Assembly: GCA_943788725.1 (NCBI GenBank)
Contig: CALSRJ010000002.1
Coordinates: 124,001-188,000 of the forward strand
Direction: 5' to 3'
From: an uncultured Flavobacteriales bacterium
GTDB taxonomy: Bacteria; Bacteroidota; Bacteroidia; Flavobacteriales_G; Salibacteraceae
Length of the DNA: 64,000 nucleotides
Shown: in pieces, positions 1 to 64,000 of the stretch
How positions within the stretch are numbered: the first letter of the stretch is position 1
Layout: each line of letters starts with the position of its first letter
The notes under the pieces: model-generated
What the model was told of the DNA's origin: nothing
Seen by the model: the letters and a program-made list of their open reading frames with translations, nothing else
The model's database searches: none
Program-made: the position numbers and the translations under genes

Positions 1-981
1 TGAAACACCCATGGTCGGTCCCGTATTCGCATTCAGACGTTTGCCTGGACCCAATTCACTAAATATGCTTGACTCATAAACAAGACCTGCACGTACGGCA
101 ACGTATTGCTTGAATCCAAACTCGACTCCACCTCGGATCTGATCCTGAGAAAAGGAGTTGGAGGTGAATGTTCCTGCCAATGTCAAGCGATAATCGCTTG
201 GTTTTACACCATCTTCCAATTCCGCACCTTCTTCCAGAACAACGGGAAGTAAATAGAAATCATACGAAGCTCCAATGTTCAACAATGCAGGCATTTCAAA
301 GCTCTCAGCGCGCTGATTCAAGGTGAATTCAGCATCCTGAAGCAATACTACCTCGGAAAGGCCATCACCTGAATAACGCATCTTAGGTCCTACATTTCGA
401 AGTGCAATTCCGAATTTCATTCGGTCGTAATCACCCGTCACGTATCTAATTCCTGCATCAAGTGCTACTCCTTGAGCACCAACGTCATTGATGGATTCGG
501 AGATGATTCGAATCGCACCACCACCGTGGATACTATTGGAGAAGCTTCGTGCATAAGCTAAGGAGAGGTTTAGAAACTGAGGACTGAAAGTACCTTGACC
601 TCCGTCTGGATTGTCGGTGGTAGTCACCTCAATATTTCCAAAACTCATGGCGTTGACGCAGATTCCCAAAACACCTTGCTCACCTACTCGCTGACCTAAC
701 GCCAAGGAATTAATGCTGATGTCAGATCCAGAAAACAACATCACGTTGCTGAAGTAGAGCTCGGTCTTATTGATCGAACTCAATCCGGAAATATTCAAGT
801 TGAATGCTTCCACACCCGTTACGAAGGCCGAATTTGCTCCACCAAACCCCGTGCTGCGCGCCCAAGGATTAATCAATAGTTCATTGGCTCCTGCCTGACC
901 GATCCGCTCTTTGTTTCCCGCAAAGGAAGACATGGACGCTACGGTCAAGAATGCTGCTACGATATATTTCATATTTCTCAT
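1..981 (-). CDS. PorV/PorQ-family outer membrane protein (3' end cut by window)
   Basis: The reading frame is open from an ATG at 981 to the first base of the window, giving 327 codons, so only the C-terminus is missing. It begins with a signal peptide of about 21 residues ending SSFA. The mature start has an AGANELLINPWARSTGFGGA stretch followed by a VTGVEAFNLNISGL segment, the hallmark of PorV/PorQ-type beta-barrels linked to type IX secretion. PorV is a barrel that takes part in cargo handling and surface attachment; whether this paralogue does the same is inferred. It lies 20 bases after the 1505-residue protein on the same strand and is probably the third gene of that operon. A second ATG at 972 is possible. 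Family call firm, exact role not. Confidence 0.82.
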   Translation of the reverse strand, partial: MRNMKYIVAAFLTVASMSSFAGNKERIGQAGANELLINPWARSTGFGGANSAFVTGVEAFNLNISGLSSINKTELYFSNVMLFSGSDISINSLALGQRVGEQGVLGICVNAMSFGNIEVTTTDNPDGGQGTFSPQFLNLSLAYARSFSNSIHGGGAIRIISESINDVGAQGVALDAGIRYVTGDYDRMKFGIALRNVGPKMRYSGDGLSEVVLLQDAEFTLNQRAESFEMPALLNIGASYDFYLLPVVLEEGAELEDGVKPSDYRLTLAGTFTSNSFSQDQIRGGVEFGFKQYVAVRAGLVYESSIFSELGPGKRLNANTGPTMGVS

Positions 982-1001
982 CTGTTAACGCTTTTGTTCA
1001 A

Positions 1002-4000
1002 TTAGAAGGAGTTCAGGTCGATCGGACGAAGTACACCGAACCACTTGATCACCTTCTCACCAATACCTGGGACATTTATGTGAATCACATACAAGCCACT
1101 GGCAACGGTAATGTTGTCTTGGTTCTTCAGATTCCAGTCTATGCTAGTTGAGGTAGCATCATCTTTCTCAAAGGTCCTTACCAATGTACCATTCACTGTA
1201 AAGATGCTAACGGTACATGTTTTTGGCAGATTAATGATCTTAACCAAGTAATCAAGGCGCTGCTGCTCGTATTCGCTGTAGGCATAATACGGGTTAGGAA
1301 CAGCCTTAATATCTGACAAGGCATCCTCTCCAATGGCTATATCGATGGTCGGAGCCACCTTGTAGGTATTGAAGTTATACATCGGCAGACCTGCATTGAC
1401 AGTTTCAATCAGTACAAGTCCATTCGAAGAGCTGATTGAACCAGACTCAATCGCCTTGAACGTCTGTCCTTTGTAGTAATCCCGAGCAACGATGGTGGTA
1501 TCCCCAGCTCCATTGATGCTGTATTGATTTACCTCAACACTACCGTCAGAAATATAATAGGATGCACCTGCAGCAATGCTCGATGCAGCAATACCATACT
1601 TTGATGGAGAATATGGCTCATAAGGCTTAGATGTCCTCAACTTAACCGTTACATGGTTGTTTCCTGAAGCACCCCACATTTCAGCACCTTCCGCCAGTAC
1701 GGGGTATCCAACCCATGCACCTGCGCGCATTACGGACATGTAGTACTGATAAATAGTGTTGTTAGGATCAAACAATGCTCCAGCAGCTAGGCGATCGAAT
1801 CGCACCAGGTTGCGGAAGGTAAATGTACCTCCTTCATAAGCAGGCATCATCTGCTCTGCATCTTGCAATTTAGAACCATCCTCCAAGTTATCCCGGAAAA
1901 CGTATACCATGTGCATTCCACCGAATCGCAATTCGTTGAACAACGGCTCGGTCAACTTATCGGTCGGATTCCATTGCATATCCGCACCGTTTTCACTTCC
2001 CAACCAAGAGTTTTCGGCAAAGGCCATGTTCAATCGCTGACCTGTCTCTACATCGACAGCATAGCCTGGGAACCATCCCATACCAACCGACAGTTCACTC
2101 AATTCCACCTCGCTAGAATCGAGCAAGGAGGTGTAATAGTCTTTATCCAATTGAGGCACATCATCGATCAGCGGACCGAGCGTTTGTTTTCCGCCAAACG
2201 TCGCTTCCTCCACATTGCACTCTGGGTCCAATTGATTGCGTCCATCCTTATCGACAGACAATGCCTTTCGCATTTCACCGCGAACAGCCCCACCGGTTGT
2301 TAGTTTACCATTATCCTCTGCCTCGAGCACTGCACAGCGTGTCCAACGAGACTTATCAGTAGTAAAGACTACATCAACACTTGGAACCTTATCTAATCCA
2401 GACTGGATGATGATATTTTTCGCATACAATCGCGCTTTACCACTGGCGGTAGGGAACATTGGAATCGGATGCGCCGTATCATATGACGCAAGCGGGAACG
2501 GAGCCCAAGTTCGGTTTACGATGTTCTCCCAATTCTCATCTTCATCAATAAAGCTGTTACAGCCGATGTCCGCACAAGCATCGCCATCTTCCTCTTGGAA
2601 ACCTGGCTGGGCGTCTGCGTAGAATTTACCCGCCTTGATCCAGTTCTGAATTCCGGAGGCATCTACGTCCACGATACCGCTGAGCCATTGGTCGGATTCG
2701 TCCACAAATTGGATATCAGATCCTACATAACCGTTGTTCACTGGACGTTCAGAGAAGGCTGGATATCCAGGACCTACGGTCAAAGAGAGGCCGAGGTCGA
2801 ACATTACTTGCTCATTCGCTTGGCGGATCGTTTGATCGGCCTTGACCGTGTCAATAGGGGTAGAAGAGTTACGCTCATAAAGCACCCATGTAAGATCATA
2901 GAAATCTTGATCAGCAGTGGTGTCGATGAATTGAATGGTGAATTTCCCTGGAGGAATGATCAATGGATCTACCACCTTCAAGGCAACAGGTCCTTCACCC
3001 GCTTCGTAAGTGAGGTCGACCGTCGTCCAATCCTCTGGTGTCAAAGCGAACACGTTCAATACGGAATCCAAGTAATCCTCTTTGACATTCGCAAAGTTTC
3101 CACCGTTTCCACGACCTTCCACTCGCTGAATTTCAATTCCATCACCGTACTGTGCGTTCAACTCAACGCCATCGTACTCCATGTGTGTCTTGTGTGGAAT
3201 TGCTTCGATTACCCGTACTGGACCAGAAGGAGACTTACGACTGGCCAAGTAAGGCAACTTTTGTCCATCCAACTTGGGAGGATCAAAAGATGGATCGTAT
3301 TCGCCATCTATGTATTGAAGGTTTCCAACACCATCACCATATCGGTTGTAAGCGTAGGCAACGGCCATGAAATAATAGGTCTTATGGTTGATCAGGCGTG
3401 AATCCGTTGTAGAGAAAAGATCCTCGGTGATTTGGAATGAGTGACGAATTCCTTCGTTCTCACCATCCACTTTGACCGACGGTACGTCCTGACCGATTTG
3501 CGAGTTGAACTCGTAGTTGACAAGCTTATCAATGTCATTTGCAATATCCACTTGAGCTACAAGACGTGCTTTATCAGGATCCGTAAGATCGTTGGTTCCT
3601 ACCGAACCATCGGCCAACTGATAAATCTGATATCCTTCAAACTTGTAGGTCGCAAAGATGGCCTTCTCAGCATCGGTCAACCGCAGGTCATTGATGCCAT
3701 CCTCATCCGTATCCACTGAGTCTGGAGCTGCTAGGAATGGGTCGATGCTAGCGTACCCCTCGTTGTAGTTGTTTGAATTCAATGGATTCGAAAGCATCAG
3801 GATGATTTCACGATCCAATTCTTGAGAGGCGACATCTGGTGCATCAGGACCATCGAGGATCTCGAAACAAGAATCGAAAAGCGCCTGGGTTTTATCGTCT
3901 GCACGACGCATCAACTCAACAGACTCTAAGCGACCTCCAGAAGAAGCCTGCATCCAAACGATACCAACAGTAATGTTGTTGACAGCACCTGGGCCTAAAC

Positions 4001-5519
4001 GGAACGGACCTGAAGATTGAACAAATCGTCTGTCTGCAGGAAGGTTTCCAGCAGAATACTCAGTCCAAGAACTTACACCCGGATCAACTCCATCCGTTCC
4101 CCAATTCAATGGATCGGTATCACCTGGGAACATATATCCTGCAGGGATTGCATTTGGATTGGTAGGGTCATAACCATTACCTCCAAACGTCATCGGCGTT
4201 CCATCTTTCCAAATACCTCTTAGGAAGTTGTAGTAATCCGTAGCAGAGCCTGGATCACCAATAGGACCTGATGCATTATTATGGAAAAGAAACTTACGCA
4301 TTCCGTAACGCTCATTATCGATGATGCCATCCCCGTAACCAGCACCTTGCCCTTTGTAGACAATACCATCCTCTGCCTTTGCAGAAGCATAATCGTCACA
4401 AAGACAGTTGTCTATACCGTCATTCGCTTGGAATGGTCCTTGGAAGAAATCAACACCAATGGCAGGAGGATTTGTACCGTAGCCAAATACACCACCGGCA
4501 TCCTGATCATCGTCATCACCATTGTAGAAATAACCCAAGCCACGACGAACATCCACGCCGACGAAGTCATCTTGTGCATTTCCTAGGTCACCATCCACCC
4601 ACTGCCCAAAATAAGTTTCAGACAATTCAAACGTGGATCGGTTGATCAATTCATAGTTGTAGAAGGTCATGTTATTCACTTCATCCGTAGTAGCAAAAGC
4701 AAATGCCTGAGCGCGCACTTCCATACCAATGGACTGTCCACCAGTCTCTGTGTGGATGTTTCCTTTATCGTTGAATACCCACCAAATGTTCTGGTCACCG
4801 TAAATATCACGGACCCTTCGACTACAATCGCTCTTACCCACCAGCACATAGCCAGGGTAATCACCATCTCCTTCCGGATCATAGTCTCCATCCCCATCTC
4901 TATCATAGAATGGAGCGAGGTAATAATCTTCGTTGTAAGGCTCAAAGTTTCTTCCGTGCGCTGGCCACTCACCAATTACACTAGGAATACTGTAACCTTC
5001 GTACAATGTCTCTTGCGTATTGGTTCCGTTCTCTTGGTCGAATTGACCCGCTTCCCACCACGCTGAAAACTCAGCAACCATAGGGCGCGAAGTCTCCCAG
5101 TGACGGTCGTAATCCGTACACGTTTGCTGATCAATTTCAGCATCCACAGTACTCAAAGGCCCCGTCCAATAATCGTTACCGATTTGACGGAAGCGAAGTG
5201 CTGCCACCTTAAACTGTCCAGAGATATCCTGTCCAGCCAACCAAAGCGACCCTGCAAAAAGCGAGGTCTTATTGGATCCTTTTGGAATCTCATAACGGGC
5301 ACGGTTAAAGTCCCACCACATGTCTCCACCACTTTGGATCAATGCGCGGGTGTTATTGATATCAAGCTCAGTCGCTGCTGTAGCTGGATTACAATTTGCC
5401 GCTACCGTAGGTGGGTTGTCGCCACCCTTATTCTGTTTCTCGTACTTGTACCGCTCCGCATGGGCGCTAAAAACAACGCTCAAGAGTACAATGCTGCTCA
5501 GTATGGTTCTCATATTCAT
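1002..5519 (-). CDS. Very large secreted protein with type IX-like C-terminal domain
   Basis: This 1505-residue protein starts with a signal peptide (MNMRTILSSIVLLSVVFSAHA) and ends with an Ig-like domain containing AVPNPYY and ASGLYVIHI, which resembles a type IX secretion type A sorting domain. The body is rich in aromatic and acidic residues and has Asp/Gly repeats that look calcium-binding: DRDGDGDYDPEGDGDYPGY near residues 206-224 and a DTDEDGINDL stretch further on, as in thrombospondin type 3 repeats. I do not know its function. It sits between a TonB receptor (20-base gap) and a PorV/PorQ-like protein, which suggests a surface-exposed partner of one or both. The ATG at 5519 was chosen because the only in-frame codon further upstream is a TTG; an ATG at 5513 is also possible. 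Confidence 0.8.
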   Translation of the reverse strand: MNMRTILSSIVLLSVVFSAHAERYKYEKQNKGGDNPPTVAANCNPATAATELDINNTRALIQSGGDMWWDFNRARYEIPKGSNKTSLFAGSLWLAGQDISGQFKVAALRFRQIGNDYWTGPLSTVDAEIDQQTCTDYDRHWETSRPMVAEFSAWWEAGQFDQENGTNTQETLYEGYSIPSVIGEWPAHGRNFEPYNEDYYLAPFYDRDGDGDYDPEGDGDYPGYVLVGKSDCSRRVRDIYGDQNIWWVFNDKGNIHTETGGQSIGMEVRAQAFAFATTDEVNNMTFYNYELINRSTFELSETYFGQWVDGDLGNAQDDFVGVDVRRGLGYFYNGDDDDQDAGGVFGYGTNPPAIGVDFFQGPFQANDGIDNCLCDDYASAKAEDGIVYKGQGAGYGDGIIDNERYGMRKFLFHNNASGPIGDPGSATDYYNFLRGIWKDGTPMTFGGNGYDPTNPNAIPAGYMFPGDTDPLNWGTDGVDPGVSSWTEYSAGNLPADRRFVQSSGPFRLGPGAVNNITVGIVWMQASSGGRLESVELMRRADDKTQALFDSCFEILDGPDAPDVASQELDREIILMLSNPLNSNNYNEGYASIDPFLAAPDSVDTDEDGINDLRLTDAEKAIFATYKFEGYQIYQLADGSVGTNDLTDPDKARLVAQVDIANDIDKLVNYEFNSQIGQDVPSVKVDGENEGIRHSFQITEDLFSTTDSRLINHKTYYFMAVAYAYNRYGDGVGNLQYIDGEYDPSFDPPKLDGQKLPYLASRKSPSGPVRVIEAIPHKTHMEYDGVELNAQYGDGIEIQRVEGRGNGGNFANVKEDYLDSVLNVFALTPEDWTTVDLTYEAGEGPVALKVVDPLIIPPGKFTIQFIDTTADQDFYDLTWVLYERNSSTPIDTVKADQTIRQANEQVMFDLGLSLTVGPGYPAFSERPVNNGYVGSDIQFVDESDQWLSGIVDVDASGIQNWIKAGKFYADAQPGFQEEDGDACADIGCNSFIDEDENWENIVNRTWAPFPLASYDTAHPIPMFPTASGKARLYAKNIIIQSGLDKVPSVDVVFTTDKSRWTRCAVLEAEDNGKLTTGGAVRGEMRKALSVDKDGRNQLDPECNVEEATFGGKQTLGPLIDDVPQLDKDYYTSLLDSSEVELSELSVGMGWFPGYAVDVETGQRLNMAFAENSWLGSENGADMQWNPTDKLTEPLFNELRFGGMHMVYVFRDNLEDGSKLQDAEQMMPAYEGGTFTFRNLVRFDRLAAGALFDPNNTIYQYYMSVMRAGAWVGYPVLAEGAEMWGASGNNHVTVKLRTSKPYEPYSPSKYGIAASSIAAGASYYISDGSVEVNQYSINGAGDTTIVARDYYKGQTFKAIESGSISSSNGLVLIETVNAGLPMYNFNTYKVAPTIDIAIGEDALSDIKAVPNPYYAYSEYEQQRLDYLVKIINLPKTCTVSIFTVNGTLVRTFEKDDATSTSIDWNLKNQDNITVASGLYVIHINVPGIGEKVIKWFGVLRPIDLNSF

Positions 5520-5539
5520 AATCAAAAGTCTTTGGTTCG

Positions 5540-8500
5540 TTAGAAGTTCACTCTTAAACCAAGTCTTATTCTTCTAGGTAACTGCCAGTTCGTAGGATTC
5601 CAAAGTTTCATCATGTAGTAGTCCGAGAAGGTTCCCGGGCTGATCTGCGAGTTGACAAAAACATCTCCTATCGGTGAGTTCAAGTATCCGTCGTCATCCG
5701 GATTACCTGTAGCTCGGTATACATTGTTCACGTTTCTAGCATTCAACAGGTTCAACACCTGCACGTATGCGTTCATGTTTAATTTCTTTCCCGCCACTTC
5801 ATATGAGAAGTCACGATCAAATACAAAGTCGAATCGGAAGGTCCAAGGCAATGATGCACTATTGATCGCTCCTTTCTGCAATGGCGATGGATTGTTAGCA
5901 AACAATGCTGTAGACGTATAGTTCGACTGCGGATTATAAGGCTCTCCTGAACCAGCTCGCAATTGCAAGTTGAACCCAGTGTTCTTCAAGATCTGCATAT
6001 CGCCAACTACCGGTCCGTTGTAATCTCCTCCATCAGCATATCGGTAATCGATGTTGGCAACAATGGCATGACGCTGGTCATACGAGAGGCGAATTGGGGC
6101 TCTCAAGTTCGGCTGACCACTACGTGCTAGATTCAACTGACTGGTTGCACCTGATCCTGTTCCTTCCGCAAATTGCAAGGTGTAAGATGCACGGATGGAA
6201 AGGTTGTTGGTCCTTCTTAGGTCGTAGCTGATAGTAAGACCTTTTACCGTTGCAAAGTCAATATTGTCAAAAGAACGGTACTCAATTGGATAGGCGTCGA
6301 ATACACGCACTACTTGCACCATGTCACGAGACTCACGATAGAAGGCCGAAATTTTCAAAGCCATGGACGACGTTAGTGCCTGCTGGAATCCAACTTCGTA
6401 GTCGATCGTTTTCTCTGGCTTCAAGTTAGGGTTGGCCAATTCCGCACCGCTCGCACGGCTCTGGAGGTAGTAGTAATCGGAAGGATCCAATCTATTGCCC
6501 GTGGTTGGGCGCTTCGTCAATACATCGTAGTGAGCAAAGAAATTCGCTTCGTCAGAGATTGGGAAGCTGAAGGCTACACGAGGCATGAAGTTGGTTTGTG
6601 GCTTGTAATCCTCAAAGGACTCAGCACGCACATCCACACTGTTATTTGACTCACGGTAGTTGATGTCACCGTCAGCAACCAACAATGGAGCCGGAAGACC
6701 ATTGGATACTCTTAGGGAAGATGCGTCAGACAATTCAGCACCTTCAGGGCTGTACCAAGTACTTCCATCTCGGTAACCTAGAATTGCCGTTGGATTTTGC
6801 ACGTTATCGACGTAAACTACGTAGTCCTCACCGATGTTTCCTGGGTGTGCCGTCGATCCCTCGGCTAGGTATTCGAAGCTCTCATTCTCACCTGCTTTGA
6901 TCGTAGGGAAGAGAACAAAAGGATCCTTCAGCACCTGCTGATTCGCATCGAAACGGTCAACACGCATACCGATTCGGAAAATCAAATCGTCGAATTCAAA
7001 CTTATCTTCAATAAAACCAGCAACATAGATCGGCTGGTATGGCGCGATGGGGCGGGTGTGGTTACCAAACTCGTCACGCTCGTTGAAAAATGCATCAAAG
7101 TCAGAGGCCGTTCCTGAAGCGCGGTTTCCATAAGGATCATAGCCGTAATAGTTTACAAGGCTTCCCACTCCACCTCGATAAAGCTCATCAGGAGAGAAGA
7201 ACTCTAATTTAAAGAGTTCAGGGTCGAGCGAATAAACATCGAGGAAGTCGACACCGTCTTGATTCAGTCCTGCAGCTCCGCGAAGATTGTAATCGATGAA
7301 ACTTTGCGGCTCGTCGTCGTTGCTCGCATCATATTCCCCAGGAGAAGCGTTCAAACGGGTATACGAAATCGATGGCCCAGGATACGTAATGATCGGATTT
7401 GATTTATCCAACTGATCTACGTGTGTATTGGCATTCAATCGTGCCAAGGCCCACAATCCCGATGGGCTGATGCTATAAGAACGGTCTACACGCTGCTCGT
7501 ATTCGAAACCAACAATGAATTGGTGGTTACCGATGTCAGCAGAACCTTGACCTGAGATCCTCACCTGATTGGTAACTGCTTCTAAGTAATTGTTTGACGC
7601 CGAACCATTGGCATTGGTCACGTCGTTATTAGACACCCACATGCCGTATACATTGTCCAATGCGTCTCCATTCAACAAACCACCACCCTGCTGGATCTGG
7701 TTGTAGTTGGTAAACGCAAAGGAGCGGTCCGCATCGTAGACTGGATTTCCTTCAGTATCAAAGCCTTCCCAACCGTACAATTGATAGTAACGCTCCGTAA
7801 ATCTTGCCAATTCAGGGTTCTTAATCGTATCAGGCTCAAAGGTGATCAAGGTATCACGGAACGTCTGTTGTACATCACCGAAAACGCCCGTCAAACTATC
7901 AAAGCCAGGTGTGTAGTCGGCCCCTTGGTAAACGGTAAACTTACCCACGTATCCATAGTCGAAGAAACGATCTTCATGATCAGGATTCCAACGGCGATCG
8001 TACCCTTGACTGATGTCTGCTTGAATGGTATAGAATGCATTCTTAATCAAGGAAGAAGATGCTCCCTCTTCTACTTCAGCGTTCTTAAAGCGCTGGGTAA
8101 ATCGAGCATAAGCCCTCCAGTCTAAGCTAGTCTGCTCTGGATACTCGTCAGATGCAAAGAGCGATTGGTTGTAGTTGTAACGCTTATTCTTATTGTAATT
8201 AAAGCTACCACCAAAGGTCAGGTTAGTAGTAGAGGTAGTCACTACGTCAATCTTCGCCGCGAGGTTTGCACCGATGTTGTCGGTATTAGGACGCACTTTA
8301 ACCTTTTCGAAATCATTCAGGCGCAAGAATGCAGAATTGTACAAGATCGAGTTTTGGGTAAATCCAGATCGCACCGGATTTTCGCGCAATTCTGCCAAGC
8401 TTTGGTCTTTGATTTGCCAAGCACCCACGGCAGATGGACGGGTATCGCGGTTGCTCGTAAAGTTTCCTGATACGAAGAATCCAACCAACGGCTCTTTATT

Positions 8501-9343
8501 ACCCGCTGAATCTCGCTTTTGGAACAGTGGCCCAGAAAGAGCGCCCTCCACCAAATTGTATCCGTATGGGTCGACACCTACATAACTATCTCCACCTAAG
8601 CCAATGCCCGAAGTGAGGACTTCAACGCCTCCTTGGTACTTCCTACTCACACCTTTAGTAGTAATGGCAACAACTCCTCCTGTAACGTCTCCATACTGTG
8701 CGGGAAGGCCTCCTGTAATTACAGAGACCTGCTCAATGGAAGCCTGAGGGATGGCAGATGAACCTCGCACCTTGATACCATCAATGTAATAGTAGTTAGC
8801 ATCAGAACGTCCACCACGAACGTTCAGTGATGAGCTACCATCATCTTTAGAGTATGTTCCTCCAGCAGTCGCAGCCAAGTCAGCCGGACTCCGTGCAGCC
8901 ATACGCGTAATTTCTTCAGAAGTCACCGTCTCTGTGGTAGCGGCACCATCCTGTTCAATCAAAGGTTTTTTGTAATCAACAACCACGAATTCGTCGATCT
9001 GGATCGCCGAACTCTTCATGGATGAACTTGCTTTTGGGATGAAGGTGGTCTTGTTCGCATTGACACTCACCCCGGCAACTTTTACCGGCGCAAATCCGAG
9101 ACTGGTAATCTCGACGTCATACTTACCCGGGGAGATTGGCTTGATCTCAACGACTCCGTCAAAATCTGTGGAACCACCCGTGATAAGACTACCGTTTTGC
9201 TTGACAGCAACGTTTGCGAAGGGAATCGGCAACCCGTTGCCTGCTTCTGTAACCGTCGCTTTAATTCCACCTTGACCCTGTTGGGCGAAGGCACTCATCG
9301 CTGCGATCATCAATCCGACGGTAGCAAGTATCAGTTTTCTCAT
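5540..9343 (-). CDS. TonB-dependent receptor with CarboxypepD_reg-like domain
   Basis: A 1267-residue outer membrane receptor. In order it has a signal peptide (about residues 1-20, ending SAFA), a CarboxypepD_reg-like beta-sandwich (about 22-110) with the typical GLPIPFANVAV and SPGKYDVEITSLGF segments, a plug domain (about 140-235) with LNVRGGRSDANYYYIDG, and a long beta-barrel ending in RIRLGLRVNF with the terminal Phe usual for outer membrane barrels. Proteins of this type import large or scarce substrates using energy from TonB; the substrate here cannot be read from the sequence. It is the first gene of a probable three-gene operon with the giant secreted protein and the PorV-like protein. 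No SusD-like partner is present, so a SusCD glycan system is unlikely. Confidence 0.9.
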   Translation of the reverse strand: MRKLILATVGLMIAAMSAFAQQGQGGIKATVTEAGNGLPIPFANVAVKQNGSLITGGSTDFDGVVEIKPISPGKYDVEITSLGFAPVKVAGVSVNANKTTFIPKASSSMKSSAIQIDEFVVVDYKKPLIEQDGAATTETVTSEEITRMAARSPADLAATAGGTYSKDDGSSSLNVRGGRSDANYYYIDGIKVRGSSAIPQASIEQVSVITGGLPAQYGDVTGGVVAITTKGVSRKYQGGVEVLTSGIGLGGDSYVGVDPYGYNLVEGALSGPLFQKRDSAGNKEPLVGFFVSGNFTSNRDTRPSAVGAWQIKDQSLAELRENPVRSGFTQNSILYNSAFLRLNDFEKVKVRPNTDNIGANLAAKIDVVTTSTTNLTFGGSFNYNKNKRYNYNQSLFASDEYPEQTSLDWRAYARFTQRFKNAEVEEGASSSLIKNAFYTIQADISQGYDRRWNPDHEDRFFDYGYVGKFTVYQGADYTPGFDSLTGVFGDVQQTFRDTLITFEPDTIKNPELARFTERYYQLYGWEGFDTEGNPVYDADRSFAFTNYNQIQQGGGLLNGDALDNVYGMWVSNNDVTNANGSASNNYLEAVTNQVRISGQGSADIGNHQFIVGFEYEQRVDRSYSISPSGLWALARLNANTHVDQLDKSNPIITYPGPSISYTRLNASPGEYDASNDDEPQSFIDYNLRGAAGLNQDGVDFLDVYSLDPELFKLEFFSPDELYRGGVGSLVNYYGYDPYGNRASGTASDFDAFFNERDEFGNHTRPIAPYQPIYVAGFIEDKFEFDDLIFRIGMRVDRFDANQQVLKDPFVLFPTIKAGENESFEYLAEGSTAHPGNIGEDYVVYVDNVQNPTAILGYRDGSTWYSPEGAELSDASSLRVSNGLPAPLLVADGDINYRESNNSVDVRAESFEDYKPQTNFMPRVAFSFPISDEANFFAHYDVLTKRPTTGNRLDPSDYYYLQSRASGAELANPNLKPEKTIDYEVGFQQALTSSMALKISAFYRESRDMVQVVRVFDAYPIEYRSFDNIDFATVKGLTISYDLRRTNNLSIRASYTLQFAEGTGSGATSQLNLARSGQPNLRAPIRLSYDQRHAIVANIDYRYADGGDYNGPVVGDMQILKNTGFNLQLRAGSGEPYNPQSNYTSTALFANNPSPLQKGAINSASLPWTFRFDFVFDRDFSYEVAGKKLNMNAYVQVLNLLNARNVNNVYRATGNPDDDGYLNSPIGDVFVNSQISPGTFSDYYMMKLWNPTNWQLPRRIRLGLRVNF

Positions 9344-9404
9344 GTTTCGCTGTCTTTAGTAAGGTTAGCAAGAGGGATTAGGTGTACCCCCCGAAAATGG
9401 CGGG

Positions 9405-9412
9405 TAAAGATA
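9405..9412 (-). promoter_or_regulatory. Possible -7 box for the receptor operon
   Basis: The minus strand reads TATCTTTA here, one base from the Bacteroidota -7 consensus TAnnTTTG, 61 bases before the receptor start. No convincing -33 element was seen. The 242-base gap from 9344 to 9585 holds nothing else I can recognise. Confidence 0.3.
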
Positions 9413-9585
9413 AAAAAGTAATGAAACGATTAACATTTCTTTTAATCTCCACAAAACCCTTATCACTCCTGCATTTCTAAGAACTTTTGTATTGAATCGA
9501 GGGTAAAGAAACACATACTTTAACAACTGGGCAATACCTGATTAGAAAACGGTCGTCCTGAGGCCGGATTCGGAATCATTGTAAC

Positions 9586-10341
9586 CTATTGAAGCTGAAA
9601 AAGTTGAAGGAAAGCCTCCTTTCTCCTGCGCGAGACAGGAATCCGCGCTCCTTGTTTCATGACTGCGTACCCACCCTCACCTTTCACATACTTATCGATG
9701 TACCGAAGGTTGATGATATTTGATCGATGTACCCGGAAAAATCGATCTGGATCCAATAATTCTTCGAAGTGCTTGATGGTCTTTGACACCATAATGCGCT
9801 TCCCATCGGTAAGAAAAAATTGGGTGTAATTGTCTTGACTTTCACAGTAAATGACATCGTCCAATTCCACAAACTGCAGCCCTTCCATACTGGGTAACGC
9901 AATTTTATTCATGACGCCTCCCTTCTTTGAAATGTTCTCAATGAGGGTCTCTATCTTTTCCTTCGACTCGGCATCTTGGCCTGGCCGAACTTTCTCTATG
10001 GCCGCCTGGAGCTCATCCGAATTGATCGGCTTGAGAAGGTAATCCACCGCTGAAAATTTAAAAGCACGCAAGGCGTACTCATGGTAAGCCGTGATGAATA
10101 TGATTTTAAAGTCAATCTGATCTCCGAGGGACTCCAGCAGATCGAATCCTGAGCCGTTGGGCATCTCAATATCGAGCAAGAGGAGGTCTATATTCTCCGA
10201 TTCAATTTTCTTTTTGGCCTCTTTGGCGTTAGCGGCTTCACCGATTACCTCTACTTGTGGACAAACATCTTTCAAGATGAATTCAAGGTTCTTGCGCGCA
10301 AGTTCCTCATCGTCTACAATCAATGTTCTGATGTTGGTCAT
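9586..10341 (-). CDS. LytTR-family response regulator
   Basis: A 251-residue two-component regulator. The receiver domain (about residues 1-120) has acidic residues D10/D11, a phosphoacceptor D57 in LLLLDIEMPN, T84 and K104 in YLLKPIN. The C-terminal LytTR DNA-binding domain (about 145-250) contains YCESQDNYTQFF and FFRVHRSNIIN. Such regulators bind DNA as dimers after phosphorylation by a LytS-type kinase. No kinase gene is adjacent; instead the start overlaps the stop of a small membrane protein by four bases (ATGA), so the two are translationally coupled. Target genes are unknown. Confidence 0.93.
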   Translation of the reverse strand: MTNIRTLIVDDEELARKNLEFILKDVCPQVEVIGEAANAKEAKKKIESENIDLLLLDIEMPNGSGFDLLESLGDQIDFKIIFITAYHEYALRAFKFSAVDYLLKPINSDELQAAIEKVRPGQDAESKEKIETLIENISKKGGVMNKIALPSMEGLQFVELDDVIYCESQDNYTQFFLTDGKRIMVSKTIKHFEELLDPDRFFRVHRSNIINLRYIDKYVKGEGGYAVMKQGARIPVSRRRKEAFLQLFQLQ

Positions 10342-10790
10342 AGGTACGGGGGATTTAAGATTTCACTGTAGATTACTGCCTTTCGCGCATCGAAATCAGA
10401 TAGGTACGTCTCTTTTTGATCATCCTGTGCTTCACGCTCTTTTAGATCTGCGGCATCGCGCACCTGCTGGGCGCGTCGGCGTCTCTTTCGATCGGCGCTG
10501 GCCTCGTCGCGTACGTTCTTCGCTTTTAGTTCCATCTCCCTAAGTCGTCCTGCTGCTTCCCCCTCCATAGCACGCGCTTGATCGAACATTTCTCGATCCA
10601 TCACTTGACGCGGTTGGGCCACTTTCTGTTCCACCACTTCTTCCAACGGGGCGAACACTTCTGAGTAGTCGTCCTGTTCAACGGGAGGTTTTGAAGCTTC
10701 TTGCTTGGCCTTATTCGCCTTTTGCCAAATTCCGAATACGAAACTCAAAAGGAGCACCAAGAGGTATACGATATTTCCAATGTCATCCAT
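10338..10790 (-). CDS. Small membrane-anchored coiled-coil protein, unknown function
   Basis: A 150-residue protein I do not recognise. One transmembrane segment lies near the N-terminus (about residues 6-22, IVYLLVLLLSFVFGIW). It is followed by a highly charged Lys/Glu/Arg/Ala-rich stretch of about 90 residues, likely a coiled coil or extended helix, and a short C-terminal tail (FDARKAVIYSEILNPPYL). The order suggests a single-pass protein with a cytoplasmic or periplasmic helical body. It lies 11 bases after the 98-residue protein and overlaps the LytTR regulator gene by four bases, so the three genes are likely one operon. A link to signalling is only suggested by this context. Confidence 0.7.
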   Translation of the reverse strand: MDDIGNIVYLLVLLLSFVFGIWQKANKAKQEASKPPVEQDDYSEVFAPLEEVVEQKVAQPRQVMDREMFDQARAMEGEAAGRLREMELKAKNVRDEASADRKRRRRAQQVRDAADLKEREAQDDQKETYLSDFDARKAVIYSEILNPPYL

Positions 10791-10801
10791 GGTCAGTCAG
10801 G

Positions 10802-11098
10802 TCATCTTTTGTTTCGCCGGAACCACTTCTTCCAAAATGGTTCCTTTCGGTTATTGTTATAGCGCTTACTCTGTTTCTCGTAGCGCTTCATCTCTTTTCT
10901 CGTCTGCTTGGACTGGATGTCCTTGTGCCGTTGTCTTCCTTCTTCCTCAGCCGCTTGCTGTTCTGCCTGCCGATCCTGCTCCTTATTCTCTAGTTCTCTC
11001 AATCTTTGTCTCGATTGAGCCTCTATACTATTCACTGCCAAGAACGAGATCAATAAAACGAGGAGTCCAATTCTGAGTAAGTTTGTTTTCTTATTCAT
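10802..11098 (-). CDS. Small secreted, highly charged helical protein, unknown function
   Basis: A 98-residue protein with an N-terminal hydrophobic segment (about residues 8-24) that looks like a signal peptide, cleaved near SIEAQ. The rest is almost entirely Arg, Lys, Glu and Gln and probably forms one long helix; the C-terminus is strongly basic (FWKKWFRRNKR). No known domain is visible. It is the first gene of the set that ends with the LytTR regulator. Its start is only 13 bases from the divergent lipoprotein gene, so the promoter region is very short. It is probably a real gene because it begins and ends cleanly within operon-type spacing. Confidence 0.6.
   Translation of the reverse strand: MNKKTNLLRIGLLVLLISFLAVNSIEAQSRQRLRELENKEQDRQAEQQAAEEEGRQRHKDIQSKQTRKEMKRYEKQSKRYNNNRKEPFWKKWFRRNKR
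11079..11086 (+). promoter_or_regulatory. Possible -7 box for the Rieske-like lipoprotein gene
   Basis: TAAGTTTG matches TAnnTTTG exactly, 25 bases before the GTG start at 11112. It lies inside the 5' end of the divergent gene. No clear -33 element is present. Confidence 0.35.
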
Positions 11099-11111
11099 CT
11101 ATACTACAAAA

Positions 11112-11537
11112 GTGAATCGGTTAACGGTTGTTATATTTATTGTATGTGCAGTTTCATTGAGTGACTGTCGGAAACCAGACAGTCAACACAATGTTCCGAA
11201 TGTACAAGTCAACATCAACATCTCGACGAACCTGCCGCAATATAATACCCTCAATTTCATCAATGGATGGCTTTACTTGAACGGAGGTTACAACGGATTA
11301 ATCGCTTACCGGGTCAACTTGGATGACATCATGGTATACGATCGACAAGCTCCGTTCAACATCATTGACGACTGTCGGATCATGGTCGATTCTAACAATA
11401 CCACCATCGCGGTAGACACTTGCTCGGGATCCCAATGGCTCTTACTTGACGGCCAGGTAATAAAAGGGCCGGCCAGCTATCCGCTGAAGGCCTATCAGAC
11501 TACCTTCGACGGAACCAACCTTTTCATCACCAACTAA
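11112..11537 (+). CDS. Rieske-like-fold lipoprotein, hypothetical
   Basis: A 141-residue protein with an N-terminal hydrophobic segment and a cysteine at residue 19 (SLSDC), an imperfect lipobox. Conserved pieces such as VNINISTNLPQYNTLNF, GLIAYRVN, a DTCSGSQW segment and SYPLKAYQTTFDG place it with a family of small Bacteroidota lipoproteins that resemble the Rieske fold. The paired Cys-His ligands of a true 2Fe-2S Rieske centre are not present, so cluster binding is unlikely. The start is a GTG, 13 bases from the divergent operon. A strong terminator follows directly. Role unknown. Confidence 0.72.
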   Translation: MNRLTVVIFIVCAVSLSDCRKPDSQHNVPNVQVNINISTNLPQYNTLNFINGWLYLNGGYNGLIAYRVNLDDIMVYDRQAPFNIIDDCRIMVDSNNTTIAVDTCSGSQWLLLDGQVIKGPASYPLKAYQTTFDGTNLFITN

Positions 11538-11566
11538 AAAAGGGGACCGAAGCCCCCTTTTATTTT
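11538..11566. terminator. Bidirectional intrinsic terminator between convergent genes
   Basis: An 8 bp perfect stem (AAAAGGGG at 11538-11545 with CCCCTTTT at 11554-11561) and an 8-base loop. T-rich sequence follows on the plus strand and T-rich sequence also follows on the minus strand, so it can serve both the lipoprotein gene and ahcY. Confidence 0.85.
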
Positions 11567-11584
11567 TCCTATTTCAATGCGCCC

Positions 11585-12898
11585 TTAATAGCGATAGTGT
11601 TCAGGCTTATAAGGTCCTGCCACCTCTACGCCAATGTACTTGGCTTGTTCGGGAGATAGCTCATCCAATTCAACACCAATTTTGGAAAGGTGCAACATCG
11701 CAACCTTCTCATCTAAGTGCTTAGGCAAGACATAAACTTGGTTCTCATAGGCACCATGATTCGTCCAAAGTTCAAGTTGCGCCAATGTTTGGTTTGTGAA
11801 TGAATTGGACATTACAAACGATGGGTGCCCCGTAGCACAGCCCAAGTTCACAAGACGACCTTCTGCCAACAGGATGATTTGATTTCCATTCTTCAATGTA
11901 TAGAGATCAACCTGTGGCTTCACTTCATCCTTCACGTTAGCATTGTCGTTTAAGTAGGCAACGTCAATCTCATTGTCGAAGTGACCAATGTTGCAAACGA
12001 TGGTCTTATCCTTCATAAGCTCAAAGTGCTCTTTGCGAATGATGTCTTTATTACCCGTAGCGGTAACCACGATATCTGCTTCTGCAACCGCATTCATCAT
12101 TTTCTTCACCTCAAAACCGTCCATCGCAGCTTGCAGCGCACAGATCGGATCGATTTCTGAGACGATAACGCGGGCACCAGCACCTCTCAATGAGGCCGCA
12201 GAACCTTTTCCAACATCACCGTAACCGGCAACTACTGCTACTTTGCCTGCCATCATCACATCGGTTGCTCTTCGGATCGCATCTACGAGCGATTCCTTAC
12301 AGCCGTACTTATTGTCAAACTTAGACTTCGTGACAGAATCGTTCACATTGATCGCGGGCATTACGAGCGTGCCATTCTTCATGCGCTCGTAAAGTCTGTG
12401 CACTCCGGTAGTAGTTTCTTCAGACAAACCTTTGATTTCTTTGGTCAGCTCAGGGAAACGATCGAACACCATGTTGGTCAAATCACCACCATCGTCCAAA
12501 ATCATATTCAACGGCTGTCCGCCTTCAAATGCAAACAAGGTTTGCTCAATACACCAATCAAACTCCTCCTCGGTCATGCCTTTCCAAGCATAGACTGGAA
12601 TGCCGGCTTTTGCGATAGCAGCAGCAGCATGGTCTTGGGTAGAGAAGATGTTGCAACTAGACCAGGTAACATCCGCCCCTAGCTCCACCAAGGTTTCGAT
12701 GAGCACAGCTGTCTGGATTGTCATGTGCAAACAGCCAGCAATACGGGCTCCTTTCAACGGCTTCTGCGCTCCGTACTCTTCACGCAATGCCATGAGGCCT
12801 GGCATCTCTGCTTCAGCCAATAGAATCTCTTTTCTTCCCCAATCCGCTAGGGAAATGTCCTTTACTTTGTAGGACAGTCTCTCAGTAACTTCGCTCAT
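11585..12898 (-). CDS. ahcY: Adenosylhomocysteinase
   Basis: A 437-residue cytoplasmic enzyme that splits S-adenosylhomocysteine into adenosine and homocysteine, relieving product inhibition of methyltransferases. Visible features are the substrate region with K191 in [11 protein letters not shown], the NAD-binding loop GYGDVGKG (225-232), and the conserved C-terminus KPEHYRY. The ATG at 12898 is preferred over an in-frame TTG at 12916 because it gives the usual [15 protein letters not shown] start and because a good -7 promoter box overlaps the TTG. It is divergent from the phosphopantetheinyl transferase gene, with only 48 bases between the starts. MetK, encoded at 22869, makes the SAM that feeds this pathway. 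Confidence 0.97.
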
Positions 12899-12913
12899 TC
12901 GAAAAAATTTTTG

Positions 12914-12921
12914 CAAAGGTA
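12914..12921 (-). promoter_or_regulatory. -7 promoter box of ahcY
   Basis: The minus strand reads TACCTTTG, an exact match to TAnnTTTG, 15 bases before the ATG at 12898. It supports that ATG over the TTG at 12916, which would lie inside the box. Confidence 0.5.
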
Positions 12922-12946
12922 GTGCTCTACCTTTTAATTCTCAGAA

Positions 12947-13591
12947 TTGAACAACGGAATCGCATATAGGTTCACCACCCGTCGGGGATCCAAGGTCTGG
13001 ATTGCTCAGATCAGCGAAGTAATCAAGGGGCTAACCCAAGCGCAAATAGAGAGCTACCATGAAGGCCATTCGCTGGAGCGCGCGCATCAACTGGCCTGTG
13101 CTGATGCATTGGCCTCAGCAATGCTCGGACATACCACGCGCATATACCGAGATGATGCTGGAGCCCCTCACTTACCTGAAGTCCTAGAACGTATCTCCAT
13201 AAGTCACACTGGAGATTTCATGGCCATGTTGGTTTCGACCTCTCCCCTTCTTGCCCTTGACATTGAGCTAACGGACCGTAATATCGACAGGATTATTCCT
13301 CGGTATACAAGCGAATCTGAGGTTGCACTCTACGATCGTCTCCCTGCGCAGAACCCCGCGCTTTGGGTTTGGGGAATCAAGGAGTGCCTCTTTAAGGCTG
13401 TTCCCGTCAAGGGTATTCTCTTTCGCGAACACTTGAAAATCAGAAAGGTGGATTTGACAGCTGCTATATACAGCGCTTGTGAAATTGTACACCCTGACCT
13501 CAGGGCCCAACTTTCCGTGGTTTCTCACATCTTTGGACCCTTGATCGTCTCATACATCGATCAGCCTTTGTACGGATATGAAGAGATTTGA
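12947..13591 (+). CDS. 4'-phosphopantetheinyl transferase superfamily protein
   Basis: A 214-residue protein that would move the phosphopantetheine arm of CoA onto a carrier-protein serine. The two family motifs are present: ISISHTGDFMAML...ALDIELTDR, which supplies the metal-binding Asp and Glu, and WGIKECLFKA, matching WxxKEAxxKA with Cys for Ala. The start must be the TTG at 12947 because a TAA lies 12 bases upstream in frame and no ATG or GTG occurs before the conserved region. The gene overlaps the next by 14 bases, so the two are coupled. The carrier protein it serves is not in the window. Confidence 0.88.
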   Translation: MNNGIAYRFTTRRGSKVWIAQISEVIKGLTQAQIESYHEGHSLERAHQLACADALASAMLGHTTRIYRDDAGAPHLPEVLERISISHTGDFMAMLVSTSPLLALDIELTDRNIDRIIPRYTSESEVALYDRLPAQNPALWVWGIKECLFKAVPVKGILFREHLKIRKVDLTAAIYSACEIVHPDLRAQLSVVSHIFGPLIVSYIDQPLYGYEEI

Positions 13592-14300
13592 CCTCCATAA
13601 AACAGACCGCAAACTGGCCATCCTCATCGACCCCGATAAGCACGATGAGGACGGATTGATGGATTTGGTGCATCACGTTGAGAAGCTGGCTCCTGACTAT
13701 ATTTTCATAGGTGGAAGCCTCATTTACCGGAGCAAGATCTCTGACGCCGCAAAGCTCATACGTTCAATCTCTGGCCGTCCCATGGTCCTCTTCCCGGGAC
13801 ACTTTACTCAATTGACGGATCACGTAGACGCGGTGCTTTTACTTTCTCTTATCTCGGGACGGAATCCCGACCTTTTGATCGGCCAGCATGTGCTCGCTGC
13901 GCCCAAATTGAGGAAAATGCAAGCTGAGATTATCTCAACCGGCTACATGCTGATAGATGGTGGAAAGTCCACTTCGGTCAGTTACATCAGCCATACCCAA
14001 CCCATTCCACGCGACAAAGAAGACATTGCGCTTTGCACTGCACAAGCCGGAGAGTTGGTTGGAATGCGATTGATTTACATGGATGCGGGTAGTGGAGCGG
14101 AACAGGCCATTCCGGTATCTACCGTAGAGACAGTTGCCAATGGCATCGACATCCCATTGATCGTAGGAGGTGGCATTCGAAGCCTAGAACAAGCAGATTC
14201 CTACTGGAACGCAGGCGCTAATTTGATTGTCATTGGGAATGCATTCGAAGCATTGAAGACCGTTGAAGAGCGAAACGAATTCGCTCGCAGGTCCATGTAA
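13578..14300 (+). CDS. Geranylgeranylglyceryl/heptaprenylglyceryl phosphate synthase family
   Basis: A 240-residue TIM-barrel prenyltransferase of the PcrB/GGGPS family. Members join sn-glycerol-1-phosphate to a polyprenyl diphosphate through an ether bond, the first step of archaeal-type lipids. Supporting features are the N-terminal LAILIDPDK, IGGSLIY, the VLFPGHFTQL loop, LIYMDAGSGA and the phosphate-binding VGGGIRSL near the C-terminus. Length is typical. It overlaps the phosphopantetheinyl transferase gene by 14 bases. In Bacteroidota the family occurs widely although these bacteria do not make archaeal membranes; the true product is not evident here. No G1P dehydrogenase gene is visible in the window. 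Confidence 0.93.
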   Translation: MKRFDLHKTDRKLAILIDPDKHDEDGLMDLVHHVEKLAPDYIFIGGSLIYRSKISDAAKLIRSISGRPMVLFPGHFTQLTDHVDAVLLLSLISGRNPDLLIGQHVLAAPKLRKMQAEIISTGYMLIDGGKSTSVSYISHTQPIPRDKEDIALCTAQAGELVGMRLIYMDAGSGAEQAIPVSTVETVANGIDIPLIVGGGIRSLEQADSYWNAGANLIVIGNAFEALKTVEERNEFARRSM

Positions 14301-14364
14301 TGCATCGATTTCAACAGCGCGATTGAAAACATAGACCCTTCAAACCTTTCCACTACCCAATAAA

Positions 14365-14384
14365 TTGGTTAATTATGTAACCAA
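14365..14384. repeat. Inverted repeat upstream of the ThiE-like gene
   Basis: TTGGTTA and TAACCAA form a perfect 7 bp inverted repeat around a 6-base spacer, ending 14 bases before the ATG at 14399. It has no T-tract after it, so it looks more like an operator or leader hairpin than a terminator. Confidence 0.45.
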
Positions 14385-14398
14385 ATACCCCGCGACCT

Positions 14399-15010
14399 AT
14401 GGAGGTAATTGTATTCACCTCGCAGCACAAAACCGAAGCTGAAACCCAGCGTGTGATTCAACTCTTCGAGGGTGGGTTAGAAACGCTTCTCATTCGCAAG
14501 CCCAAATGGACCGGTTCAGAGGTAGAGGCATTTATCGAAGCCATTCCGCAGGAATTCAGAAAACGCATCGTAGTGCACGGCAACTATAACCTAGCCTTTA
14601 AGTACGGGTTAAAAGGAGTTCACTTGCGGCGACGCCATCGAACAAACAAGCTTAGGAATCGCATAAAGCGGTTGATCTTTAAACTCCGAAAGCCCAACCT
14701 GGTTATCTGTACCACCTTCAACAGCCTAGAAAGCCTTCGGGACAATCAACAATCCTTTGACTTCGTTTTTCTTAACTCCGTTTTCAGCAGTCACTCGCAT
14801 TACAGTAAAAGTGAGGAAGCTGGATTGAACATGCTTCGATCAATCATCGTTAAATCGAGCACACCCGTTTACGCCCTTGGCGGTGTGCGCCCCGAGCACA
14901 TTGCAGTAGTCAAGGCGGCCGGCTTCGATGGTGTAGGTCTCTCCTCCTTCGTGTGGAAGTCAGTAGATCAAAGCGCGGGTAAGGTCATCTCGATCTTTAA
15001 GGCCGCCTGA
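14399..15010 (+). CDS. ThiE/TenI-like thiamine phosphate synthase homologue, diverged
   Basis: A 203-residue TIM-barrel protein of the ThiE/TenI superfamily. The R-K pair of the pyrophosphate region (LLIRKPKW), a GVHL strand end, ICTTFNSLESL, FVFLNSVF and YALGGV align with ThiE landmarks. Several ThiE substrate residues seem replaced: the NDR motif is VVHGNYN, the GVHLGQxD motif is GVHLRRRHR, and the PTxTK loop is SSHSHYSK. It may therefore be a TenI-like protein or have a changed substrate. Its stop codon directly abuts the stop of the TPP-riboswitch receptor gene on the other strand, so a thiamine role is reasonable but not shown. Confidence 0.75.
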   Translation: MEVIVFTSQHKTEAETQRVIQLFEGGLETLLIRKPKWTGSEVEAFIEAIPQEFRKRIVVHGNYNLAFKYGLKGVHLRRRHRTNKLRNRIKRLIFKLRKPNLVICTTFNSLESLRDNQQSFDFVFLNSVFSSHSHYSKSEEAGLNMLRSIIVKSSTPVYALGGVRPEHIAVVKAAGFDGVGLSSFVWKSVDQSAGKVISIFKAA

Positions 15011-17443
15011 TCAAATCCTGATCTTCAGTCCTAGCAACCAGTTAATGCCTGCCTGAGGATAGTAGAAATTTTCCGTGATCATTTCCTCATAGATGTAGCT
15101 GTACGTATATCCATTGGAAGCGTACATCGCATTTGCCACATTGTTGATCAGCAAAGTCCATTCGAACCGCTGAATCATGGGCAATGAAGATCGATAGCTC
15201 AGTCGAAGATCATTTACAATGTATGGATCAATGCTTCTTTCTGCTTGTTGCGTATTGTCTAGGTATTGCTTTCCTACATACTTCGTCAAGAGCGCAACTT
15301 CAAATCCGAAATTGCTCTTGAATCCAAGTTGTGACCCTGCAATGATGGAGGGAGAAAAAGCGATGTCGACATTTTCATGTGGAACCCGAACCTCTTCATA
15401 GGTAGCATAATCGATGATGACTTCTTCGAACGCTTTGATCTTGTTCTGACTCCATGTCAAATTTGGAGACCAAAAGAATCCGCTTGAGTGCATCAAGTTT
15501 ACCGCTAGCTCTGCCCCCGCCCTATAGCTGTTTGGAACGTTCGTTCTTACGGGAGCGCCAACATCATTTACTTCTCCTGTGAGCACGAGTTGATCTTTGT
15601 AGTGCATGAAGTAACCGTTCAAAGAAATATTGAATACCGGGCGATTCCAGCTCCATCCCGCTTCCACATCGGTCATGAATTCTGGCTGAGGAGTAACACC
15701 AGGAGTAGCATCGATAAAATCGCTGCGCACAGGTTCACGACTGCCCCTTGCCACCGACGCATAGATCAAGTTGTTTTCCGGCAACTGGAAACTCGCACCT
15801 CCCTTTGGGTTGATGAATACGTATTGTTGATCTACGGAGATCGGACGCTGATCATTATCCAAGCCGCTCGTCTTGTAGTCAATGAATCGCCCCTGCACAT
15901 CTCCAAATAACGTCAAACCATCCAGCGACCACTCAGCCTTTAGGTAAGAAGACCCATCCACCTTGTCAGCATTGGAAGAATAGTATTGCTTTCGTATATC
16001 TATGTCGGTAGCGATCTCGGACCACATCACCTCGCCAAAGTGATCACCTAGGTATCGACTCAACCCTCCGCCAAGGGTCATCTGAAGTGCATTCTTTCTG
16101 TACTGAAGTGAGTAGACCCCTCCAAAGAAGTGATTGTCAAGCCACCTTCTCACGATGATGTCAGAGGAATATATGCTATCGCCTTGGACCACTTGAGGAT
16201 CAATACCATAATCTACAAAGTCATCGTCTGCCTTAAACTGTTCGAAGAATCCCTTTCCTCGGGTATAGTGCCCAGTTACATTTACATATAAAGACGGCGA
16301 AAGCTGCCATCCACTGATCAATTGATAATGGTCTTGGCCATAGTTGTCGATCTCGTTGTCGTATTGATAGAAATTGTAGGTCCTTCCGCTCTCCAACAAA
16401 TTCACCGTTTGTTCCGCACTGAGGGAGTTTCGGCTGGCAAAATCGAGCATTTGGTCTACATCACCCGAAATGCGGGATGCGGGTGTGCCGTACCATGCTT
16501 GCTGTGTCATTTCATCGCCCGAAAAAGCGATGGCCTTTACCATCAACTGCTTCCCATAATATCCTCCTGACAAATAATAAGAACTCAAGGAAGAAGCACT
16601 TCGATCGATGTAACCATCGGAAGCAATGTAGGAGAAGCGCCCTTCGGCATTGAAGTGCTCATTAAACATTCCTGTATTGACCACAGCATTGTGCCTTCTG
16701 GTCTGAAAAGATCCATAGCTGTTATTGACTTCAACGAATGCATTTGAATCAATTCCAGACGTTTCAAGGTTCACCGAGGCGCCAAAGGCTGCCGCCCCGT
16801 TCGATGACGTTCCAACGCCTCGTTGAATCTGAATATTCTCTGTAGATGAAGCGAAATCCGGCATATTGACCCAGAAGACACCATGAGACTCCGCATCATT
16901 GAGTGGCACTCCATTCACCGTGACGTTGATGCGTGTCGCATCAGATCCTCTGATCCGTATGCCGGTGTACCCCACCCCTGCTCCGGCGTCTGAAGTCGTT
17001 ACGGCCGAAACCGTTTGGTTCAACAAAATCGGAAGGTCTTGGGCTAGGTTGTTTTGATCCAAGGCCTCCTTGTCTAGGTTTTGGTAAGTCATGGGAGTAG
17101 CCGCGCCTGCTCGGGTGGCCTCTACGATGAACTCCTTACTCAGCAATGGACTGATCTTGAGTCGATGGTCGATGATCATGTCTCCTTCTACCTCAACGGT
17201 ATCCACTCCAATCTTGTAGCCTAGGTGCTCTACGATGATGACGTAATTACCTGGCTTGATTCGAAGCGTGTAGACGCCTTGTCCATTGGTAACTGCTCCA
17301 AGTAAGGAACCATCGATATGCACCACCGCCCCTCCCAGCATTTCGCCGGATTGACTGGTGACCCTGCCAGATACCGTGGCTTGGGCAAATGCAAGATTTG
17401 CGGTAAACAGAAAACAAAAAAGTGTGAAAAGGCTCCTTTTCAT
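15011..17443 (-). CDS. TPP-riboswitch-controlled TonB-dependent receptor, likely thiamine uptake
   Basis: An 810-residue outer membrane receptor with a signal peptide (ending NLAFAQ), a CarboxypepD_reg-like domain (about 22-105, with GQGVYTLRIKPGNYVI), a plug domain (about 115-225, with GYTGIRIRGSDATRINVTVN) and a beta-barrel ending LLGLKIRI. A TPP riboswitch lies directly upstream on the same strand, so expression should fall when thiamine pyrophosphate is plentiful. That regulation, known for the OMR1 class of thiamine receptors in Bacteroidota, indicates import of thiamine or a precursor. Homology alone would not give the substrate. The ATG at 17443 follows a small inverted repeat (17445-17464) by one base, a site where translation could be blocked. 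Confidence 0.9.
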   Translation of the reverse strand: MKRSLFTLFCFLFTANLAFAQATVSGRVTSQSGEMLGGAVVHIDGSLLGAVTNGQGVYTLRIKPGNYVIIVEHLGYKIGVDTVEVEGDMIIDHRLKISPLLSKEFIVEATRAGAATPMTYQNLDKEALDQNNLAQDLPILLNQTVSAVTTSDAGAGVGYTGIRIRGSDATRINVTVNGVPLNDAESHGVFWVNMPDFASSTENIQIQRGVGTSSNGAAAFGASVNLETSGIDSNAFVEVNNSYGSFQTRRHNAVVNTGMFNEHFNAEGRFSYIASDGYIDRSASSLSSYYLSGGYYGKQLMVKAIAFSGDEMTQQAWYGTPASRISGDVDQMLDFASRNSLSAEQTVNLLESGRTYNFYQYDNEIDNYGQDHYQLISGWQLSPSLYVNVTGHYTRGKGFFEQFKADDDFVDYGIDPQVVQGDSIYSSDIIVRRWLDNHFFGGVYSLQYRKNALQMTLGGGLSRYLGDHFGEVMWSEIATDIDIRKQYYSSNADKVDGSSYLKAEWSLDGLTLFGDVQGRFIDYKTSGLDNDQRPISVDQQYVFINPKGGASFQLPENNLIYASVARGSREPVRSDFIDATPGVTPQPEFMTDVEAGWSWNRPVFNISLNGYFMHYKDQLVLTGEVNDVGAPVRTNVPNSYRAGAELAVNLMHSSGFFWSPNLTWSQNKIKAFEEVIIDYATYEEVRVPHENVDIAFSPSIIAGSQLGFKSNFGFEVALLTKYVGKQYLDNTQQAERSIDPYIVNDLRLSYRSSLPMIQRFEWTLLINNVANAMYASNGYTYSYIYEEMITENFYYPQAGINWLLGLKIRI

Positions 17444-17444
17444 A

Positions 17445-17464
17445 GCTCATTTTTTAAGTTGAGC
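17445..17464 (-). repeat. Inverted repeat at the receptor start codon
   Basis: On the minus strand GCTCA and TGAGC flank a ten-base A-rich spacer and end one base before the ATG. It may be part of the riboswitch output that hides or exposes the ribosome entry region. Confidence 0.4.
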
Positions 17465-17465
17465 C

Positions 17466-17483
17466 GACCGAGGAGTACCGGTC
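17466..17483 (-). repeat. Hairpin in riboswitch expression region
   Basis: GACCG and CGGTC on the minus strand can pair around an 8-base loop (5 bp stem). No run of U follows, so it is not a classical terminator. A second, A/T-rich hairpin lies upstream: CAAAATCA-CGTC-TGATTTTG at 17486-17505. Confidence 0.4.
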
Positions 17484-17504
17484 TACAAAATCAGACGTGA
17501 TTTT

Positions 17505-17589
17505 GCCGTCTTCCTTCCAGGTATTACCCTGGCAGGTTCAGTGGGTATGATCTCAGATTCCTGTTCACACAAGAAACACCCCAGTCAGC
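17505..17589 (-). ncRNA. TPP riboswitch (THI element)
   Basis: On the minus strand the conserved core is clear: CTGAGA (17551-17556) followed by ATACCC, GAACCTG, and a P5 hairpin CCAGG-GTAATA-CCTGG around the GGTAATACC box (17520-17528). P1 can form between GCTGACT (17583-17589) and AGACGGC (17505-17511) with one mismatch; P2 pairs GGGTG with CATACCC; P3 pairs TTCTTGT with ACAGGAA. The element binds thiamine pyrophosphate. The 3' P1 strand (AGACG, 17507-17511) can alternatively pair with CGTCT just downstream (17493-17497), which gives a mutually exclusive fold. It controls the TonB receptor at 15011-17443. Confidence 0.95.
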
Positions 17590-17611
17590 TATTGGAATAA
17601 AAGAACGTGCG

Positions 17612-18211
17612 CTAGGCCGTGGCCTTCTTGCGCGGTAATAATCTATTTCGCTTCAAGCTTTTGTTGATGCGCTCAATGCGCTCTTCCGTAGTACCGTCAA
17701 CTTCGATGAAACGCTTACCTGCTTTGATCAGGGCCTTCTTGTAAAGATCATAGAAGTCTTCGCGATCATCTGGATTTTCTCTTAGGTCATCGTACTCCCA
17801 ATCGATCCCTTTGGAACCGCAGAGGATGTACAATTGGTATGGCTTTTCAAGAAACTGGCGTTCGATCCAATTCTGAGCACGCCCAAAGCGGACCTCCGCC
17901 CAAATCTTCACTACCAGCGTATTCGTATCACAAATGAGAAAGTGATTGGCATTTTCAGCTACGACATATTCACGTTCTAGTTGCCCCTTGGCAATCTCTA
18001 ATAAATCGTCTTGATTGTAATTTCTTCCGAGTTGTTCGAGGTACTCCCTTGAGAACTCATCCACAAAAGGTTCGTTCCAATGCTTCGCTAGCGCTTCAGC
18101 TAAGGTTGTCTTACCTGTACATTCTGGGCCCACCAATGCCAACTTTACCAGCTTTTTATCCCCAGCTCCGTTTCTCGAAAGATTCGAAAGGTCTGTCTCT
18201 TCTTGCTCCAT
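17612..18211 (-). CDS. NadR/AAA_28-like ATPase or kinase
   Basis: A 199-residue P-loop protein. The Walker A motif is GPECTGKT (residues 28-35), and the pattern EFSREYLEQLGRNY plus ICDTNTLVVKIWAEVRFG matches the ribosylnicotinamide-kinase-like domain of NadR (AAA_28). In Bacteroidota such proteins often sit beside PnuC-type transporters, where a kinase traps the imported vitamin. Here it lies directly before the TPP riboswitch and after a thiamine-binding protein gene, so the phosphorylated substrate could be thiamine or nicotinamide riboside; the sequence does not decide. No PnuC or PnuT gene is next to it. The C-terminus is basic (KRNRLLPRKKATA). Confidence 0.82.
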   Translation of the reverse strand: MEQEETDLSNLSRNGAGDKKLVKLALVGPECTGKTTLAEALAKHWNEPFVDEFSREYLEQLGRNYNQDDLLEIAKGQLEREYVVAENANHFLICDTNTLVVKIWAEVRFGRAQNWIERQFLEKPYQLYILCGSKGIDWEYDDLRENPDDREDFYDLYKKALIKAGKRFIEVDGTTEERIERINKSLKRNRLLPRKKATA

Positions 18212-18283
18212 GCTACCATCAATTTACCGGTCAGATGTACCGGCCGCTCGGAATGTAGGACGTCCACTTCCCAAACGAGAGCA

Positions 18284-18291
18284 CAAAATTA
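18284..18291 (-). promoter_or_regulatory. Possible -7 box for the NadR-like ATPase gene
   Basis: The minus strand reads TAATTTTG, an exact TAnnTTTG match, 72 bases before the ATG at 18211. A TTTTG lies 13 bases upstream of it, which is short for a -33 element. Confidence 0.35.
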
Positions 18292-18330
18292 CTGAAATAA
18301 TATCCAAAAGCTACCCGAGGATTTAGGATT

Positions 18331-18594
18331 CTAAAGGTCCCGAGCGGTCCCTTTCAAGTTGGCTCCCAACACTTTCAAAACAAACACAGATTTACCATGG
18401 TTTTGCCAAGCCGATTTCATTCCCGAACGCAATCCTTCAAAGATGGCGTCAAAGTCGCCAAACAGATGGGTTGCAGTCTCGTTCACGCGCACCTCAAACC
18501 CCTCACAGGCCTTCAAGTGAGTGATAAATGCTATGATGGGTTCTTCATACCCCTCCTTCAAAGGATACATCGATATTTCAACGGTAGTTTCCAT
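18331..18594 (-). CDS. Thiamine-binding protein, YkoF/MTH1187 family
   Basis: An 87-residue ferredoxin-like-fold protein (METTVEISMYPLKEGYEEPI...KVLGANLKGTARDL) of the small thiamine-binding family, which binds thiamine or HMP in archaea and bacteria. It probably acts in the cytoplasm as a buffer or partner of thiamine uptake. Its ATG follows the urocanate hydratase stop codon with no base between them, so it is translated from the same message as hutU, while the next gene (the NadR-like ATPase) starts 119 bases later and may have its own promoter. The nearby TPP riboswitch and receptor support the thiamine reading. Confidence 0.8.
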   Translation of the reverse strand: METTVEISMYPLKEGYEEPIIAFITHLKACEGFEVRVNETATHLFGDFDAIFEGLRSGMKSAWQNHGKSVFVLKVLGANLKGTARDL

Positions 18595-20592
18595 TTAATG
18601 TGGGTTTGAAGTCTGATTGATAATCGCGTCATCCACCTTGTTTGGCAAGGTGACCTTTAGCTTAGGCTCTGCTTCCATCGCTCTCTTTATGGCAAATATC
18701 GCCTCGTCATTCCGAGCCCAACTCCTTCGGGCAATGCCGTTGTTTACGTCCCAATGCAACATCATCTTCAAACGTCGATCCGCGTCTTCGGTTCCATCGA
18801 GCAACATGCCAAATCCACCGTTTATGACCTCTCCCCAGCCCACGCCGCCGCCATTGTGCAGACTGATCCAAGTAGCTCCCCTGAATCCATCTCCCACAAA
18901 ATTCTGTACGGCCATGTCTGCTGTGAATTGAGAGCCATCGTAGATATTGCTCGTTTCTCGGTAAGGAGAATCGGTACCTGACACATCGTGGTGATCGCGT
19001 CCGAGCACTACTGGCCCTATCTTTTCCTTGCGTATCGCCTTGTTAAATGCTTTAGCAATCTTGATCCGACCTTCGGCATCTGCATATAAGATGCGGGCTT
19101 GCGACCCAACGACCATCTTATTCTTTCCAGCTTCTCGGATCCAATGTATGTTATCGGCCATTTGCTGCTGGATCTCTTTGGGCGAATCCTTCATGATCTT
19201 CTCCAACACTTCACAGGCAATGGCGTCAGTACGCTCTAAATCTTCCGGATCTCCAGATGCGCAGACCCAGCGGAATGGCCCGAAACCATAATCAAAACAC
19301 ATTGGCCCCATGATGTCCTGCACATAGCTAGAGTACTTGAAATCGATGCCGTTTTCTGCCATGATATCGGCTCCTGCCCGACTCGCTTCTAGGAGGAACG
19401 CATTTCCGTAATCGAAAAAATACATTCCTTTTTCGCTCAGCGCATTGATGGCCGCTCCGTGCCTTCGGAGGGTTTCTTGAACGAGCTCTTTAAAGCGCGC
19501 CGGATCTTTGGCCATGATCTCCTTGGCTTCTTCAAACCCCACCTGCACGGGGTAATACCCCCCAGCCCACGGGTTGTGAAGTGAAGTCTGGTCCGACCCA
19601 AGGTCCACCCGAATATTCGCCTCGACCAATCGCTCCCAAAGGGTAACAATATTGCCCAGGAAAGCGATGGACCGTGGCTTTTTCATCATCTTCCATTCCA
19701 ACGCTGTGTCGATCGCCTTGTCTACGTCATCAATCACCTCATCTACCCAACCCTGCTCGTGACGTTTGTAGGCAGCTTTAGGATCTACTTCCGCTGTAAT
19801 GCTCACTACACCTGCAATGTTACCAGCCTTTGGCTGTGCTCCACTCATTCCACCCAATCCGGCGGTGACAAATAATTTCCCCTCTGTTCCTCCACCGATC
19901 TTTCGGGCGGCATTTAACACGGTGATGGTGGTGCCGTGCACAATGCCTTGCGGACCGATGTACATGTAGCTCCCCGCGGTCATTTGCCCGTACTGAGTGA
20001 CGCCTAGGGCGTTGAATTTCTCCCAATCATCCGGCTTCGAATAATTTGGAATCATCATACCATTGGTGACCACTACGCGTGGCGCGTCTGGGTGAGACGG
20101 GAACAAACCCATTGGATGGCCAGAATACATGGCCAATGTCTGCTCCTGAGTCATCTCACTGAGGTACTGCATGGTCAGTAGGTACTGCGCCCAATTTTGA
20201 AAAACCGCACCATTTCCTCCGTAGGTAATGAGTTCATGGGGATGCTGGGCAACATTCGGATCCAGGTTGTTTTGGATCATCAACATGATGGCCTTCGCCT
20301 GCTCGCACTTACCTGGATAGGCTGAGATTGACCTTGCTCTCATTTCATAATCCGGGCGAAAGCGGTGCATGTAAATGCGGCCGTATGCTTTGAGTTCTTC
20401 TGCAAACTCTGGGGCTAAGGTGGCATGCCATTCCTGCGGGAAGTACCTCAGTGCATTTCGAATGGCTAATTTGTGTTCTTCGAAGGACAAGATCCGCTTG
20501 CGCATGGGTGCGTGACTGATCTCGGGATCATACGGTTTTGGATTGGGGAGAGTAGAAGGAATGCCTTCTTTGATTTGCTTTTTGAAGCTCAT
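18595..20592 (-). CDS. hutU: Urocanate hydratase
   Basis: A 665-residue NAD-dependent enzyme of histidine breakdown that adds water to urocanate to form imidazolonepropionate. Conserved stretches include ITYGGNGAVFQNWAQY, YSGHPMGLFPSH, the glycine-rich FVTAGLGGMSGAQPKA, and the region GRDHHDVSGTDSPYRET. Length fits the longer HutU form. The other hut genes (hutH, hutI, hutG) are not in this window, so it stands alone apart from the thiamine-binding protein gene that follows without a gap. A -7 promoter box (20621-20628) lies 28 bases before its ATG. Confidence 0.96.
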   Translation of the reverse strand: MSFKKQIKEGIPSTLPNPKPYDPEISHAPMRKRILSFEEHKLAIRNALRYFPQEWHATLAPEFAEELKAYGRIYMHRFRPDYEMRARSISAYPGKCEQAKAIMLMIQNNLDPNVAQHPHELITYGGNGAVFQNWAQYLLTMQYLSEMTQEQTLAMYSGHPMGLFPSHPDAPRVVVTNGMMIPNYSKPDDWEKFNALGVTQYGQMTAGSYMYIGPQGIVHGTTITVLNAARKIGGGTEGKLFVTAGLGGMSGAQPKAGNIAGVVSITAEVDPKAAYKRHEQGWVDEVIDDVDKAIDTALEWKMMKKPRSIAFLGNIVTLWERLVEANIRVDLGSDQTSLHNPWAGGYYPVQVGFEEAKEIMAKDPARFKELVQETLRRHGAAINALSEKGMYFFDYGNAFLLEASRAGADIMAENGIDFKYSSYVQDIMGPMCFDYGFGPFRWVCASGDPEDLERTDAIACEVLEKIMKDSPKEIQQQMADNIHWIREAGKNKMVVGSQARILYADAEGRIKIAKAFNKAIRKEKIGPVVLGRDHHDVSGTDSPYRETSNIYDGSQFTADMAVQNFVGDGFRGATWISLHNGGGVGWGEVINGGFGMLLDGTEDADRRLKMMLHWDVNNGIARRSWARNDEAIFAIKRAMEAEPKLKVTLPNKVDDAIINQTSNPH

Positions 20593-20620
20593 AAGACACA
20601 GGTTATCTGAGAATGGGCGA

Positions 20621-20628
20621 CAAAGATA
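20621..20628 (-). promoter_or_regulatory. -7 promoter box of hutU
   Basis: The minus strand reads TATCTTTG, an exact TAnnTTTG match, 28 bases before the hutU ATG. It sits between the end of the DUF5522-like gene and hutU, so hutU probably has its own promoter. Confidence 0.45.
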
Positions 20629-20634
20629 GAAGGA

Positions 20635-20823
20635 CTATTTCCTCAGGAAGCTTCCCGTCTTCTTATCATAGCCATAGGGGCAGTGCTTACACCCGCTCTT
20701 ACAACAATAGCCGCGCTTGAGGTGATACTTATCTGTGAATACGATGTATCCTTCATCGCTCATGTAGTAATCCTCGGGATCGAGCTTCGACTTATTTCCT
20801 GTGCCACACACTCCTTCAAACAT
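20635..20823 (-). CDS. DUF5522-like small cysteine-rich protein
   Basis: A 62-residue protein with the conserved pattern EDYYMSDEGYIVFTDKYHLKRGYCCKSGCKHCPYGY. The CC-x3-C-x2-C cluster could bind a metal. The family is common in Bacteroidota and related groups and has no established function. The ATG at 20823 was chosen; a start at 20895 would run into the promoter and coding region of the divergent gene at 20872 and adds a non-conserved basic stretch. It is followed 42 bases later by the hutU start. Confidence 0.78.
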   Translation of the reverse strand: MFEGVCGTGNKSKLDPEDYYMSDEGYIVFTDKYHLKRGYCCKSGCKHCPYGYDKKTGSFLRK

Positions 20824-20848
20824 ACGCTTACTGACGATTCGTTTTCTA

Positions 20849-20856
20849 TAGCTTCG
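20849..20856 (+). promoter_or_regulatory. Possible -7 box for the desulfhydrase/deaminase gene
   Basis: TAGCTTCG, one base from TAnnTTTG, lies 15 bases before the ATG at 20872. It supports a short leader. The box sits within the region between the two divergent starts. Confidence 0.35.
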
Positions 20857-20871
20857 AGGACAAAACAGTAG

Positions 20872-21804
20872 ATGTCGGAAATGGTTCAAGGTCATTTTTC
20901 AAATTGGGAAGCGCCGATCGAACAATTGTGGGTTCGGAACGGGTGTGAAGTGTGTATAAAAAGGGACGACCAGATAGACCCACTGGTGTCGGGAAATAAA
21001 CTTTACAAGCTAAAAGAAAACCTGAGGCTTTTCCATGAAGGCGCCTACAAGACCCTGATCACATTCGGCGGTGCATACTCAAATCACATCGCTGCCACCG
21101 CTTCCATCTGTCAAAAGGAAGGCATTTCATGCGTAGGTTTTATTCGCGGCGAACCTACTTCTCCGCTCAATCCAACCCTACAAAGAGCACAAGCTCAGGG
21201 CATGACCTTGAAATATATCAATAGAAGCGATTACCGAAAGCGCGACGAACCTAACTTCATTCGGGAATGGATCAGTGGATTTGAGCGCCCCTATATCATA
21301 CCGGAGGGCGGCGCGAATAAAGCGGGCATTGAAGGAGCCAAGGCAATGCTTGGAAAGCGAACCGAACATTTCTCCCACATCGTTTCAGCGGTTGGAACGG
21401 GAACGACCCTCGCTGGGCTTGCCTTGAACGCTTCGGCTGGTCAACGCATCGTTGGTCTAGTCATCCATCGCTACCTAGACGTTATTATCGACCTGCTGCC
21501 TATGCATGAGGGACTGAAAGACGTGATGCAAAAACTTGAGGTGCAGCCTGCTCATTATGGGGGCTATGCAAAGTGGGACGCTTCTCTCCTCGCGTTCATT
21601 CGAATGATTGACCAAACCTACTCCATTCAACTAGACCCCATCTATACGGGCAAGGCCCTATTCACCTTGACCCAGTTCATCGATGAAGGATATTTTCCGC
21701 AGGGGTCGAAAGTCTTGTTCATCCATACGGGAGGCCTTCAAGGCATAGCGGGTTTTGAGCAGCGTTGGAGGCAGTCTCTGTTTAGGCCTTCTGGTAAAGC
21801 ATAA
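20872..21804 (+). CDS. PLP-dependent D-cysteine desulfhydrase / ACC deaminase family
   Basis: A 310-residue fold-type II PLP enzyme. It has the lysine motif SGNKLYKLKEN near residues 41-51, the substrate loop FGGAYSNHIAA, an EGGANKAGIEGA segment, and the glycine-rich phosphate-binding VSAVGTGTTLAG. Members deaminate 1-aminocyclopropane-1-carboxylate or split D-cysteine to pyruvate, ammonia and sulfide. In organisms without a known use for ACC, D-cysteine desulfhydrase is the more usual activity; the sequence does not separate the two. It is transcribed alone in front of gldA. Confidence 0.87.
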   Translation: MSEMVQGHFSNWEAPIEQLWVRNGCEVCIKRDDQIDPLVSGNKLYKLKENLRLFHEGAYKTLITFGGAYSNHIAATASICQKEGISCVGFIRGEPTSPLNPTLQRAQAQGMTLKYINRSDYRKRDEPNFIREWISGFERPYIIPEGGANKAGIEGAKAMLGKRTEHFSHIVSAVGTGTTLAGLALNASAGQRIVGLVIHRYLDVIIDLLPMHEGLKDVMQKLEVQPAHYGGYAKWDASLLAFIRMIDQTYSIQLDPIYTGKALFTLTQFIDEGYFPQGSKVLFIHTGGLQGIAGFEQRWRQSLFRPSGKA

Positions 21805-21857
21805 GTGCCGTTGCCTAAAAGGTAGTCCATGATCTCTTTAGATTGCGATTACAACCT

Positions 21858-21865
21858 TACTTTCG
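21858..21865 (+). promoter_or_regulatory. Possible -7 box at the gldA start
   Basis: TACTTTCG, one base from TAnnTTTG, ends four bases before the gldA ATG at 21870. If used, transcription would begin at or inside the start codon, giving a leaderless message. Confidence 0.35.
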
Positions 21866-21869
21866 CCCC

Positions 21870-22775
21870 ATGTCTATCAAGGTCAGTCATGTAACCAAAG
21901 TTTATGGGGAACAGCGCGCGCTGGACGATGTGAATTTCGAAATTCAGCGCGGGCACATCATCGGATTTTTGGGGCCGAATGGCGCCGGTAAATCCACCAT
22001 GATGAAGATCATCACTTGCTACCTTCCTCCAACGGAAGGCAGCGTGGAAGTGTGTGGTATTGACGTGTCGGCATCGCCCATGGAGGTGAAAAAACGCATT
22101 GGTTACTTGCCAGAACACAATCCTCTTTACCCGGAGATGTACGTTCGCGAATACCTTGAATTTGTAGCGGGTGTGCATCAAATTCCAAACAAGAAAGCTC
22201 GGGTTGAGGAGATGATCGACTTAGTAGGGTTAAGCGTTGAGCGAAAGAAAAAGATCGGAGCGTTGAGCAAGGGTTATCGCCAACGGGTAGGACTAGCTCA
22301 GGCCATGATCCATGATCCAGAAGTGCTCATTCTGGATGAGCCAACCACCGGATTAGATCCCAATCAAATTGTAGAGATCAGAAACCTCATCAAAAACATC
22401 GGCGAGGATCGTACGGTAATGCTCAGCACCCACATCATGCAAGAGGTAGAAGCCATTTGCGACCGAGTGATCATCGTGAATCGCGGTAAAATTGTGGCAG
22501 ATGATGACGCGGCAAACTTGGTTAAGTTTCAAAACAAGCTCTTCATACGAGTGGAATTCAACAAGGCGGTTGCGAGCAATGTCTTAGCCCAAATCCCGGG
22601 TGTTTCTGAAGTGAAAAAAGTCAGCGACAGCGTTTGGCTATTGGGTAGCGACGGCGACAAAGACATCCGCCAGGTCGTTTTTGACTTTGCGGTAAAGAAT
22701 GACTTATCCGTACTCACGATTCAGAAAGAAGAGCAGCGCCTTGAGGACATCTTCAAGCGACTCACAACCTCCTGA
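21870..22775 (+). CDS. gldA: Gliding-motility ABC transporter ATPase GldA
   Basis: A 301-residue ABC ATPase with Walker A GPNGAGKSTM, signature LSKGYRQRVGLAQA, Walker B VLILDEPTTGLDP and the switch histidine in MLSTHIMQEVE. It begins MSIKVSHVTKVYGEQRALDDV and has the C-terminal extension of about 80 residues typical of GldA, which works with GldF and GldG in Flavobacterium gliding. The gldF and gldG genes are not adjacent. The ATG at 21870 was taken over an upstream in-frame TTG at 21843 because it aligns with the family start. SprA, another gliding protein, is in the same window. Confidence 0.88.
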   Translation: MSIKVSHVTKVYGEQRALDDVNFEIQRGHIIGFLGPNGAGKSTMMKIITCYLPPTEGSVEVCGIDVSASPMEVKKRIGYLPEHNPLYPEMYVREYLEFVAGVHQIPNKKARVEEMIDLVGLSVERKKKIGALSKGYRQRVGLAQAMIHDPEVLILDEPTTGLDPNQIVEIRNLIKNIGEDRTVMLSTHIMQEVEAICDRVIIVNRGKIVADDDAANLVKFQNKLFIRVEFNKAVASNVLAQIPGVSEVKKVSDSVWLLGSDGDKDIRQVVFDFAVKNDLSVLTIQKEEQRLEDIFKRLTTS

Positions 22776-22838
22776 CCCGTTCTGAAATAGTACTGATATC
22801 CCACCTCATTTTTTTCAGGATAAGTCATATCCATCCCA

Positions 22839-22846
22839 TATTTTTG
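22839..22846 (+). promoter_or_regulatory. -7 promoter box of metK
   Basis: TATTTTTG is an exact TAnnTTTG match, 22 bases before the metK ATG. A TTTC 22 bases further upstream might serve as a weak -33 element. No SAM riboswitch is visible in the short leader. Confidence 0.5.
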
Positions 22847-22868
22847 GCGGCCTAACAAGATTTTATTC

Positions 22869-24122
22869 ATGTCATATCTATTTACCTCCGAGTCCGTTTC
22901 TGAAGGACACCCAGACAAGGTCGCAGACGCGATTTCTGACGCACTTGTCGATCACTTTCTGGCCTTTGATCCAGAATCCAAAGTGGCATGCGAAACCTTG
23001 GTAACTACGGGACAAGTAATCCTGGCTGGAGAAGTAAAGACCAATACCTATCTGGACGTGCAGCAAATCGCACGGGATGTAATCAAGCGCATTGGTTACA
23101 CAAAGAGCGAGTATATGTTCGAAGCCAATTCGTGCGGCATTCTCAGTGCGATTCACGAGCAGAGTCCTGATATCAATCAAGGCGTGGACAGAAAGAGCAA
23201 GGAAGAGCAAGGTGCCGGGGATCAAGGGATGATGTTTGGTTATGCCACGAATGAGTCGGACAATTACATGCCGCTAGCGGCAGACCTTTCGCATCGACTG
23301 TTGTACGAATTGGCGGCCATCAGAAAGAAAGGCAACGAGATGAGCTATCTCCGCCCAGATTCAAAGGCGCAAGTCACCATTGAGTACAGTGATGATAACC
23401 AACCACAGCGCATTGAGGCGATTGTAGTGAGCACACAGCACGACGATTTTGATGAAGAATCGACCATGTTGGCGAAGATCAAGAAAGACGTGATTGAAAT
23501 CCTTATTCCAAAGGTGAAGGCACAATTGCCAGCGCACATTCAAGCGCTCTTTACGGACGACGTAACCTACCACATCAACCCAACTGGAAAGTTTGTCATC
23601 GGTGGACCGCATGGCGACACTGGGCTAACAGGTAGAAAGATCATTGTAGACACTTACGGTGGAAAAGGAGCGCACGGCGGCGGTGCATTCAGTGGTAAAG
23701 ACCCAAGCAAGGTTGACCGATCTGCTGCGTACGCTACTAGACACATCGCCAAAAACCTCGTCGCTTCGGGTGTAGCTGATGAGGCTTTAGTACAGGTAGC
23801 TTACGCGATTGGAGTAGCCCAGCCTGTCGGACTATTTGTTGACACCTACGGAACTTCCAAAGTGGATATGGCAGATGGAGCAATCGCCAAAAAGTTGACC
23901 GAGCTCTTCGATCTTCGTCCTTATGCAATAGAGCAGCGCTTCAAACTTCGTACGCCGATTTATTCTGAGTGTGCTGCCTATGGACATATGGGGCGTACCC
24001 CGGAGACCAAGGTCAAGCATTTCACCAATGGGTCAGGAGAAACCATCCCCGTTGAGGTTAGACTTTTTCCTTGGGAAGAGCTGAACATGGTCGATCAGAT
24101 CAAGAATGCCTTTGGGGTTTAA
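22869..24122 (+). CDS. metK: S-adenosylmethionine synthetase
   Basis: A 417-residue cytoplasmic enzyme that makes S-adenosylmethionine from methionine and ATP. Visible signatures are [14 protein letters not shown] (GHPDK at residues 13-17), [35 protein letters not shown] and [19 protein letters not shown]. Length is normal for the Bacteroidota form. It is followed after three bases by a glycosyltransferase gene with a GTG start, and preceded by gldA. With ahcY at 11585 it makes up part of the methyl cycle. Confidence 0.98.
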
Positions 24123-24125
24123 TCC

Positions 24126-25331
24126 GTGGCATCTACACGACCATCCCTCCTCTTTCTCACTACAGACGTTCCCTACCCAGCAGACAGTGGCGGAAGGTTA
24201 AAGACCTTCAAATTACTGGAGCAGCTCAGTGGTTCGTTTGATGTAAAACTACTCTGTGCTTTCGGCGGTAGCCGAAAGGAGGACATCAACGATTTAAAAG
24301 AGCGTATTCCGCTCGAAAGCATTCAAGCCTTTCAGAATCACCTCCCACGCTCGGGATTGCACTTCCTCAATGCTATTCTATCTGCGCCTTCCTTTAACGC
24401 TTATCGTGTCTATTCGAAAGAATTCGAGACGATGGTCAAATGGTCAGCAGCGTCTTCAGACCTTGTATTGGTTGATCACCTCGAGATGATCGATCAGTTA
24501 CCTGAAACGACGGATTCCAAACTTGTCTACCACAGCCACAATGCGGAATATGTGCTATGGGAAGAATTTGCCACCATCAAAGGGACCTTCCTTAGCAAAT
24601 GGCTCTACGATTGGGAAGCCAGTCGAGTGAAGATGTTGGAGCGATACACCATTCGTCGTGCGCATTTCACCTTCGCCGCACCGAACGATGTGGAAGCCCT
24701 GTGTAAGATTTCGGGAATAGAATCCAGCATGTTTCGCAACACCTTCCACTTGGGAAATGACCAACTGCTGCAACTGCCACCGATTGCATTGGAAAGCAAT
24801 GCCCCTGACGTCTTTTATGCTGGCACCTTGAGCTGGGAGCCAAACAGAGACGGATTGCAATGGTTTTTGCAGCAATGTTGGCCGATCATCAAGAGTCGCC
24901 TGCCCGATGCCAATTTTGACGTTTGTGGTCGAGGGGCCGACGAAGCCTTACGGACCATCATGGCGAACAATGAAGGTGTAGTCTATCACGGATTTGTAGA
25001 GGACCTTGACGGTGTGATGTCAAAGAGCAGGTGCGCGGTCGTACCCTTGAGAATGGGCAGCGGCATGAAGATCAAGACCTTTGACGCACTTTACCGCGGA
25101 CTTCCACTCGTTACAACAACAACCGGAGCAGAAGGAATAGACCTGGAGAACAAAACCCACGCATGGATTGTCGATTCCCCAGGCGCCTTCGCTGAGGCGG
25201 TAATTTCGACCATCCATGATCCACACCAATCAACCATCATGCGCAACAGCGCCAGGCAGCTCTGCGAGCAATCGTATCGCTATGCGGCGCTCCTTCAGCA
25301 GATGGAAAAGGATCTCCATTCCCTTCTTTGA
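24126..25331 (+). CDS. Glycosyltransferase family 4-like protein
   Basis: A 401-residue GT-B fold glycosyltransferase. The N-terminal half has LFLTTDVPYPADSGGRLKTF, and the C-terminal half has VFYAGTLSWEPNRDGLQWF, CGRGADEAL, and VVPLRMGSGMKIKTFDALYRGLPLVTT, which binds the nucleotide sugar with the EGI segment after it (AEGIDLEN). The sugar and acceptor are not evident. The start is a GTG three bases after the metK stop, so the two are cotranscribed. A surface polysaccharide or glycoprotein role is possible given the polysaccharide operon elsewhere in the window. Confidence 0.88.
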   Translation: MASTRPSLLFLTTDVPYPADSGGRLKTFKLLEQLSGSFDVKLLCAFGGSRKEDINDLKERIPLESIQAFQNHLPRSGLHFLNAILSAPSFNAYRVYSKEFETMVKWSAASSDLVLVDHLEMIDQLPETTDSKLVYHSHNAEYVLWEEFATIKGTFLSKWLYDWEASRVKMLERYTIRRAHFTFAAPNDVEALCKISGIESSMFRNTFHLGNDQLLQLPPIALESNAPDVFYAGTLSWEPNRDGLQWFLQQCWPIIKSRLPDANFDVCGRGADEALRTIMANNEGVVYHGFVEDLDGVMSKSRCAVVPLRMGSGMKIKTFDALYRGLPLVTTTTGAEGIDLENKTHAWIVDSPGAFAEAVISTIHDPHQSTIMRNSARQLCEQSYRYAALLQQMEKDLHSLL

Positions 25332-25357
25332 TCTTGATTTTATAAACGCTGCGGCCG

Positions 25358-25365
25358 TATTTTCG
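25358..25365 (+). promoter_or_regulatory. Possible promoter of the ABC/HlyD/TolC operon
   Basis: TATTTTCG, one base from TAnnTTTG, lies 34 bases before the ATG at 25400. A TTG at 25334-25336 sits 21 bases upstream, a plausible -33 spacing. Confidence 0.45.
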
Positions 25366-25399
25366 CCTGCGATTTCAAAGACTTACACAGACTTCTTTT

Positions 25400-27126
25400 A
25401 TGGCAAAAGGTAACGGAATATCACCGCTAGGTAGATTGTTCGGCTTGATAAAGGCCGACCGCAAGGATATTGTGCGGATCTACGTTTTTGCCGTACTGAG
25501 CGGATTGATCAACCTTTCCTTACCCTTAGGCATTCAGGCGATCATTACCTATATCAGCGGAGGAATGATTTCTACGTCTTGGATCTTGCTCGTCATTTTA
25601 GTGATATTGGGCATCATCCTAGCCGGGGGCATGCAGTCATGCAGCTGTCGTTAGCCGAGACTATCCAGCAGCGCATATTTCAACGTTCATCCTTTGAATT
25701 TGCCGTGCGCATTCCACGCATTCGACTGGAACAAGTCGCGTCGAAATACGCCCCTGAACTCATCAACCGATTTTTTGACACGTTGTCCCTTCAAAAAGGC
25801 CTATCCAAGATTTTACTGGATATAGGGGCTTCTGCCTTGCAAATTGTCTTTGGCCTCTTGCTCCTCAGCTTCTACCATCCCTTCTTCATTCTTTTCGGCA
25901 TCGGCCTTGTTCTGACGCTTTACATCGTCCTTCGCGCCACCGGTCCAAAAGGTTTAGAGACCAGCATCGAAGAGAGCACCTACAAATACCAAGTTGCCTA
26001 TTGGCTAGAAGAGCTGGCCAGAACCATGAACACGTTTAAGCTGGCTGGCGAATCTGGACTTCCCGTACAACGGACGGATAAGTTGGTTTCCAACTACCTC
26101 TCGGCGCGTAAAAGCCATTTCCGAATTCTGGTCATTCAGTACATGAATGTGATCGGATTCAAGGCTTTTGTGGCCGGTGGATTGTTGATCATCGGCAGCA
26201 TTTTGGTACTCGACAATCAAATCAATTTGGGGCAGTTTGTCGCCACTGAGATCATCATTATCTTGATCATCAACAGCGTCGAAAAGCTGATCCGAACCAT
26301 GGAGCCGGTGTATGACGTACTCACGGCACTTGAAAAGATTGCATCCATCACCGATTTAGAGTTAGAGCGAGAAGGCGGAGTGCCTCTTGAACTCTCCGAA
26401 AACCGATCACCCCTGAGTGTTTCCGTGAAAAACCTGACGTACGGAACGAATCACATCGGACAAACCTTGTTGAAGAACATCAGCTTCGACATCGCTGCTG
26501 GAGAGCGGGTCATGGTTTATGGATACAGCGGGTCCGGCAGAAGCAAGCTACTCGAGCTGTTGGCTGGATTGTATCAGAACTACGAAGGAGTAATACTTTA
26601 CAATGACCAGTCGGCAAATAGTTTAGACCTGCGATCTCTTCGTTCGCACATAGGTGACAGCCTGAGTGAAGAAGATATTTTCGAAGGGACCATCGCAGAA
26701 AACATTCTTATTGGAAAGGATTGGATTGATTTCAACGACCTAAAGTGGGCGTCTGAACAGACGGGGTTGATGGATTATATAAAGCAATTACCTGAAGGCT
26801 TTTACACACAGCTGTCGCCTAAGGGAAGTGGTCTCCCAGAACATATTGTGCGGAAGATTAAAATTGCGCGATCCATTGCGGAGCAGCCCCCATTGGTCAT
26901 TTGGCAGGAGTCAATGCATCTCTTTACTCGGGGCGATAAGGAAATTGTGAATGCGTGCATGCTTTCAAAGGATAAGCCATGGACACTGATCGTCAGCTCG
27001 GGCTCTAAACACATTGCCGAACAGTGTGATCGTATTTTGATCTTAGACCAAGGTGAGCTCACCTTTAATGGAAGCTTCAAAGACTTGAATAAACGGCCTG
27101 AATTATTAGATCTATTCTACGAATAA
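25400..27126 (+). pseudogene. ABC transporter (membrane plus ATPase domain), interrupted by a frameshift
   Basis: Two frames together encode one ABC half-transporter of about 575 residues. The first piece runs from the ATG at 25400 to a TAG at 25652-25654 and covers the first two membrane helices (LPLGIQAIITYISGG, SWILLVILVILGIILAG). The second resumes in another frame at about 25637 (MQLSLAETIQQRIF, ATG at 25639) and runs to 27126. One base is missing after CAG at 25636, next to a CATGCAG-T-CATGCAG repeat. The ATPase domain is degenerate: Walker A is GYSGSGRSK with Arg for Lys (26539-26541), Walker B has Gln-Glu for Asp-Glu (26905-26910), and no clear LSGGQ is seen. HlyD and TolC genes follow four bases later. 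Sequencing error, natural decay and frameshifting cannot be told apart here. Confidence 0.8.
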
Positions 27127-27129
27127 GCC

Positions 27130-28479
27130 ATGCTGAATATTTCAAAAAATAGCGTTTCTCACCTGCTCGACCTGACCAAAACGGGAAGTGAGAAGTCCAT
27201 TTATCATTCGGCCATGCCGAGAAAAATGATGCGTTGGCTGATCGGATTAATGGTCATCTTCATCATCTTCCTATTTCTCCCCTGGACGCAGAATATCCAA
27301 GCTGATGGTTACGTAACCAACCTGCGTCCTGAACAACGTCCACAGGTGGTCAATTCAGTCATCGCGGGAAAGATTGAAAAATGGTATGTACAAGAAGGGC
27401 AATTCGTCAGTAAAGGCGATACCATTTTGTTCATTTCTGAGGTGAAGGATGAATACTTTGATCCAAACTTACTCGTGCGAACGAAGGAGCGGTTGATTGC
27501 CCAAGAAGGAGGAATCCAAGCCTACATTAAAAAAGTGGACGCGCTGGATCAGCAGGTTGCAGCCTTGAAGCAAACCCAAAACCTTAAAATTCAGCAAGCA
27601 AAGAATAAGCTTCGTCAAGGCGAATTGAAGGTAAAAAGCGATAGCCTAGACCTGCAAGCAGCAACATCGAACATTGAAATCGCCGAGAAGCAGTATAAGC
27701 GCTTTGAAGGATTGTACGAGCAGGGATTGAAGTCCTTAACCGAAGTAGAAAATTACCGGCAATCCTACCGAGAAGCAGAAGCTAAATTTGTTTCCGCCGA
27801 GAATAAGCTCTTGACTTCGCGCAATGAATTGTTGAATGCGAAAATCGAATTGACCTCGGTCCTTTCCGATTACAACGACAAGATCGCAAAGAGTGAAAGC
27901 GACAAGTTCACCGCGCTCAGTGACATGCTCGACGCAGAAGGAAAGCTCGCGAAAACGCTGAACGAAGTTTCCAACTACACCATTCGATCTTCCATGTACT
28001 TCATTACCGCTCCACAAGACGGTTATATTACCAAAGCCTTGCAAAGCGGATTGGGAGAAACCATCAAGGAAGGGGATGCCATTGTAAGCATCGTTCCGAA
28101 TGTTTCGGAACTAGCAGTCGAAATGTATGTGCGTCCTATTGACCTTCCGCTTATCAGTAAGGGAAGTGAGGTGCGGTTTATATTTGACGGGTGGCCATCC
28201 CTCGTCTTCTCCGGTTGGCCAAATAACTCCGTGGGAACCTACAGCGGAAAGGTAATGGCCATTGACAACGTGACCAGTGACAATGGGAAATACAGAATCC
28301 TAGTGGCGCCTAATGTGGAAGCTCCAGCCTGGCCAAAGGAATTGAGAATGGGGTCAGGAGCCCAAGCGATAGCCCTGCTGCGAGACGTTCCGATATGGTA
28401 TGAAATCTGGCGACAGATGAACGGTTTCCCACCCGAATTCTACGACGGTAAAAACGGAAATACCGAGCAAGAGAAATGA
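27130..28479 (+). CDS. HlyD-family periplasmic adaptor protein
   Basis: A 449-residue membrane fusion protein. One transmembrane helix lies at about residues 34-52 (MRWLIGLMVIFIIFLFL). It is followed by a lipoyl-type beta domain split in two (GKIEKWYVQEGQFVSKGDTI near 85-105 and APQDGYITKAL near 295-305), a long alpha-helical hairpin rich in Lys, Glu and Gln (about 130-280), and a C-terminal beta-barrel region. It would bridge the ABC transporter and the TolC protein across the periplasm. It starts four bases after the ABC gene and overlaps the TolC gene by four bases (ATGA). The exported substrate is unknown. Confidence 0.92.
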   Translation: MLNISKNSVSHLLDLTKTGSEKSIYHSAMPRKMMRWLIGLMVIFIIFLFLPWTQNIQADGYVTNLRPEQRPQVVNSVIAGKIEKWYVQEGQFVSKGDTILFISEVKDEYFDPNLLVRTKERLIAQEGGIQAYIKKVDALDQQVAALKQTQNLKIQQAKNKLRQGELKVKSDSLDLQAATSNIEIAEKQYKRFEGLYEQGLKSLTEVENYRQSYREAEAKFVSAENKLLTSRNELLNAKIELTSVLSDYNDKIAKSESDKFTALSDMLDAEGKLAKTLNEVSNYTIRSSMYFITAPQDGYITKALQSGLGETIKEGDAIVSIVPNVSELAVEMYVRPIDLPLISKGSEVRFIFDGWPSLVFSGWPNNSVGTYSGKVMAIDNVTSDNGKYRILVAPNVEAPAWPKELRMGSGAQAIALLRDVPIWYEIWRQMNGFPPEFYDGKNGNTEQEK

Positions 28480-29897
28480 CGGTTCAGCGGCAGATACTGA
28501 TCTTCATTTTCGCACTGTCTGGCCCCTCGCTTTTAGCGCAAACCTTTAGCTATGCTGATTTTTTGAACCAGCTCGTAGGGTTTCATCCTATCATGCAGCA
28601 AGCGGGCTTGCAGGTTGACATAGCAGATGCAAATCTCAGGCTACAACAAGCGGTAATGGACCCCTATGTTGAAGCGAGCTACGGCGACAAAGCCTATGAC
28701 GATAGGGAGTATTACACAAAATCTTCCCTGAAGATGGCGCTACCCACGGCACTCGGCGTCGAATTTTTCGCAGGGTATACAGAGAACATCGGTCCACAGG
28801 TGGACCCTGAAATATTGACTTCCTCTTCTGGACAGTATCAAGCCGGCGTTAGCCTTCCGCTTGGGCCTGACTTGCTTTTTAATGAGCGACGTTTGGCCAT
28901 CCGTAAGGCGGGACTTATGATGGAGATGGCCGATGCTGAACGGAGGATGATGGTCAACGACCTGTTTTTCAGGGCAAGCCTAGCCTATTTGAACTGGTCA
29001 CTTGCCAATCAAACGATGGCCGTTCAAGAAGACGCGTTGACCCTTGCCCAGGAACAGTTTCAGTTTGTAAAGGGAGTATACACAGGTGGAGACAGGCCTG
29101 CCATCGATACGGTAGAAGCCTTTTTGCAAGTTCAAACCCGCCGCTTTCAGCTGTTAGAAACTCGTCGTGCCTTGAACAGCGCAAGCATTATCCTTTCCAA
29201 CTTCCTTTGGGAACAGGAAGGCAGGCCCGTTCGACTTGCAGACAGAATGCTTCCGCAGTCGATGGAAGAATTCACACCCTTCATGCAGCAAGTGCAAGAC
29301 AGCTTCATGCTGTGGCAAGATGAAATAACCCAGGAGCACCCAACGCTCTTGATCAATCGACTTGCAATTCAGTCGTTGAAGTTAGAACGACAGACCGCTC
29401 TCAGTGGTGCCATTCCACAAATTGATTTGAAATACGTGGCGCTGACTCCCGGCGTGAGCAACCGCGATATCCAGGCATTAGGCATCAACGATCGCATGTT
29501 TGGCGTTGGATTGAAGTATCCGCTACTCATCCGAAAACAACGTTCTAAACTTAGCCTGATTGACCTCAAGCGCAATGAAAAAGAGCTTGACCTTAAGGTG
29601 AAATCACTCAGCCTCTCCACCAAGTTGGATCAGCACATCATAGAATACGGTATCAATGCGCAGCAAGCGGAGCTTTACCGCGAGATGGTCGAAAATTTCG
29701 AACGCTTATTGCAAGCAGAACGCACTAAGTTTTCGCTCGGTGAAAGCAGCGTTTTTCTGTTAAATGCACGAGAAAACAAACTTTTTGACGCCCAAAGCAA
29801 GCAACTGGAAACCCAAGCCAAGCAGATCGGATCCATCTTCAAAGTGATCCAGACGTCCAACAAGGAGGACATTTACTTGGAAGCTATCGGCGAATAA
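28476..29897 (+). CDS. TolC-family outer membrane efflux protein
   Basis: A 473-residue protein with a signal peptide (about residues 1-22, SGPSLLAQ) and the two long helical repeats of TolC-like channels. Recognisable pieces are FLNQLVGFHPIMQQAGLQVD at the start, FRASLAYLNWSLANQTMAVQ and TEVENYR-like helices in the middle, and FSLGESSVFLLNAREN near the C-terminus, the usual position of the second helical hairpin. It would form the outer membrane channel of the export system encoded by the two preceding genes. The gene overlaps hlyD by four bases and its stop overlaps a downstream ATG by one base. Confidence 0.9.
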   Translation: MTVQRQILIFIFALSGPSLLAQTFSYADFLNQLVGFHPIMQQAGLQVDIADANLRLQQAVMDPYVEASYGDKAYDDREYYTKSSLKMALPTALGVEFFAGYTENIGPQVDPEILTSSSGQYQAGVSLPLGPDLLFNERRLAIRKAGLMMEMADAERRMMVNDLFFRASLAYLNWSLANQTMAVQEDALTLAQEQFQFVKGVYTGGDRPAIDTVEAFLQVQTRRFQLLETRRALNSASIILSNFLWEQEGRPVRLADRMLPQSMEEFTPFMQQVQDSFMLWQDEITQEHPTLLINRLAIQSLKLERQTALSGAIPQIDLKYVALTPGVSNRDIQALGINDRMFGVGLKYPLLIRKQRSKLSLIDLKRNEKELDLKVKSLSLSTKLDQHIIEYGINAQQAELYREMVENFERLLQAERTKFSLGESSVFLLNARENKLFDAQSKQLETQAKQIGSIFKVIQTSNKEDIYLEAIGE

Positions 29898-29944
29898 TGC
29901 GCTATGTGCACTCCGGGTTTTATTTTCGACCCCTAAATGCACCT

Positions 29945-30958
29945 ATGCGTATGCTCACCTCAACCAGATTTTTCTTCGTTGCTCTGATTACACTGCTCAT
30001 GGTTTCTTGCAAGGAAACCCCTAGCGGAACTTACAGGAATGACAACATAGATCGGGATGTATTGTCAGAAATACGCGCTTTGGATGCAGAAGTCCACAAG
30101 CATCTGTCTAATGGAGATGCAGAAGCGCTCAAGCGCATGATGTCTGATGACTTGAAGGCCTCACTTGACGATGGAATTGAAGCGTTCATGGAGCGAACAC
30201 AGCGCACAATCGGTGATGGAGCTTTGGTCACCTTAGATCAATACCACCGCATCAGCAGCACTCAAAATGAAACCGTTGCGCTTATTTCAGGAACGGAAAA
30301 AGACGATGATTACATTCTGCAATACCAAGCCATCAATGATCAGTCCTTCGTTTCCGTGCTTTCTCCGAAAAGGGAGGGTGACGCGTACCTCTTGACTACG
30401 TTTTATGGCTTGTTTGACGAGGGTTGGAAATTGAACATCATTCAATACGACCGCTACACGATCAGCGGGTTCTCGGCTGTTCAGCTCTTTCGTGACGCAG
30501 AAGAAGAATACGAACACGGCCACGTAGTGAATGCCTTCAACCGAATGATTCTTTCGCAGTCATGCTCTCAACCCGCCGGTGAATTCTGGACTTTCCGGAT
30601 CCAAAGCGACATGGATGCCTTCAACCAGAAACTGATGGAGGAAGCCAAAGAAGCGTATCCCATGCCCGTGGCAATTAATGACCTTCCTACAGAGCCCACC
30701 ATCTTTCAAATCACCCCCCAGCGGGTAGATGACCAAATCTGCGCGATGATCAAGTACGTAACGCAGATCAACATCAAGGACACCCTAGCCTTAGCTGCTG
30801 AAAACAAGGCGCTGCATCAGTTGTGCTTAAAGAAATATCCAGGCGTCGATGAAGACGTTCCATTCTTGTTCTACAGGGCCTTTAATGAAATGCCCCAGCA
30901 AGATATTTCTACCCCCTACTTCGGTTTTGTGCGGCCATTGGATGAACGAATGCTATGA
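29945..30958 (+). CDS. Lipoprotein of unknown function in the export operon
   Basis: A 337-residue protein with a lipoprotein signal peptide (MRMLTSTRFFFVALITLLMVSC, lipobox LMVSC). The N-terminal part after the Cys is helical and charged, and the whole resembles no family I can name. The ATG at 29945 gives the clean lipoprotein start; an in-frame ATG at 29897 overlapping the tolC stop would add 16 residues without a purpose. The gene overlaps the following cupin gene by four bases (ATGA). The context links it to the ABC/HlyD/TolC system, perhaps as an accessory or a sensor, but this is inference. Confidence 0.72.
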   Translation: MRMLTSTRFFFVALITLLMVSCKETPSGTYRNDNIDRDVLSEIRALDAEVHKHLSNGDAEALKRMMSDDLKASLDDGIEAFMERTQRTIGDGALVTLDQYHRISSTQNETVALISGTEKDDDYILQYQAINDQSFVSVLSPKREGDAYLLTTFYGLFDEGWKLNIIQYDRYTISGFSAVQLFRDAEEEYEHGHVVNAFNRMILSQSCSQPAGEFWTFRIQSDMDAFNQKLMEEAKEAYPMPVAINDLPTEPTIFQITPQRVDDQICAMIKYVTQINIKDTLALAAENKALHQLCLKKYPGVDEDVPFLFYRAFNEMPQQDISTPYFGFVRPLDERML

Positions 30959-31314
30959 AACCCGTCAACCTAACTGAGAAACTGAAACTGTTCAGCGATC
31001 ACTGGAACCCAAGGATTGTGGGTGCCTTGAATGGTCAACACGTCAAATTAGCGAAGCTCAAAGGTGAATTCGTATGGCACAGTCATGCCGAAGAAGATGA
31101 ACTATTCTTGGTCGTTTCTGGCGCATTGAAAATGGAATTCAGGGACCGGACGGAAGTAATAAAAACTGGAGAATTCATCATCGTTCCAGCGGGAGTGGAA
31201 CATCGACCTGTCGCCGAAAGCGAAGTGGAAGTGCTGCTCTTCGAGCCTGATACTACGGTGAATACTGGAGAATCAGATGACCCGAGAAAACGGGAAGACC
31301 TCGACTGGATCTAA
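30955..31314 (+). CDS. Cupin-domain protein
   Basis: A 119-residue single-domain cupin. The first motif is HSHAEEDELFLVVSG (H-x-H-x4-E, the metal ligands), and the second is VPAGVEHRPVAE, supplying another His. A metal-binding beta-barrel of this kind may be an enzyme, a sensor or a sugar isomerase; the sequence does not tell. It overlaps the lipoprotein gene by four bases and is the last gene of the export operon. It ends one base before the stop codon of the convergent Wzi-like gene. Confidence 0.87.
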   Translation: MKPVNLTEKLKLFSDHWNPRIVGALNGQHVKLAKLKGEFVWHSHAEEDELFLVVSGALKMEFRDRTEVIKTGEFIIVPAGVEHRPVAESEVEVLLFEPDTTVNTGESDDPRKREDLDWI

Positions 31315-31315
31315 A

Positions 31316-32893
31316 TCACAAGTTCCTGTAGTTGTTCCAGAGCGCTGTGCGAATGCCCAAACCAAAGTAGATCATATCACGCGTCTTCACAGCGGTACGC
31401 TCCACTCGATAATGGACCACTGCCTCCGCTCTCAAATTCCAACTTTCGATGATGGTATACCCTGCCACCAAGCGAAGGTTCCCGACATCCACCCGTCTTC
31501 CTTGGGTGAGAAAATTTCCATGCTCGCGATTGATTTCATCGTGTTCACGATTCGAGATCAAAGGATCTTCGCCCATGAAGGCGATTTGGTTTGAATAGCC
31601 TTTTCTGGCGTATGTTGAGAACAGTGCAAAACGCCATGGTCCGGGTTGCCAGGTGGTAACCTGCACCCATTCAATAAAATTGGACCCAAGCGGATGGGCC
31701 AACGATTGATTCATGTGCACATAGCTCTGCCGTGGATTGCTGTGACCGTAGGTAAATGGACGGACGATATTGACTTCTGCCAATACGGAAAGATCCTTCC
31801 AGCCTAGCGGCTCGATGTATTTCACGCCCAGCTGGTAGGATTGCTTATTGGCCCAGTATCCCGTCAAGGTAGTGCTGTCTCCCGTGATCACCTTTCGCAT
31901 GGATGATGACCATTCACCAAACAGAAATTCGTCCAGAAGGAATTGACCGTAAAGGGTCACCCCTTTAGCAGGACGAATCGTAGAACTAAAACCGAGTAGG
32001 CTGTTATCGCTAGAACCCATGCCATACTCTACGGGACGGAAGAAAATCGCTGGATTCAGATAATTGAAATCAAAGCCCCGCTTCATGACCGAATCTTCAG
32101 ATTCCCAAACAATGCTTTCAAACGCACCCACGCTCCACCATTTTGTGAGGTTCAAACTCAAATAGTGCATGGTGGCGTACTTGTCGGTCAGGGGATGCAT
32201 CCGATCAGGATAGTCGTGTGACTGTCGCATCTGTGCGTACAACACCATGTATTTGACCTTCCACACGTGCATGTCGGCGCGCAAGAAGTTGTAGTTAGAA
32301 GCAAAGTCACTCAGGAAGACCGAGCGGTATCCCTCGCCGATGAAGTTTTTGCCTCTTCCTGCGAAGAACTCAAATTGCTTAGACGCCTTGAAAGCAGCCA
32401 AAATCGTGAGCTGGTTAAAATCGCTTGAGCGGCGGACGTAGCCAAAGCCAGGCATTACCCCGAGGCTATCTATTATCTTCCCATAGTAACTCGCAGGGGT
32501 TTCGTAACCTATCATACCTTCTACGTTCAAGTAGAAACGATTTTTAATCCCCATTCCAACCGCCAATCCACCAATACTGCGTATTCCTTGGTTGAAAGTA
32601 GACCCTCCTTGGTTGAAGCCATTGACGCCAATACGAGGCGCCACCCGGATGTACGTTTTTTCTTGTCGTTTGAATGCTGTGCGCACAAAATCAAGATTGC
32701 TATCCGGTGCTTCCGTGTAGTGTTGAATGGTCCAAAAGCTATACGGTTTGATTTCTGGGTGCGCCTCCTCCGCATGTTCTTTGAGGAGTAATTCAGCCTT
32801 CTGTGAGACGAAGTGCTCGAGCGGAAGTACTCCATCTTGTCCGAACCCATTCAACGAAAGGCCGATGATCACTATGAGCCATCCTAATCTCAC
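31316..32893 (-). CDS. Capsule assembly Wzi family protein (second copy)
   Basis: A 525-residue outer membrane beta-barrel protein with a signal peptide (about residues 1-19, SLNGFGQ). It carries the Wzi-like middle section (FFAGRGKNFIGEGYRSVFLSD, SHDYPDRMHPLTDKY), and resembles the 520-residue protein at 33984. Wzi in E. coli binds capsule at the cell surface; related proteins in Flavobacterium include RemB of gliding. The start is GTG at 32893, overlapping the end of the WecA-like gene (GTGA). It is the last gene of the polysaccharide operon and runs into the convergent cupin gene. Confidence 0.83.
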   Translation of the reverse strand: MRLGWLIVIIGLSLNGFGQDGVLPLEHFVSQKAELLLKEHAEEAHPEIKPYSFWTIQHYTEAPDSNLDFVRTAFKRQEKTYIRVAPRIGVNGFNQGGSTFNQGIRSIGGLAVGMGIKNRFYLNVEGMIGYETPASYYGKIIDSLGVMPGFGYVRRSSDFNQLTILAAFKASKQFEFFAGRGKNFIGEGYRSVFLSDFASNYNFLRADMHVWKVKYMVLYAQMRQSHDYPDRMHPLTDKYATMHYLSLNLTKWWSVGAFESIVWESEDSVMKRGFDFNYLNPAIFFRPVEYGMGSSDNSLLGFSSTIRPAKGVTLYGQFLLDEFLFGEWSSSMRKVITGDSTTLTGYWANKQSYQLGVKYIEPLGWKDLSVLAEVNIVRPFTYGHSNPRQSYVHMNQSLAHPLGSNFIEWVQVTTWQPGPWRFALFSTYARKGYSNQIAFMGEDPLISNREHDEINREHGNFLTQGRRVDVGNLRLVAGYTIIESWNLRAEAVVHYRVERTAVKTRDMIYFGLGIRTALWNNYRNL

Positions 32894-33981
32894 GCTTTAG
32901 ACAGTTCTCTTTTACGCTTTAGCATGAGGATCAACCCAGGAATCTGAGACACGACAATGGCTACCGCCGCAGTGACGATCATCGCCATGCTCGGGTCTTG
33001 TTGGATACTTGTGGAAAGTAAGATGATGAAAATAGACGTGGCGTAAATCAGCAGGACCATTCTTCTATGGCCAAAGCCAAGGTCGAGCAGGCGGTGATGA
33101 ATGTGGTTTCGATCTGCGGCGAACGGCGAAATCCCTCGCACTGTTCGGTAAATAAAAATGCGCAGGGTATCGGTCAAGGGATACACCAAGGCCGCCATGG
33201 CAAATACTGGCTTGGAAATACCGAGCAGATCATTCGGTAACCGCTCTACCGGAAACTCGATCAGCTTGATGGCTAGGATGGAAAGGATTAGCCCAATGGT
33301 GAGTGAACCGCTATCTCCCATGAATATCTTGGCCGGTGAAAAGTTGAATACCAAGAACCCAATCAAACTTCCTGCAAGGGCAAAGGCCAGTACGGCGTGT
33401 TCGTTGGCGCCTGCAAAATAGAACCAAGTGCCCATGGCTATGGCAGCAATCAGTCCTACTCCACCCGCCAAGCCATCAATACCGTCGATCAAGTTGATTG
33501 CGTTTACAATCACCGTATAGGTAAGGATCGAAAGGAAAATACTCCCCCATTCAGGAAGCTCCTCAATGCCGAAGATGCCATACATACTGGTGATACGGAT
33601 ATCTCCCATGATGACCAAAATGAAAGCAACGATCAGGTGACCGATCAACTTCTTAACGGGGGCTGTTCCGATGATATCGTCTTTGATGCCGATGAAGAAC
33701 AACAAAATCATGGTAGCGCCGATGTATTGAAAATCCTTCAATGCACGCCCCAATTGTCCGACGTCCAGCATCTCTTCGAAGGGGTACCACATCAAGTACG
33801 AAAAGAGGGTGCCAGCAAAAATGATGATGCCACCAATGGTAGGTATCCGGCGGAAATGCAGCTTCCGCTCTTCGCCTGGCTCATCTACCAGTCGTTTGAG
33901 ATAGGCCACCTTGATCAGCGCTGGGGTAGATAGCACCGATACGATCAAAGCAGTAACGAATGTGAGTACAATGCTAAGCAT
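32890..33981 (-). CDS. WecA/MraY-family undecaprenyl-phosphate sugar-1-phosphate transferase
   Basis: A 363-residue inner membrane protein with about ten transmembrane segments. The family signatures are present: FFIGIKDDIIG with the paired Asp, NLIDGIDGLAGG, and FMGDSGSLTIG, plus the histidine-rich DRNHIHHRLLDLG of WecA-type enzymes. Such enzymes transfer a sugar-1-phosphate (usually N-acetylglucosamine-1-phosphate) from UDP to undecaprenyl phosphate and start synthesis of a surface polysaccharide. It is not MraY itself, to judge from the HIHHR loop and from the genes around it. It lies between the two Wzi-like genes, two bases after the first and overlapping the second by four. Confidence 0.93.
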   Translation of the reverse strand: MLSIVLTFVTALIVSVLSTPALIKVAYLKRLVDEPGEERKLHFRRIPTIGGIIIFAGTLFSYLMWYPFEEMLDVGQLGRALKDFQYIGATMILLFFIGIKDDIIGTAPVKKLIGHLIVAFILVIMGDIRITSMYGIFGIEELPEWGSIFLSILTYTVIVNAINLIDGIDGLAGGVGLIAAIAMGTWFYFAGANEHAVLAFALAGSLIGFLVFNFSPAKIFMGDSGSLTIGLILSILAIKLIEFPVERLPNDLLGISKPVFAMAALVYPLTDTLRIFIYRTVRGISPFAADRNHIHHRLLDLGFGHRRMVLLIYATSIFIILLSTSIQQDPSMAMIVTAAVAIVVSQIPGLILMLKRKRELSKA

Positions 33982-33983
33982 GG

Positions 33984-35546
33984 TTAGTAATCTCTATAGC
34001 GGTTTATAAGGTTGGTTCTAAACGCGATATACGTGTACGTATCGATCATGGATCGCACGCTATCGCGCTCTGTTCTGTTGATGTTGCCCAAAACGATCTG
34101 AGCATTACTCTTCGGATTGATTTGGTATCCCAGCTCAAAATTGAAGTAGTCCTGCGAATGGACGATCATCAAAGGCGTTTTTACGACGTAGTGGTAGCTT
34201 CCACGTATGAAAACATCCCTGAATCGATATGCTACGCGGGCGAGTACCTCATCGTTGGAGACCAAGATAGGGTGTGCTAGCGATTGATCATTGTGCTGGT
34301 AGTAATCCAAGGCGTTGGTTCCGCTTTGAAACGGTTCTCCTATGATCGTTCCTTGCGCATCGCCCTCCCCTGTAAAGTAGGCGCCAACCCCTGTGTGGTT
34401 ATATTCTAATATCCACTCAAATCCTTCAGGGAGACCTGAAAACCTAGCACCCAATTGAGCAACTGTTCCACGCGTTTTGGTATTGACAGCCCATTGGCCA
34501 TATACGTTCAACCATTGCAATGGGCGCACATGTCCGTTGAGTCCGATCATGTGATTACGGATTCCATACCCGGTGTAAATACCACCATACGGCAGGTAGT
34601 ATTCAATGCTCGGCGGGTGATTATTCGCCCTCCAAGTCCAAGTAGTTCCATCGAAAACGCCTAGGCCCAACCAATGTTTCGGCTGGAAGTGTAAGTAGGA
34701 AAACCTTCCGCCCATTCTCCTGAATAAGGCCTCTTTGTTGTTGTAGTTCGGTGCGATTCGCTCCAATGACTGCAGAACCGCCCAAGTTGTGGTATAGGTC
34801 AATTTATCCTCTAAGAAACTCAGATGAAGTCGCAAGAAAGGATAGGGTGCTGAAGCATCCGACAGCAACATCGATCGGTAACCATATCCGAGGAACTGTT
34901 TATCCTGACCCAGTTGAACGAAGGACCGACCTTTCAAGACAACTCCTACGTATCCAGTGCCCAGCGTGTAGTCGTAATCGTAGCTATCAGAAGTGTTGAA
35001 GGGCTTCCACCTCCCGAAACCTGGCACACTGCCCCGCTCAGGATCCGCGGTATTGTCGAACCCGCCACGTTTAGAAACGATGCTGTCTATGTAATTGGGG
35101 AAGATCGACTGGTTTTCGTAAAAGCTGGACCCGAAGAAGACGCGCGAGCCAACGGTACCTGTAAGTTGTAATCCACGGGTGTTGGTGTACATGCGTCGCC
35201 CTTCATCGTCGGATTGATAGGATGCCTCTAGGTTCCACCCAGCGTCTAGAAAAAGCGTGAAATCATCTTCCCTTACCTCCAGCAGGTGTTCATTGCGCAG
35301 CTTGCGCATGACCCAGGAGCTGTGCTCCTTTCTCGACCATTCTTCTGTTTCGGCATCGTATACGGCTTCCATTGTGGACTGCTCCATCAAGAAAGGCCAA
35401 AAAGCCGTTTGACGTACCGCCTTTTCACCTGCAAGATGGTCGCGCACCATACCGGTGTGCTCAGGATTCAAAGGAGATAGTACCAATTGTGCGTTTGCCC
35501 CAGAATACAGGAAAGTGAAGAAAAGAATGGGGAGAAGCTTTCGCAT
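33984..35546 (-). CDS. Capsule assembly Wzi family protein (first copy)
   Basis: A 520-residue predicted outer membrane beta-barrel with a signal peptide (ending GANAQ). It shares the Wzi-like landmarks of its neighbour, with FVQLGQDKQFLGYGYRSMLLSD and HNDQSLAHPI, and ends in RTNLINRYRDY. The family binds or organises capsule at the outer membrane. The presence of two divergent copies around the WecA-like gene suggests two steps or two partners in the same assembly system, but this is inference. It starts nine bases after the fucose synthase gene on the same strand. Confidence 0.83.
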   Translation of the reverse strand: MRKLLPILFFTFLYSGANAQLVLSPLNPEHTGMVRDHLAGEKAVRQTAFWPFLMEQSTMEAVYDAETEEWSRKEHSSWVMRKLRNEHLLEVREDDFTLFLDAGWNLEASYQSDDEGRRMYTNTRGLQLTGTVGSRVFFGSSFYENQSIFPNYIDSIVSKRGGFDNTADPERGSVPGFGRWKPFNTSDSYDYDYTLGTGYVGVVLKGRSFVQLGQDKQFLGYGYRSMLLSDASAPYPFLRLHLSFLEDKLTYTTTWAVLQSLERIAPNYNNKEALFRRMGGRFSYLHFQPKHWLGLGVFDGTTWTWRANNHPPSIEYYLPYGGIYTGYGIRNHMIGLNGHVRPLQWLNVYGQWAVNTKTRGTVAQLGARFSGLPEGFEWILEYNHTGVGAYFTGEGDAQGTIIGEPFQSGTNALDYYQHNDQSLAHPILVSNDEVLARVAYRFRDVFIRGSYHYVVKTPLMIVHSQDYFNFELGYQINPKSNAQIVLGNINRTERDSVRSMIDTYTYIAFRTNLINRYRDY

Positions 35547-35555
35547 TGCGCGAAG

Positions 35556-36500
35556 TTACGCCGAAACCGTGAACAGTTCTGAGTCCTTCACGCCCTCGTA
35601 CACCGCCTTCACACCTTCTTCCAGGTCGATGCTGTGCTTCCATCCGAGGCGATGGAGTTTGCCTACATCCATCAACTTTCGTGGCGTGCCGTCTGGTTTT
35701 GTGGTATCAAAGACCAATTTGCCGGTAAAACCGGTAACGCGTGCTACGATTTCAGCGAGTTCCTTTATCGAAACATCCGTTCCTGTTCCGACATTCACAA
35801 ATCCCTTGTCGTCGTAGTTCAACATCAGGTACATACAGGCATCTGCGAGGTCATCCACATGAAGAAACTCACGTTTCGGTGACCCCGTCCCCCAGATCTC
35901 AACCGCTTGTTTTCCTTCTTGAACCGCCGCATGGAACTTGCGAAGTAAGGCAGGTAGTACGTGTGAATTTTGGAGGTCATAATTGTCGTTCGGGCCATAC
36001 AGGTTGGTAGGCATGGCCGAAATGAAATTGCAGCCGTACTGATCCCGAAATGCCTCGCTCAGCTTGATACCGGCGATCTTGGCAATGGCGTACGGCTCAT
36101 TGGTCGGCTCCAGGTATCCTTCCAGCAAGTATTCCTCCTTGAGCGGTTGAGGCGCCAACTTGGGGTAGATGCAACTCGAACCCAGGAAGAGCATTTTCTT
36201 CACATTAAAATCATGGGAGGCCTTGATGACGTTGGCTTCAATCATCAAGTTATCATAGATAAAATCAGCGCGATAGGTATTGTTGGCCACGATGCCACCC
36301 ACCTTCGCAGCCGACATAAACACGTACTCCGGTTGCTCTGCAGCAAAAAAAGACTGAACGGCTTCTTGGTTTCTCAAATCGATTTCGGCCGAGGTTCTGG
36401 TGACAATGTTGTGGTAACCATCGGCCTGCAGTCTTCTCACGATTGCCGAACCCACCATGCCGCGGTGACCCGCCACGTAAATCTTACTCTCTTTTTGCAT
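35556..36500 (-). CDS. fcl: GDP-L-fucose synthase
   Basis: A 314-residue NADPH-dependent epimerase-reductase that turns GDP-4-keto-6-deoxymannose into GDP-L-fucose. The N-terminal nucleotide-binding motif is GHRGMVG (residues 11-17), the catalytic Tyr and Lys are in PYAIAKIAG, and other family signatures are [24 protein letters not shown] and [26 protein letters not shown]-like sequence near the middle. Length is normal. Its ATG overlaps the gmd stop codon by one base, so both are translated together in the same pathway. Confidence 0.97.
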   Translation of the reverse strand: [314 protein letters not shown]

Positions 36501-37588
36501 TACTCGTGGCTTTGGATGACGCGGTGCCCTCCTTCCATGAGGTACCTGTCTCGACTGAATCGATCGAGGTCGGCTTGAACCATTTCACTGCACAGCTCTT
36601 CCACCGTTCGCTTTGGCACCCAGCCTAGCTCTTTCTTGGCTTTTGAAGCATCGCCAACGAGCAATTCAACTTCAGTCGGACGGAAATAGCTTGGGTCGAT
36701 TTCTACGACTACTTCACCGGTCGCTTTGTCTATTCCTTTTTCATCTACACCGCTTCCTTGCCATTCGAATTCAACGCCGATATGTTTGAAGGACATCTCT
36801 ACAAACGCCCGAACCGTGATGGTGGTTCCTGTAGCCAACACATAATCATCTGGCTTATCTTGCTGAAGCATCAGCCACATTCCTTCTACGTAATCTTGGG
36901 CGTGTCCCCAATCCCTTTGCGCATCCAGATTTCCGAGAAATAACTTGCTCTGCAAGCCCATCTTGTACTTTGCTGCTGCTCGCGTAATCTTACGCGTTAC
37001 GAAAGTCTCACCCCGAAGTGGAGATTCATGGTTGAAAAGGATACCGTTACAGGTAAACATGTCGTACGCTTCTCGGTAGTTCTTGCAAATCCAAAAAGCA
37101 TAGAGCTTCGCCACGCCGTATGGACTTCTTGGGTAGAATGGCGTCTCCTCGTTTTGAGGAATCTCTTGCACTTTGCCATAGAGCTCACTGGTGGATGCCT
37201 GATAGAATTTGGTAGTCTTCACCAGACCAAGGATGCGAATGGCTTCCAAGATGCGAAGGGTTCCAACAGCATCTGAATTTGCCGTGTATTCTGGCGTTTC
37301 GAAGGAAACCTTTACATGGCTCTGGGCTGCTAGGTTGTAAATTTCATCCGGCTGTGTTTCTTGGATGATGCGGATCAGGTTCGTGCTGTCGGTCAAGTCG
37401 CCGTAGTGCAGTTTGAAGCGGCGATTCTTCTCATGCGGATCCTGGTACAGGTGATCGATTCTTTCCGTGTTGAAGAGGCTGCTTCGGCGCTTGATTCCGT
37501 GTACCACATAGTCTTTCTTCAAGAGAAATTCAGCCAGGTACGCTCCATCTTGGCCCGTAATTCCTGTGATCAGTGCGACTTTTGACAT
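36500..37588 (-). CDS. gmd: GDP-mannose 4,6-dehydratase
   Basis: A 362-residue enzyme that converts GDP-mannose to GDP-4-keto-6-deoxymannose, the first step to GDP-L-fucose. It has the GITGQDG nucleotide-binding loop (residues 9-15), the [15 protein letters not shown] loop, the catalytic Tyr and Lys in [12 protein letters not shown], and [10 protein letters not shown]. The ATG at 37588 gives the usual [15 protein letters not shown] start; an upstream extension from 37669 adds a non-conserved arm that would overlap the promoter and the divergent gene. It is the first gene of a five-gene operon ending with the second Wzi-like gene. Confidence 0.97.
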
Positions 37589-37593
37589 GGCCA

Positions 37594-37601
37594 CGAAGGT
37601 A
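37594..37601 (-). promoter_or_regulatory. Possible -7 box at the gmd start
   Basis: The minus strand reads TACCTTCG, one base from TAnnTTTG, five bases before the gmd ATG. As with gldA this would give a nearly leaderless message. It supports the ATG at 37588. Confidence 0.35.
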
Positions 37602-37656
37602 AGTACCCTGTGAAAAAGCTGGATACAAAATCGACGAGTCTTTGTAGTATTGAAAC

Positions 37657-38691
37657 ATGAAGCACGCATGGCACTTATTGCTCCTACTTCTCCTCACGGG
37701 GTGTGGAACTGAGCAGCAACAGATTTCAATCCCTACGGAACCAGAATGGGCTCCCTTGGAACGAATTACATCCGCGCACCTACGGGGAATGCACTGTATA
37801 TCTGACAGCATGGCTTGGGCAAGCGGTACTCAAGGCACGGTTCTCTTATGCATTGATGGCTTGCATTGGTCAGAAGTTTCCATACCAATGGCGAAGAATC
37901 AAGACCTGCGTGACATCCATGGCTTTGACAGAAACAATGCCGTAGCCATTAGCGCGGGAAATGGAGTCAGCATTTATCGAACGGGTGATGGCGGCAAGAG
38001 TTGGCGAATCGCCTATGAGGATACGCACCGAGTGGTCTTCTTCGACGGACTTGATTTTAATGCTTCGGGGTTCGGTGTTGCCTATGGCGATCCGATGGAC
38101 GGCAAAATGGCGCTGTTGATGAGTCAAGATTTCGGCGCTACTTGGAAGGCAGTCGAAGATTCACTTCGCCCTGAATTGGATTCAAACGAAGCAGGTTATG
38201 CAGCCAGTGGAACGGGAATCATTGTAACCGACAGCACGGTTATCATAGCGACTGGAGGGGGACCCAAGAGTCGCATGTTTGTCTTCGACCATGTTTGGAA
38301 CCTCTTAGAAGAACACCTCATTCCTATCGAAAGTGGTGCAGGCAGTGGTATATTCTCCATCTGCTCTCAAAATGGTAAGTCATTCATCGCCGTCGGAGGG
38401 AGTTATATAGACAGCGCCAACACCACCTCCAATTGTGCTGTTGCTATTGATGGGGAAGCTTGGCTTCCGATCACAGTGCAGAACCCTGGAGGATACAGAT
38501 CCTGTGTCTCCATCACGGCGAATGGGGAACATGCCGTAGCGGTTGGCAGATCAGGAAGTGACCTCACCAGAGATGGAGGGCTCACATGGAAGTCCATTGG
38601 AAAGGAAGGATACTTTACTTGCGACCTGTTTGGCATGAACGGATGGGCAGCAGGCCGGAATGGGAAGATGGCTCGGCTCGTTTGGAAATAA
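37657..38691 (+). CDS. BNR/YCF48-like repeat lipoprotein
   Basis: A 344-residue secreted lipoprotein with a signal peptide and lipobox (LLLTGC, Cys at residue 16). The mature part is built from beta-propeller-like repeats with Asp-box and photosystem assembly (YCF48)-like pieces: [27 protein letters not shown] and [12 protein letters not shown]. Such propellers bind ligands or partners at the cell surface; no enzyme residues are evident. It is transcribed alone, divergent from gmd, and ends at a good terminator. Confidence 0.8.
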
Positions 38692-38695
38692 AAAA

Positions 38696-38712
38696 AGCCG
38701 CACTTGGCGGCT
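38696..38712. terminator. Bidirectional intrinsic terminator
   Basis: A 6 bp stem (AGCCGC at 38696-38701, GCGGCT at 38707-38712) with a five-base loop. The minus strand runs directly into a T-tract, and the plus strand has a T-rich stretch further on. It lies between the BNR-like lipoprotein gene and the convergent frameshifted gene. Confidence 0.8.
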
Positions 38713-38733
38713 CTTCTTGTTTCGTTTTTTTTG

Positions 38734-39314
38734 TCAATGGAGGCCATTGCTTGAATCAGTGTGCCTAGCGTTGTATTCTCTTACTGCGGCAGGCGAAAGG
38801 TTTGGCGTGTACTCCTTTGACTTCACCTTGGCATAAATTTCAGGATCGTCTTGGAAGTACTTTGCCATTTTCTTTTGGTCCTTGAAGCTATTGGCTCCTT
38901 TTGGGATATCCCTCAGAACTTGCATTTTTTCTTGCCCTTCTTTCATTAGAAAGTATGTAGCGCCCGCGCTGTTATGCAAGGCATAGCATGTCATGGCACC
39001 TCTTACTTCTACCTGTAGCAATTGGGATCCGTATCCTTTGGGGATTTTGTCTTTCACAACAAACAGCTTATTGCCCTTCCCAACGGCAAGCAAGTCCTTG
39101 CGCTTGTGCTTTCGAATTTCACCGTCTGGGTGCATCAACCATGCGTTGGTATGCTCCATCAGATGGGTAGAGCGGTCATTTACCTTTCCAAAAACGTATC
39201 GTTCGGGTTTTCTTTCAAGACCACGAAGCCGTCTATATCAAAGTCTTCTGGGTCTTTTTGAGCATAAGAGCTGCTCACTAGCAGGGCCATTACGGCAATC
39301 AGGGTAATTCTCAT
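38734..39314 (-). pseudogene. Secreted hypothetical protein, interrupted by a frameshift
   Basis: One gene of about 193 residues read in two frames. The first part starts at the ATG at 39314 with a signal peptide (MRITLIAVMALLVSSSYAQ) and continues to DGFVVLKENPNDTF, then stops at a TAA (39180-39182). The second part continues in the next frame as GKVNDRSTHLMEHTNAW to the stop at 38734. The join is a run of five T on the minus strand (39190-39194); one more T would restore a single open frame. The order signal peptide, ENPNDTFxGKV, and a following globular domain fit a secreted protein family of Bacteroidota, function unknown. An alternative start inside the second frame at 39159 lacks a signal peptide. 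Confidence 0.75.
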
Positions 39315-39387
39315 AGTAGTTAAACGTTCGGGTTTGAGTCAAAAATAACCTTGTCTCGAAAACGACCACATCAAAAACGACAAAACC

Positions 39388-40170
39388 CTATCGAACGATG
39401 AACCAGTTGTTGAGCAAGTTCTCTTTGTTATAGCGCATCTCCTCACCCGTAACATGGTCCGTCACCATCTTTCCTGCTGCCTTGGCAATGGCGTGTCCAG
39501 CACCTGTATCCCATTCCATAGTAGGCCCAAACCTCGGATAAATATCAGCCAGACCTTCAGCTACCAAACAAATTTTCAAGCTAGAGCCCATAGAAGCGAA
39601 ATCGATCTCGCCTTTTTCGGCTTTCAGTTCATCCACAAATGTTTGTGTTTCAGGGCTGAAGTGGCTGCGACTAGCAACAACTATGTACGGCACTTCAGGC
39701 TTTGAAACGGGAATGGATGTCTTGGCACTCAGAATCTGATCGATCGAAGTAGTTGGCTCAACCTCTTCTGCCACCCAAGCTTCTACACCTACATTTCCTA
39801 CAAATAACTTCTTAAGTACAGGCGCATATATGATCCCATAAGTCGGGAGTCCATTTTCGATAAGGGCAATGTTGACAGTGAATTCGCCGTTCTTTTTGAT
39901 GAACTCTTTGGTACCATCGAGTGGATCCACCAACCAGAACGTACTCCAATCCTTGCGCTCGGCGTAACTCATCTCTTTTCCTTCTTCGCTTAGAATGGGA
40001 ATGCCTGTATCTTTTAAGTAGGCCATGATGGCGAGGTGGCTATTGCGATCTGCCTCGGTAAGCGGACTTTTATCCTCCTTGGTTTCTACGTCAAATTCCC
40101 TTGCGTAGACCTTCATGATCTCTTCACCGGCCTTCAATGAAGCCTCGATCAGAATGCGTTCGAATTTCAT
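39388..40170 (-). CDS. cysQ: 3'(2'),5'-bisphosphate nucleotidase CysQ
   Basis: A 260-residue inositol-phosphatase-fold enzyme that removes the 3'-phosphate from PAP (and from PAPS), recycling the by-product of sulfate reduction and sulfotransfer. The metal-binding motifs are EEGKEMSY and WLVDPLDGTKEFIKKNGEFTVN, with WDTGAGHAIAKAAG near the C-terminus. The ATG at 40170 is preferred; a start at 40257 would put a terminator hairpin inside the coding region. It pairs in function with cysC, cysD and cysN at 47492-50319, though it is not in their operon. Confidence 0.92.
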   Translation of the reverse strand: MKFERILIEASLKAGEEIMKVYAREFDVETKEDKSPLTEADRNSHLAIMAYLKDTGIPILSEEGKEMSYAERKDWSTFWLVDPLDGTKEFIKKNGEFTVNIALIENGLPTYGIIYAPVLKKLFVGNVGVEAWVAEEVEPTTSIDQILSAKTSIPVSKPEVPYIVVASRSHFSPETQTFVDELKAEKGEIDFASMGSSLKICLVAEGLADIYPRFGPTMEWDTGAGHAIAKAAGKMVTDHVTGEEMRYNKENLLNNWFIVR

Positions 40171-40226
40171 GGGTGCAAGTATACACAAGAGCAAAACGAC
40201 GACCTTCATGTCTCCAAAATAGAAAA

Positions 40227-40250
40227 GGCCCTTTCCGTGAGGAAAGGACC
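40227..40250 (-). terminator. Terminator of the type IX cargo gene
   Basis: GGTCCTTTCC and GGAAAGGGCC on the minus strand form a stem of 9 pairs with one mismatch and a four-base loop, followed by TTTTCTATTTT. It lies between the stop at 40274 and the cysQ start. Confidence 0.8.
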
Positions 40251-40273
40251 AATTCACGCCACGCTACTAGCTG

Positions 40274-41332
40274 TTAGTGGACCACTTGGAATCGAGAGAA
40301 CATTTCGGGATGGTCCTTTCCCGACAAGATGTAGATGCCTGATGGCCAATCGCTGACATTCAGTCTGATCTTTTGATCGGTCATTTGCTGGGTTGAAATT
40401 TGTGTGACTCGTCGTCCATCCAATGCGATTACGTCGAAAAGAATAGGGTCGGTCTTGATGAATTCCTGGCTGAATTCAAAGGTGATTTGCTGAGTCGCTG
40501 GGTTTGGATATCCATACACCAAGAGAGGGGCGTGAGGACCATCATCCAAGCCAACTGGCCAATTCATAGGACTGCCACCGTTTCCTTGATCACCATCATC
40601 GTCGTCATCGTCGCCTGGAATGGTGTGGTCAATCGCGGGTGCTTGATTTTTGAATTTAAGGATGGCTCCTTCCGCGGGCGTATCGCCTAAGAGTCTAAAA
40701 TCGCCGCGGCGAATGTCCGGGTTGGAAGGGTTATCCGCCAGGGTAATGATATTTAAGAAATTGTATGCCGTGTCCATGCGAATCACACCAGTTGCCGGCC
40801 CCCAAGCTGAGGTCCCTGTGGAGTAAGAACTACCATTGGTGTTGACCAAGAACGATCCAACGTGCGCTTCAAAGTCTCCCGTATTTGGATAGACCCATAT
40901 CTGGAAATTCATGTACTCAGCTTCTTCGCCATAATTAAATCCGACGTTTTCATACTGAACCTTGATTACTCGATTTGTGTCCTTTTTCTGACCTTCAATG
41001 AGGTAGGAAATCTCTGTATCATCACGAAGTACAAATCCTCCAGAAAAAAGAAAGGTCGCCTTGGTTCCATCTTTTAAAAGTTGAAATGAACCCTCACGAC
41101 TGATCTTAAATCCGTCATCGCCATTTGCGCGATAGATCTCTGAAAAGCATAGGAATTTCTCTTTGTTCAAGTCTAAAAAATACCCCTCAGCAGGTACTTC
41201 AATGACAGTAGCTCCTGTGAGCTCTGAATATGTAGCGGCTTCGTACTCGAAGTCGTAGCTCTGTGCCAAGCCTATAGATGCGATCATTGAGAGCGCTGTG
41301 GCAAGGATTGATGTTAGCGTAATTGTTTTCAT
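40274..41332 (-). CDS. Secreted protein with type IX sorting domain
   Basis: A 352-residue secreted protein with a signal peptide (about residues 1-23, ending GLAQ). The N-terminal two thirds are a beta-rich domain I do not recognise. A run of Asp (GDDDDDDGDQGNGG) near residues 241-254 forms a linker. The C-terminus is a type A sorting domain, with VYGYPNPATQQITFEF and DWPSGIYIL, cleaved and attached by the type IX system. SprA, encoded in the same window, is part of the translocon. Function of the main domain unknown. A terminator follows. Confidence 0.82.
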   Translation of the reverse strand: MKTITLTSILATALSMIASIGLAQSYDFEYEAATYSELTGATVIEVPAEGYFLDLNKEKFLCFSEIYRANGDDGFKISREGSFQLLKDGTKATFLFSGGFVLRDDTEISYLIEGQKKDTNRVIKVQYENVGFNYGEEAEYMNFQIWVYPNTGDFEAHVGSFLVNTNGSSYSTGTSAWGPATGVIRMDTAYNFLNIITLADNPSNPDIRRGDFRLLGDTPAEGAILKFKNQAPAIDHTIPGDDDDDDGDQGNGGSPMNWPVGLDDGPHAPLLVYGYPNPATQQITFEFSQEFIKTDPILFDVIALDGRRVTQISTQQMTDQKIRLNVSDWPSGIYILSGKDHPEMFSRFQVVH

Positions 41333-41438
41333 GAGTGCTTGTTTGCGTTATATACAAGACTCACAGATCGAGCAAACATTTCAGCAAATGAGAATTCGAG
41401 GGCTTCGCTTGAGCATCCGAAGAGATCGGATGAGAATT

Positions 41439-42179
41439 TTAAAAGGAGTGATTGCGTAAAAGATCGATCAATTGGCTTCGGTAGGAGTTAGACACCACTA
41501 CTTCTGAGCCATCTGAGAGGATGACCATGCCAATTCCCTGCTTTTCGAAAGTGCGTATATGCAGCAAATTCACCAAGTGCGATTGATGCACCCGCAAGAA
41601 TCCTCGGGGGCCGAGTTTGGCGTCGACGTCTTTGAGGGTCCGAGAGATGACGAGCTTTTCTCCGCTCGTCAAATAAAGCGTAGTGTAATTACTACTCGAC
41701 TGTGCGCGGACAATTTCTTCAGGATCAACCAATTGTACCCGTTCTGCCGTGAATACCGCAATCTTCTCGCTTTGGATGACTGCGGGTTCTTCAACCGACC
41801 GCTCGCTGATTCTTTTATTCGCTTTCTCAATCGCCGCTTTCAATTCTTCCGGATCAATCGGCTTCAAGAGGTAGTCAATAACACTCGCCCGAATTGCTTC
41901 AATGGCAAATTCTTCGTAGGCGGTCGTAATGATCACCAAGGGTTCAGGATGCTCATCCGAAGTGCTTATTTGGTCCAGCACGTCAAATCCAGTTCCATCA
42001 GGGAGATTGATGTCTAAAAAGATCAGGTCGATTTCATTTTTAGCACATACTTCCAAGGCTTGCTTTACCGATCCAGCTAAATGCAGCGTCAACCCTTCCG
42101 AAAAGAACTTCGTCAAGTTGCGCTCAAGCGACCTTCGAAGTGCTGGTTCGTCCTCTACTATGAGTATGGTGGTAATCAT
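41439..42179 (-). CDS. LytTR-family response regulator, partner of the TPR kinase
   Basis: A 246-residue response regulator. The receiver domain (about 1-120) has E9/D10, the phosphoacceptor D56 in LIFLDINLPDGTG, and K106 in DYLLKPIDP. The LytTR DNA-binding domain (about 140-243) has RVQLVDPEEIVRAQSSSNYTTLYL and RGFLRVHQSHLVNL. Its start overlaps the stop of the histidine kinase gene by four bases (ATGA), so the two form a coupled two-component pair. Target genes are not evident. Confidence 0.95.
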   Translation of the reverse strand: MITTILIVEDEPALRRSLERNLTKFFSEGLTLHLAGSVKQALEVCAKNEIDLIFLDINLPDGTGFDVLDQISTSDEHPEPLVIITTAYEEFAIEAIRASVIDYLLKPIDPEELKAAIEKANKRISERSVEEPAVIQSEKIAVFTAERVQLVDPEEIVRAQSSSNYTTLYLTSGEKLVISRTLKDVDAKLGPRGFLRVHQSHLVNLLHIRTFEKQGIGMVILSDGSEVVVSNSYRSQLIDLLRNHSF

Positions 42180-44068
42180 CTGCTTTTGAATTCGCCGCTG
42201 CCAAGGTAAATCAAGATGCTCGCACCCCTTGCACCCTCTTTTCGCTCTTTCACCTTTAACTGAAGGCGTTGACCTGATTCCTTGGACAACAATTGCAAGC
42301 GCTTTTGAATGAGTTGCATTCCAATGGAGGCGTGCTCCCCGTTTGACTCCTCTTTAGGCGTAAACCCAGGGCCATTATCCGACACTTCGCATACCGTCTC
42401 TTCGCCTTCTTTAAAGAAATGTACCCGAATGACTCCCTTTTCATCCATCAATTTTCGCACACCGTGTAGCACTGCATCTTCTACAATGGGCTGCAGAACC
42501 ATGCTTGGCAAAGCTGTTCCATAAAGAGGTTCATCGGCAGAGACCTCAAATTCAAACGAATGATCGGATCGAAGCTGCTCCAATTCTAAATAACGCGTCA
42601 GAAGGGTCATCTCTCGCTCTATGGTTGTCATGGAGTGCTCGGCGGCTTCGAGAAAATTTCGCATCAATTTAGAAAACTTCGAAAGGTAGCGGCTCGCTTC
42701 GCCGGCATTGTGTTCTTCAATGTAGTTGCCGATGGCACCCAAGGTATTGAACAGAAAATGCGGATTCATCTGGAGCTGAATCGCCTTCAGTTGATAATGT
42801 TGTAGGTCCATCTGGAGCCGATGACCTTCCTTCAAGGATCGGGTTCGCATCCACCAAACAACCACCAATCCCATCATGATCACCATGAGCAAAATGGCAA
42901 GGTACCAAAGCCTTTCCCGCTCGACACGTACTTGATTCAACGCTTCCCTCTGCTGCAAATCACGGATCTCATTCTCCTTTTGCATCAGGTCATAGAGGTC
43001 GTTGAAGGAAGTGAGCTTTTTCGCTACATCGTCACTGTAAATCTGAGATATACTACTCACCAATTCCTTGAGATATTGATTCGCTCGTTCGTAATTCCCC
43101 ATCCTCATGCACACGTCCGCCATATTCGCCATAGCGTCGTTCTTGATCGATTGGTAGCCCAGTGAGTCTGCAAGTTGAAAGCAGTCATTGAACATCTCAA
43201 GGGCTTTATCAAACTTCCCTAAGCCTTGGTAGATGTTACCCAAATTGTTGAAATTGCCCGCCATCCCATAGGGCAATTGCAGTTCACGGTTGATCTTCAA
43301 AGAAGCCATTTGGTATTTCAGAGCCGTCTCGAAATCCCCGCGGTTCTTCATCACCAATCCAAGGTTGTTGTAATCCCCGGCAACGTAGGAGCGACCGCCC
43401 AAGGCAGAATCAATGGCCAAGGTCTTTCTAAAGTACGCCTCGGCTTCTTTGTATTCCTTGGATTCGAGGTGTACGTTTCCAATGTTGTTTAGGTTGGCGG
43501 CCATCTGCGAGCTGTCTCCGCGCTCGGTATGGATTTCCAAGGCCTTGTCAAAGTAGTCCAAGGCTCCACTGAAATCCTTTTGCTTCAGCAGCACATTGCC
43601 CGTCAATGTCAACGCTTTTGCCTCGCTCGAAATATCCTCGGCTTCCTTGGCGTAACGCAAGCCTTGTTCGGCCTCAATGATCGCGTTCTTTATGTCAGAC
43701 AACCGGTAGCTGCACTGCGCCATGCCTACATGACTTCGCGCCAACACCTGCAAATTGTTGTTTTGCTTCGCTAATTCGCTTACCGTGAGAAAATTCAATT
43801 TAGCCTTTGGATACTCGTTCATTGTGAAGAGGGCCTCCGCGCGCATCAGTTCCAACCACTCTCCAGAAAACCCATGAGTCCCGTCGAGAAGGGTGAGGGA
43901 ATCGACCATTTGCAAGGCCTTTTGAGGACTAGACCCACTCAATCGCTCGAATTCTTTGATCAGTACCTCGCTGTTTTGTCCCTGCACCGAAAAGCTAATG
44001 ATGCTCGCTATGAACATCACTGAAGCACGCTGCTTCACCCTCGTGTATAAAGTTTCGGAATCAAACAT
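42176..44068 (-). CDS. TPR-containing LytS-type sensor histidine kinase
   Basis: A 630-residue kinase. A signal-like hydrophobic segment lies near the N-terminus (about 18-31). A long sensor section of tetratricopeptide repeats follows (about 50-350, for example LNNIGNVHLESKEYKEAEAYF). One transmembrane helix (about 388-408) leads to a His_kinase domain with the phosphoacceptor His in QMNPHFLFNTLGAIGNY (about residue 437), and a HATPase domain ends the protein (VCEVSDNGPGF, SIGMQLIQKRL). The TPR part is probably periplasmic and would sense a protein or peptide. It lies 48 bases after an aldehyde dehydrogenase homologue. The ATG at 44068 was chosen over 44092; an ATG at 44017 is also possible. 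Confidence 0.92.
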   Translation of the reverse strand: MFDSETLYTRVKQRASVMFIASIISFSVQGQNSEVLIKEFERLSGSSPQKALQMVDSLTLLDGTHGFSGEWLELMRAEALFTMNEYPKAKLNFLTVSELAKQNNNLQVLARSHVGMAQCSYRLSDIKNAIIEAEQGLRYAKEAEDISSEAKALTLTGNVLLKQKDFSGALDYFDKALEIHTERGDSSQMAANLNNIGNVHLESKEYKEAEAYFRKTLAIDSALGGRSYVAGDYNNLGLVMKNRGDFETALKYQMASLKINRELQLPYGMAGNFNNLGNIYQGLGKFDKALEMFNDCFQLADSLGYQSIKNDAMANMADVCMRMGNYERANQYLKELVSSISQIYSDDVAKKLTSFNDLYDLMQKENEIRDLQQREALNQVRVERERLWYLAILLMVIMMGLVVVWWMRTRSLKEGHRLQMDLQHYQLKAIQLQMNPHFLFNTLGAIGNYIEEHNAGEASRYLSKFSKLMRNFLEAAEHSMTTIEREMTLLTRYLELEQLRSDHSFEFEVSADEPLYGTALPSMVLQPIVEDAVLHGVRKLMDEKGVIRVHFFKEGEETVCEVSDNGPGFTPKEESNGEHASIGMQLIQKRLQLLSKESGQRLQLKVKERKEGARGASILIYLGSGEFKSR

Positions 44069-44116
44069 TGCGGTTGGTTGAGAGGTCACCAAATTAGACG
44101 ATTCTTGGAATAAGGA

Positions 44117-44983
44117 TCAATAACCTCCTCCCGAAGACGCACTCTCTTGCACGGGATGCCATGTGGTTTTGACTTCCTGCGTATCGAGAATCTTGTATGG
44201 GTCTTGCTCGGTTGAAATAGCGGACCAATGGATCAATCGCTTGACATTCTCCGATGCAACCATAAGCTCCTTCAGGTCTACCCCGCTGCGAGCGATGACA
44301 AGCGCATTCACGTCGAGGTGGGATGCCATATGGGGCAATAGCTCCTGCCCTTCTCCTGTAAGGATGTTTACGACCCCGCTTGGCACGTCAGAATTCTGGA
44401 TTACTTCCCCAAAGCTTACGGCCGAAATTGCCTTCATTTGGGATGCCAATACAATGACGCTGTTTCCCCCCGCAATGATCGGAGCCAGCGTACTGATCAG
44501 TCCCAGTAGTGGGGATTCTTCAGGAAGAATGGCTGCTACTACCCCTGTGGGTTCGTGCACCGAAAAATTAAAATGCGCGGTCGCCGTCGGGTTTACCGCA
44601 CTGAATAGAGCTGAGTACTTATCACACCACCCAGCATAATAAACCAGCCGATCGATGGATGTGTCCACCTCTTTTTTTGCCTGTTGCTTTGACAATCCCA
44701 GCACTTGCATCTCTGCTGTGAATGCGTCGCGTCTTGTTTCAAGCATTTCGGCCAATCGATATAAGATCTGACCCCGATTGTAGGCGGTCATATTTGCCCA
44801 TCCCGCTTGAGCCTTGCGCGCAACCACAACGGCATTACGAAAATCTTTTCGCGAGGCGAGACAGAGGTTAGCTACTACTCCACCTTTTTCATCCTTGATG
44901 GGATAGGACCTTCCACTTTCCGTTCTTGGAAATTTACCTCCGATGAAGAGTTTGTAAGTCTTTTTGATGTCTAGTCTTGGCAT
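44117..44983 (-). CDS. Non-catalytic aldehyde dehydrogenase domain protein (ALDH16 C-terminal half-like)
   Basis: A 288-residue protein related to the NAD-binding N-terminal part of aldehyde dehydrogenases. The region around LFIGGKFPRTESGRSYPIKD, YAGWCDKYSALFSAVNPT and GGNSVIVLASQ matches. The PWNF motif reads LPEESP, and there is no FTGS, LELGG or catalytic Cys, so it cannot act as a dehydrogenase alone. It ends TTWHPVQESA. In ALDH16 enzymes a full dehydrogenase domain is followed by a truncated, inactive second domain of about this size; here the two would be separate polypeptides. The ATG at 44983 lies 13 bases after the preceding dehydrogenase stop. The upstream TTG at 45004 is less likely. 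Confidence 0.85.
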   Translation of the reverse strand: MPRLDIKKTYKLFIGGKFPRTESGRSYPIKDEKGGVVANLCLASRKDFRNAVVVARKAQAGWANMTAYNRGQILYRLAEMLETRRDAFTAEMQVLGLSKQQAKKEVDTSIDRLVYYAGWCDKYSALFSAVNPTATAHFNFSVHEPTGVVAAILPEESPLLGLISTLAPIIAGGNSVIVLASQMKAISAVSFGEVIQNSDVPSGVVNILTGEGQELLPHMASHLDVNALVIARSGVDLKELMVASENVKRLIHWSAISTEQDPYKILDTQEVKTTWHPVQESASSGGGY

Positions 44984-44996
44984 GGATGTTTTCTTT

Positions 44997-46436
44997 TTAA
45001 TCAAAGGACAAATAGGCTTCTAAGCCGTGTATTCCACCTTCTCTTCCGAATCCGCTTTCCTTGAAACCACCAAACGGACTCGTCGGGTCAAACTTGTTGT
45101 AGGTGTTTGCCCAGACAACCCCTGCTTTCAGCTCCTTGGTCAGTTGAAAGATCTTTGATCCTTTGTCTGTCCAAACACCAGCGCTCAACCCGTAAGGGGT
45201 ATTGTTCGCTTTCTCGATCACCTCCTCGATCGTTCGAAAGGTCTGGATCGCCAATACCGGTCCGAAGATTTCTTCTTGAGCGATGCGATTGCTTTGTGCC
45301 ACGTTGGTGAAGAGTGTCGGTTTGCACCAATAGCCTTTCTCCGGCAGGTTACATGCGGGTTGGTAGATTTCCGCTCCTTCTTCGCTTCCCAGTTTCAGGT
45401 AACGCTCAATGGTCTTGAGTTGTGCCTTCGAGTTGATAGCGCCTATGTCCGTGTTCTTATCCATCGGGTCTCCTACGATCAGGCTATCCATCCTTCTCTT
45501 CAACTTGGCAAGGACCTCATCGTAAACGGTCTCTTGCACAAATAACCTGGATCCAGCGCAACAAACATGTCCCTGATTGAAATAGATGCCGTTGATGATT
45601 CCCTCCACGGCAGCATCGATGGGTGCATCGTCAAAAATGATGTTGGCGGCCTTTCCTCCCAATTCCAAGGTGACTTTCTTGCCTCCTTGAATCGCCGCTT
45701 TGTAGATCTGCTTTCCCACTTCTGTTGAACCTGTAAATGCCAGCTTTTTCGGCGTTGGGTGAGCCGTCATGAGCGCGCCCGTAGCACCATCTCCGGTGAT
45801 GATGTTGACTACCCCGGGAGGCAGTCCAGCTTCGTCTATCACCTCGGCCAATTTGAGTGCGGTAAGGGAGGTGGTCTCCGCAGGCTTCAAGACCACCGTA
45901 TTTCCACAAGCCAATGCCGGAGCGATTTTCCATGCCGCCATCAAGAGTGGGAAGTTCCATGGAATGATCTGAGCGGCAACGCCCAAGGGACGCATTTTTC
46001 GACCTGGGAAGACATAATCCAATTTATCGGCCCAACCTGCGTAGTAGAAGAAATGAGCGGCAGCCAGTGGAATGTCAATATCGCGTGACTCCCGGATCGG
46101 CTTTCCCCCGTCCATGGATTCGATTACGGCAAACTCTCTACTCTTCTCTTGAATGATACGGGCAATGCGAAAAATGTATTTGCCACGTTCAGCCCCCGAA
46201 AGGCTCGACCAGCCGTCAAATGCATGATCAGCTGCTTTAAATGCGGCGTCCACATCCTTTTTTCCAGCCAAAGCAATGGAGGCTATTCTCTTTTCAGTAG
46301 CGGGATTTGACGTGTCAAAGTAGCTACCATCACTCGGCTTGATCCATTTTCCGCCAATGAACAAGCCATACTCCGATTGAAGTTGAATGTGCGAAGTGCT
46401 TTCAGGTGCAGCAGATAGGTTCCAGTCCTTTGTCAT
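44997..46436 (-). CDS. Aldehyde dehydrogenase (ALDH16 N-terminal domain-like)
   Basis: A 479-residue NAD(P)-dependent aldehyde dehydrogenase. It has IIPWNFPLLMAAWKIAPALACG, the FTGSTEVGK loop, catalytic Glu in VTLELGGKAA (about residue 258) and catalytic Cys in FNQGHVCCAGSR (about residue 292), and the C-terminal SPFGGFKESGFGREGG. It would oxidise an aldehyde to an acid. The neighbours are deoC upstream and the inactive dehydrogenase homologue downstream; DeoC releases acetaldehyde, so acetaldehyde is a reasonable substrate. The ATG at 46436 was taken because the in-frame codon at 46442 is a TTG only two codons earlier. Confidence 0.93.
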   Translation of the reverse strand: MTKDWNLSAAPESTSHIQLQSEYGLFIGGKWIKPSDGSYFDTSNPATEKRIASIALAGKKDVDAAFKAADHAFDGWSSLSGAERGKYIFRIARIIQEKSREFAVIESMDGGKPIRESRDIDIPLAAAHFFYYAGWADKLDYVFPGRKMRPLGVAAQIIPWNFPLLMAAWKIAPALACGNTVVLKPAETTSLTALKLAEVIDEAGLPPGVVNIITGDGATGALMTAHPTPKKLAFTGSTEVGKQIYKAAIQGGKKVTLELGGKAANIIFDDAPIDAAVEGIINGIYFNQGHVCCAGSRLFVQETVYDEVLAKLKRRMDSLIVGDPMDKNTDIGAINSKAQLKTIERYLKLGSEEGAEIYQPACNLPEKGYWCKPTLFTNVAQSNRIAQEEIFGPVLAIQTFRTIEEVIEKANNTPYGLSAGVWTDKGSKIFQLTKELKAGVVWANTYNKFDPTSPFGGFKESGFGREGGIHGLEAYLSFD

Positions 46437-46442
46437 GTTCAA

Positions 46443-47357
46443 TCAATCCTTTGAAAAATAGTGCGGGGACTGGTACAGTCCTGTTTGTTGCTTGCGTAAT
46501 TGCATTAAAATATCGTTTGCCAATCTACTGGCGCCGAAGCGAAATCGCTTATGGGTGAGCCAATCCTCTCCCAGCACTTCTTTTACCATCATCAAGTAAT
46601 GCAATGCTGTCTTCGCATCAGAAATCCCGCCAGCCGGCTTCATTCCTACCCGAATACCCGTGCGGTCGTAATGATCTGAAATGGCCTCCAGCATGACGAG
46701 CGTGACTTGCATATTTGCCGCCTGTGCAATTTTTCCCGTACTCGTTTTTATGAACGTAGGATCTGCAAGAAGAGCAAGATCAGCTGCTTTGCGCACTTCA
46801 TCCAAGGAGCCAAGTTCACCTGTTTCCAAAATCACTTTTAGGTCGACTGAATGTTCCTTACACAGCGCATTCACCGCTTTGATCTCATCTAAAACGTAGG
46901 CGTATTCACCCGCTAGAAATCTACCTCTAGAAATGACCATATCTACTTCATCCGCGCCTTCTGTAATGGCAAAGCGCGTCTCTTCTAACTTCTGTTCCAA
47001 GGTAGACTGACCACTGGGAAAATAGGTCGCGACCGAAGCTACTCTCACTGCACTTCCCTTCAGCGCTTCTTTCGCCGTTCGAATCATGGTTGGATAAACA
47101 CAAACGGCTGCAACCGTTGGAATTCCCTCCAATTCATCGTGTGGATGTATCGCTTTGTAGCAGAGTTGTCGGACTTTTTGCGCTGTATCCGAACCTTCCA
47201 ACGTAGTTAAGTCGATCATGCTCAACGCCATGTGCAATCCCGCCACCTTCGCTTCCGACTTGATGCTGCGTGCTTTGATCCTAGCAATGCGGTCATTTAC
47301 TCCCATGAGATCCACAGGAACCGATGCTAATTCTACGCTTTTGTCCTTTACCGCCAT
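46443..47357 (-). CDS. deoC: Deoxyribose-phosphate aldolase, long type
   Basis: A 304-residue class I aldolase that splits 2-deoxyribose-5-phosphate into acetaldehyde and glyceraldehyde-3-phosphate in nucleoside breakdown. The TIM-barrel signatures include VAAVCVYPTMI, KVILETGELG and the Schiff-base Lys in FIKTSTGK, and GMKPAGGISD. The length matches the longer, eukaryotic-like DERA group rather than the E. coli type of about 255 residues. The ATG at 47357 was chosen because the longer start at 47396 would enclose a promoter box. It begins an operon with the two aldehyde dehydrogenase genes (stop to ATG six bases). Confidence 0.93.
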   Translation of the reverse strand: MAVKDKSVELASVPVDLMGVNDRIARIKARSIKSEAKVAGLHMALSMIDLTTLEGSDTAQKVRQLCYKAIHPHDELEGIPTVAAVCVYPTMIRTAKEALKGSAVRVASVATYFPSGQSTLEQKLEETRFAITEGADEVDMVISRGRFLAGEYAYVLDEIKAVNALCKEHSVDLKVILETGELGSLDEVRKAADLALLADPTFIKTSTGKIAQAANMQVTLVMLEAISDHYDRTGIRVGMKPAGGISDAKTALHYLMMVKEVLGEDWLTHKRFRFGASRLANDILMQLRKQQTGLYQSPHYFSKD

Positions 47358-47363
47358 TGCTGG

Positions 47364-47371
47364 CAAAACTA
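47364..47371 (-). promoter_or_regulatory. -7 promoter box at the deoC start
   Basis: The minus strand reads TAGTTTTG, an exact TAnnTTTG match, ending six bases before the deoC ATG at 47357. It would give a leaderless or near-leaderless message. Confidence 0.45.
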
Positions 47372-47473
47372 GCGGAAAACAGAAAAGACGGGCCATGCAT
47401 GAATAAATAGTATTAGTCTATAGAATTAGTAGATTAATTTTGTGTTAAGCACAGATAAGCGGCTTGATATTCA

Positions 47474-47481
47474 TACATTTG
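47474..47481 (+). promoter_or_regulatory. -7 promoter box of cysC
   Basis: TACATTTG is an exact TAnnTTTG match, 10 bases before the cysC ATG. It probably drives cysC, cysD and cysN. Confidence 0.5.
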
Positions 47482-47491
47482 CCCGCTCTTT

Positions 47492-48100
47492 ATGAAGGAC
47501 GAGGGAAACAATATTCACAGTGTTTTTGACGAGCTGATCCAGAAACCTGAAAAGGAAGCCTTTCTGAAACAGCGCGGAAAAGTGGTTTGGATGACAGGAC
47601 TTTCGGGTTCTGGAAAGACAACTTTGGCCAAGCACTTGGAACGCCAATTGTTGGAAAAAGGCTATTTCTCAAAGCTTCTGGATGGCGACAACGTTCGCGC
47701 TGGATTGAATAAAGGACTGGGCTTTTCGGAAGAGGACCGCCAAGAAAACATCCGACGGATTGCAGAAGTCTCTAAGCTGTTTTCAGATGGAGGAGTGATT
47801 TGCATCAACTGTTTCGTGAGTCCAACCCAAGGCATTCGCAACATGGCCAGGGACATCATTGGCGCCGATGACTTTCTTGAGGTGTACATCAATACCCCAT
47901 TAGAGGAATGCGAGAAGCGAGATGTAAAGGGCTTATATAAAAAGGCTCGGGCCGGTGAGATCAAAGATTTTACGGGCATTTCCGCACCATTTGAGGCGCC
48001 CAATGCACCTTCCATTGAGATCAAAACAAAAGACAAGACCATTCAAGCATCCGGCGACGAGCTTTTTGAAAAGCTATTGCCGTTCATTCGAATTAGCTAG
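47492..48100 (+). CDS. cysC: Adenylylsulfate kinase
   Basis: A 202-residue kinase that makes PAPS from adenylyl sulfate and ATP. The P-loop is GLSGSGKT (residues 36-43), followed by LLDGDNVRAGLNKGLGFSEEDRQENIRR and NTPLEECEKRDVKGLYKKARAGEIKDFTGISAPFE-type substrate segments. It starts the cysC-cysD-cysN operon, with cysD beginning after three bases. PAPS is used either for sulfate reduction or by sulfotransferases; no reductase or sulfotransferase is in this window. Confidence 0.96.
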   Translation: MKDEGNNIHSVFDELIQKPEKEAFLKQRGKVVWMTGLSGSGKTTLAKHLERQLLEKGYFSKLLDGDNVRAGLNKGLGFSEEDRQENIRRIAEVSKLFSDGGVICINCFVSPTQGIRNMARDIIGADDFLEVYINTPLEECEKRDVKGLYKKARAGEIKDFTGISAPFEAPNAPSIEIKTKDKTIQASGDELFEKLLPFIRIS

Positions 48101-48103
48101 ATC

Positions 48104-49006
48104 ATGAAATACAATTTGACACACCTGAAAGAATTGGAGTCGGAGGCGATCTTCATCATCCGTGAGGTAGTTGCTCAGTTTGACAATCCCGCCTTGCTTT
48201 TTTCAGGAGGTAAGGATTCCATCGTTTGCTATCACCTAGCCAAGAAGGCCTTTTGGCCGGCCAAGATCCCCTTTCCACTGGTTCACGTTGACACAGGACA
48301 CAACTTCTCTGAAACCATTGCTTTCCGAGACAGCCTCGTTGAAAAGGACGGAGCTGAATTGATTGTAGGTTCGGTGCAAGACAGCATTGACCAAGGAAAG
48401 GTGGTCGAAGAAACAGGCTTCAACGCGAGTCGAAATGGACTGCAAACCGTGACCCTCCTCGAAACCATCGAAAAGCACAAATTCGATGCCTGTATGGGTG
48501 GTGCCCGAAGAGATGAAGAAAAAGCCCGCGCCAAAGAACGCTTCTTTTCGCACCGAGATGAATTTGGTCAGTGGGACCCAAAGAACCAACGTCCCGAGCT
48601 GTGGAACTTGTTCAACGGGATGAAGAACTTCGGTGAAAACTTCCGAATCTTCCCGATTAGTAATTGGACAGAGATGGATGTTTGGCAGTATATCCTGCAT
48701 GAAAACATCGACCTCCCTTCTCTTTACTTCTCTCATGAGCGTGATGTTTTCATCCGAGAAGGAGTCATATACTCCGACGGTGAGTTCATGCCAAAGAGAC
48801 CAGAAGAGAAGATCGAGAAGCGCATCGTTCGTTTCCGAACGATTGGAGACATGACATGCACTGGAGCAGTGGAGTCGCCCGCAGATGATTTGGCAAAAAT
48901 CATTGAAGAGGTTGCAGCAACCCGCACAACGGAACGCGGAACCCGCTCCGATGACAAGCGATCTGAAGCCGCAATGGAAGATCGAAAAAAGGAAGGCTAC
49001 TTCTAA
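48104..49006 (+). CDS. cysD: Sulfate adenylyltransferase subunit 2
   Basis: A 300-residue ATP pyrophosphatase that makes adenylyl sulfate. The PP-loop is LLFSGGKDSIV (SGGKDS at 34-39), and the family signatures HVDTGHNF, MGGARRDEEKARAKERF and NWTEMDVWQYI follow. The C-terminus carries CTGAVES and a basic tail. It works as a complex with CysN. It lies between cysC (3 bases) and cysN (41 bases), in the usual order. Confidence 0.97.
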   Translation: MKYNLTHLKELESEAIFIIREVVAQFDNPALLFSGGKDSIVCYHLAKKAFWPAKIPFPLVHVDTGHNFSETIAFRDSLVEKDGAELIVGSVQDSIDQGKVVEETGFNASRNGLQTVTLLETIEKHKFDACMGGARRDEEKARAKERFFSHRDEFGQWDPKNQRPELWNLFNGMKNFGENFRIFPISNWTEMDVWQYILHENIDLPSLYFSHERDVFIREGVIYSDGEFMPKRPEEKIEKRIVRFRTIGDMTCTGAVESPADDLAKIIEEVAATRTTERGTRSDDKRSEAAMEDRKKEGYF

Positions 49007-49047
49007 GAAACAAGACAGACCTAAGACATAAGCAAGCACGCATTAAC

Positions 49048-50319
49048 ATGAGCGATACTACAGGATATTTGGACATGGAGCTCCTACGCTTTACAACCGC
49101 AGGAAGCGTTGACGACGGGAAGAGCACCCTCATTGGACGACTGCTTTACGATAGCAAGGCGATCTTCCAAGATCAGATGGAAGCCGTTGAAAAGGCCAGT
49201 AAGCGCATAGGTGGCGAAGGTGAAGTAAACCTTGCGCTCTTGACGGACGGACTCCGTTCTGAGCGAGAGCAAGGGATTACCATTGACGTCGCATACCGCT
49301 ACTTCGCTACCCCAAAGCGGAAGTTCATCATCGCTGACACTCCTGGACACATCCAGTACACGCGAAACATGGTGACAGGAGCAAGTACTGCGAACCTCGC
49401 CATTATCTTGGTTGACGCGCGTCACGGGTTGGTAGAACAGACTGCGCGCCACAGCTTCATCGCGTCTCTTTTGGGCATCAAGCACGTGATTTACTGTATC
49501 AACAAGATGGACCTTGTAGAATACTCCCAAGAGCGCTATGAGGAGATCAAGGACCAACTGGACGACTTCACATCCAAGTTGGAAATCAATGACATTCGAT
49601 ACATCCCGATCAGTGCGCTCTTTGGCGACAACGTTGTGGATCGTTCCAAAAAAATGGATTGGTATGGCGGATCAACTTTGCTCTATACGCTCGAGACCGT
49701 GCACATCGCAAGTGATGCCAACCATGTAGATTGCCGCTTCCCAGTTCAGACTGTGATCCGCCCTCAGACCACTGAATTTCACGATTACAGGGGATATGCC
49801 GGTCGTGTGGCAGGAGGAGTATTCAAGAAGGGCGATGAAGTCATTGTTCTCCCTTCAGGATTCAGTTCTAAGATTGCCAAGATCGACAGTTTTGACGGTG
49901 AAATCGAGGAAGCCTTTCCTCCGATGAGTTGCACCTTGTTATTAGAAGACGACATCGACGTGAGCCGAGGAGACATGATCGTAAGGGTAAACAACCAACC
50001 GGATGTCAGCCAAGATCATGAGATGATGGTATGTTGGATGAGTACACGTCCGTTGCAGCTCAACGGTAAGTACGCCGTAAAGCATACGTCACGATCCGCC
50101 CGCTGCATTATCAAAGAAATCCGTTACAAGGTCGACATCAATTCCTTGCATCGCTTGGAAGATGACAAAAACATCAAGATGAACGACATTGCTCGCATTA
50201 CCATACGCACCACAGTTCCGCTCTTCACCGATCGCTACCAACGTAACCGCAATACGGGCAGCATTATCTTGATCGATGAAAGCACGAACGAAACTGTGGG
50301 CGCTGGAATGATCCTATAA
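49048..50319 (+). CDS. cysN: Sulfate adenylyltransferase subunit 1 (GTPase)
   Basis: A 423-residue EF-Tu-like GTPase that drives the CysD reaction. It has the P-loop TAGSVDDGKSTLIG (GSVDDGKS at 19-26), the switch region LRSEREQGITIDVAYRYF, DTPGHIQYTRNM and NKMDL, then two beta-barrel domains. Length fits the stand-alone CysN, without a fused APS kinase domain, which agrees with the separate cysC gene. Its stop lies 16 bases from the convergent tonB gene. Confidence 0.97.
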   Translation: MSDTTGYLDMELLRFTTAGSVDDGKSTLIGRLLYDSKAIFQDQMEAVEKASKRIGGEGEVNLALLTDGLRSEREQGITIDVAYRYFATPKRKFIIADTPGHIQYTRNMVTGASTANLAIILVDARHGLVEQTARHSFIASLLGIKHVIYCINKMDLVEYSQERYEEIKDQLDDFTSKLEINDIRYIPISALFGDNVVDRSKKMDWYGGSTLLYTLETVHIASDANHVDCRFPVQTVIRPQTTEFHDYRGYAGRVAGGVFKKGDEVIVLPSGFSSKIAKIDSFDGEIEEAFPPMSCTLLLEDDIDVSRGDMIVRVNNQPDVSQDHEMMVCWMSTRPLQLNGKYAVKHTSRSARCIIKEIRYKVDINSLHRLEDDKNIKMNDIARITIRTTVPLFTDRYQRNRNTGSIILIDESTNETVGAGMIL

Positions 50320-50335
50320 AGGATCGGGGTGCATT

Positions 50336-51016
50336 TTAGCGCAGCGTGAAGTTCACAGGGAGCTTCATGTTAACGGGAACCTTTCGTGGTCCCTGCTGTC
50401 CTGGCTTCCAATTCGGCATTTTCTTTATCAATCGGATTACTTCGTCACTCAGCACGATGTGAGGCGAACCCAAGATTTCAAATGAACGTTCGTCAATCTC
50501 GCCTTTGGCATTGACCACAAATTTGATGAAGACCTTTCCTTGAATTCGATGGTCTTTAGCATAGTCTGGATAATGCAAATTATCCTTTAGAAACTTCGCC
50601 AGTCCCGAATCTCCACCAGGGAATTCGGGGTACACATCTGGAAAATCAAGTGGATCAATGGTTGGACCATCGGCTGTCTCCACGGTAACGATTTCATCCA
50701 TCCATGAAAGATCAATATCTGGTAATTCGGAGGGATCTGTGCTCTTCGGTAATATCTGAAAGGTAGGGATGAAACCAGCGGTCACCACTTGCGGAGACAC
50801 TCCTTCATTGACTTTTGGCGGCGGTTTTGGCAGTGCTTTCGTAATTGGAATCGGATCCTCTTCGATCCAAACGGGATCTTCTCTACTTACCTTCTCTACG
50901 TTTCCATCCAAAGGTCTTCCGTGTTCCAAAGCACACAAGGATGCGGATAGGGCTATGGTCAAACCCAACAACATTCTGAAGCTGGGCTTTTGTTCTGGGG
51001 TGTTTGTAATCATCAT
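50336..51016 (-). CDS. TonB-like energy transducer (first of two)
   Basis: A 226-residue TonB-like protein. It has an N-terminal membrane segment (about residues 14-30, LLGLTIALSASLCALEHG), a Pro-rich linker (KALPKPPPKV), and the C-terminal TonB domain with YPEFPGGDSGLAKFLKDNLHYP, IQGKVFIKFVVNAKGEI and MPNWKPGQQGPRKVPVNMKLPVNF. It would carry the energy of the proton motive force to outer membrane receptors. The ATG at 51016 or 51013 is preferred over an upstream start at 51070. It follows another tonB gene, separated by a terminator. Confidence 0.9.
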   Translation of the reverse strand: MMITNTPEQKPSFRMLLGLTIALSASLCALEHGRPLDGNVEKVSREDPVWIEEDPIPITKALPKPPPKVNEGVSPQVVTAGFIPTFQILPKSTDPSELPDIDLSWMDEIVTVETADGPTIDPLDFPDVYPEFPGGDSGLAKFLKDNLHYPDYAKDHRIQGKVFIKFVVNAKGEIDERSFEILGSPHIVLSDEVIRLIKKMPNWKPGQQGPRKVPVNMKLPVNFTLR

Positions 51017-51117
51017 GGCGTTAGGATTTTCTTTTCCAACGCCTAGGCATCGCCGCTGATTGTAAGGCATAAACCCATGTTGAGAATACGGCGGACTTGC
51101 TTGAGGGAGGGCATAAA

Positions 51118-51143
51118 AAAAGCCCCAATCTCTCGGGGCTTTT
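51118..51143 (-). terminator. Intrinsic terminator between the two tonB genes
   Basis: A 9 bp perfect stem (AAAAGCCCC at 51118-51126 with GGGGCTTTT at 51135-51143) and an eight-base loop; on the minus strand it runs into seven T. It ends transcription of the tonB gene at 51162-51836. Confidence 0.9.
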
Positions 51144-51161
51144 CAATATGGGTAGAAGCAT

Positions 51162-51836
51162 TTACTTCAAGATAAAGCGGAACGGCAATTTGTAATAAAC
51201 CCTCACGGCCTTGCCACGTTGACGTCCTGGCTTCCAATCTGGCATGCTCTTCACCACACGAATCGCCTCGGCGTCCAGTGCTGGGTGCACACCTCTCAAA
51301 ATGGTAATCATATCGTCGTTGATCGAACCGTCCTCCATCACAACGAATTGGACATACACGATTCCTTGAATTCCTGCATCTTTTGCGATAGCGGGGAACT
51401 TAGTGTTCTTACCTAAGAACTCAAAAAGAGCACGCTCTCCACCTGGAAACTCTGGATTCTCCTCAACGATCGTAAAAATCTGAGGCTCTTCTGCCACCTC
51501 ATCCGGAATATCAACGAACTCGATCATCTCATCCTCATCACTCTCCGTGTCTTCAATCTCCAATTCCTCCTCAAGCTCTTCGTCATCCTCTACTATCTCG
51601 ATGATCGTAGTTTGGGGGGGTGGGGGTGGGGGGGGCGGAGGTTGCTGTTGGGTAATCGGGATCATCTCCTCTTCATCCAGTTCGATGTCGAGCTCTCCGA
51701 GCTTGCCCACATCACCTTCGTACTGCGTCCATTCAAAGGCCACAAGCACCACACCCAGCGATATCAGCAAACCGATCAGGAAGTATACTCCCTTTTTATT
51801 TTCGATGTCTGCTTCTGGATTCTTCTTTAATTGCAT
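51162..51836 (-). CDS. TonB-like energy transducer with poly-Pro linker (second)
   Basis: A 224-residue TonB-like protein with a transmembrane segment (about residues 16-34, VYFLIGLLISLGVVLVAFEW), an acidic spacer, a run of nine Pro after QQQ, and a C-terminal TonB domain with EENPEFPGGERALFEFLGKN, IQGIVYVQFVVMEDGSI and MPDWKPGRQRGKAVRVYYKLPFRF. The poly-Pro run is encoded by G-tracts (51614-51635 on the plus strand) prone to slippage. The ATG at 51836 gives MQLKKNPEADIENKKG, the usual start. It is expressed with its own terminator and precedes the other tonB gene. Confidence 0.93.
   Translation of the reverse strand: MQLKKNPEADIENKKGVYFLIGLLISLGVVLVAFEWTQYEGDVGKLGELDIELDEEEMIPITQQQPPPPPPPPPQTTIIEIVEDDEELEEELEIEDTESDEDEMIEFVDIPDEVAEEPQIFTIVEENPEFPGGERALFEFLGKNTKFPAIAKDAGIQGIVYVQFVVMEDGSINDDMITILRGVHPALDAEAIRVVKSMPDWKPGRQRGKAVRVYYKLPFRFILK
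51614..51635. repeat. G-tract encoding the TonB poly-proline linker
   Basis: Runs of seven, five and eight G on the plus strand, each broken by a single T, read as Pro codons on the minus strand. Long G runs can slip in replication or sequencing and could form a quadruplex. The frame is intact in this sequence. Confidence 0.7.
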
Positions 51837-51925
51837 ACGTTCTCGTATTTCGACGACCAAAATAGTCACAACCTTTCGGATTGTAAACCCGCAAGGGTTA
51901 AATTTTGGTCATTTTTAGAATTAGG

Positions 51926-52303
51926 TCACAAATACCCCTTTACACCATAGACCGCTCCAAAGACAGTCAATCCAGTAAAAGAGCCTATGGCGTTGAACAC
52001 CATATCCATGCTCTCAACGGAACGACCAATGAACACTGACCCTTGCAGAAGCTCGATCAACACCCCATATAGAACGGTAATTACAAATACTTTCCGCATG
52101 GTTTGAAAGCGCAAAACTCGGTAGCTAGATTGCTTCAAAAACCCTTCGGTGAGTAAAAAACTTAAAACTCCAAATAGCAAGGCATGAATGGCTAGATCGG
52201 CATTCTGAACCTTTGAACTATCGAATTGATCTCCCGGCAATCCGCAGAGCACCAAAATCATAACCGCCCAGGTTAGGCCCAGGTAGTTGAATTTGAAGAA
52301 CAT
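51926..52303 (-). CDS. VanZ-like family membrane protein
   Basis: A 125-residue membrane protein with four predicted helices (VMILVLCGLPG, ALLFGVLSFLL, VITVLYGVLIELLQG, and a last one near the C-terminus). The family motif ELLQ and the VESMDMVFNAIGSFTG segment match VanZ-like proteins, which are widespread and have no firm function apart from teicoplanin resistance in one case. It starts four bases after gcvH, in the same operon. The ATG at 52303 was chosen; the upstream start at 52354 would lie inside gcvH. Confidence 0.85.
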   Translation of the reverse strand: MFFKFNYLGLTWAVMILVLCGLPGDQFDSSKVQNADLAIHALLFGVLSFLLTEGFLKQSSYRVLRFQTMRKVFVITVLYGVLIELLQGSVFIGRSVESMDMVFNAIGSFTGLTVFGAVYGVKGYL

Positions 52304-52307
52304 GGTA

Positions 52308-52688
52308 TCAGGCTCCGATTTCGGTTTTATAATCGTCGGCAGACATGAGATCATCCAGTTGCGAGGCGTCCGCTATTTTCACCTTGATCATCCAGCCATC
52401 ACCGTACGGGTCGCTATTGACCGTCTCTGGAGCGTCTGTCAATGCGCCATTCACTTCAATCACCTCACCGGAAATCGGCATGAACAGGTCTGAAACCGTC
52501 TTTACGGCCTCAACGGTTCCAAACACCTCCTCTTGATCAAGGGAGTCACCCTCGGATTCGATCTCGATATATACCACGTCACCCAATTCTCCTTGAGCGT
52601 AATCTGTAACGCCAATGACCGCTGTATCACCATCCACTTTGACCCACTCGTGGTCTTTGGTATATTTCAAGTCTGCTGGAATGTTCAT
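52308..52688 (-). CDS. gcvH: Glycine cleavage system H protein
   Basis: A 126-residue lipoyl carrier of the glycine cleavage complex. The lipoylated Lys is K63 in [17 protein letters not shown], and [20 protein letters not shown] is the typical start. The C-terminus is YKTEIGA-like. It shuttles the aminomethyl group between GcvP, GcvT and the lipoamide dehydrogenase, whose genes are elsewhere. The gene is the first of a gcvH-vanZ-like pair; a -7 promoter box lies 17 bases before its ATG. Confidence 0.97.
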
Positions 52689-52705
52689 ATCGAAAAATGT
52701 TTGAG

Positions 52706-52713
52706 CAAACCTA
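52706..52713 (-). promoter_or_regulatory. -7 promoter box of gcvH
   Basis: The minus strand reads TAGGTTTG, an exact TAnnTTTG match, 17 bases before the gcvH ATG. It lies in the short gap between sprA and gcvH. Confidence 0.5.
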
Positions 52714-52784
52714 CATGAATCTTTTTAGGATTACGAGGCTTCCCCATCGAAAATAATCACCGCTTTTGAACGAGGTATTCACAC

Positions 52785-55700
52785 TTATCCGCTCAACGAG
52801 AACCGAAGACTGAATCCGGCATTCGTGTTTGACGTTGGAAAGGAGTTCGAAATGGCGGGGCGGTTTGCAACCCAATCATAGAACACCCTAAGGGTCAATG
52901 CTTGGGTGAGGATGTAGTCCCCAGTCAACTTCAAGGAATAAACGCGCTGCCCAGCAGTAGTCTGCGTTTCACCTTCAACGATTTTACGGATGATGGTCTT
53001 GGAATCTCGGATGCTGAAATCACCGCGCAAGGTGAGATCACTCTTGACGGTACTTCCCCTGATTTTAAAAGGCAATTTCAATTCCTTGAGCGTATACCCC
53101 GTTCCAATGATGTACTCGAGATTTCCAATCTCCGTCAACTGGTTGTTACTTGTGTTCAACGAAAGCGTTCTATCCTTTCTCACTTCCACCCTGGTAAGGA
53201 GGCTATTTTTCCAAGTCATGTCCACGTTAACCAAAGGAGAGAATGATTCGCTGATGGTCACCTGAGAGATGATATACTCCGGTTGGATGCGATTCTCATT
53301 CAGCGCAAAAGTGTCCCTCCTACCAAACGATTTCAAAAATCCACCGACCGTATAGGTAGATCGATAAGAGTGATTCACGCTTACGCTTCTAAAGTGCTTT
53401 TGGAAGAACTTGATCTTGTTTAGACCCGTGTAGTTGATCCTCCAATTGGGCAAAGGGATGCGAACTTTGATTGGGTTCAGGTTACTCTTACCCACCCCTT
53501 CTCCTGTATAGGTCGCATAGAACGAATGGATCAAAACGTCTTGTTGGGTAGCATCATACCCCAAGGAGTATCCTGCTGAATCCACACCGGAAATCCCCTG
53601 CCTATCTCCCATGCGATTGGAGATTGCCTTACGGCTGTTTAGAAATTCGTTATAAAGCGTTCGATTGGCTGAGTCAATACGCTGAAATGCAGTAGAGACG
53701 GAAAGAATGGACGCACTGTAATTTCCAGTAATCACGCGTGTACTATCGTCGCTGAACATATCCCTCATGTCATCAAAATTCCAATACTCCGTAGTGCTCT
53801 CCGAAGTAACCTCGTTCAAGGTAAGGTCAATCCTCAAGTCTTTTGCCGGTTGCACGCTTGACCGGAGCGACAGATTTTCAGTGGTCGTACGCATGTATGG
53901 ATTGTACAAGTTGGGATTCGGAATCAGCCAATCCTTGTCATTTCCAGCCCAATCCGCAAAGTGGGTTTGTCGATCACCAAAATTCTCCTGTTGTCCAAAC
54001 ACGAATCCCGTTCCTGGAGCCATACCCGCGCTTGGATCCATCCCCATGTACGTGGCTTCATGCTTGAACCCAGGCAGCGTGATGCCCCGATTCAAAGAAT
54101 AAGTGGCAGATACATTTTTCACACTCATCAGCAATTTCAGTGCATTGTCTAAGATCACGGGATTCTTGTCCTTCTTCTTATCGTCCTCGTCCGGACTGTC
54201 ATCGGTCACGGAGTTCTTATCATCCTGTTCTCTTGAAACCGATTTCTTGGGGGCCGATTTCTTCTTTGACTTGCTCTTCTTTCCTCGATTCACATCTCTC
54301 AAGTAGGGCACTTTGTTGTAGAGTGAGATCAAGTTCAACGTCGCGTTTGCCTGCAACTGCTGGCCGTTGGAAACCGCATGACCCAGAGTGTCGCCACGAT
54401 ACGCACGCGGATTATTCGAATCAATATTCGCCTGACGCACCTGCGGGTCGATCAAAGGACCGCGCGTCCAATCGTAGGTAGCCGAGTACCGGGTACTGAG
54501 ATTCGTCCAATCCAAAATAGGAATCTTGTTCAGCGGTACGGCCCAAGAAACACTCGCGTTGTGCGTATAATTGGTGAGTAGCCCCAGGTTTTTCAAACTT
54601 GACAAGATCGAATCGCGATGCAGCTCATAGCTTCCAGAGCCTTGGATTTCTCTTCCATCGGCATCGTAACGCACCCCTCCTCTACCCGGATCATTCGATC
54701 CGTCGGGACGCTGAACGCTTTCTCCTTCAAACTCTCGAACCAATGCACGGCCATTGGCATTGAAGTCAATCTTGATGGCTTTGGTTAGGTCATACGATAA
54801 GTTGTACGTACGATTCCAACTGAAGGCCTTATCCACGAACGGTTGCTGCGGTAGCGTGGACTCAGGATTGAGGTTACGCATCTTGCGTTCGGAGTAGCGC
54901 CGATCAAAATCATTGCGGAAGGCCACTTGCTTCGGCGCCAAGGTGAAATTAAAATCGCGCAACAGTCGAAGGTACTTGGACTTTCGAAGGAATTTCACCT
55001 TGCTCAGCGGCTCGATCGATTTAGGGCTGTTTGAATAGCTATAGGCCAGGCCTCCCCTATAATTGCGCGTGAAATTGTATTCCGTATTGTAGTCGCGAAA
55101 ATTGATTTCCGTAAAAGCATAGGTCGCAGACAAATTCGAAACATCATAGAAGCGCGCAGGACCCTCACCCGTCTTCTCTTTCCTCACATTCGTGAAGTTG
55201 AGACTCTTACGCGTGGTCACGGTTTGCGAAAGTAATTTTAGACTATCTCTAGCGTCGGGATCTCGATCATCCAGGTAAACTTCCATAGGTGTGTCAGGCT
55301 CGGCTGGGGCAAACTGAGGATTGCTCGCTGTTTGGGAGAAGCCGACGTACATCGGCACTTTCAATCCAACTTTTTCAGGAATGAACTTATCAAGTTGCAC
55401 CTGGGCAGAGGCGTCGAAAGAAGTAATCGTCTCTCGTTGTCGTTCACTGACCTTCGATTCAAGACTACCCCAACCCGGCGTCGTGACCTGTCCTGAAACA
55501 GCAACGTTCGCGAAATCGGCGAGGTTGGCCGAAATCCTAGCCATGGCCGCTTCTCCACCACTCTGATCGAAGTGCGTCAGGCGCAATTCATTGGCCCAGA
55601 CCTCAACGCATTTCGGAAGACCATCATCGTTCGGATTGTTGCGTTTTGCAGGATTACGGATTCCGATCATGACTACGCGGGCGTCGGCGAGGTTCGGATT

Positions 55701-58700
55701 ACCTACGACGTAAATCTTTCTCCCAGCTCCCGCATCCACCTCATAGCGCTGGTTCAGTTGCACGCTCCCCTCTACTCCTAGTTTATCATTCCGCTCGCGC
55801 TTGGCACCAAAGAGCTGCTCAAACTCAATTACGACATTGTTTTCCAGTGGCCAAACGGCTTGTTGATCGGTGATCGCATCATTGTCATATTTACCAGGGG
55901 CCGTAACCGTCAGTGGTGTCTCGTATTCGTAGTAATTATCTGTGAAATCAGTACCTACACGAATGAAAACGCGGATATCATCATCACCTACAGGCTGCAA
56001 TGGATCAGAAGATTCTGCGTGGAGGAACATCTGCATCTTCTTGAAAGAGCGCATGTCAAGCTGGACGTTTCTGAAGGCCGCTTGTGCCTTTCCATCTTCC
56101 AGTCCACACGCCTGCAGCGAAAGCGATTGCTCGTTCTGTCGTGCAAGGTTTGGCGAGCCTGCTTGAATCTCCCGTTGCAACTGGGGCGGAAGCACGTAGT
56201 TAACTGGTTCCTTTTCACCATTCTCCTCAATGTTTACCGCACCGACGTTGAACTGGACGTTTGGATCGTCGGCAAGCACTTCGCCCTCCTCGTCTAAATC
56301 ACCGGTAAACCTTCTCCATTCGCCACGTACCAATTCAAGTCGTGCAAAACGCAAAACGACCGGTTTTTCGAAGCCTTTGACAAACATTCGCATGAAGCGA
56401 ATGGAGCGGAAATCCTGTATGTTTCCGACGCGCTTTTCGAACTCGCGCACTGGAATTCTGAATTGGATCCAATCTACCGTTCGGTCTTCATCCAGTCCTT
56501 GTGGACGCCCTTCTTGAATCGCGTTGATGTAGTTGTTACCCACATTCGAAAGGGCTTCTTTAGAAATATCAATCTTGTATTGATAATAGCTTTCGACGTT
56601 GTCTAATGTATTGTCACGGTTGATGTCTTCCGCATCTGGCAAGGTAGAAGCTGAGGTCGGATATCCTTGATCATTCAGTTGCTGCGATTGCTCTGAGGTC
56701 GGACTGTTTCCTTCTTGTCCATTGTAATACTTGTACCGCTCTAAGATATTGGCACGCTCACGATCGTAATCGTCGTCACGGTAAAAATTGTAATTGTCAT
56801 GCGACGGGTCTGCGCGTATTCGATCCAGCGCGGCTGGATTACCACTTAGTCGGTTGGCAAGTGGTTGGATGTAGATGGAATCAAAGAACTGAGCCTCTTC
56901 CTCATCCCGCAATCCATCCAATCCAACGTCTTGAAACTCTCTTGTCTGCGGGTCATTGTCGAAGGCATTTACGATTTGCTGCCCCTTGGGTAATCTTCCC
57001 CAACGCGTAAAATTTTTATCGTCGGTCAAATTGGACGCTCCGCCCTCGGTAGTTGGGAATCCATTTTCAAAACTCTTGACCTCATCCTTCAGCACATCCT
57101 CAGAGATATTACCAATGTTGAAGTACAACGCTCCGTCCGTTTGATAATAGCCAGGAAATCCGGGTTGGTCTTCTTCGGCATACGGATTCATCATCCAGAA
57201 TTGGATGAACTCAATGTTGGCCGCGTCAAAATCCGTCTGGTCAATTCTTCGCTGGATACCAGCCCATCGTGTTTCTGGCGCATCGAGTCGCACGGTGTCG
57301 TTCTCCACCTTAACTCCAGCTGTTACACCTGGAACAGGGTCTACATCGTAGTTGTACGGCCCTGGCTCTTCTGGATAGAAAGAGAGGTCAAACATCGTAG
57401 TCATGAAGTTCTGAAGACCTTGGGCGTTATTGAATTCTCGGTTAGGGAACACCTCGGTTTCGAAGACCTGACGCATCAGGTGGTTCTTTTGGATGGTATC
57501 GTTTCCACGGATATGCGTTGGGGTAGTATTGTCATCCCTAAAGAAGAGTGGGTCGATGAGGTACCAAGCCAATCGCGCTCGGTTTTTATTGAAGGTCAAG
57601 TCATTGCGATAGGTCGTTGAAGCTCCTTCAGGAAAGAGATCAGGTTGACCTTGGGGTGTACTGGCGATGGACCACATGCTAAAAGTCCGCAGGTCGATCG
57701 TACTCTGACTACCTTCAAAATCATCGATGTACGAATTACCCTCGTTGCCAATGGCACGGGAGTGACCAGGAAAGAGCTTGGCCGCCTCACCGGAGATATT
57801 GATGGTCGATTTCTCCTTGGTGTCGATCAGCGGAATCTTGTCTACCAGCGAGGTGATGAACTGCGATTCCATCGTGTAGTTTCCATCGATGCCGACGACC
57901 GTGTTGCTGATCGGTTCGTCTCCAAAATTCACCTTTTGGGTAAGGGGGCGTTCGGAAAGGTTCATGAACGTACCTCCTAAGTTCAGGTCATCCGAAAACT
58001 TATAATCGAAGCGAGAGGCAAACAAGGCTTTCCGGTTGATCCCAAATGCCGAATTACTTTCTAGAGAAACGTTGATTGGGGTTCCTGATTCCAAGATGCC
58101 TTGGTTGATGATTTTCACCCATCCGAGGGTATAATCAACCGTGTAATCCTGATCTTCTACCAGCGTCTGTCCCCCGGCGGTCACCTTGACCGAACCGGGC
58201 GGAATATTGAAGGCATTCAATGCTATTTCGGAGCTGTTTGCGCTTTGGTATTTTCCTTTGATCGAGAAGCGGTTTACCGCCGGGAAGTTGTATTGGGCGT
58301 TCGCCTGGGTGTTGGAATAGAGGGAATCAAAGGCATAGCGCTGGGCCAAGTCTTCATCGCCGGTTACATCTATAATTTTGTTGTGCAAATGGCTTCCAAA
58401 CGGTTCCAGAACCGGGAAGAAAATACGTCCATTTGAAGGGTTGACAGTGATTTGAGGGTTAGCTAAAAAGTCGAACACCCCATCGGGCACCTGCGCTCTG
58501 TTGTTGTTGATTCGGTCGAGCGCAACCACTTGAAGCAAGGGTGTGTCATTGAAACCGGGTCGGTCGATTGGAATGTAGTTGATGTCGATTCCTTTGGCGC
58601 GATCGAGGTACCAAACCCCGAGTTCGAATCCAGCCTGACTGAGCTGATATGCTCCGATGGAATACACGTTTTTCATCATCAAATCCCACATAGGGAAACG

Positions 58701-60194
58701 CGTATTGAGCTCTGTACTTTTCAACATCTTGAGGAGCAGCGATTGATCGCCGTTGTTCTCATTGGAGAATTCACCCACTTTGTAGGTCACCCCGTTGTAG
58801 GTAAATTCAAATGCAACGGCCAAGACTTGGTTTGGCTGAAGCTCCTGTACCAAGGAAATATAGCCAAGCTGTGGGTTCAGGTTAAAGTCTCTTCCTTGCT
58901 GCAGCTTTCTAGCGAGTTCGACCTTCTGATAATCAAAGCGGCTTTCGAGGCCATAAACCGTCTCCAGTTGCTGAGAAGATCGAGTAAACCCGCGCACTTC
59001 AGGATCGCGGTAGATCTTCTTATAGAGCAAGTTAGCCCCGTTGGCCGCCGGCTGGGATTGTTTCTCCGTGGGGTTAGCCCCAGAGAAAAGCTCGTTATAG
59101 GCACGCCGAGATTCACCGAGATCCTGGAATGCGATGATGTTTCTGTTTTGATCTGTGCTGAAGTTGGTGTTGGTAATCCACACTTCCACACGGGTGACGT
59201 TCACACTCGAGTTGATGATAGGTGGCGTTGCCAATGCCTTCTCATAAACGTCGCGGAAGAAGTGAGAGAGGAAGTAGTGCTTGTACACTTCGTATTCATC
59301 GGCGCCGACTTCAAATTCAACTTCTTGGGCACCACCTTCTGTGCGCACCTCTCTGCGCTCACTTTTTTGTTGTGAGTACACGGATGTGACAGTCAAGCGG
59401 CCAAACTTCAATTCCGTCTTTGCACCGAACAGCGACTGACTGCCTGAAATAAGTGAACTCTGAAGCGGAAGCGAAACATTACCCAACTCGATTTTTTGGA
59501 TGATTTCATCTTCATCACCTGTATATTCAAGCTTCATCTGATTCTCAAAATCAAAGGTCGCTTGGGTGTTATAATTCGTTTGAATCTTGAGCTTATCGCC
59601 AATATTTCCGATGACATTCAGCTGAATGTTCTGTCGAAAATCAAAGACCGTAATCCTACGTTGGTTGACTGGAATGGCCGGATTATCAGTTTTTGAACTG
59701 TTTACGCCAAAAATGAGCTCAGCCGATCCATTGGGTCGAATCTCAATGGTATTGCCTCCGAAAATTCGATCAAAGCCTTCGCTTTCTACATTGATAGTCG
59801 GACGGAAGCTTGAGGAGCTGTTCGCGTCTTCGTCGTCCAATTCTTCCGCATTGTTTCTTATTTCCTTCCAATAATCCTTCATGGCCTTGTTGGACTCGTA
59901 CTCTTGGTACTCATCGAAGGACAAATAAGAAGGCGGACGGTAGTTAAGGCTACCTAGCTTTTGCTGGTAGTTGTACTGCTGCGTTTCAGGATCGTAATCA
60001 AACTCCGTTTCAACGGAACTCGGTGGCTGACCGTACAACAGGCGATCGTCATCCTCGAGTGGATCGTAGGTGTCCTGAAAAGGAAACAAAAGGTCATTGG
60101 ACGTCGTGTCATCCTCTTGCGCAAGAACGACCAAAGGCATCAGTAACGATGCCCAAAACATAATGAGGATCCTATTTCTACGGCGGTGCTTCAA
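52785..60194 (-). CDS. sprA: Cell-surface translocon protein SprA of type IX secretion
   Basis: A giant 2469-residue outer membrane protein. SprA (Sov in Porphyromonas) forms the large barrel translocon of the type IX system, needed for secretion and gliding. The N-terminal signal peptide is MKHRRRNRILIMFWASLLMP followed by LVVLAQ; family signatures include LGSLNYRPPSYLSFDEYQ, TVNPSNGRIFFPVLEPFG, the IDDFEGSQSTIDLRTF segment and a long barrel ending GFSLRFSLSG. The start is TTG at 60194: it gives a basic n-region, while the next ATG (60161) would leave no positive charge before the hydrophobic core. It follows ruvA by 15 bases, in an operon with the malic enzyme gene. Order and neighbours match other Flavobacteriales. 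Confidence 0.96.
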   Translation of the reverse strand: MKHRRRNRILIMFWASLLMPLVVLAQEDDTTSNDLLFPFQDTYDPLEDDDRLLYGQPPSSVETEFDYDPETQQYNYQQKLGSLNYRPPSYLSFDEYQEYESNKAMKDYWKEIRNNAEELDDEDANSSSSFRPTINVESEGFDRIFGGNTIEIRPNGSAELIFGVNSSKTDNPAIPVNQRRITVFDFRQNIQLNVIGNIGDKLKIQTNYNTQATFDFENQMKLEYTGDEDEIIQKIELGNVSLPLQSSLISGSQSLFGAKTELKFGRLTVTSVYSQQKSERREVRTEGGAQEVEFEVGADEYEVYKHYFLSHFFRDVYEKALATPPIINSSVNVTRVEVWITNTNFSTDQNRNIIAFQDLGESRRAYNELFSGANPTEKQSQPAANGANLLYKKIYRDPEVRGFTRSSQQLETVYGLESRFDYQKVELARKLQQGRDFNLNPQLGYISLVQELQPNQVLAVAFEFTYNGVTYKVGEFSNENNGDQSLLLKMLKSTELNTRFPMWDLMMKNVYSIGAYQLSQAGFELGVWYLDRAKGIDINYIPIDRPGFNDTPLLQVVALDRINNNRAQVPDGVFDFLANPQITVNPSNGRIFFPVLEPFGSHLHNKIIDVTGDEDLAQRYAFDSLYSNTQANAQYNFPAVNRFSIKGKYQSANSSEIALNAFNIPPGSVKVTAGGQTLVEDQDYTVDYTLGWVKIINQGILESGTPINVSLESNSAFGINRKALFASRFDYKFSDDLNLGGTFMNLSERPLTQKVNFGDEPISNTVVGIDGNYTMESQFITSLVDKIPLIDTKEKSTINISGEAAKLFPGHSRAIGNEGNSYIDDFEGSQSTIDLRTFSMWSIASTPQGQPDLFPEGASTTYRNDLTFNKNRARLAWYLIDPLFFRDDNTTPTHIRGNDTIQKNHLMRQVFETEVFPNREFNNAQGLQNFMTTMFDLSFYPEEPGPYNYDVDPVPGVTAGVKVENDTVRLDAPETRWAGIQRRIDQTDFDAANIEFIQFWMMNPYAEEDQPGFPGYYQTDGALYFNIGNISEDVLKDEVKSFENGFPTTEGGASNLTDDKNFTRWGRLPKGQQIVNAFDNDPQTREFQDVGLDGLRDEEEAQFFDSIYIQPLANRLSGNPAALDRIRADPSHDNYNFYRDDDYDRERANILERYKYYNGQEGNSPTSEQSQQLNDQGYPTSASTLPDAEDINRDNTLDNVESYYQYKIDISKEALSNVGNNYINAIQEGRPQGLDEDRTVDWIQFRIPVREFEKRVGNIQDFRSIRFMRMFVKGFEKPVVLRFARLELVRGEWRRFTGDLDEEGEVLADDPNVQFNVGAVNIEENGEKEPVNYVLPPQLQREIQAGSPNLARQNEQSLSLQACGLEDGKAQAAFRNVQLDMRSFKKMQMFLHAESSDPLQPVGDDDIRVFIRVGTDFTDNYYEYETPLTVTAPGKYDNDAITDQQAVWPLENNVVIEFEQLFGAKRERNDKLGVEGSVQLNQRYEVDAGAGRKIYVVGNPNLADARVVMIGIRNPAKRNNPNDDGLPKCVEVWANELRLTHFDQSGGEAAMARISANLADFANVAVSGQVTTPGWGSLESKVSERQRETITSFDASAQVQLDKFIPEKVGLKVPMYVGFSQTASNPQFAPAEPDTPMEVYLDDRDPDARDSLKLLSQTVTTRKSLNFTNVRKEKTGEGPARFYDVSNLSATYAFTEINFRDYNTEYNFTRNYRGGLAYSYSNSPKSIEPLSKVKFLRKSKYLRLLRDFNFTLAPKQVAFRNDFDRRYSERKMRNLNPESTLPQQPFVDKAFSWNRTYNLSYDLTKAIKIDFNANGRALVREFEGESVQRPDGSNDPGRGGVRYDADGREIQGSGSYELHRDSILSSLKNLGLLTNYTHNASVSWAVPLNKIPILDWTNLSTRYSATYDWTRGPLIDPQVRQANIDSNNPRAYRGDTLGHAVSNGQQLQANATLNLISLYNKVPYLRDVNRGKKSKSKKKSAPKKSVSREQDDKNSVTDDSPDEDDKKKDKNPVILDNALKLLMSVKNVSATYSLNRGITLPGFKHEATYMGMDPSAGMAPGTGFVFGQQENFGDRQTHFADWAGNDKDWLIPNPNLYNPYMRTTTENLSLRSSVQPAKDLRIDLTLNEVTSESTTEYWNFDDMRDMFSDDSTRVITGNYSASILSVSTAFQRIDSANRTLYNEFLNSRKAISNRMGDRQGISGVDSAGYSLGYDATQQDVLIHSFYATYTGEGVGKSNLNPIKVRIPLPNWRINYTGLNKIKFFQKHFRSVSVNHSYRSTYTVGGFLKSFGRRDTFALNENRIQPEYIISQVTISESFSPLVNVDMTWKNSLLTRVEVRKDRTLSLNTSNNQLTEIGNLEYIIGTGYTLKELKLPFKIRGSTVKSDLTLRGDFSIRDSKTIIRKIVEGETQTTAGQRVYSLKLTGDYILTQALTLRVFYDWVANRPAISNSFPTSNTNAGFSLRFSLSG

Positions 60195-60209
60195 AAAACT
60201 TCTTTCAGG

Positions 60210-60812
60210 TCAGAGCTGCTTCAATGCTTGCTTGATCAATGATTCGACCGATTCAGGAGCCGGTTCCTGTTTAAGTAGGTTGTTGATCACCTTTACTGAG
60301 GATCCCCGGTCGAACCCTAAGGCGGTGAGTGCGGATAACGCCTCCTGTCTCAAACTATTGCCTGATCCAACGCTTTCCTGAACGCCCTCAATATCCGCCG
60401 CGATCTTTCCTTTCAATTCTGCCACAATTTTCTGCGCCACCTTGGGCCCAATCCCCTTCACCGCGGTTAACGTTTTAACGTCTTCTGAAATTACGATCGA
60501 TTGTAATTCCTCAGGTTTAAAGGAAGAAAGAATCATAAGCGCAATAGACGAACTGATCCCGGATATTGCGATCAACAATCGGAACATTTCGCGCTCCAAA
60601 GAAGTCGAAAACCCAAAGAGTTGGTGCCTGCTTTCACCGGAGCGAATATCGACGCTCACCGCGTAATGCACAAGTACCTTTCCTTCAAACAATTTCGCGA
60701 AGTCGGTATAGGAATTCAAGCTGATGTTGATTAGGTAACCTACACCACCCGACTCCACCACCAGATGCGTCGGTGATTTTTCCGTGAACTCTCCAGCGAC
60801 GTAAGCGATCAT
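60210..60812 (-). CDS. ruvA: Holliday junction branch migration protein RuvA
   Basis: A 200-residue DNA-binding protein that, as a tetramer, loads the RuvB motor on Holliday junctions. The N-terminal OB-fold begins [23 protein letters not shown], the central helix-hairpin-helix motifs have LLIAISGISSSIALMIL and VKGIGPKVAQKIVAELKGK, and the C-terminal domain that binds RuvB ends SVESLIKQALKQL. Length is normal. Its ATG overlaps the malic enzyme stop by four bases, and sprA follows after 15 bases. The ruvB and ruvC genes are not in the window. Confidence 0.97.
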   Translation of the reverse strand: MIAYVAGEFTEKSPTHLVVESGGVGYLINISLNSYTDFAKLFEGKVLVHYAVSVDIRSGESRHQLFGFSTSLEREMFRLLIAISGISSSIALMILSSFKPEELQSIVISEDVKTLTAVKGIGPKVAQKIVAELKGKIAADIEGVQESVGSGNSLRQEALSALTALGFDRGSSVKVINNLLKQEPAPESVESLIKQALKQL

Positions 60813-63088
60813 TTTCCTTGCTTTTGACGTGTCTGTGCGTCCACTACGGAGATGGTAATCATGTTGACGATCTCTCTAACGGAGCTGCCCAATTGCAGGA
60901 TGTGCACGGGTTTTTTCATGCCGAGCAAGATGGGTCCAATCGCATCCCTTCCGCCCATCTCCTGCAAGAGCTTGTAAGCAATGTTACCAGCAGAGAGGTT
61001 AGGGAAAATGAGCACGTTCGCACGTTTGCCTGCCAATTTTGAAAACGGGAATATGTCATCCACCATCTTGGTGTTGATCGCGAAGTTGGCTTGGATTTCT
61101 CCATCAACTACCATATCTGGATACTTGTCGTGCAAAATCTTAACGGCATTCCGCACCTTGACGGCTTCGTCACCGTCGGTACTTCCAAAATTGGAATAGC
61201 TAAGCAATGCGATACGGGGTTTCAAGCGGAACCGCTCGACGGCCTCATGCACAAGAACGGTGATATCCGCCAACTCTTCAGCCGATGGGCTGTAATTAAT
61301 GGTGGTATCTGCTAAGAAAAGTGGACCCTGCTTGGTAATGATCACAAACATTCCTGCGATCTTACTCACTTTAGGATCCGTACCAATCACCTGCAGCGCA
61401 GGCTTAATGGTTGCGGGATAATTCCGAGTAAGTCCTGAAATCATGGCATCCGCATCCCCTGCTTCCACCATTGCGGCTCCGAAGTAGTTGCGCTCGTGCA
61501 TGATCTTGCGCGCTTCACTTAGCGTAAAACCACGACGCTTACGGTTGTTGTACAACTGTGTAGCATAACGGTTCCGGCGTGTATTCTCCACCGACTCTCG
61601 AGGATCCAATATCTGGATATCAGAAAGGTCCAAGCCATGCTCTTCGATCAGTGCATTGATTCGTTCTTTGTTTCCGAGAAGAATAGGAATGACAACACCA
61701 TCTTCCCGAGCTATTTGCGCTGCTTTTAAAATCTTGTAGTGGTCTGCCTCTGCAAACACAACGCGTTTTGGTGATCTTCTCGCTTTTTGTGTAATGCTTT
61801 GGATCAATTTATTATCCAACCCGAGGCGCTGATCCAGCGTTTCACGATAAGCATCCCAATCTTCGATCGGATGCTGAGCTACTCCACTGTCCATAGCGGC
61901 TTTAGCCACAGCAGGTGCCACGGTCGTGATCAGTCTATAATCCAAGGGCTTCGGAATGATGTATTCTGTTCCAAAGGCAATATTGGTCTCACCATAGGCG
62001 ATTGTCACTTCGATTGGCACTGGTTCCTTGGCCAAATCAGCGAGTGCCTTAACCGCCGCAAGCTTCATCTCTTCGTTGATGGTAGAAGCGCGGACGTCTA
62101 ATGCACCCCTAAAGATGAATGGAAACCCAAGCACGTTGTTCACTTGGTTTGGAAAGTCGCTTCTACCTGTGGCCATGATGATATCCTTACGAGCTGCAAT
62201 GGCAACGTCATAAGCGATTTCTGGATCCGGATTGGCACAAGCGAATACGATCGGATTCTTGGCCATCTTTTTGAGCATCTCCTTGGTAACGATACCCCCT
62301 ACAGAAAGACCCAAAAACACATCTGCACCATCCATGGCGTCGGCCAGGGTTTTCTTTTTGGTCTTGGCTATGAATTTGGATTTAATGTCGTCCAGGTCGT
62401 CTCGACTATCTGAAATGACCCCCTTACTATCTACCATGAGAATGTGCTCTGGCTTCACACCTAGGGACTTGTAGAGGTTCACACAAGACACCGCAGCAGC
62501 TCCTGCACCGCTTACGACCACCTTTACCTTTTCAATTTTCTTTCCCGCAATCTCCAGTGCATTCAGCAAGGCCGCACTCGATATAATCGCAGTGCCATGC
62601 TGATCGTCATGCATGATTGGGATATTGAGCTCCTCTTTAAGGCGGCGTTCTATTTCAAACGCCTCTGGAGATTTGATGTCTTCCAGGTTGATTCCCCCGA
62701 AGGTAGGAGCAATCGCTTTTACGGTATTCACGAATAGATCTACGTCCGTAGCATCGACTTCAATATCGAAAACATCAATATCTGCGAAGATCTTAAACAA
62801 CAAGCCCTTGCCCTCCATCACCGGCTTGGAAGCCTCTGGCCCGATGTTACCTAATCCCAAAACCGCCGTACCATTCGAGATTACGGCCACTAAGTTCCCT
62901 TTCGCAGTGTACTTGTAGACATCCTCTTTCCTTTCCGCTATAGCGAGACACGGCTCCGCTACCCCTGGAGAATACGCCAAGCTTAGGTCTCTTTGAGATG
63001 AATAAGGTTTGGATGGCACAACCTCTATTTTGCCTGGTCTTCCTAACGCATGGTAGTCCAATGCATCCTGCTTCTTTCGCTTCTTCAT
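60809..63088 (-). CDS. maeB: NADP-dependent malic enzyme with phosphotransacetylase-like domain
   Basis: A 759-residue enzyme that converts malate to pyruvate and CO2. The N-terminal malic enzyme domain (about 1-420) has [12 protein letters not shown], the [14 protein letters not shown] segment, HDDQHGTAI with metal ligands and [11 protein letters not shown] for NADP. The C-terminal phosphotransacetylase-like domain (about 430-755) has [16 protein letters not shown] and lacks acetyltransferase function in characterised MaeB proteins, where it is regulatory. The ATG at 63088 gives [19 protein letters not shown]; the longer start at 63139 is not conserved. It is the first gene of the maeB-ruvA-sprA operon. 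Confidence 0.95.
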
Positions 63089-63109
63089 AAGGTTGTTTTC
63101 AGAAAGGCG

Positions 63110-63117
63110 TAAAAGTA
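63110..63117 (-). promoter_or_regulatory. Possible -7 box of the maeB-ruvA-sprA operon
   Basis: The minus strand reads TACTTTTA, one base from TAnnTTTG, 21 bases before the maeB ATG. The spacing to a TTG further upstream is 24 bases, slightly long. Confidence 0.3.
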
Positions 63118-63158
63118 GAAATATTGACCGTGCCTGCATGCCAATGACGCGCCTTTTA

Positions 63159-63166
63159 TAGCTTTG
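63159..63166 (+). promoter_or_regulatory. -7 promoter box of the sirtuin gene
   Basis: TAGCTTTG is an exact TAnnTTTG match, 18 bases before the ATG at 63185. It rules against the in-frame codon at 63164, which lies inside the box. Confidence 0.5.
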
Positions 63167-63184
63167 AGGTTATTCCCCTTTCCC

Positions 63185-63886
63185 ATGAAACGATTGGTCA
63201 TTTTTTCCGGAGCCGGCATGAGTGCTGAAAGCGGCCTGAAGACTTTTCGGGACTCTGGAGGTCTTTGGGAAGAATACGACATCGAGCAAGTGGCTACTCC
63301 TGAGGCCTGGCAGGCCAATCCAGAACTGGTGCTCGATTTTTACAACATGCGGAGAAAGCAAGTATTAGATGCCGAACCCAACGCCGCCCATACCGCACTT
63401 GTTCGCCTTGAGGAAAAGTTTGACGTCCAAGTGATCACCCAAAACATTGACGACTTGCACGAGCGCGCAGGCAGCGCTCATGTCCTGCATTTGCACGGAG
63501 AAATCCTCAAAGCGCGCCCAGAAAATGACCCTGCTCGTCTATATCCAATCCAACAAGAGTTAAACATCGGCGATGTTTGTGAGTTAGGAGCTCAATTGCG
63601 GCCGCATGTAGTTTGGTTCGGAGAAGAAGTTCCAGAAATGATGCGTGCCATCGAAGTCATGCGCAAAGCGCACGTTGTTTTGATAGTGGGTACAAGTCTA
63701 AATGTTTACCCAGCAGCGGGGCTCATTCACTACGCCCCTAAACGCGTACAATGCTATGTGGTAGATCCGGAAGAAATTCAACAACCGAAGCTTAAGAATC
63801 TAAAGTTCATTCAAGCGAGAGCTTCGGAAGGCGTACCAACGGTTGTGAACGAATTGCTCGCAATGGCTGAGGTGGACCAATTCTGA
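63185..63886 (+). CDS. SIR2-family NAD-dependent protein deacylase
   Basis: A 233-residue sirtuin. It has the NAD-binding GAGMSAESGLKTFRDSGGLW, the QNIDDLHERAGS motif, the catalytic His in LHLHGEI, and HVVWFGEEVPEM. Y53 and R56 in FYNMRRKQ match the YxxR pattern of the desuccinylase-type sirtuins (SIRT5, CobB), so removal of acidic acyl groups such as succinyl is plausible. The four zinc-binding Cys seen in most sirtuins are missing; the region has only one Cys (GDVCELGAQL). The ATG at 63185 was chosen. Nothing recognisable follows it to the window end (63887-64000). Confidence 0.9.
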   Translation: MKRLVIFSGAGMSAESGLKTFRDSGGLWEEYDIEQVATPEAWQANPELVLDFYNMRRKQVLDAEPNAAHTALVRLEEKFDVQVITQNIDDLHERAGSAHVLHLHGEILKARPENDPARLYPIQQELNIGDVCELGAQLRPHVVWFGEEVPEMMRAIEVMRKAHVVLIVGTSLNVYPAAGLIHYAPKRVQCYVVDPEEIQQPKLKNLKFIQARASEGVPTVVNELLAMAEVDQF

Positions 63887-64000
63887 GCATTATCACACGT
63901 CAAGAATAAGACTATAATTGGTACGGTGATTGTAAATAGGATGCCAAGTAAAATGAGATTATCACGGAGCAAAGGCCATGGTCAAAGATGAATGAAACGG

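Follow-up and report, generated by a model that had tools for sequence, protein, structure and literature searches.

Of the genes clustered at 14399-18594 in the window (the 64,000-nucleotide stretch of contig CALSRJ010000002.1 analysed here, from an uncultured Flavobacteriales bacterium), one encodes a TonB-dependent receptor downstream of a TPP-type riboswitch aptamer and another a NadR-like protein, but which proteins bring thiamine across the inner membrane and convert it to TPP? The list of open reading frames holds no PnuC frame within the cluster, as the first-pass annotation had noted. The features are:

14399-15010, plus strand: TenI/ThiE-like protein, convergent with the receptor (PF02581, TMP-TENI, 64.1 bits)
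15011-17443, minus strand: TonB-dependent receptor (PF00593, PF07715 and PF13715, i.e., barrel, plug and CarboxypepD, above cut-off)
17494-17593, minus strand: TPP-type riboswitch aptamer (RF00059, 50.8 bits, model positions 1-105), 50 nt 5' of the receptor start codon
17612-18211, minus strand: NadR-like single-domain P-loop protein, predicted thiamine kinase (AAA_28, 117.7 bits)
18212-18330, minus strand: gap of 119 nt, the slot of pnuC in the sister genus (L148)
18331-18594, minus strand: YkoF/Thiamine_BP-like small protein (YkoF, 18.3 bits, below the cut-off of 21)

The cluster is best read as one section of a thiamine-salvage pathway, providing its outer-membrane and trapping steps. Its receptor, with a TonB barrel and plug directly below the aptamer and with thiamine-linked neighbours, is by context a candidate thiamine receptor of the OMR1/OMthi type, in agreement with the earlier proposal. 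The convergent gene is ThiE-like by its TMP-TENI match, but reaches only 49.1 bits with the thiE equivalog model (TIGR00693, cut-off 145.1), the closest solved chains being 3ceu and TenI (1yad), and the gene of the "thiamine-binding protein" is present but itself stays below the YkoF cut-off, a relative (L146) being above the cut-offs of both PF01910 (Thiamine_BP) and PF07615 (YkoF). In the 119-nt gap, read by eye in three frames, neither an open reading frame nor a remnant of pnuC was recognised.

The aptamer, previously called a clear TPP riboswitch, has a conserved core and matches the model over its full length, but its score (E 1.2e-8 in a covariance search of 1.4 kb) is below the gathering score of 54.3, and a search at the Rfam gathering threshold missed it. 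It is the sole TPP match of the whole genome (E 5.7e-9), and its core letters are invariant in an alignment of 28 rows (its own and those of 27 relatives). TPP matches occur in 39 of 41 genomes (this one included), with only 12 of the 41 above the curators' cut-off; hence the label "TPP-type." Because the aptamer begins 18 nt past the stop codon of the NadR-like gene, it could control the receptor, the NadR-like and YkoF-like genes upstream being outside its reach; binding of TPP, control of receptor expression and the direction of that regulation are predictions from sequence. Folding of the leader (a single sequence, with no control) gave no clear expression platform. A riboswitch model, R1, contains only 10 base pairs and is therefore mostly a sequence profile, and part of the sequences it matches belonged to its own training set; a weak match of R1 at 61866-61968 of the window (12.9 bits) was taken as chance.

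Searches of the organism's own genome covered PnuC, TPK, ThiC, ThiL and the TPP riboswitch. They found a single PnuC-family gene, on contig C1 (G000:C1:219514-220053; PF04973, 167.1 bits, above cut-off), which rules out a genome without a transporter and gives no support to the suggestion of a missing or unusual route across the inner membrane. The first-pass annotation had reasoned that a pnuC gene elsewhere under its own TPP riboswitch would remove the gap: the gene exists, but no TPP riboswitch is detectable at it (RF00059 over the genome, and R1), so that the gap is closed in substance, if not literally. ThiL is present (G000:C6:174200-175192, 306 bits), and neither TPK (PF04263) nor ThiC was found in the genome; the organism is probably unable to make thiamine, and seems to live on external vitamin B1.

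The NadR-like protein scores 89 bits with the NadR model TIGR01526 (cut-off 341), matching only the RNK part (a domain termed ribosylnicotinamide kinase in the relevant lines of PMC7221760); it is a single-domain protein without the NMNAT domain, whereas NadR is bifunctional, and the bifunctional proteins of L133 and L140 show both domains. Its AlphaFold model (pLDDT 90.5) matches the NadR RNK domain 8x7f (Z 22.0, rmsd 2.2, 176 aligned), and the fold is common to the RNK domains of PDB entries 8x7f, 6gyf and 1lw7 (Z 19-22), as are the P-loop, D95, D141, R144, R150 and R178. NadR resembles the NadR-like gene also in often adjoining PnuC. The NadR-like proteins differ in having A/S54, Y65 and W104, where NadR RNK has mostly G, L/F/M and Y/F, and in a genomic neighbourhood of thiamine, not NAD. 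From its fold, residues and distribution, the protein is predicted to be a P-loop small-molecule kinase of the NadR-RNK fold rather than the ATPase of the earlier label, "NadR-like ATPase." The six bifunctional NadR domains and seven single-domain ones share a 13-row clade (0.859) of the kinase tree; the kinase sequences do not separate cleanly by function.

Among 139 genomes of the class, TPK is found in 27, PnuC above cut-off in 96 (97 with PF04973 at E 0.001, the sub-cut-off G097 not being counted), ThiC in 44, and a single-domain NadR-like gene in 72 (73 less G122, a bifunctional NadR). NadR-like matches were accepted at 82 bits or more, all others being below 35 (G038 and G079 each matched in two pieces), and bifunctional NadR was removed (G044:C3 and G122, with two domains confirmed; G157:C43 and G084:C22, judged by open-frame length). 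All 72 NadR-like genomes have PnuC, which in 58 is encoded on the strand of the NadR-like gene, no more than 2 kb upstream of it (bifunctional G122 and G044:C3 left out). In the 112 genomes without TPK, the NadR-like gene occurs in 69 of the 75 that lack ThiC and in one of the 37 that possess it (p 6e-22), an association that persists when one genome is drawn per family (p at most 1.9e-7 in 500 draws; G146, whose family is not shown, was treated as its own family). The 96 PnuC genomes comprise 70 with the NadR-like gene only, 21 with TPK only, two with both and three with neither; the two genes are nearly mutually exclusive. Exceptions are G068, with ThiC plus the NadR-like gene; G091 and G123, with ThiC, TPK and the NadR-like gene together (fused to DUF4301 in G091, and in a frame of equal length in G123); and G054, G063, G087, G125, G146 and G150, which lack ThiC, TPK and the NadR-like gene alike.

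Thiamine markers accompany many of the NadR-like genes: at the 72 loci there are 26 TPP matches, 21 receptors, 19 ThiE-like genes and 11 YkoF-like genes, with at least one marker at 43 and none within the stretch read at 29, whereas all four bifunctional-NadR loci are without markers. The NadR-like gene is at most 160 nt upstream of the TPP match in 26 of 32 NadR-like genomes (this one included; hand count).

It is quite likely that the NadR-like protein acts as a thiamine kinase, trapping the vitamin imported by PnuC, and that ThiL makes the TPP, the substrate and product of the kinase being suggested by distribution and context. When TPP is low, the riboswitch would permit synthesis of the TonB receptor, and thiamine would cross the outer membrane; it would pass the inner membrane by the PnuC-type permease on C1, be converted to thiamine monophosphate (TMP) by the NadR-like kinase and thereby be trapped inside, and receive a second phosphate from ThiL to become TPP. 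E. coli has a similar two-step route, from thiamine to TMP by ThiK (YcfN, of the APH family; model TIGR02721) and to TPP by ThiL. ThiK belongs to an unrelated protein family, whereas the kinase predicted here has the NadR/AAA_28 fold; at L247, a ThiK-like (APH) protein fills the kinase slot, adjoining PnuC and a YkoF-like gene. The OMthi (OMR1)/PnuT/Tnr3 thiamine uptake system of Bacteroides thetaiotaomicron, as outlined in passages of PMC5613172, also combines a TonB receptor under a TPP riboswitch, a PnuC-family permease and a thiamine-phosphorylating enzyme (predicted in the present case); according to those passages the enzyme is Tnr3 and ThiC is also present, whereas here TPK and ThiC are absent, a NadR-like kinase takes the place of the enzyme, and the permease gene is distant and has no riboswitch.

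The NadR-like protein might instead be a one-step thiamine pyrophosphokinase, converting thiamine to TPP, with ThiL retained for another route, but this is unlikely. The gene does substitute for TPK in its distribution, and ThiL was found in 41 of 41 genomes searched, with or without TPK, so that ThiL does not discriminate between a kinase and a pyrophosphokinase; however, a TMP-making kinase would require just such retention of ThiL in every searched genome, and the related domain of NadR transfers a single phosphate. Somewhat less probable again is salvage of nicotinamide riboside by PnuC and the NadR-like protein, with the thiamine receptor nearby through coincidence. The family names, the score of PnuC with the NCBIfam NR-transporter model (76.3, cut-off 42.45) and the catalytic residues in common with NadR would fit this function, but the NMNAT domain is absent, the NadR-like gene tends to occur where ThiC and TPK are missing, and the thiamine markers at NadR-like loci have no counterpart at bifunctional-NadR loci.

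The thiamine kinase reading gives the PnuC gene on C1 the role of thiamine permease, which is probable. Its neighbours are OmpA-like and Sua5 genes; with neither TPP riboswitch nor thiamine genes at the locus, it is designated a PnuC-family protein and probable thiamine permease, not PnuT. An Rfam search at eight relatives of the solitary PnuC returned nothing except a tRNA, and R1 gave nothing convincing at the PnuC genes of a wider set (a 9.4-bit match in L166 was taken as chance). The gene order in the sister genus (L148) is urocanase/YkoF/PnuC/NadR-like/TPP/receptor/ThiE-like, with PnuC in the position that corresponds to the 119-nt gap here. The C1 gene is not this cluster gene relocated: the two PnuC proteins are about 30% identical and on different branches, compared with 76% identity between the NadR-like proteins. 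Near the last helices, by eye, the C1 protein has W..W...N and EAHK, and that of the sister genus W..W...D and VTRK; G022 has both types. The C1 protein is 45-56% identical to 11 PnuC proteins encoded in tandem with a NadR-like gene, TPP match and receptor, and shares a 43-row clade (0.968) with them. Related PnuC genes have a TPP match at 27 of 80 loci (26 of the 27 lying within 3.2 kb of PnuC and on its strand) and the full tandem arrangement at 11 of the 80; relatives in other bacteria are found in PnuC/NadR-like/TPP/receptor or TPP/receptor/PnuC clusters. Transport of another vitamin by the solitary PnuC, with thiamine entering by an unknown inner-membrane route, as its lack of a riboswitch, its neighbours and its difference from the sister-genus type (both occurring in G022) might suggest, is very improbable, given that it is the sole PnuC of the genome, that every NadR-like genome has PnuC, and that it groups so closely with PnuC of tandem clusters.

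Single-domain NadR-like kinases are likely to be the main thiamine kinase of the thiamine auxotrophs of this class, and if so would join TPK and ThiK as a third, non-orthologous solution. Such a kinase would have been overlooked because it appears to sequence models as just an AAA domain or a partial NadR; the open-access papers searched yielded no NadR-like thiamine kinase by name, and an earlier mention may exist elsewhere. Most aquatic bacterioplankton are described, in PMC10881298, as unable to make vitamin B1. In 69 of the 95 genomes without ThiC, the NadR-like gene is present and TPK is missing, so that the route from thiamine to TPP looks incomplete there if judged by TPK alone. Should the NadR-like gene encode the kinase, metabolic reconstructions of these genomes would change, as would their auxotrophy calls and the way PnuC is annotated in them.

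The receptor, NadR-like, YkoF-like and convergent TenI/ThiE-like genes named in the first-pass annotation are all present by ORF reading and profile searches, and the TPP riboswitch that it reported is borne out as a TPP-type aptamer, though one slightly below the Rfam gathering score. Its statement that an inner-membrane transporter is lacking holds for the part of the window that was read; the genome (2.93 Mb, 99% complete), however, has one PnuC-family gene on another contig. The features are as follows (window = G000:C2:124001-188000):

14399-15010, + strand, TenI/ThiE-like gene, scoring below the ThiE cut-off
15011-17443, - strand, TonB-dependent receptor
17494-17593, - strand, TPP-type aptamer, 50.8 bits
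17612-18211, - strand, single-domain NadR-like gene
18331-18594, - strand, YkoF-like gene
G000:C1:219514-220053, PnuC-family gene, 167.1 bits to PF04973, sole match of the genome

The aptamer, the sole TPP match of the whole genome, starts 18 nt past the stop codon of the NadR-like gene, and therefore can control the receptor alone. The pnuC gene lies between an OmpA-like gene and a Sua5 gene, and no TPP match was found at its locus. Locus L148 of the sister genus (G015) runs urocanase, YkoF-like, PnuC, NadR-like, TPP match, receptor and ThiE-like; the window keeps this order but without PnuC, in place of which there is a 119-nt gap, and two more members of its genus (L253 and L254) have the same PnuC-less arrangement. 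The closest named relatives found of the window genome are Flavobacteriales and Salibacteraceae metagenome bins.

In the PnuC tree, the window genome's protein belongs to a 16-row clade (99/97) with its genus and genomes G014, G017, G022b, G023 and G032, outside which lies the PnuC of the G015 cluster (approximately 30% identical to it). Named genomes scanned with a profile of this clade gave 124 loci, and the 80 best were retained. Eleven of these best 80 have PnuC, NadR-like gene, TPP match and receptor in tandem; their PnuC proteins are 45-56% identical to that of the window genome and are united with it in a 43-row clade (0.968). A TPP match is found at 27 of the best 80 (26 on the PnuC strand, within 3.2 kb) and not at the other 53; eight of the 27 are Gammaproteobacteria, with the match 2.2-3.0 kb upstream of PnuC, and L189, the single one checked, has a TonB receptor ORF below the match. 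Because of the tandem loci, their relatedness to the window genome's PnuC and the TPP matches on the PnuC strand, this is probably a thiamine branch, though the window genome's copy is solitary. At L247 (a Spongiibacteraceae bin, 4119-5934), PnuC and a YkoF-like gene are followed by an APH/ThiK-like kinase, which scores 99.5 bits against TIGR02721 (cut-off 299); thus, the place adjoining this PnuC can hold a kinase whose superfamily includes a known thiamine kinase. At L193 (6191-8502) and L192 (4633-5403), the gene immediately 5' of PnuC belongs to the 2OG-Fe(II) oxygenase family and may possibly process a thiamine-related compound; at L193 it comes after a TonB receptor, and an NMT1/THI5-like gene follows. 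At L186 (7585-8514, an Ignavibacteriota bin), PnuC is overlapped by a 309-aa ORF with no match in Pfam or NCBIfam at E 0.001.

Identification of the NadR-like protein as NadR is rejected: the kinase part alone matches, and the NMNAT domain is absent. The structures most similar to its AlphaFold model (17 sequences, mean pLDDT 90.5) are NadR's ribosylnicotinamide kinase domains (Z from 19.4 to 22.0); thymidylate kinases and deoxycytidine kinases come next (Z near 15). Its catalytic residues are common to 91 single-domain and six bifunctional sequences, which differ at positions 54, 65 and 104. This common fold does not establish the substrate. The kinase tree places six bifunctional NadR domains and seven single-domain proteins in one 13-row clade, so the functions are not separable by sequence alone.

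Distribution and neighbourhood lead us to infer that the NadR-like protein is a thiamine kinase. Searches of the window genome found neither ThiC nor thiamine pyrophosphokinase (TPK); ThiL is present. Among 139 genomes of the class (138 of them with completeness of 90% or more and contamination of 5% or less), PnuC scores over the cut-off in 96, the single-domain NadR-like protein is found in 72, ThiC in 44 and TPK in 27. PnuC accompanies the NadR-like protein in all 72, and in 58 its gene is on the same strand, no more than 2 kb upstream. Among the 112 genomes without TPK, the NadR-like protein is present in 69/75 without ThiC and 1/37 with it; in 500 draws of one genome per family, the largest p for this association was 1.9e-7. 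Families f4, f13, f37 and f44 each include both a ThiC-only state and a ThiC-less state with NadR-like protein and PnuC, and therefore the link is not due to shared ancestry alone. TPK and the NadR-like protein are nearly exclusive of each other among the 96 PnuC genomes (NadR-like only, 70; TPK only, 21; both, 2; neither, 3), and the sole TPK carrier of the 41 nearest genomes (G040) is one of the nine without the NadR-like protein. Several genomes speak against the inference. Six have neither ThiC, TPK nor NadR-like protein (G054, of 0.5 Mb, G063, G087, G125, G146 and G150); in G063 and G150, no kinase adjoins PnuC among the neighbours scanned. ThiC occurs together with the NadR-like protein in G068, and with both it and TPK in G091 and G123.

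The NadR-like loci were in most cases read out to some 4.5 kb on either side. Of the 72, 43 have at least one of a TPP match (26), a receptor (21), a ThiE-like gene (19) and a YkoF-like gene (11), and 29 have none; in a small control, none of four bifunctional-NadR loci has any of these markers. The window genome retains its TenI/ThiE-like gene despite lacking ThiC, and relatives of this gene in other families immediately precede PnuC and the NadR-like gene. The NadR-like kinase is fused to DUF4301, of unknown function, in G091 (L134:3769-5889) and directly followed by it in Maribacter antarcticus (L193:1241-2773), which makes DUF4301 a candidate for a further thiamine-salvage protein; in G084 (L141:3163-4608), an aldose 1-epimerase-like domain is fused to the kinase. 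A TonB-receptor-like ORF, PnuC and two-domain NadR stand in a row at L133 (973-4561), and likewise at L169 (815-4443), but with the receptor in two pieces and NadR judged by length; these sets may possibly take up nicotinamide riboside across the outer membrane.

A receptor/PnuT/Tnr3 set has already been described in Bacteroides thetaiotaomicron (PMC5613172), and in a 2019 reconstruction ThiK, ThiM and ThiN are the signature enzymes of B1 salvage and NadR that of nicotinamide riboside salvage (PMC6593275). Transcripts for B1 uptake in Baltic Bacteroidetes were dominated by omr1 and pnuC, according to a 2025 metatranscriptome study (PMC12442306). Searches of open-access literature turned up no paper that names a thiamine kinase of the NadR-like type. 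We classify the proposed role of the NadR-like kinase in thiamine salvage as new as a variant of salvage, not as a new kind of system.
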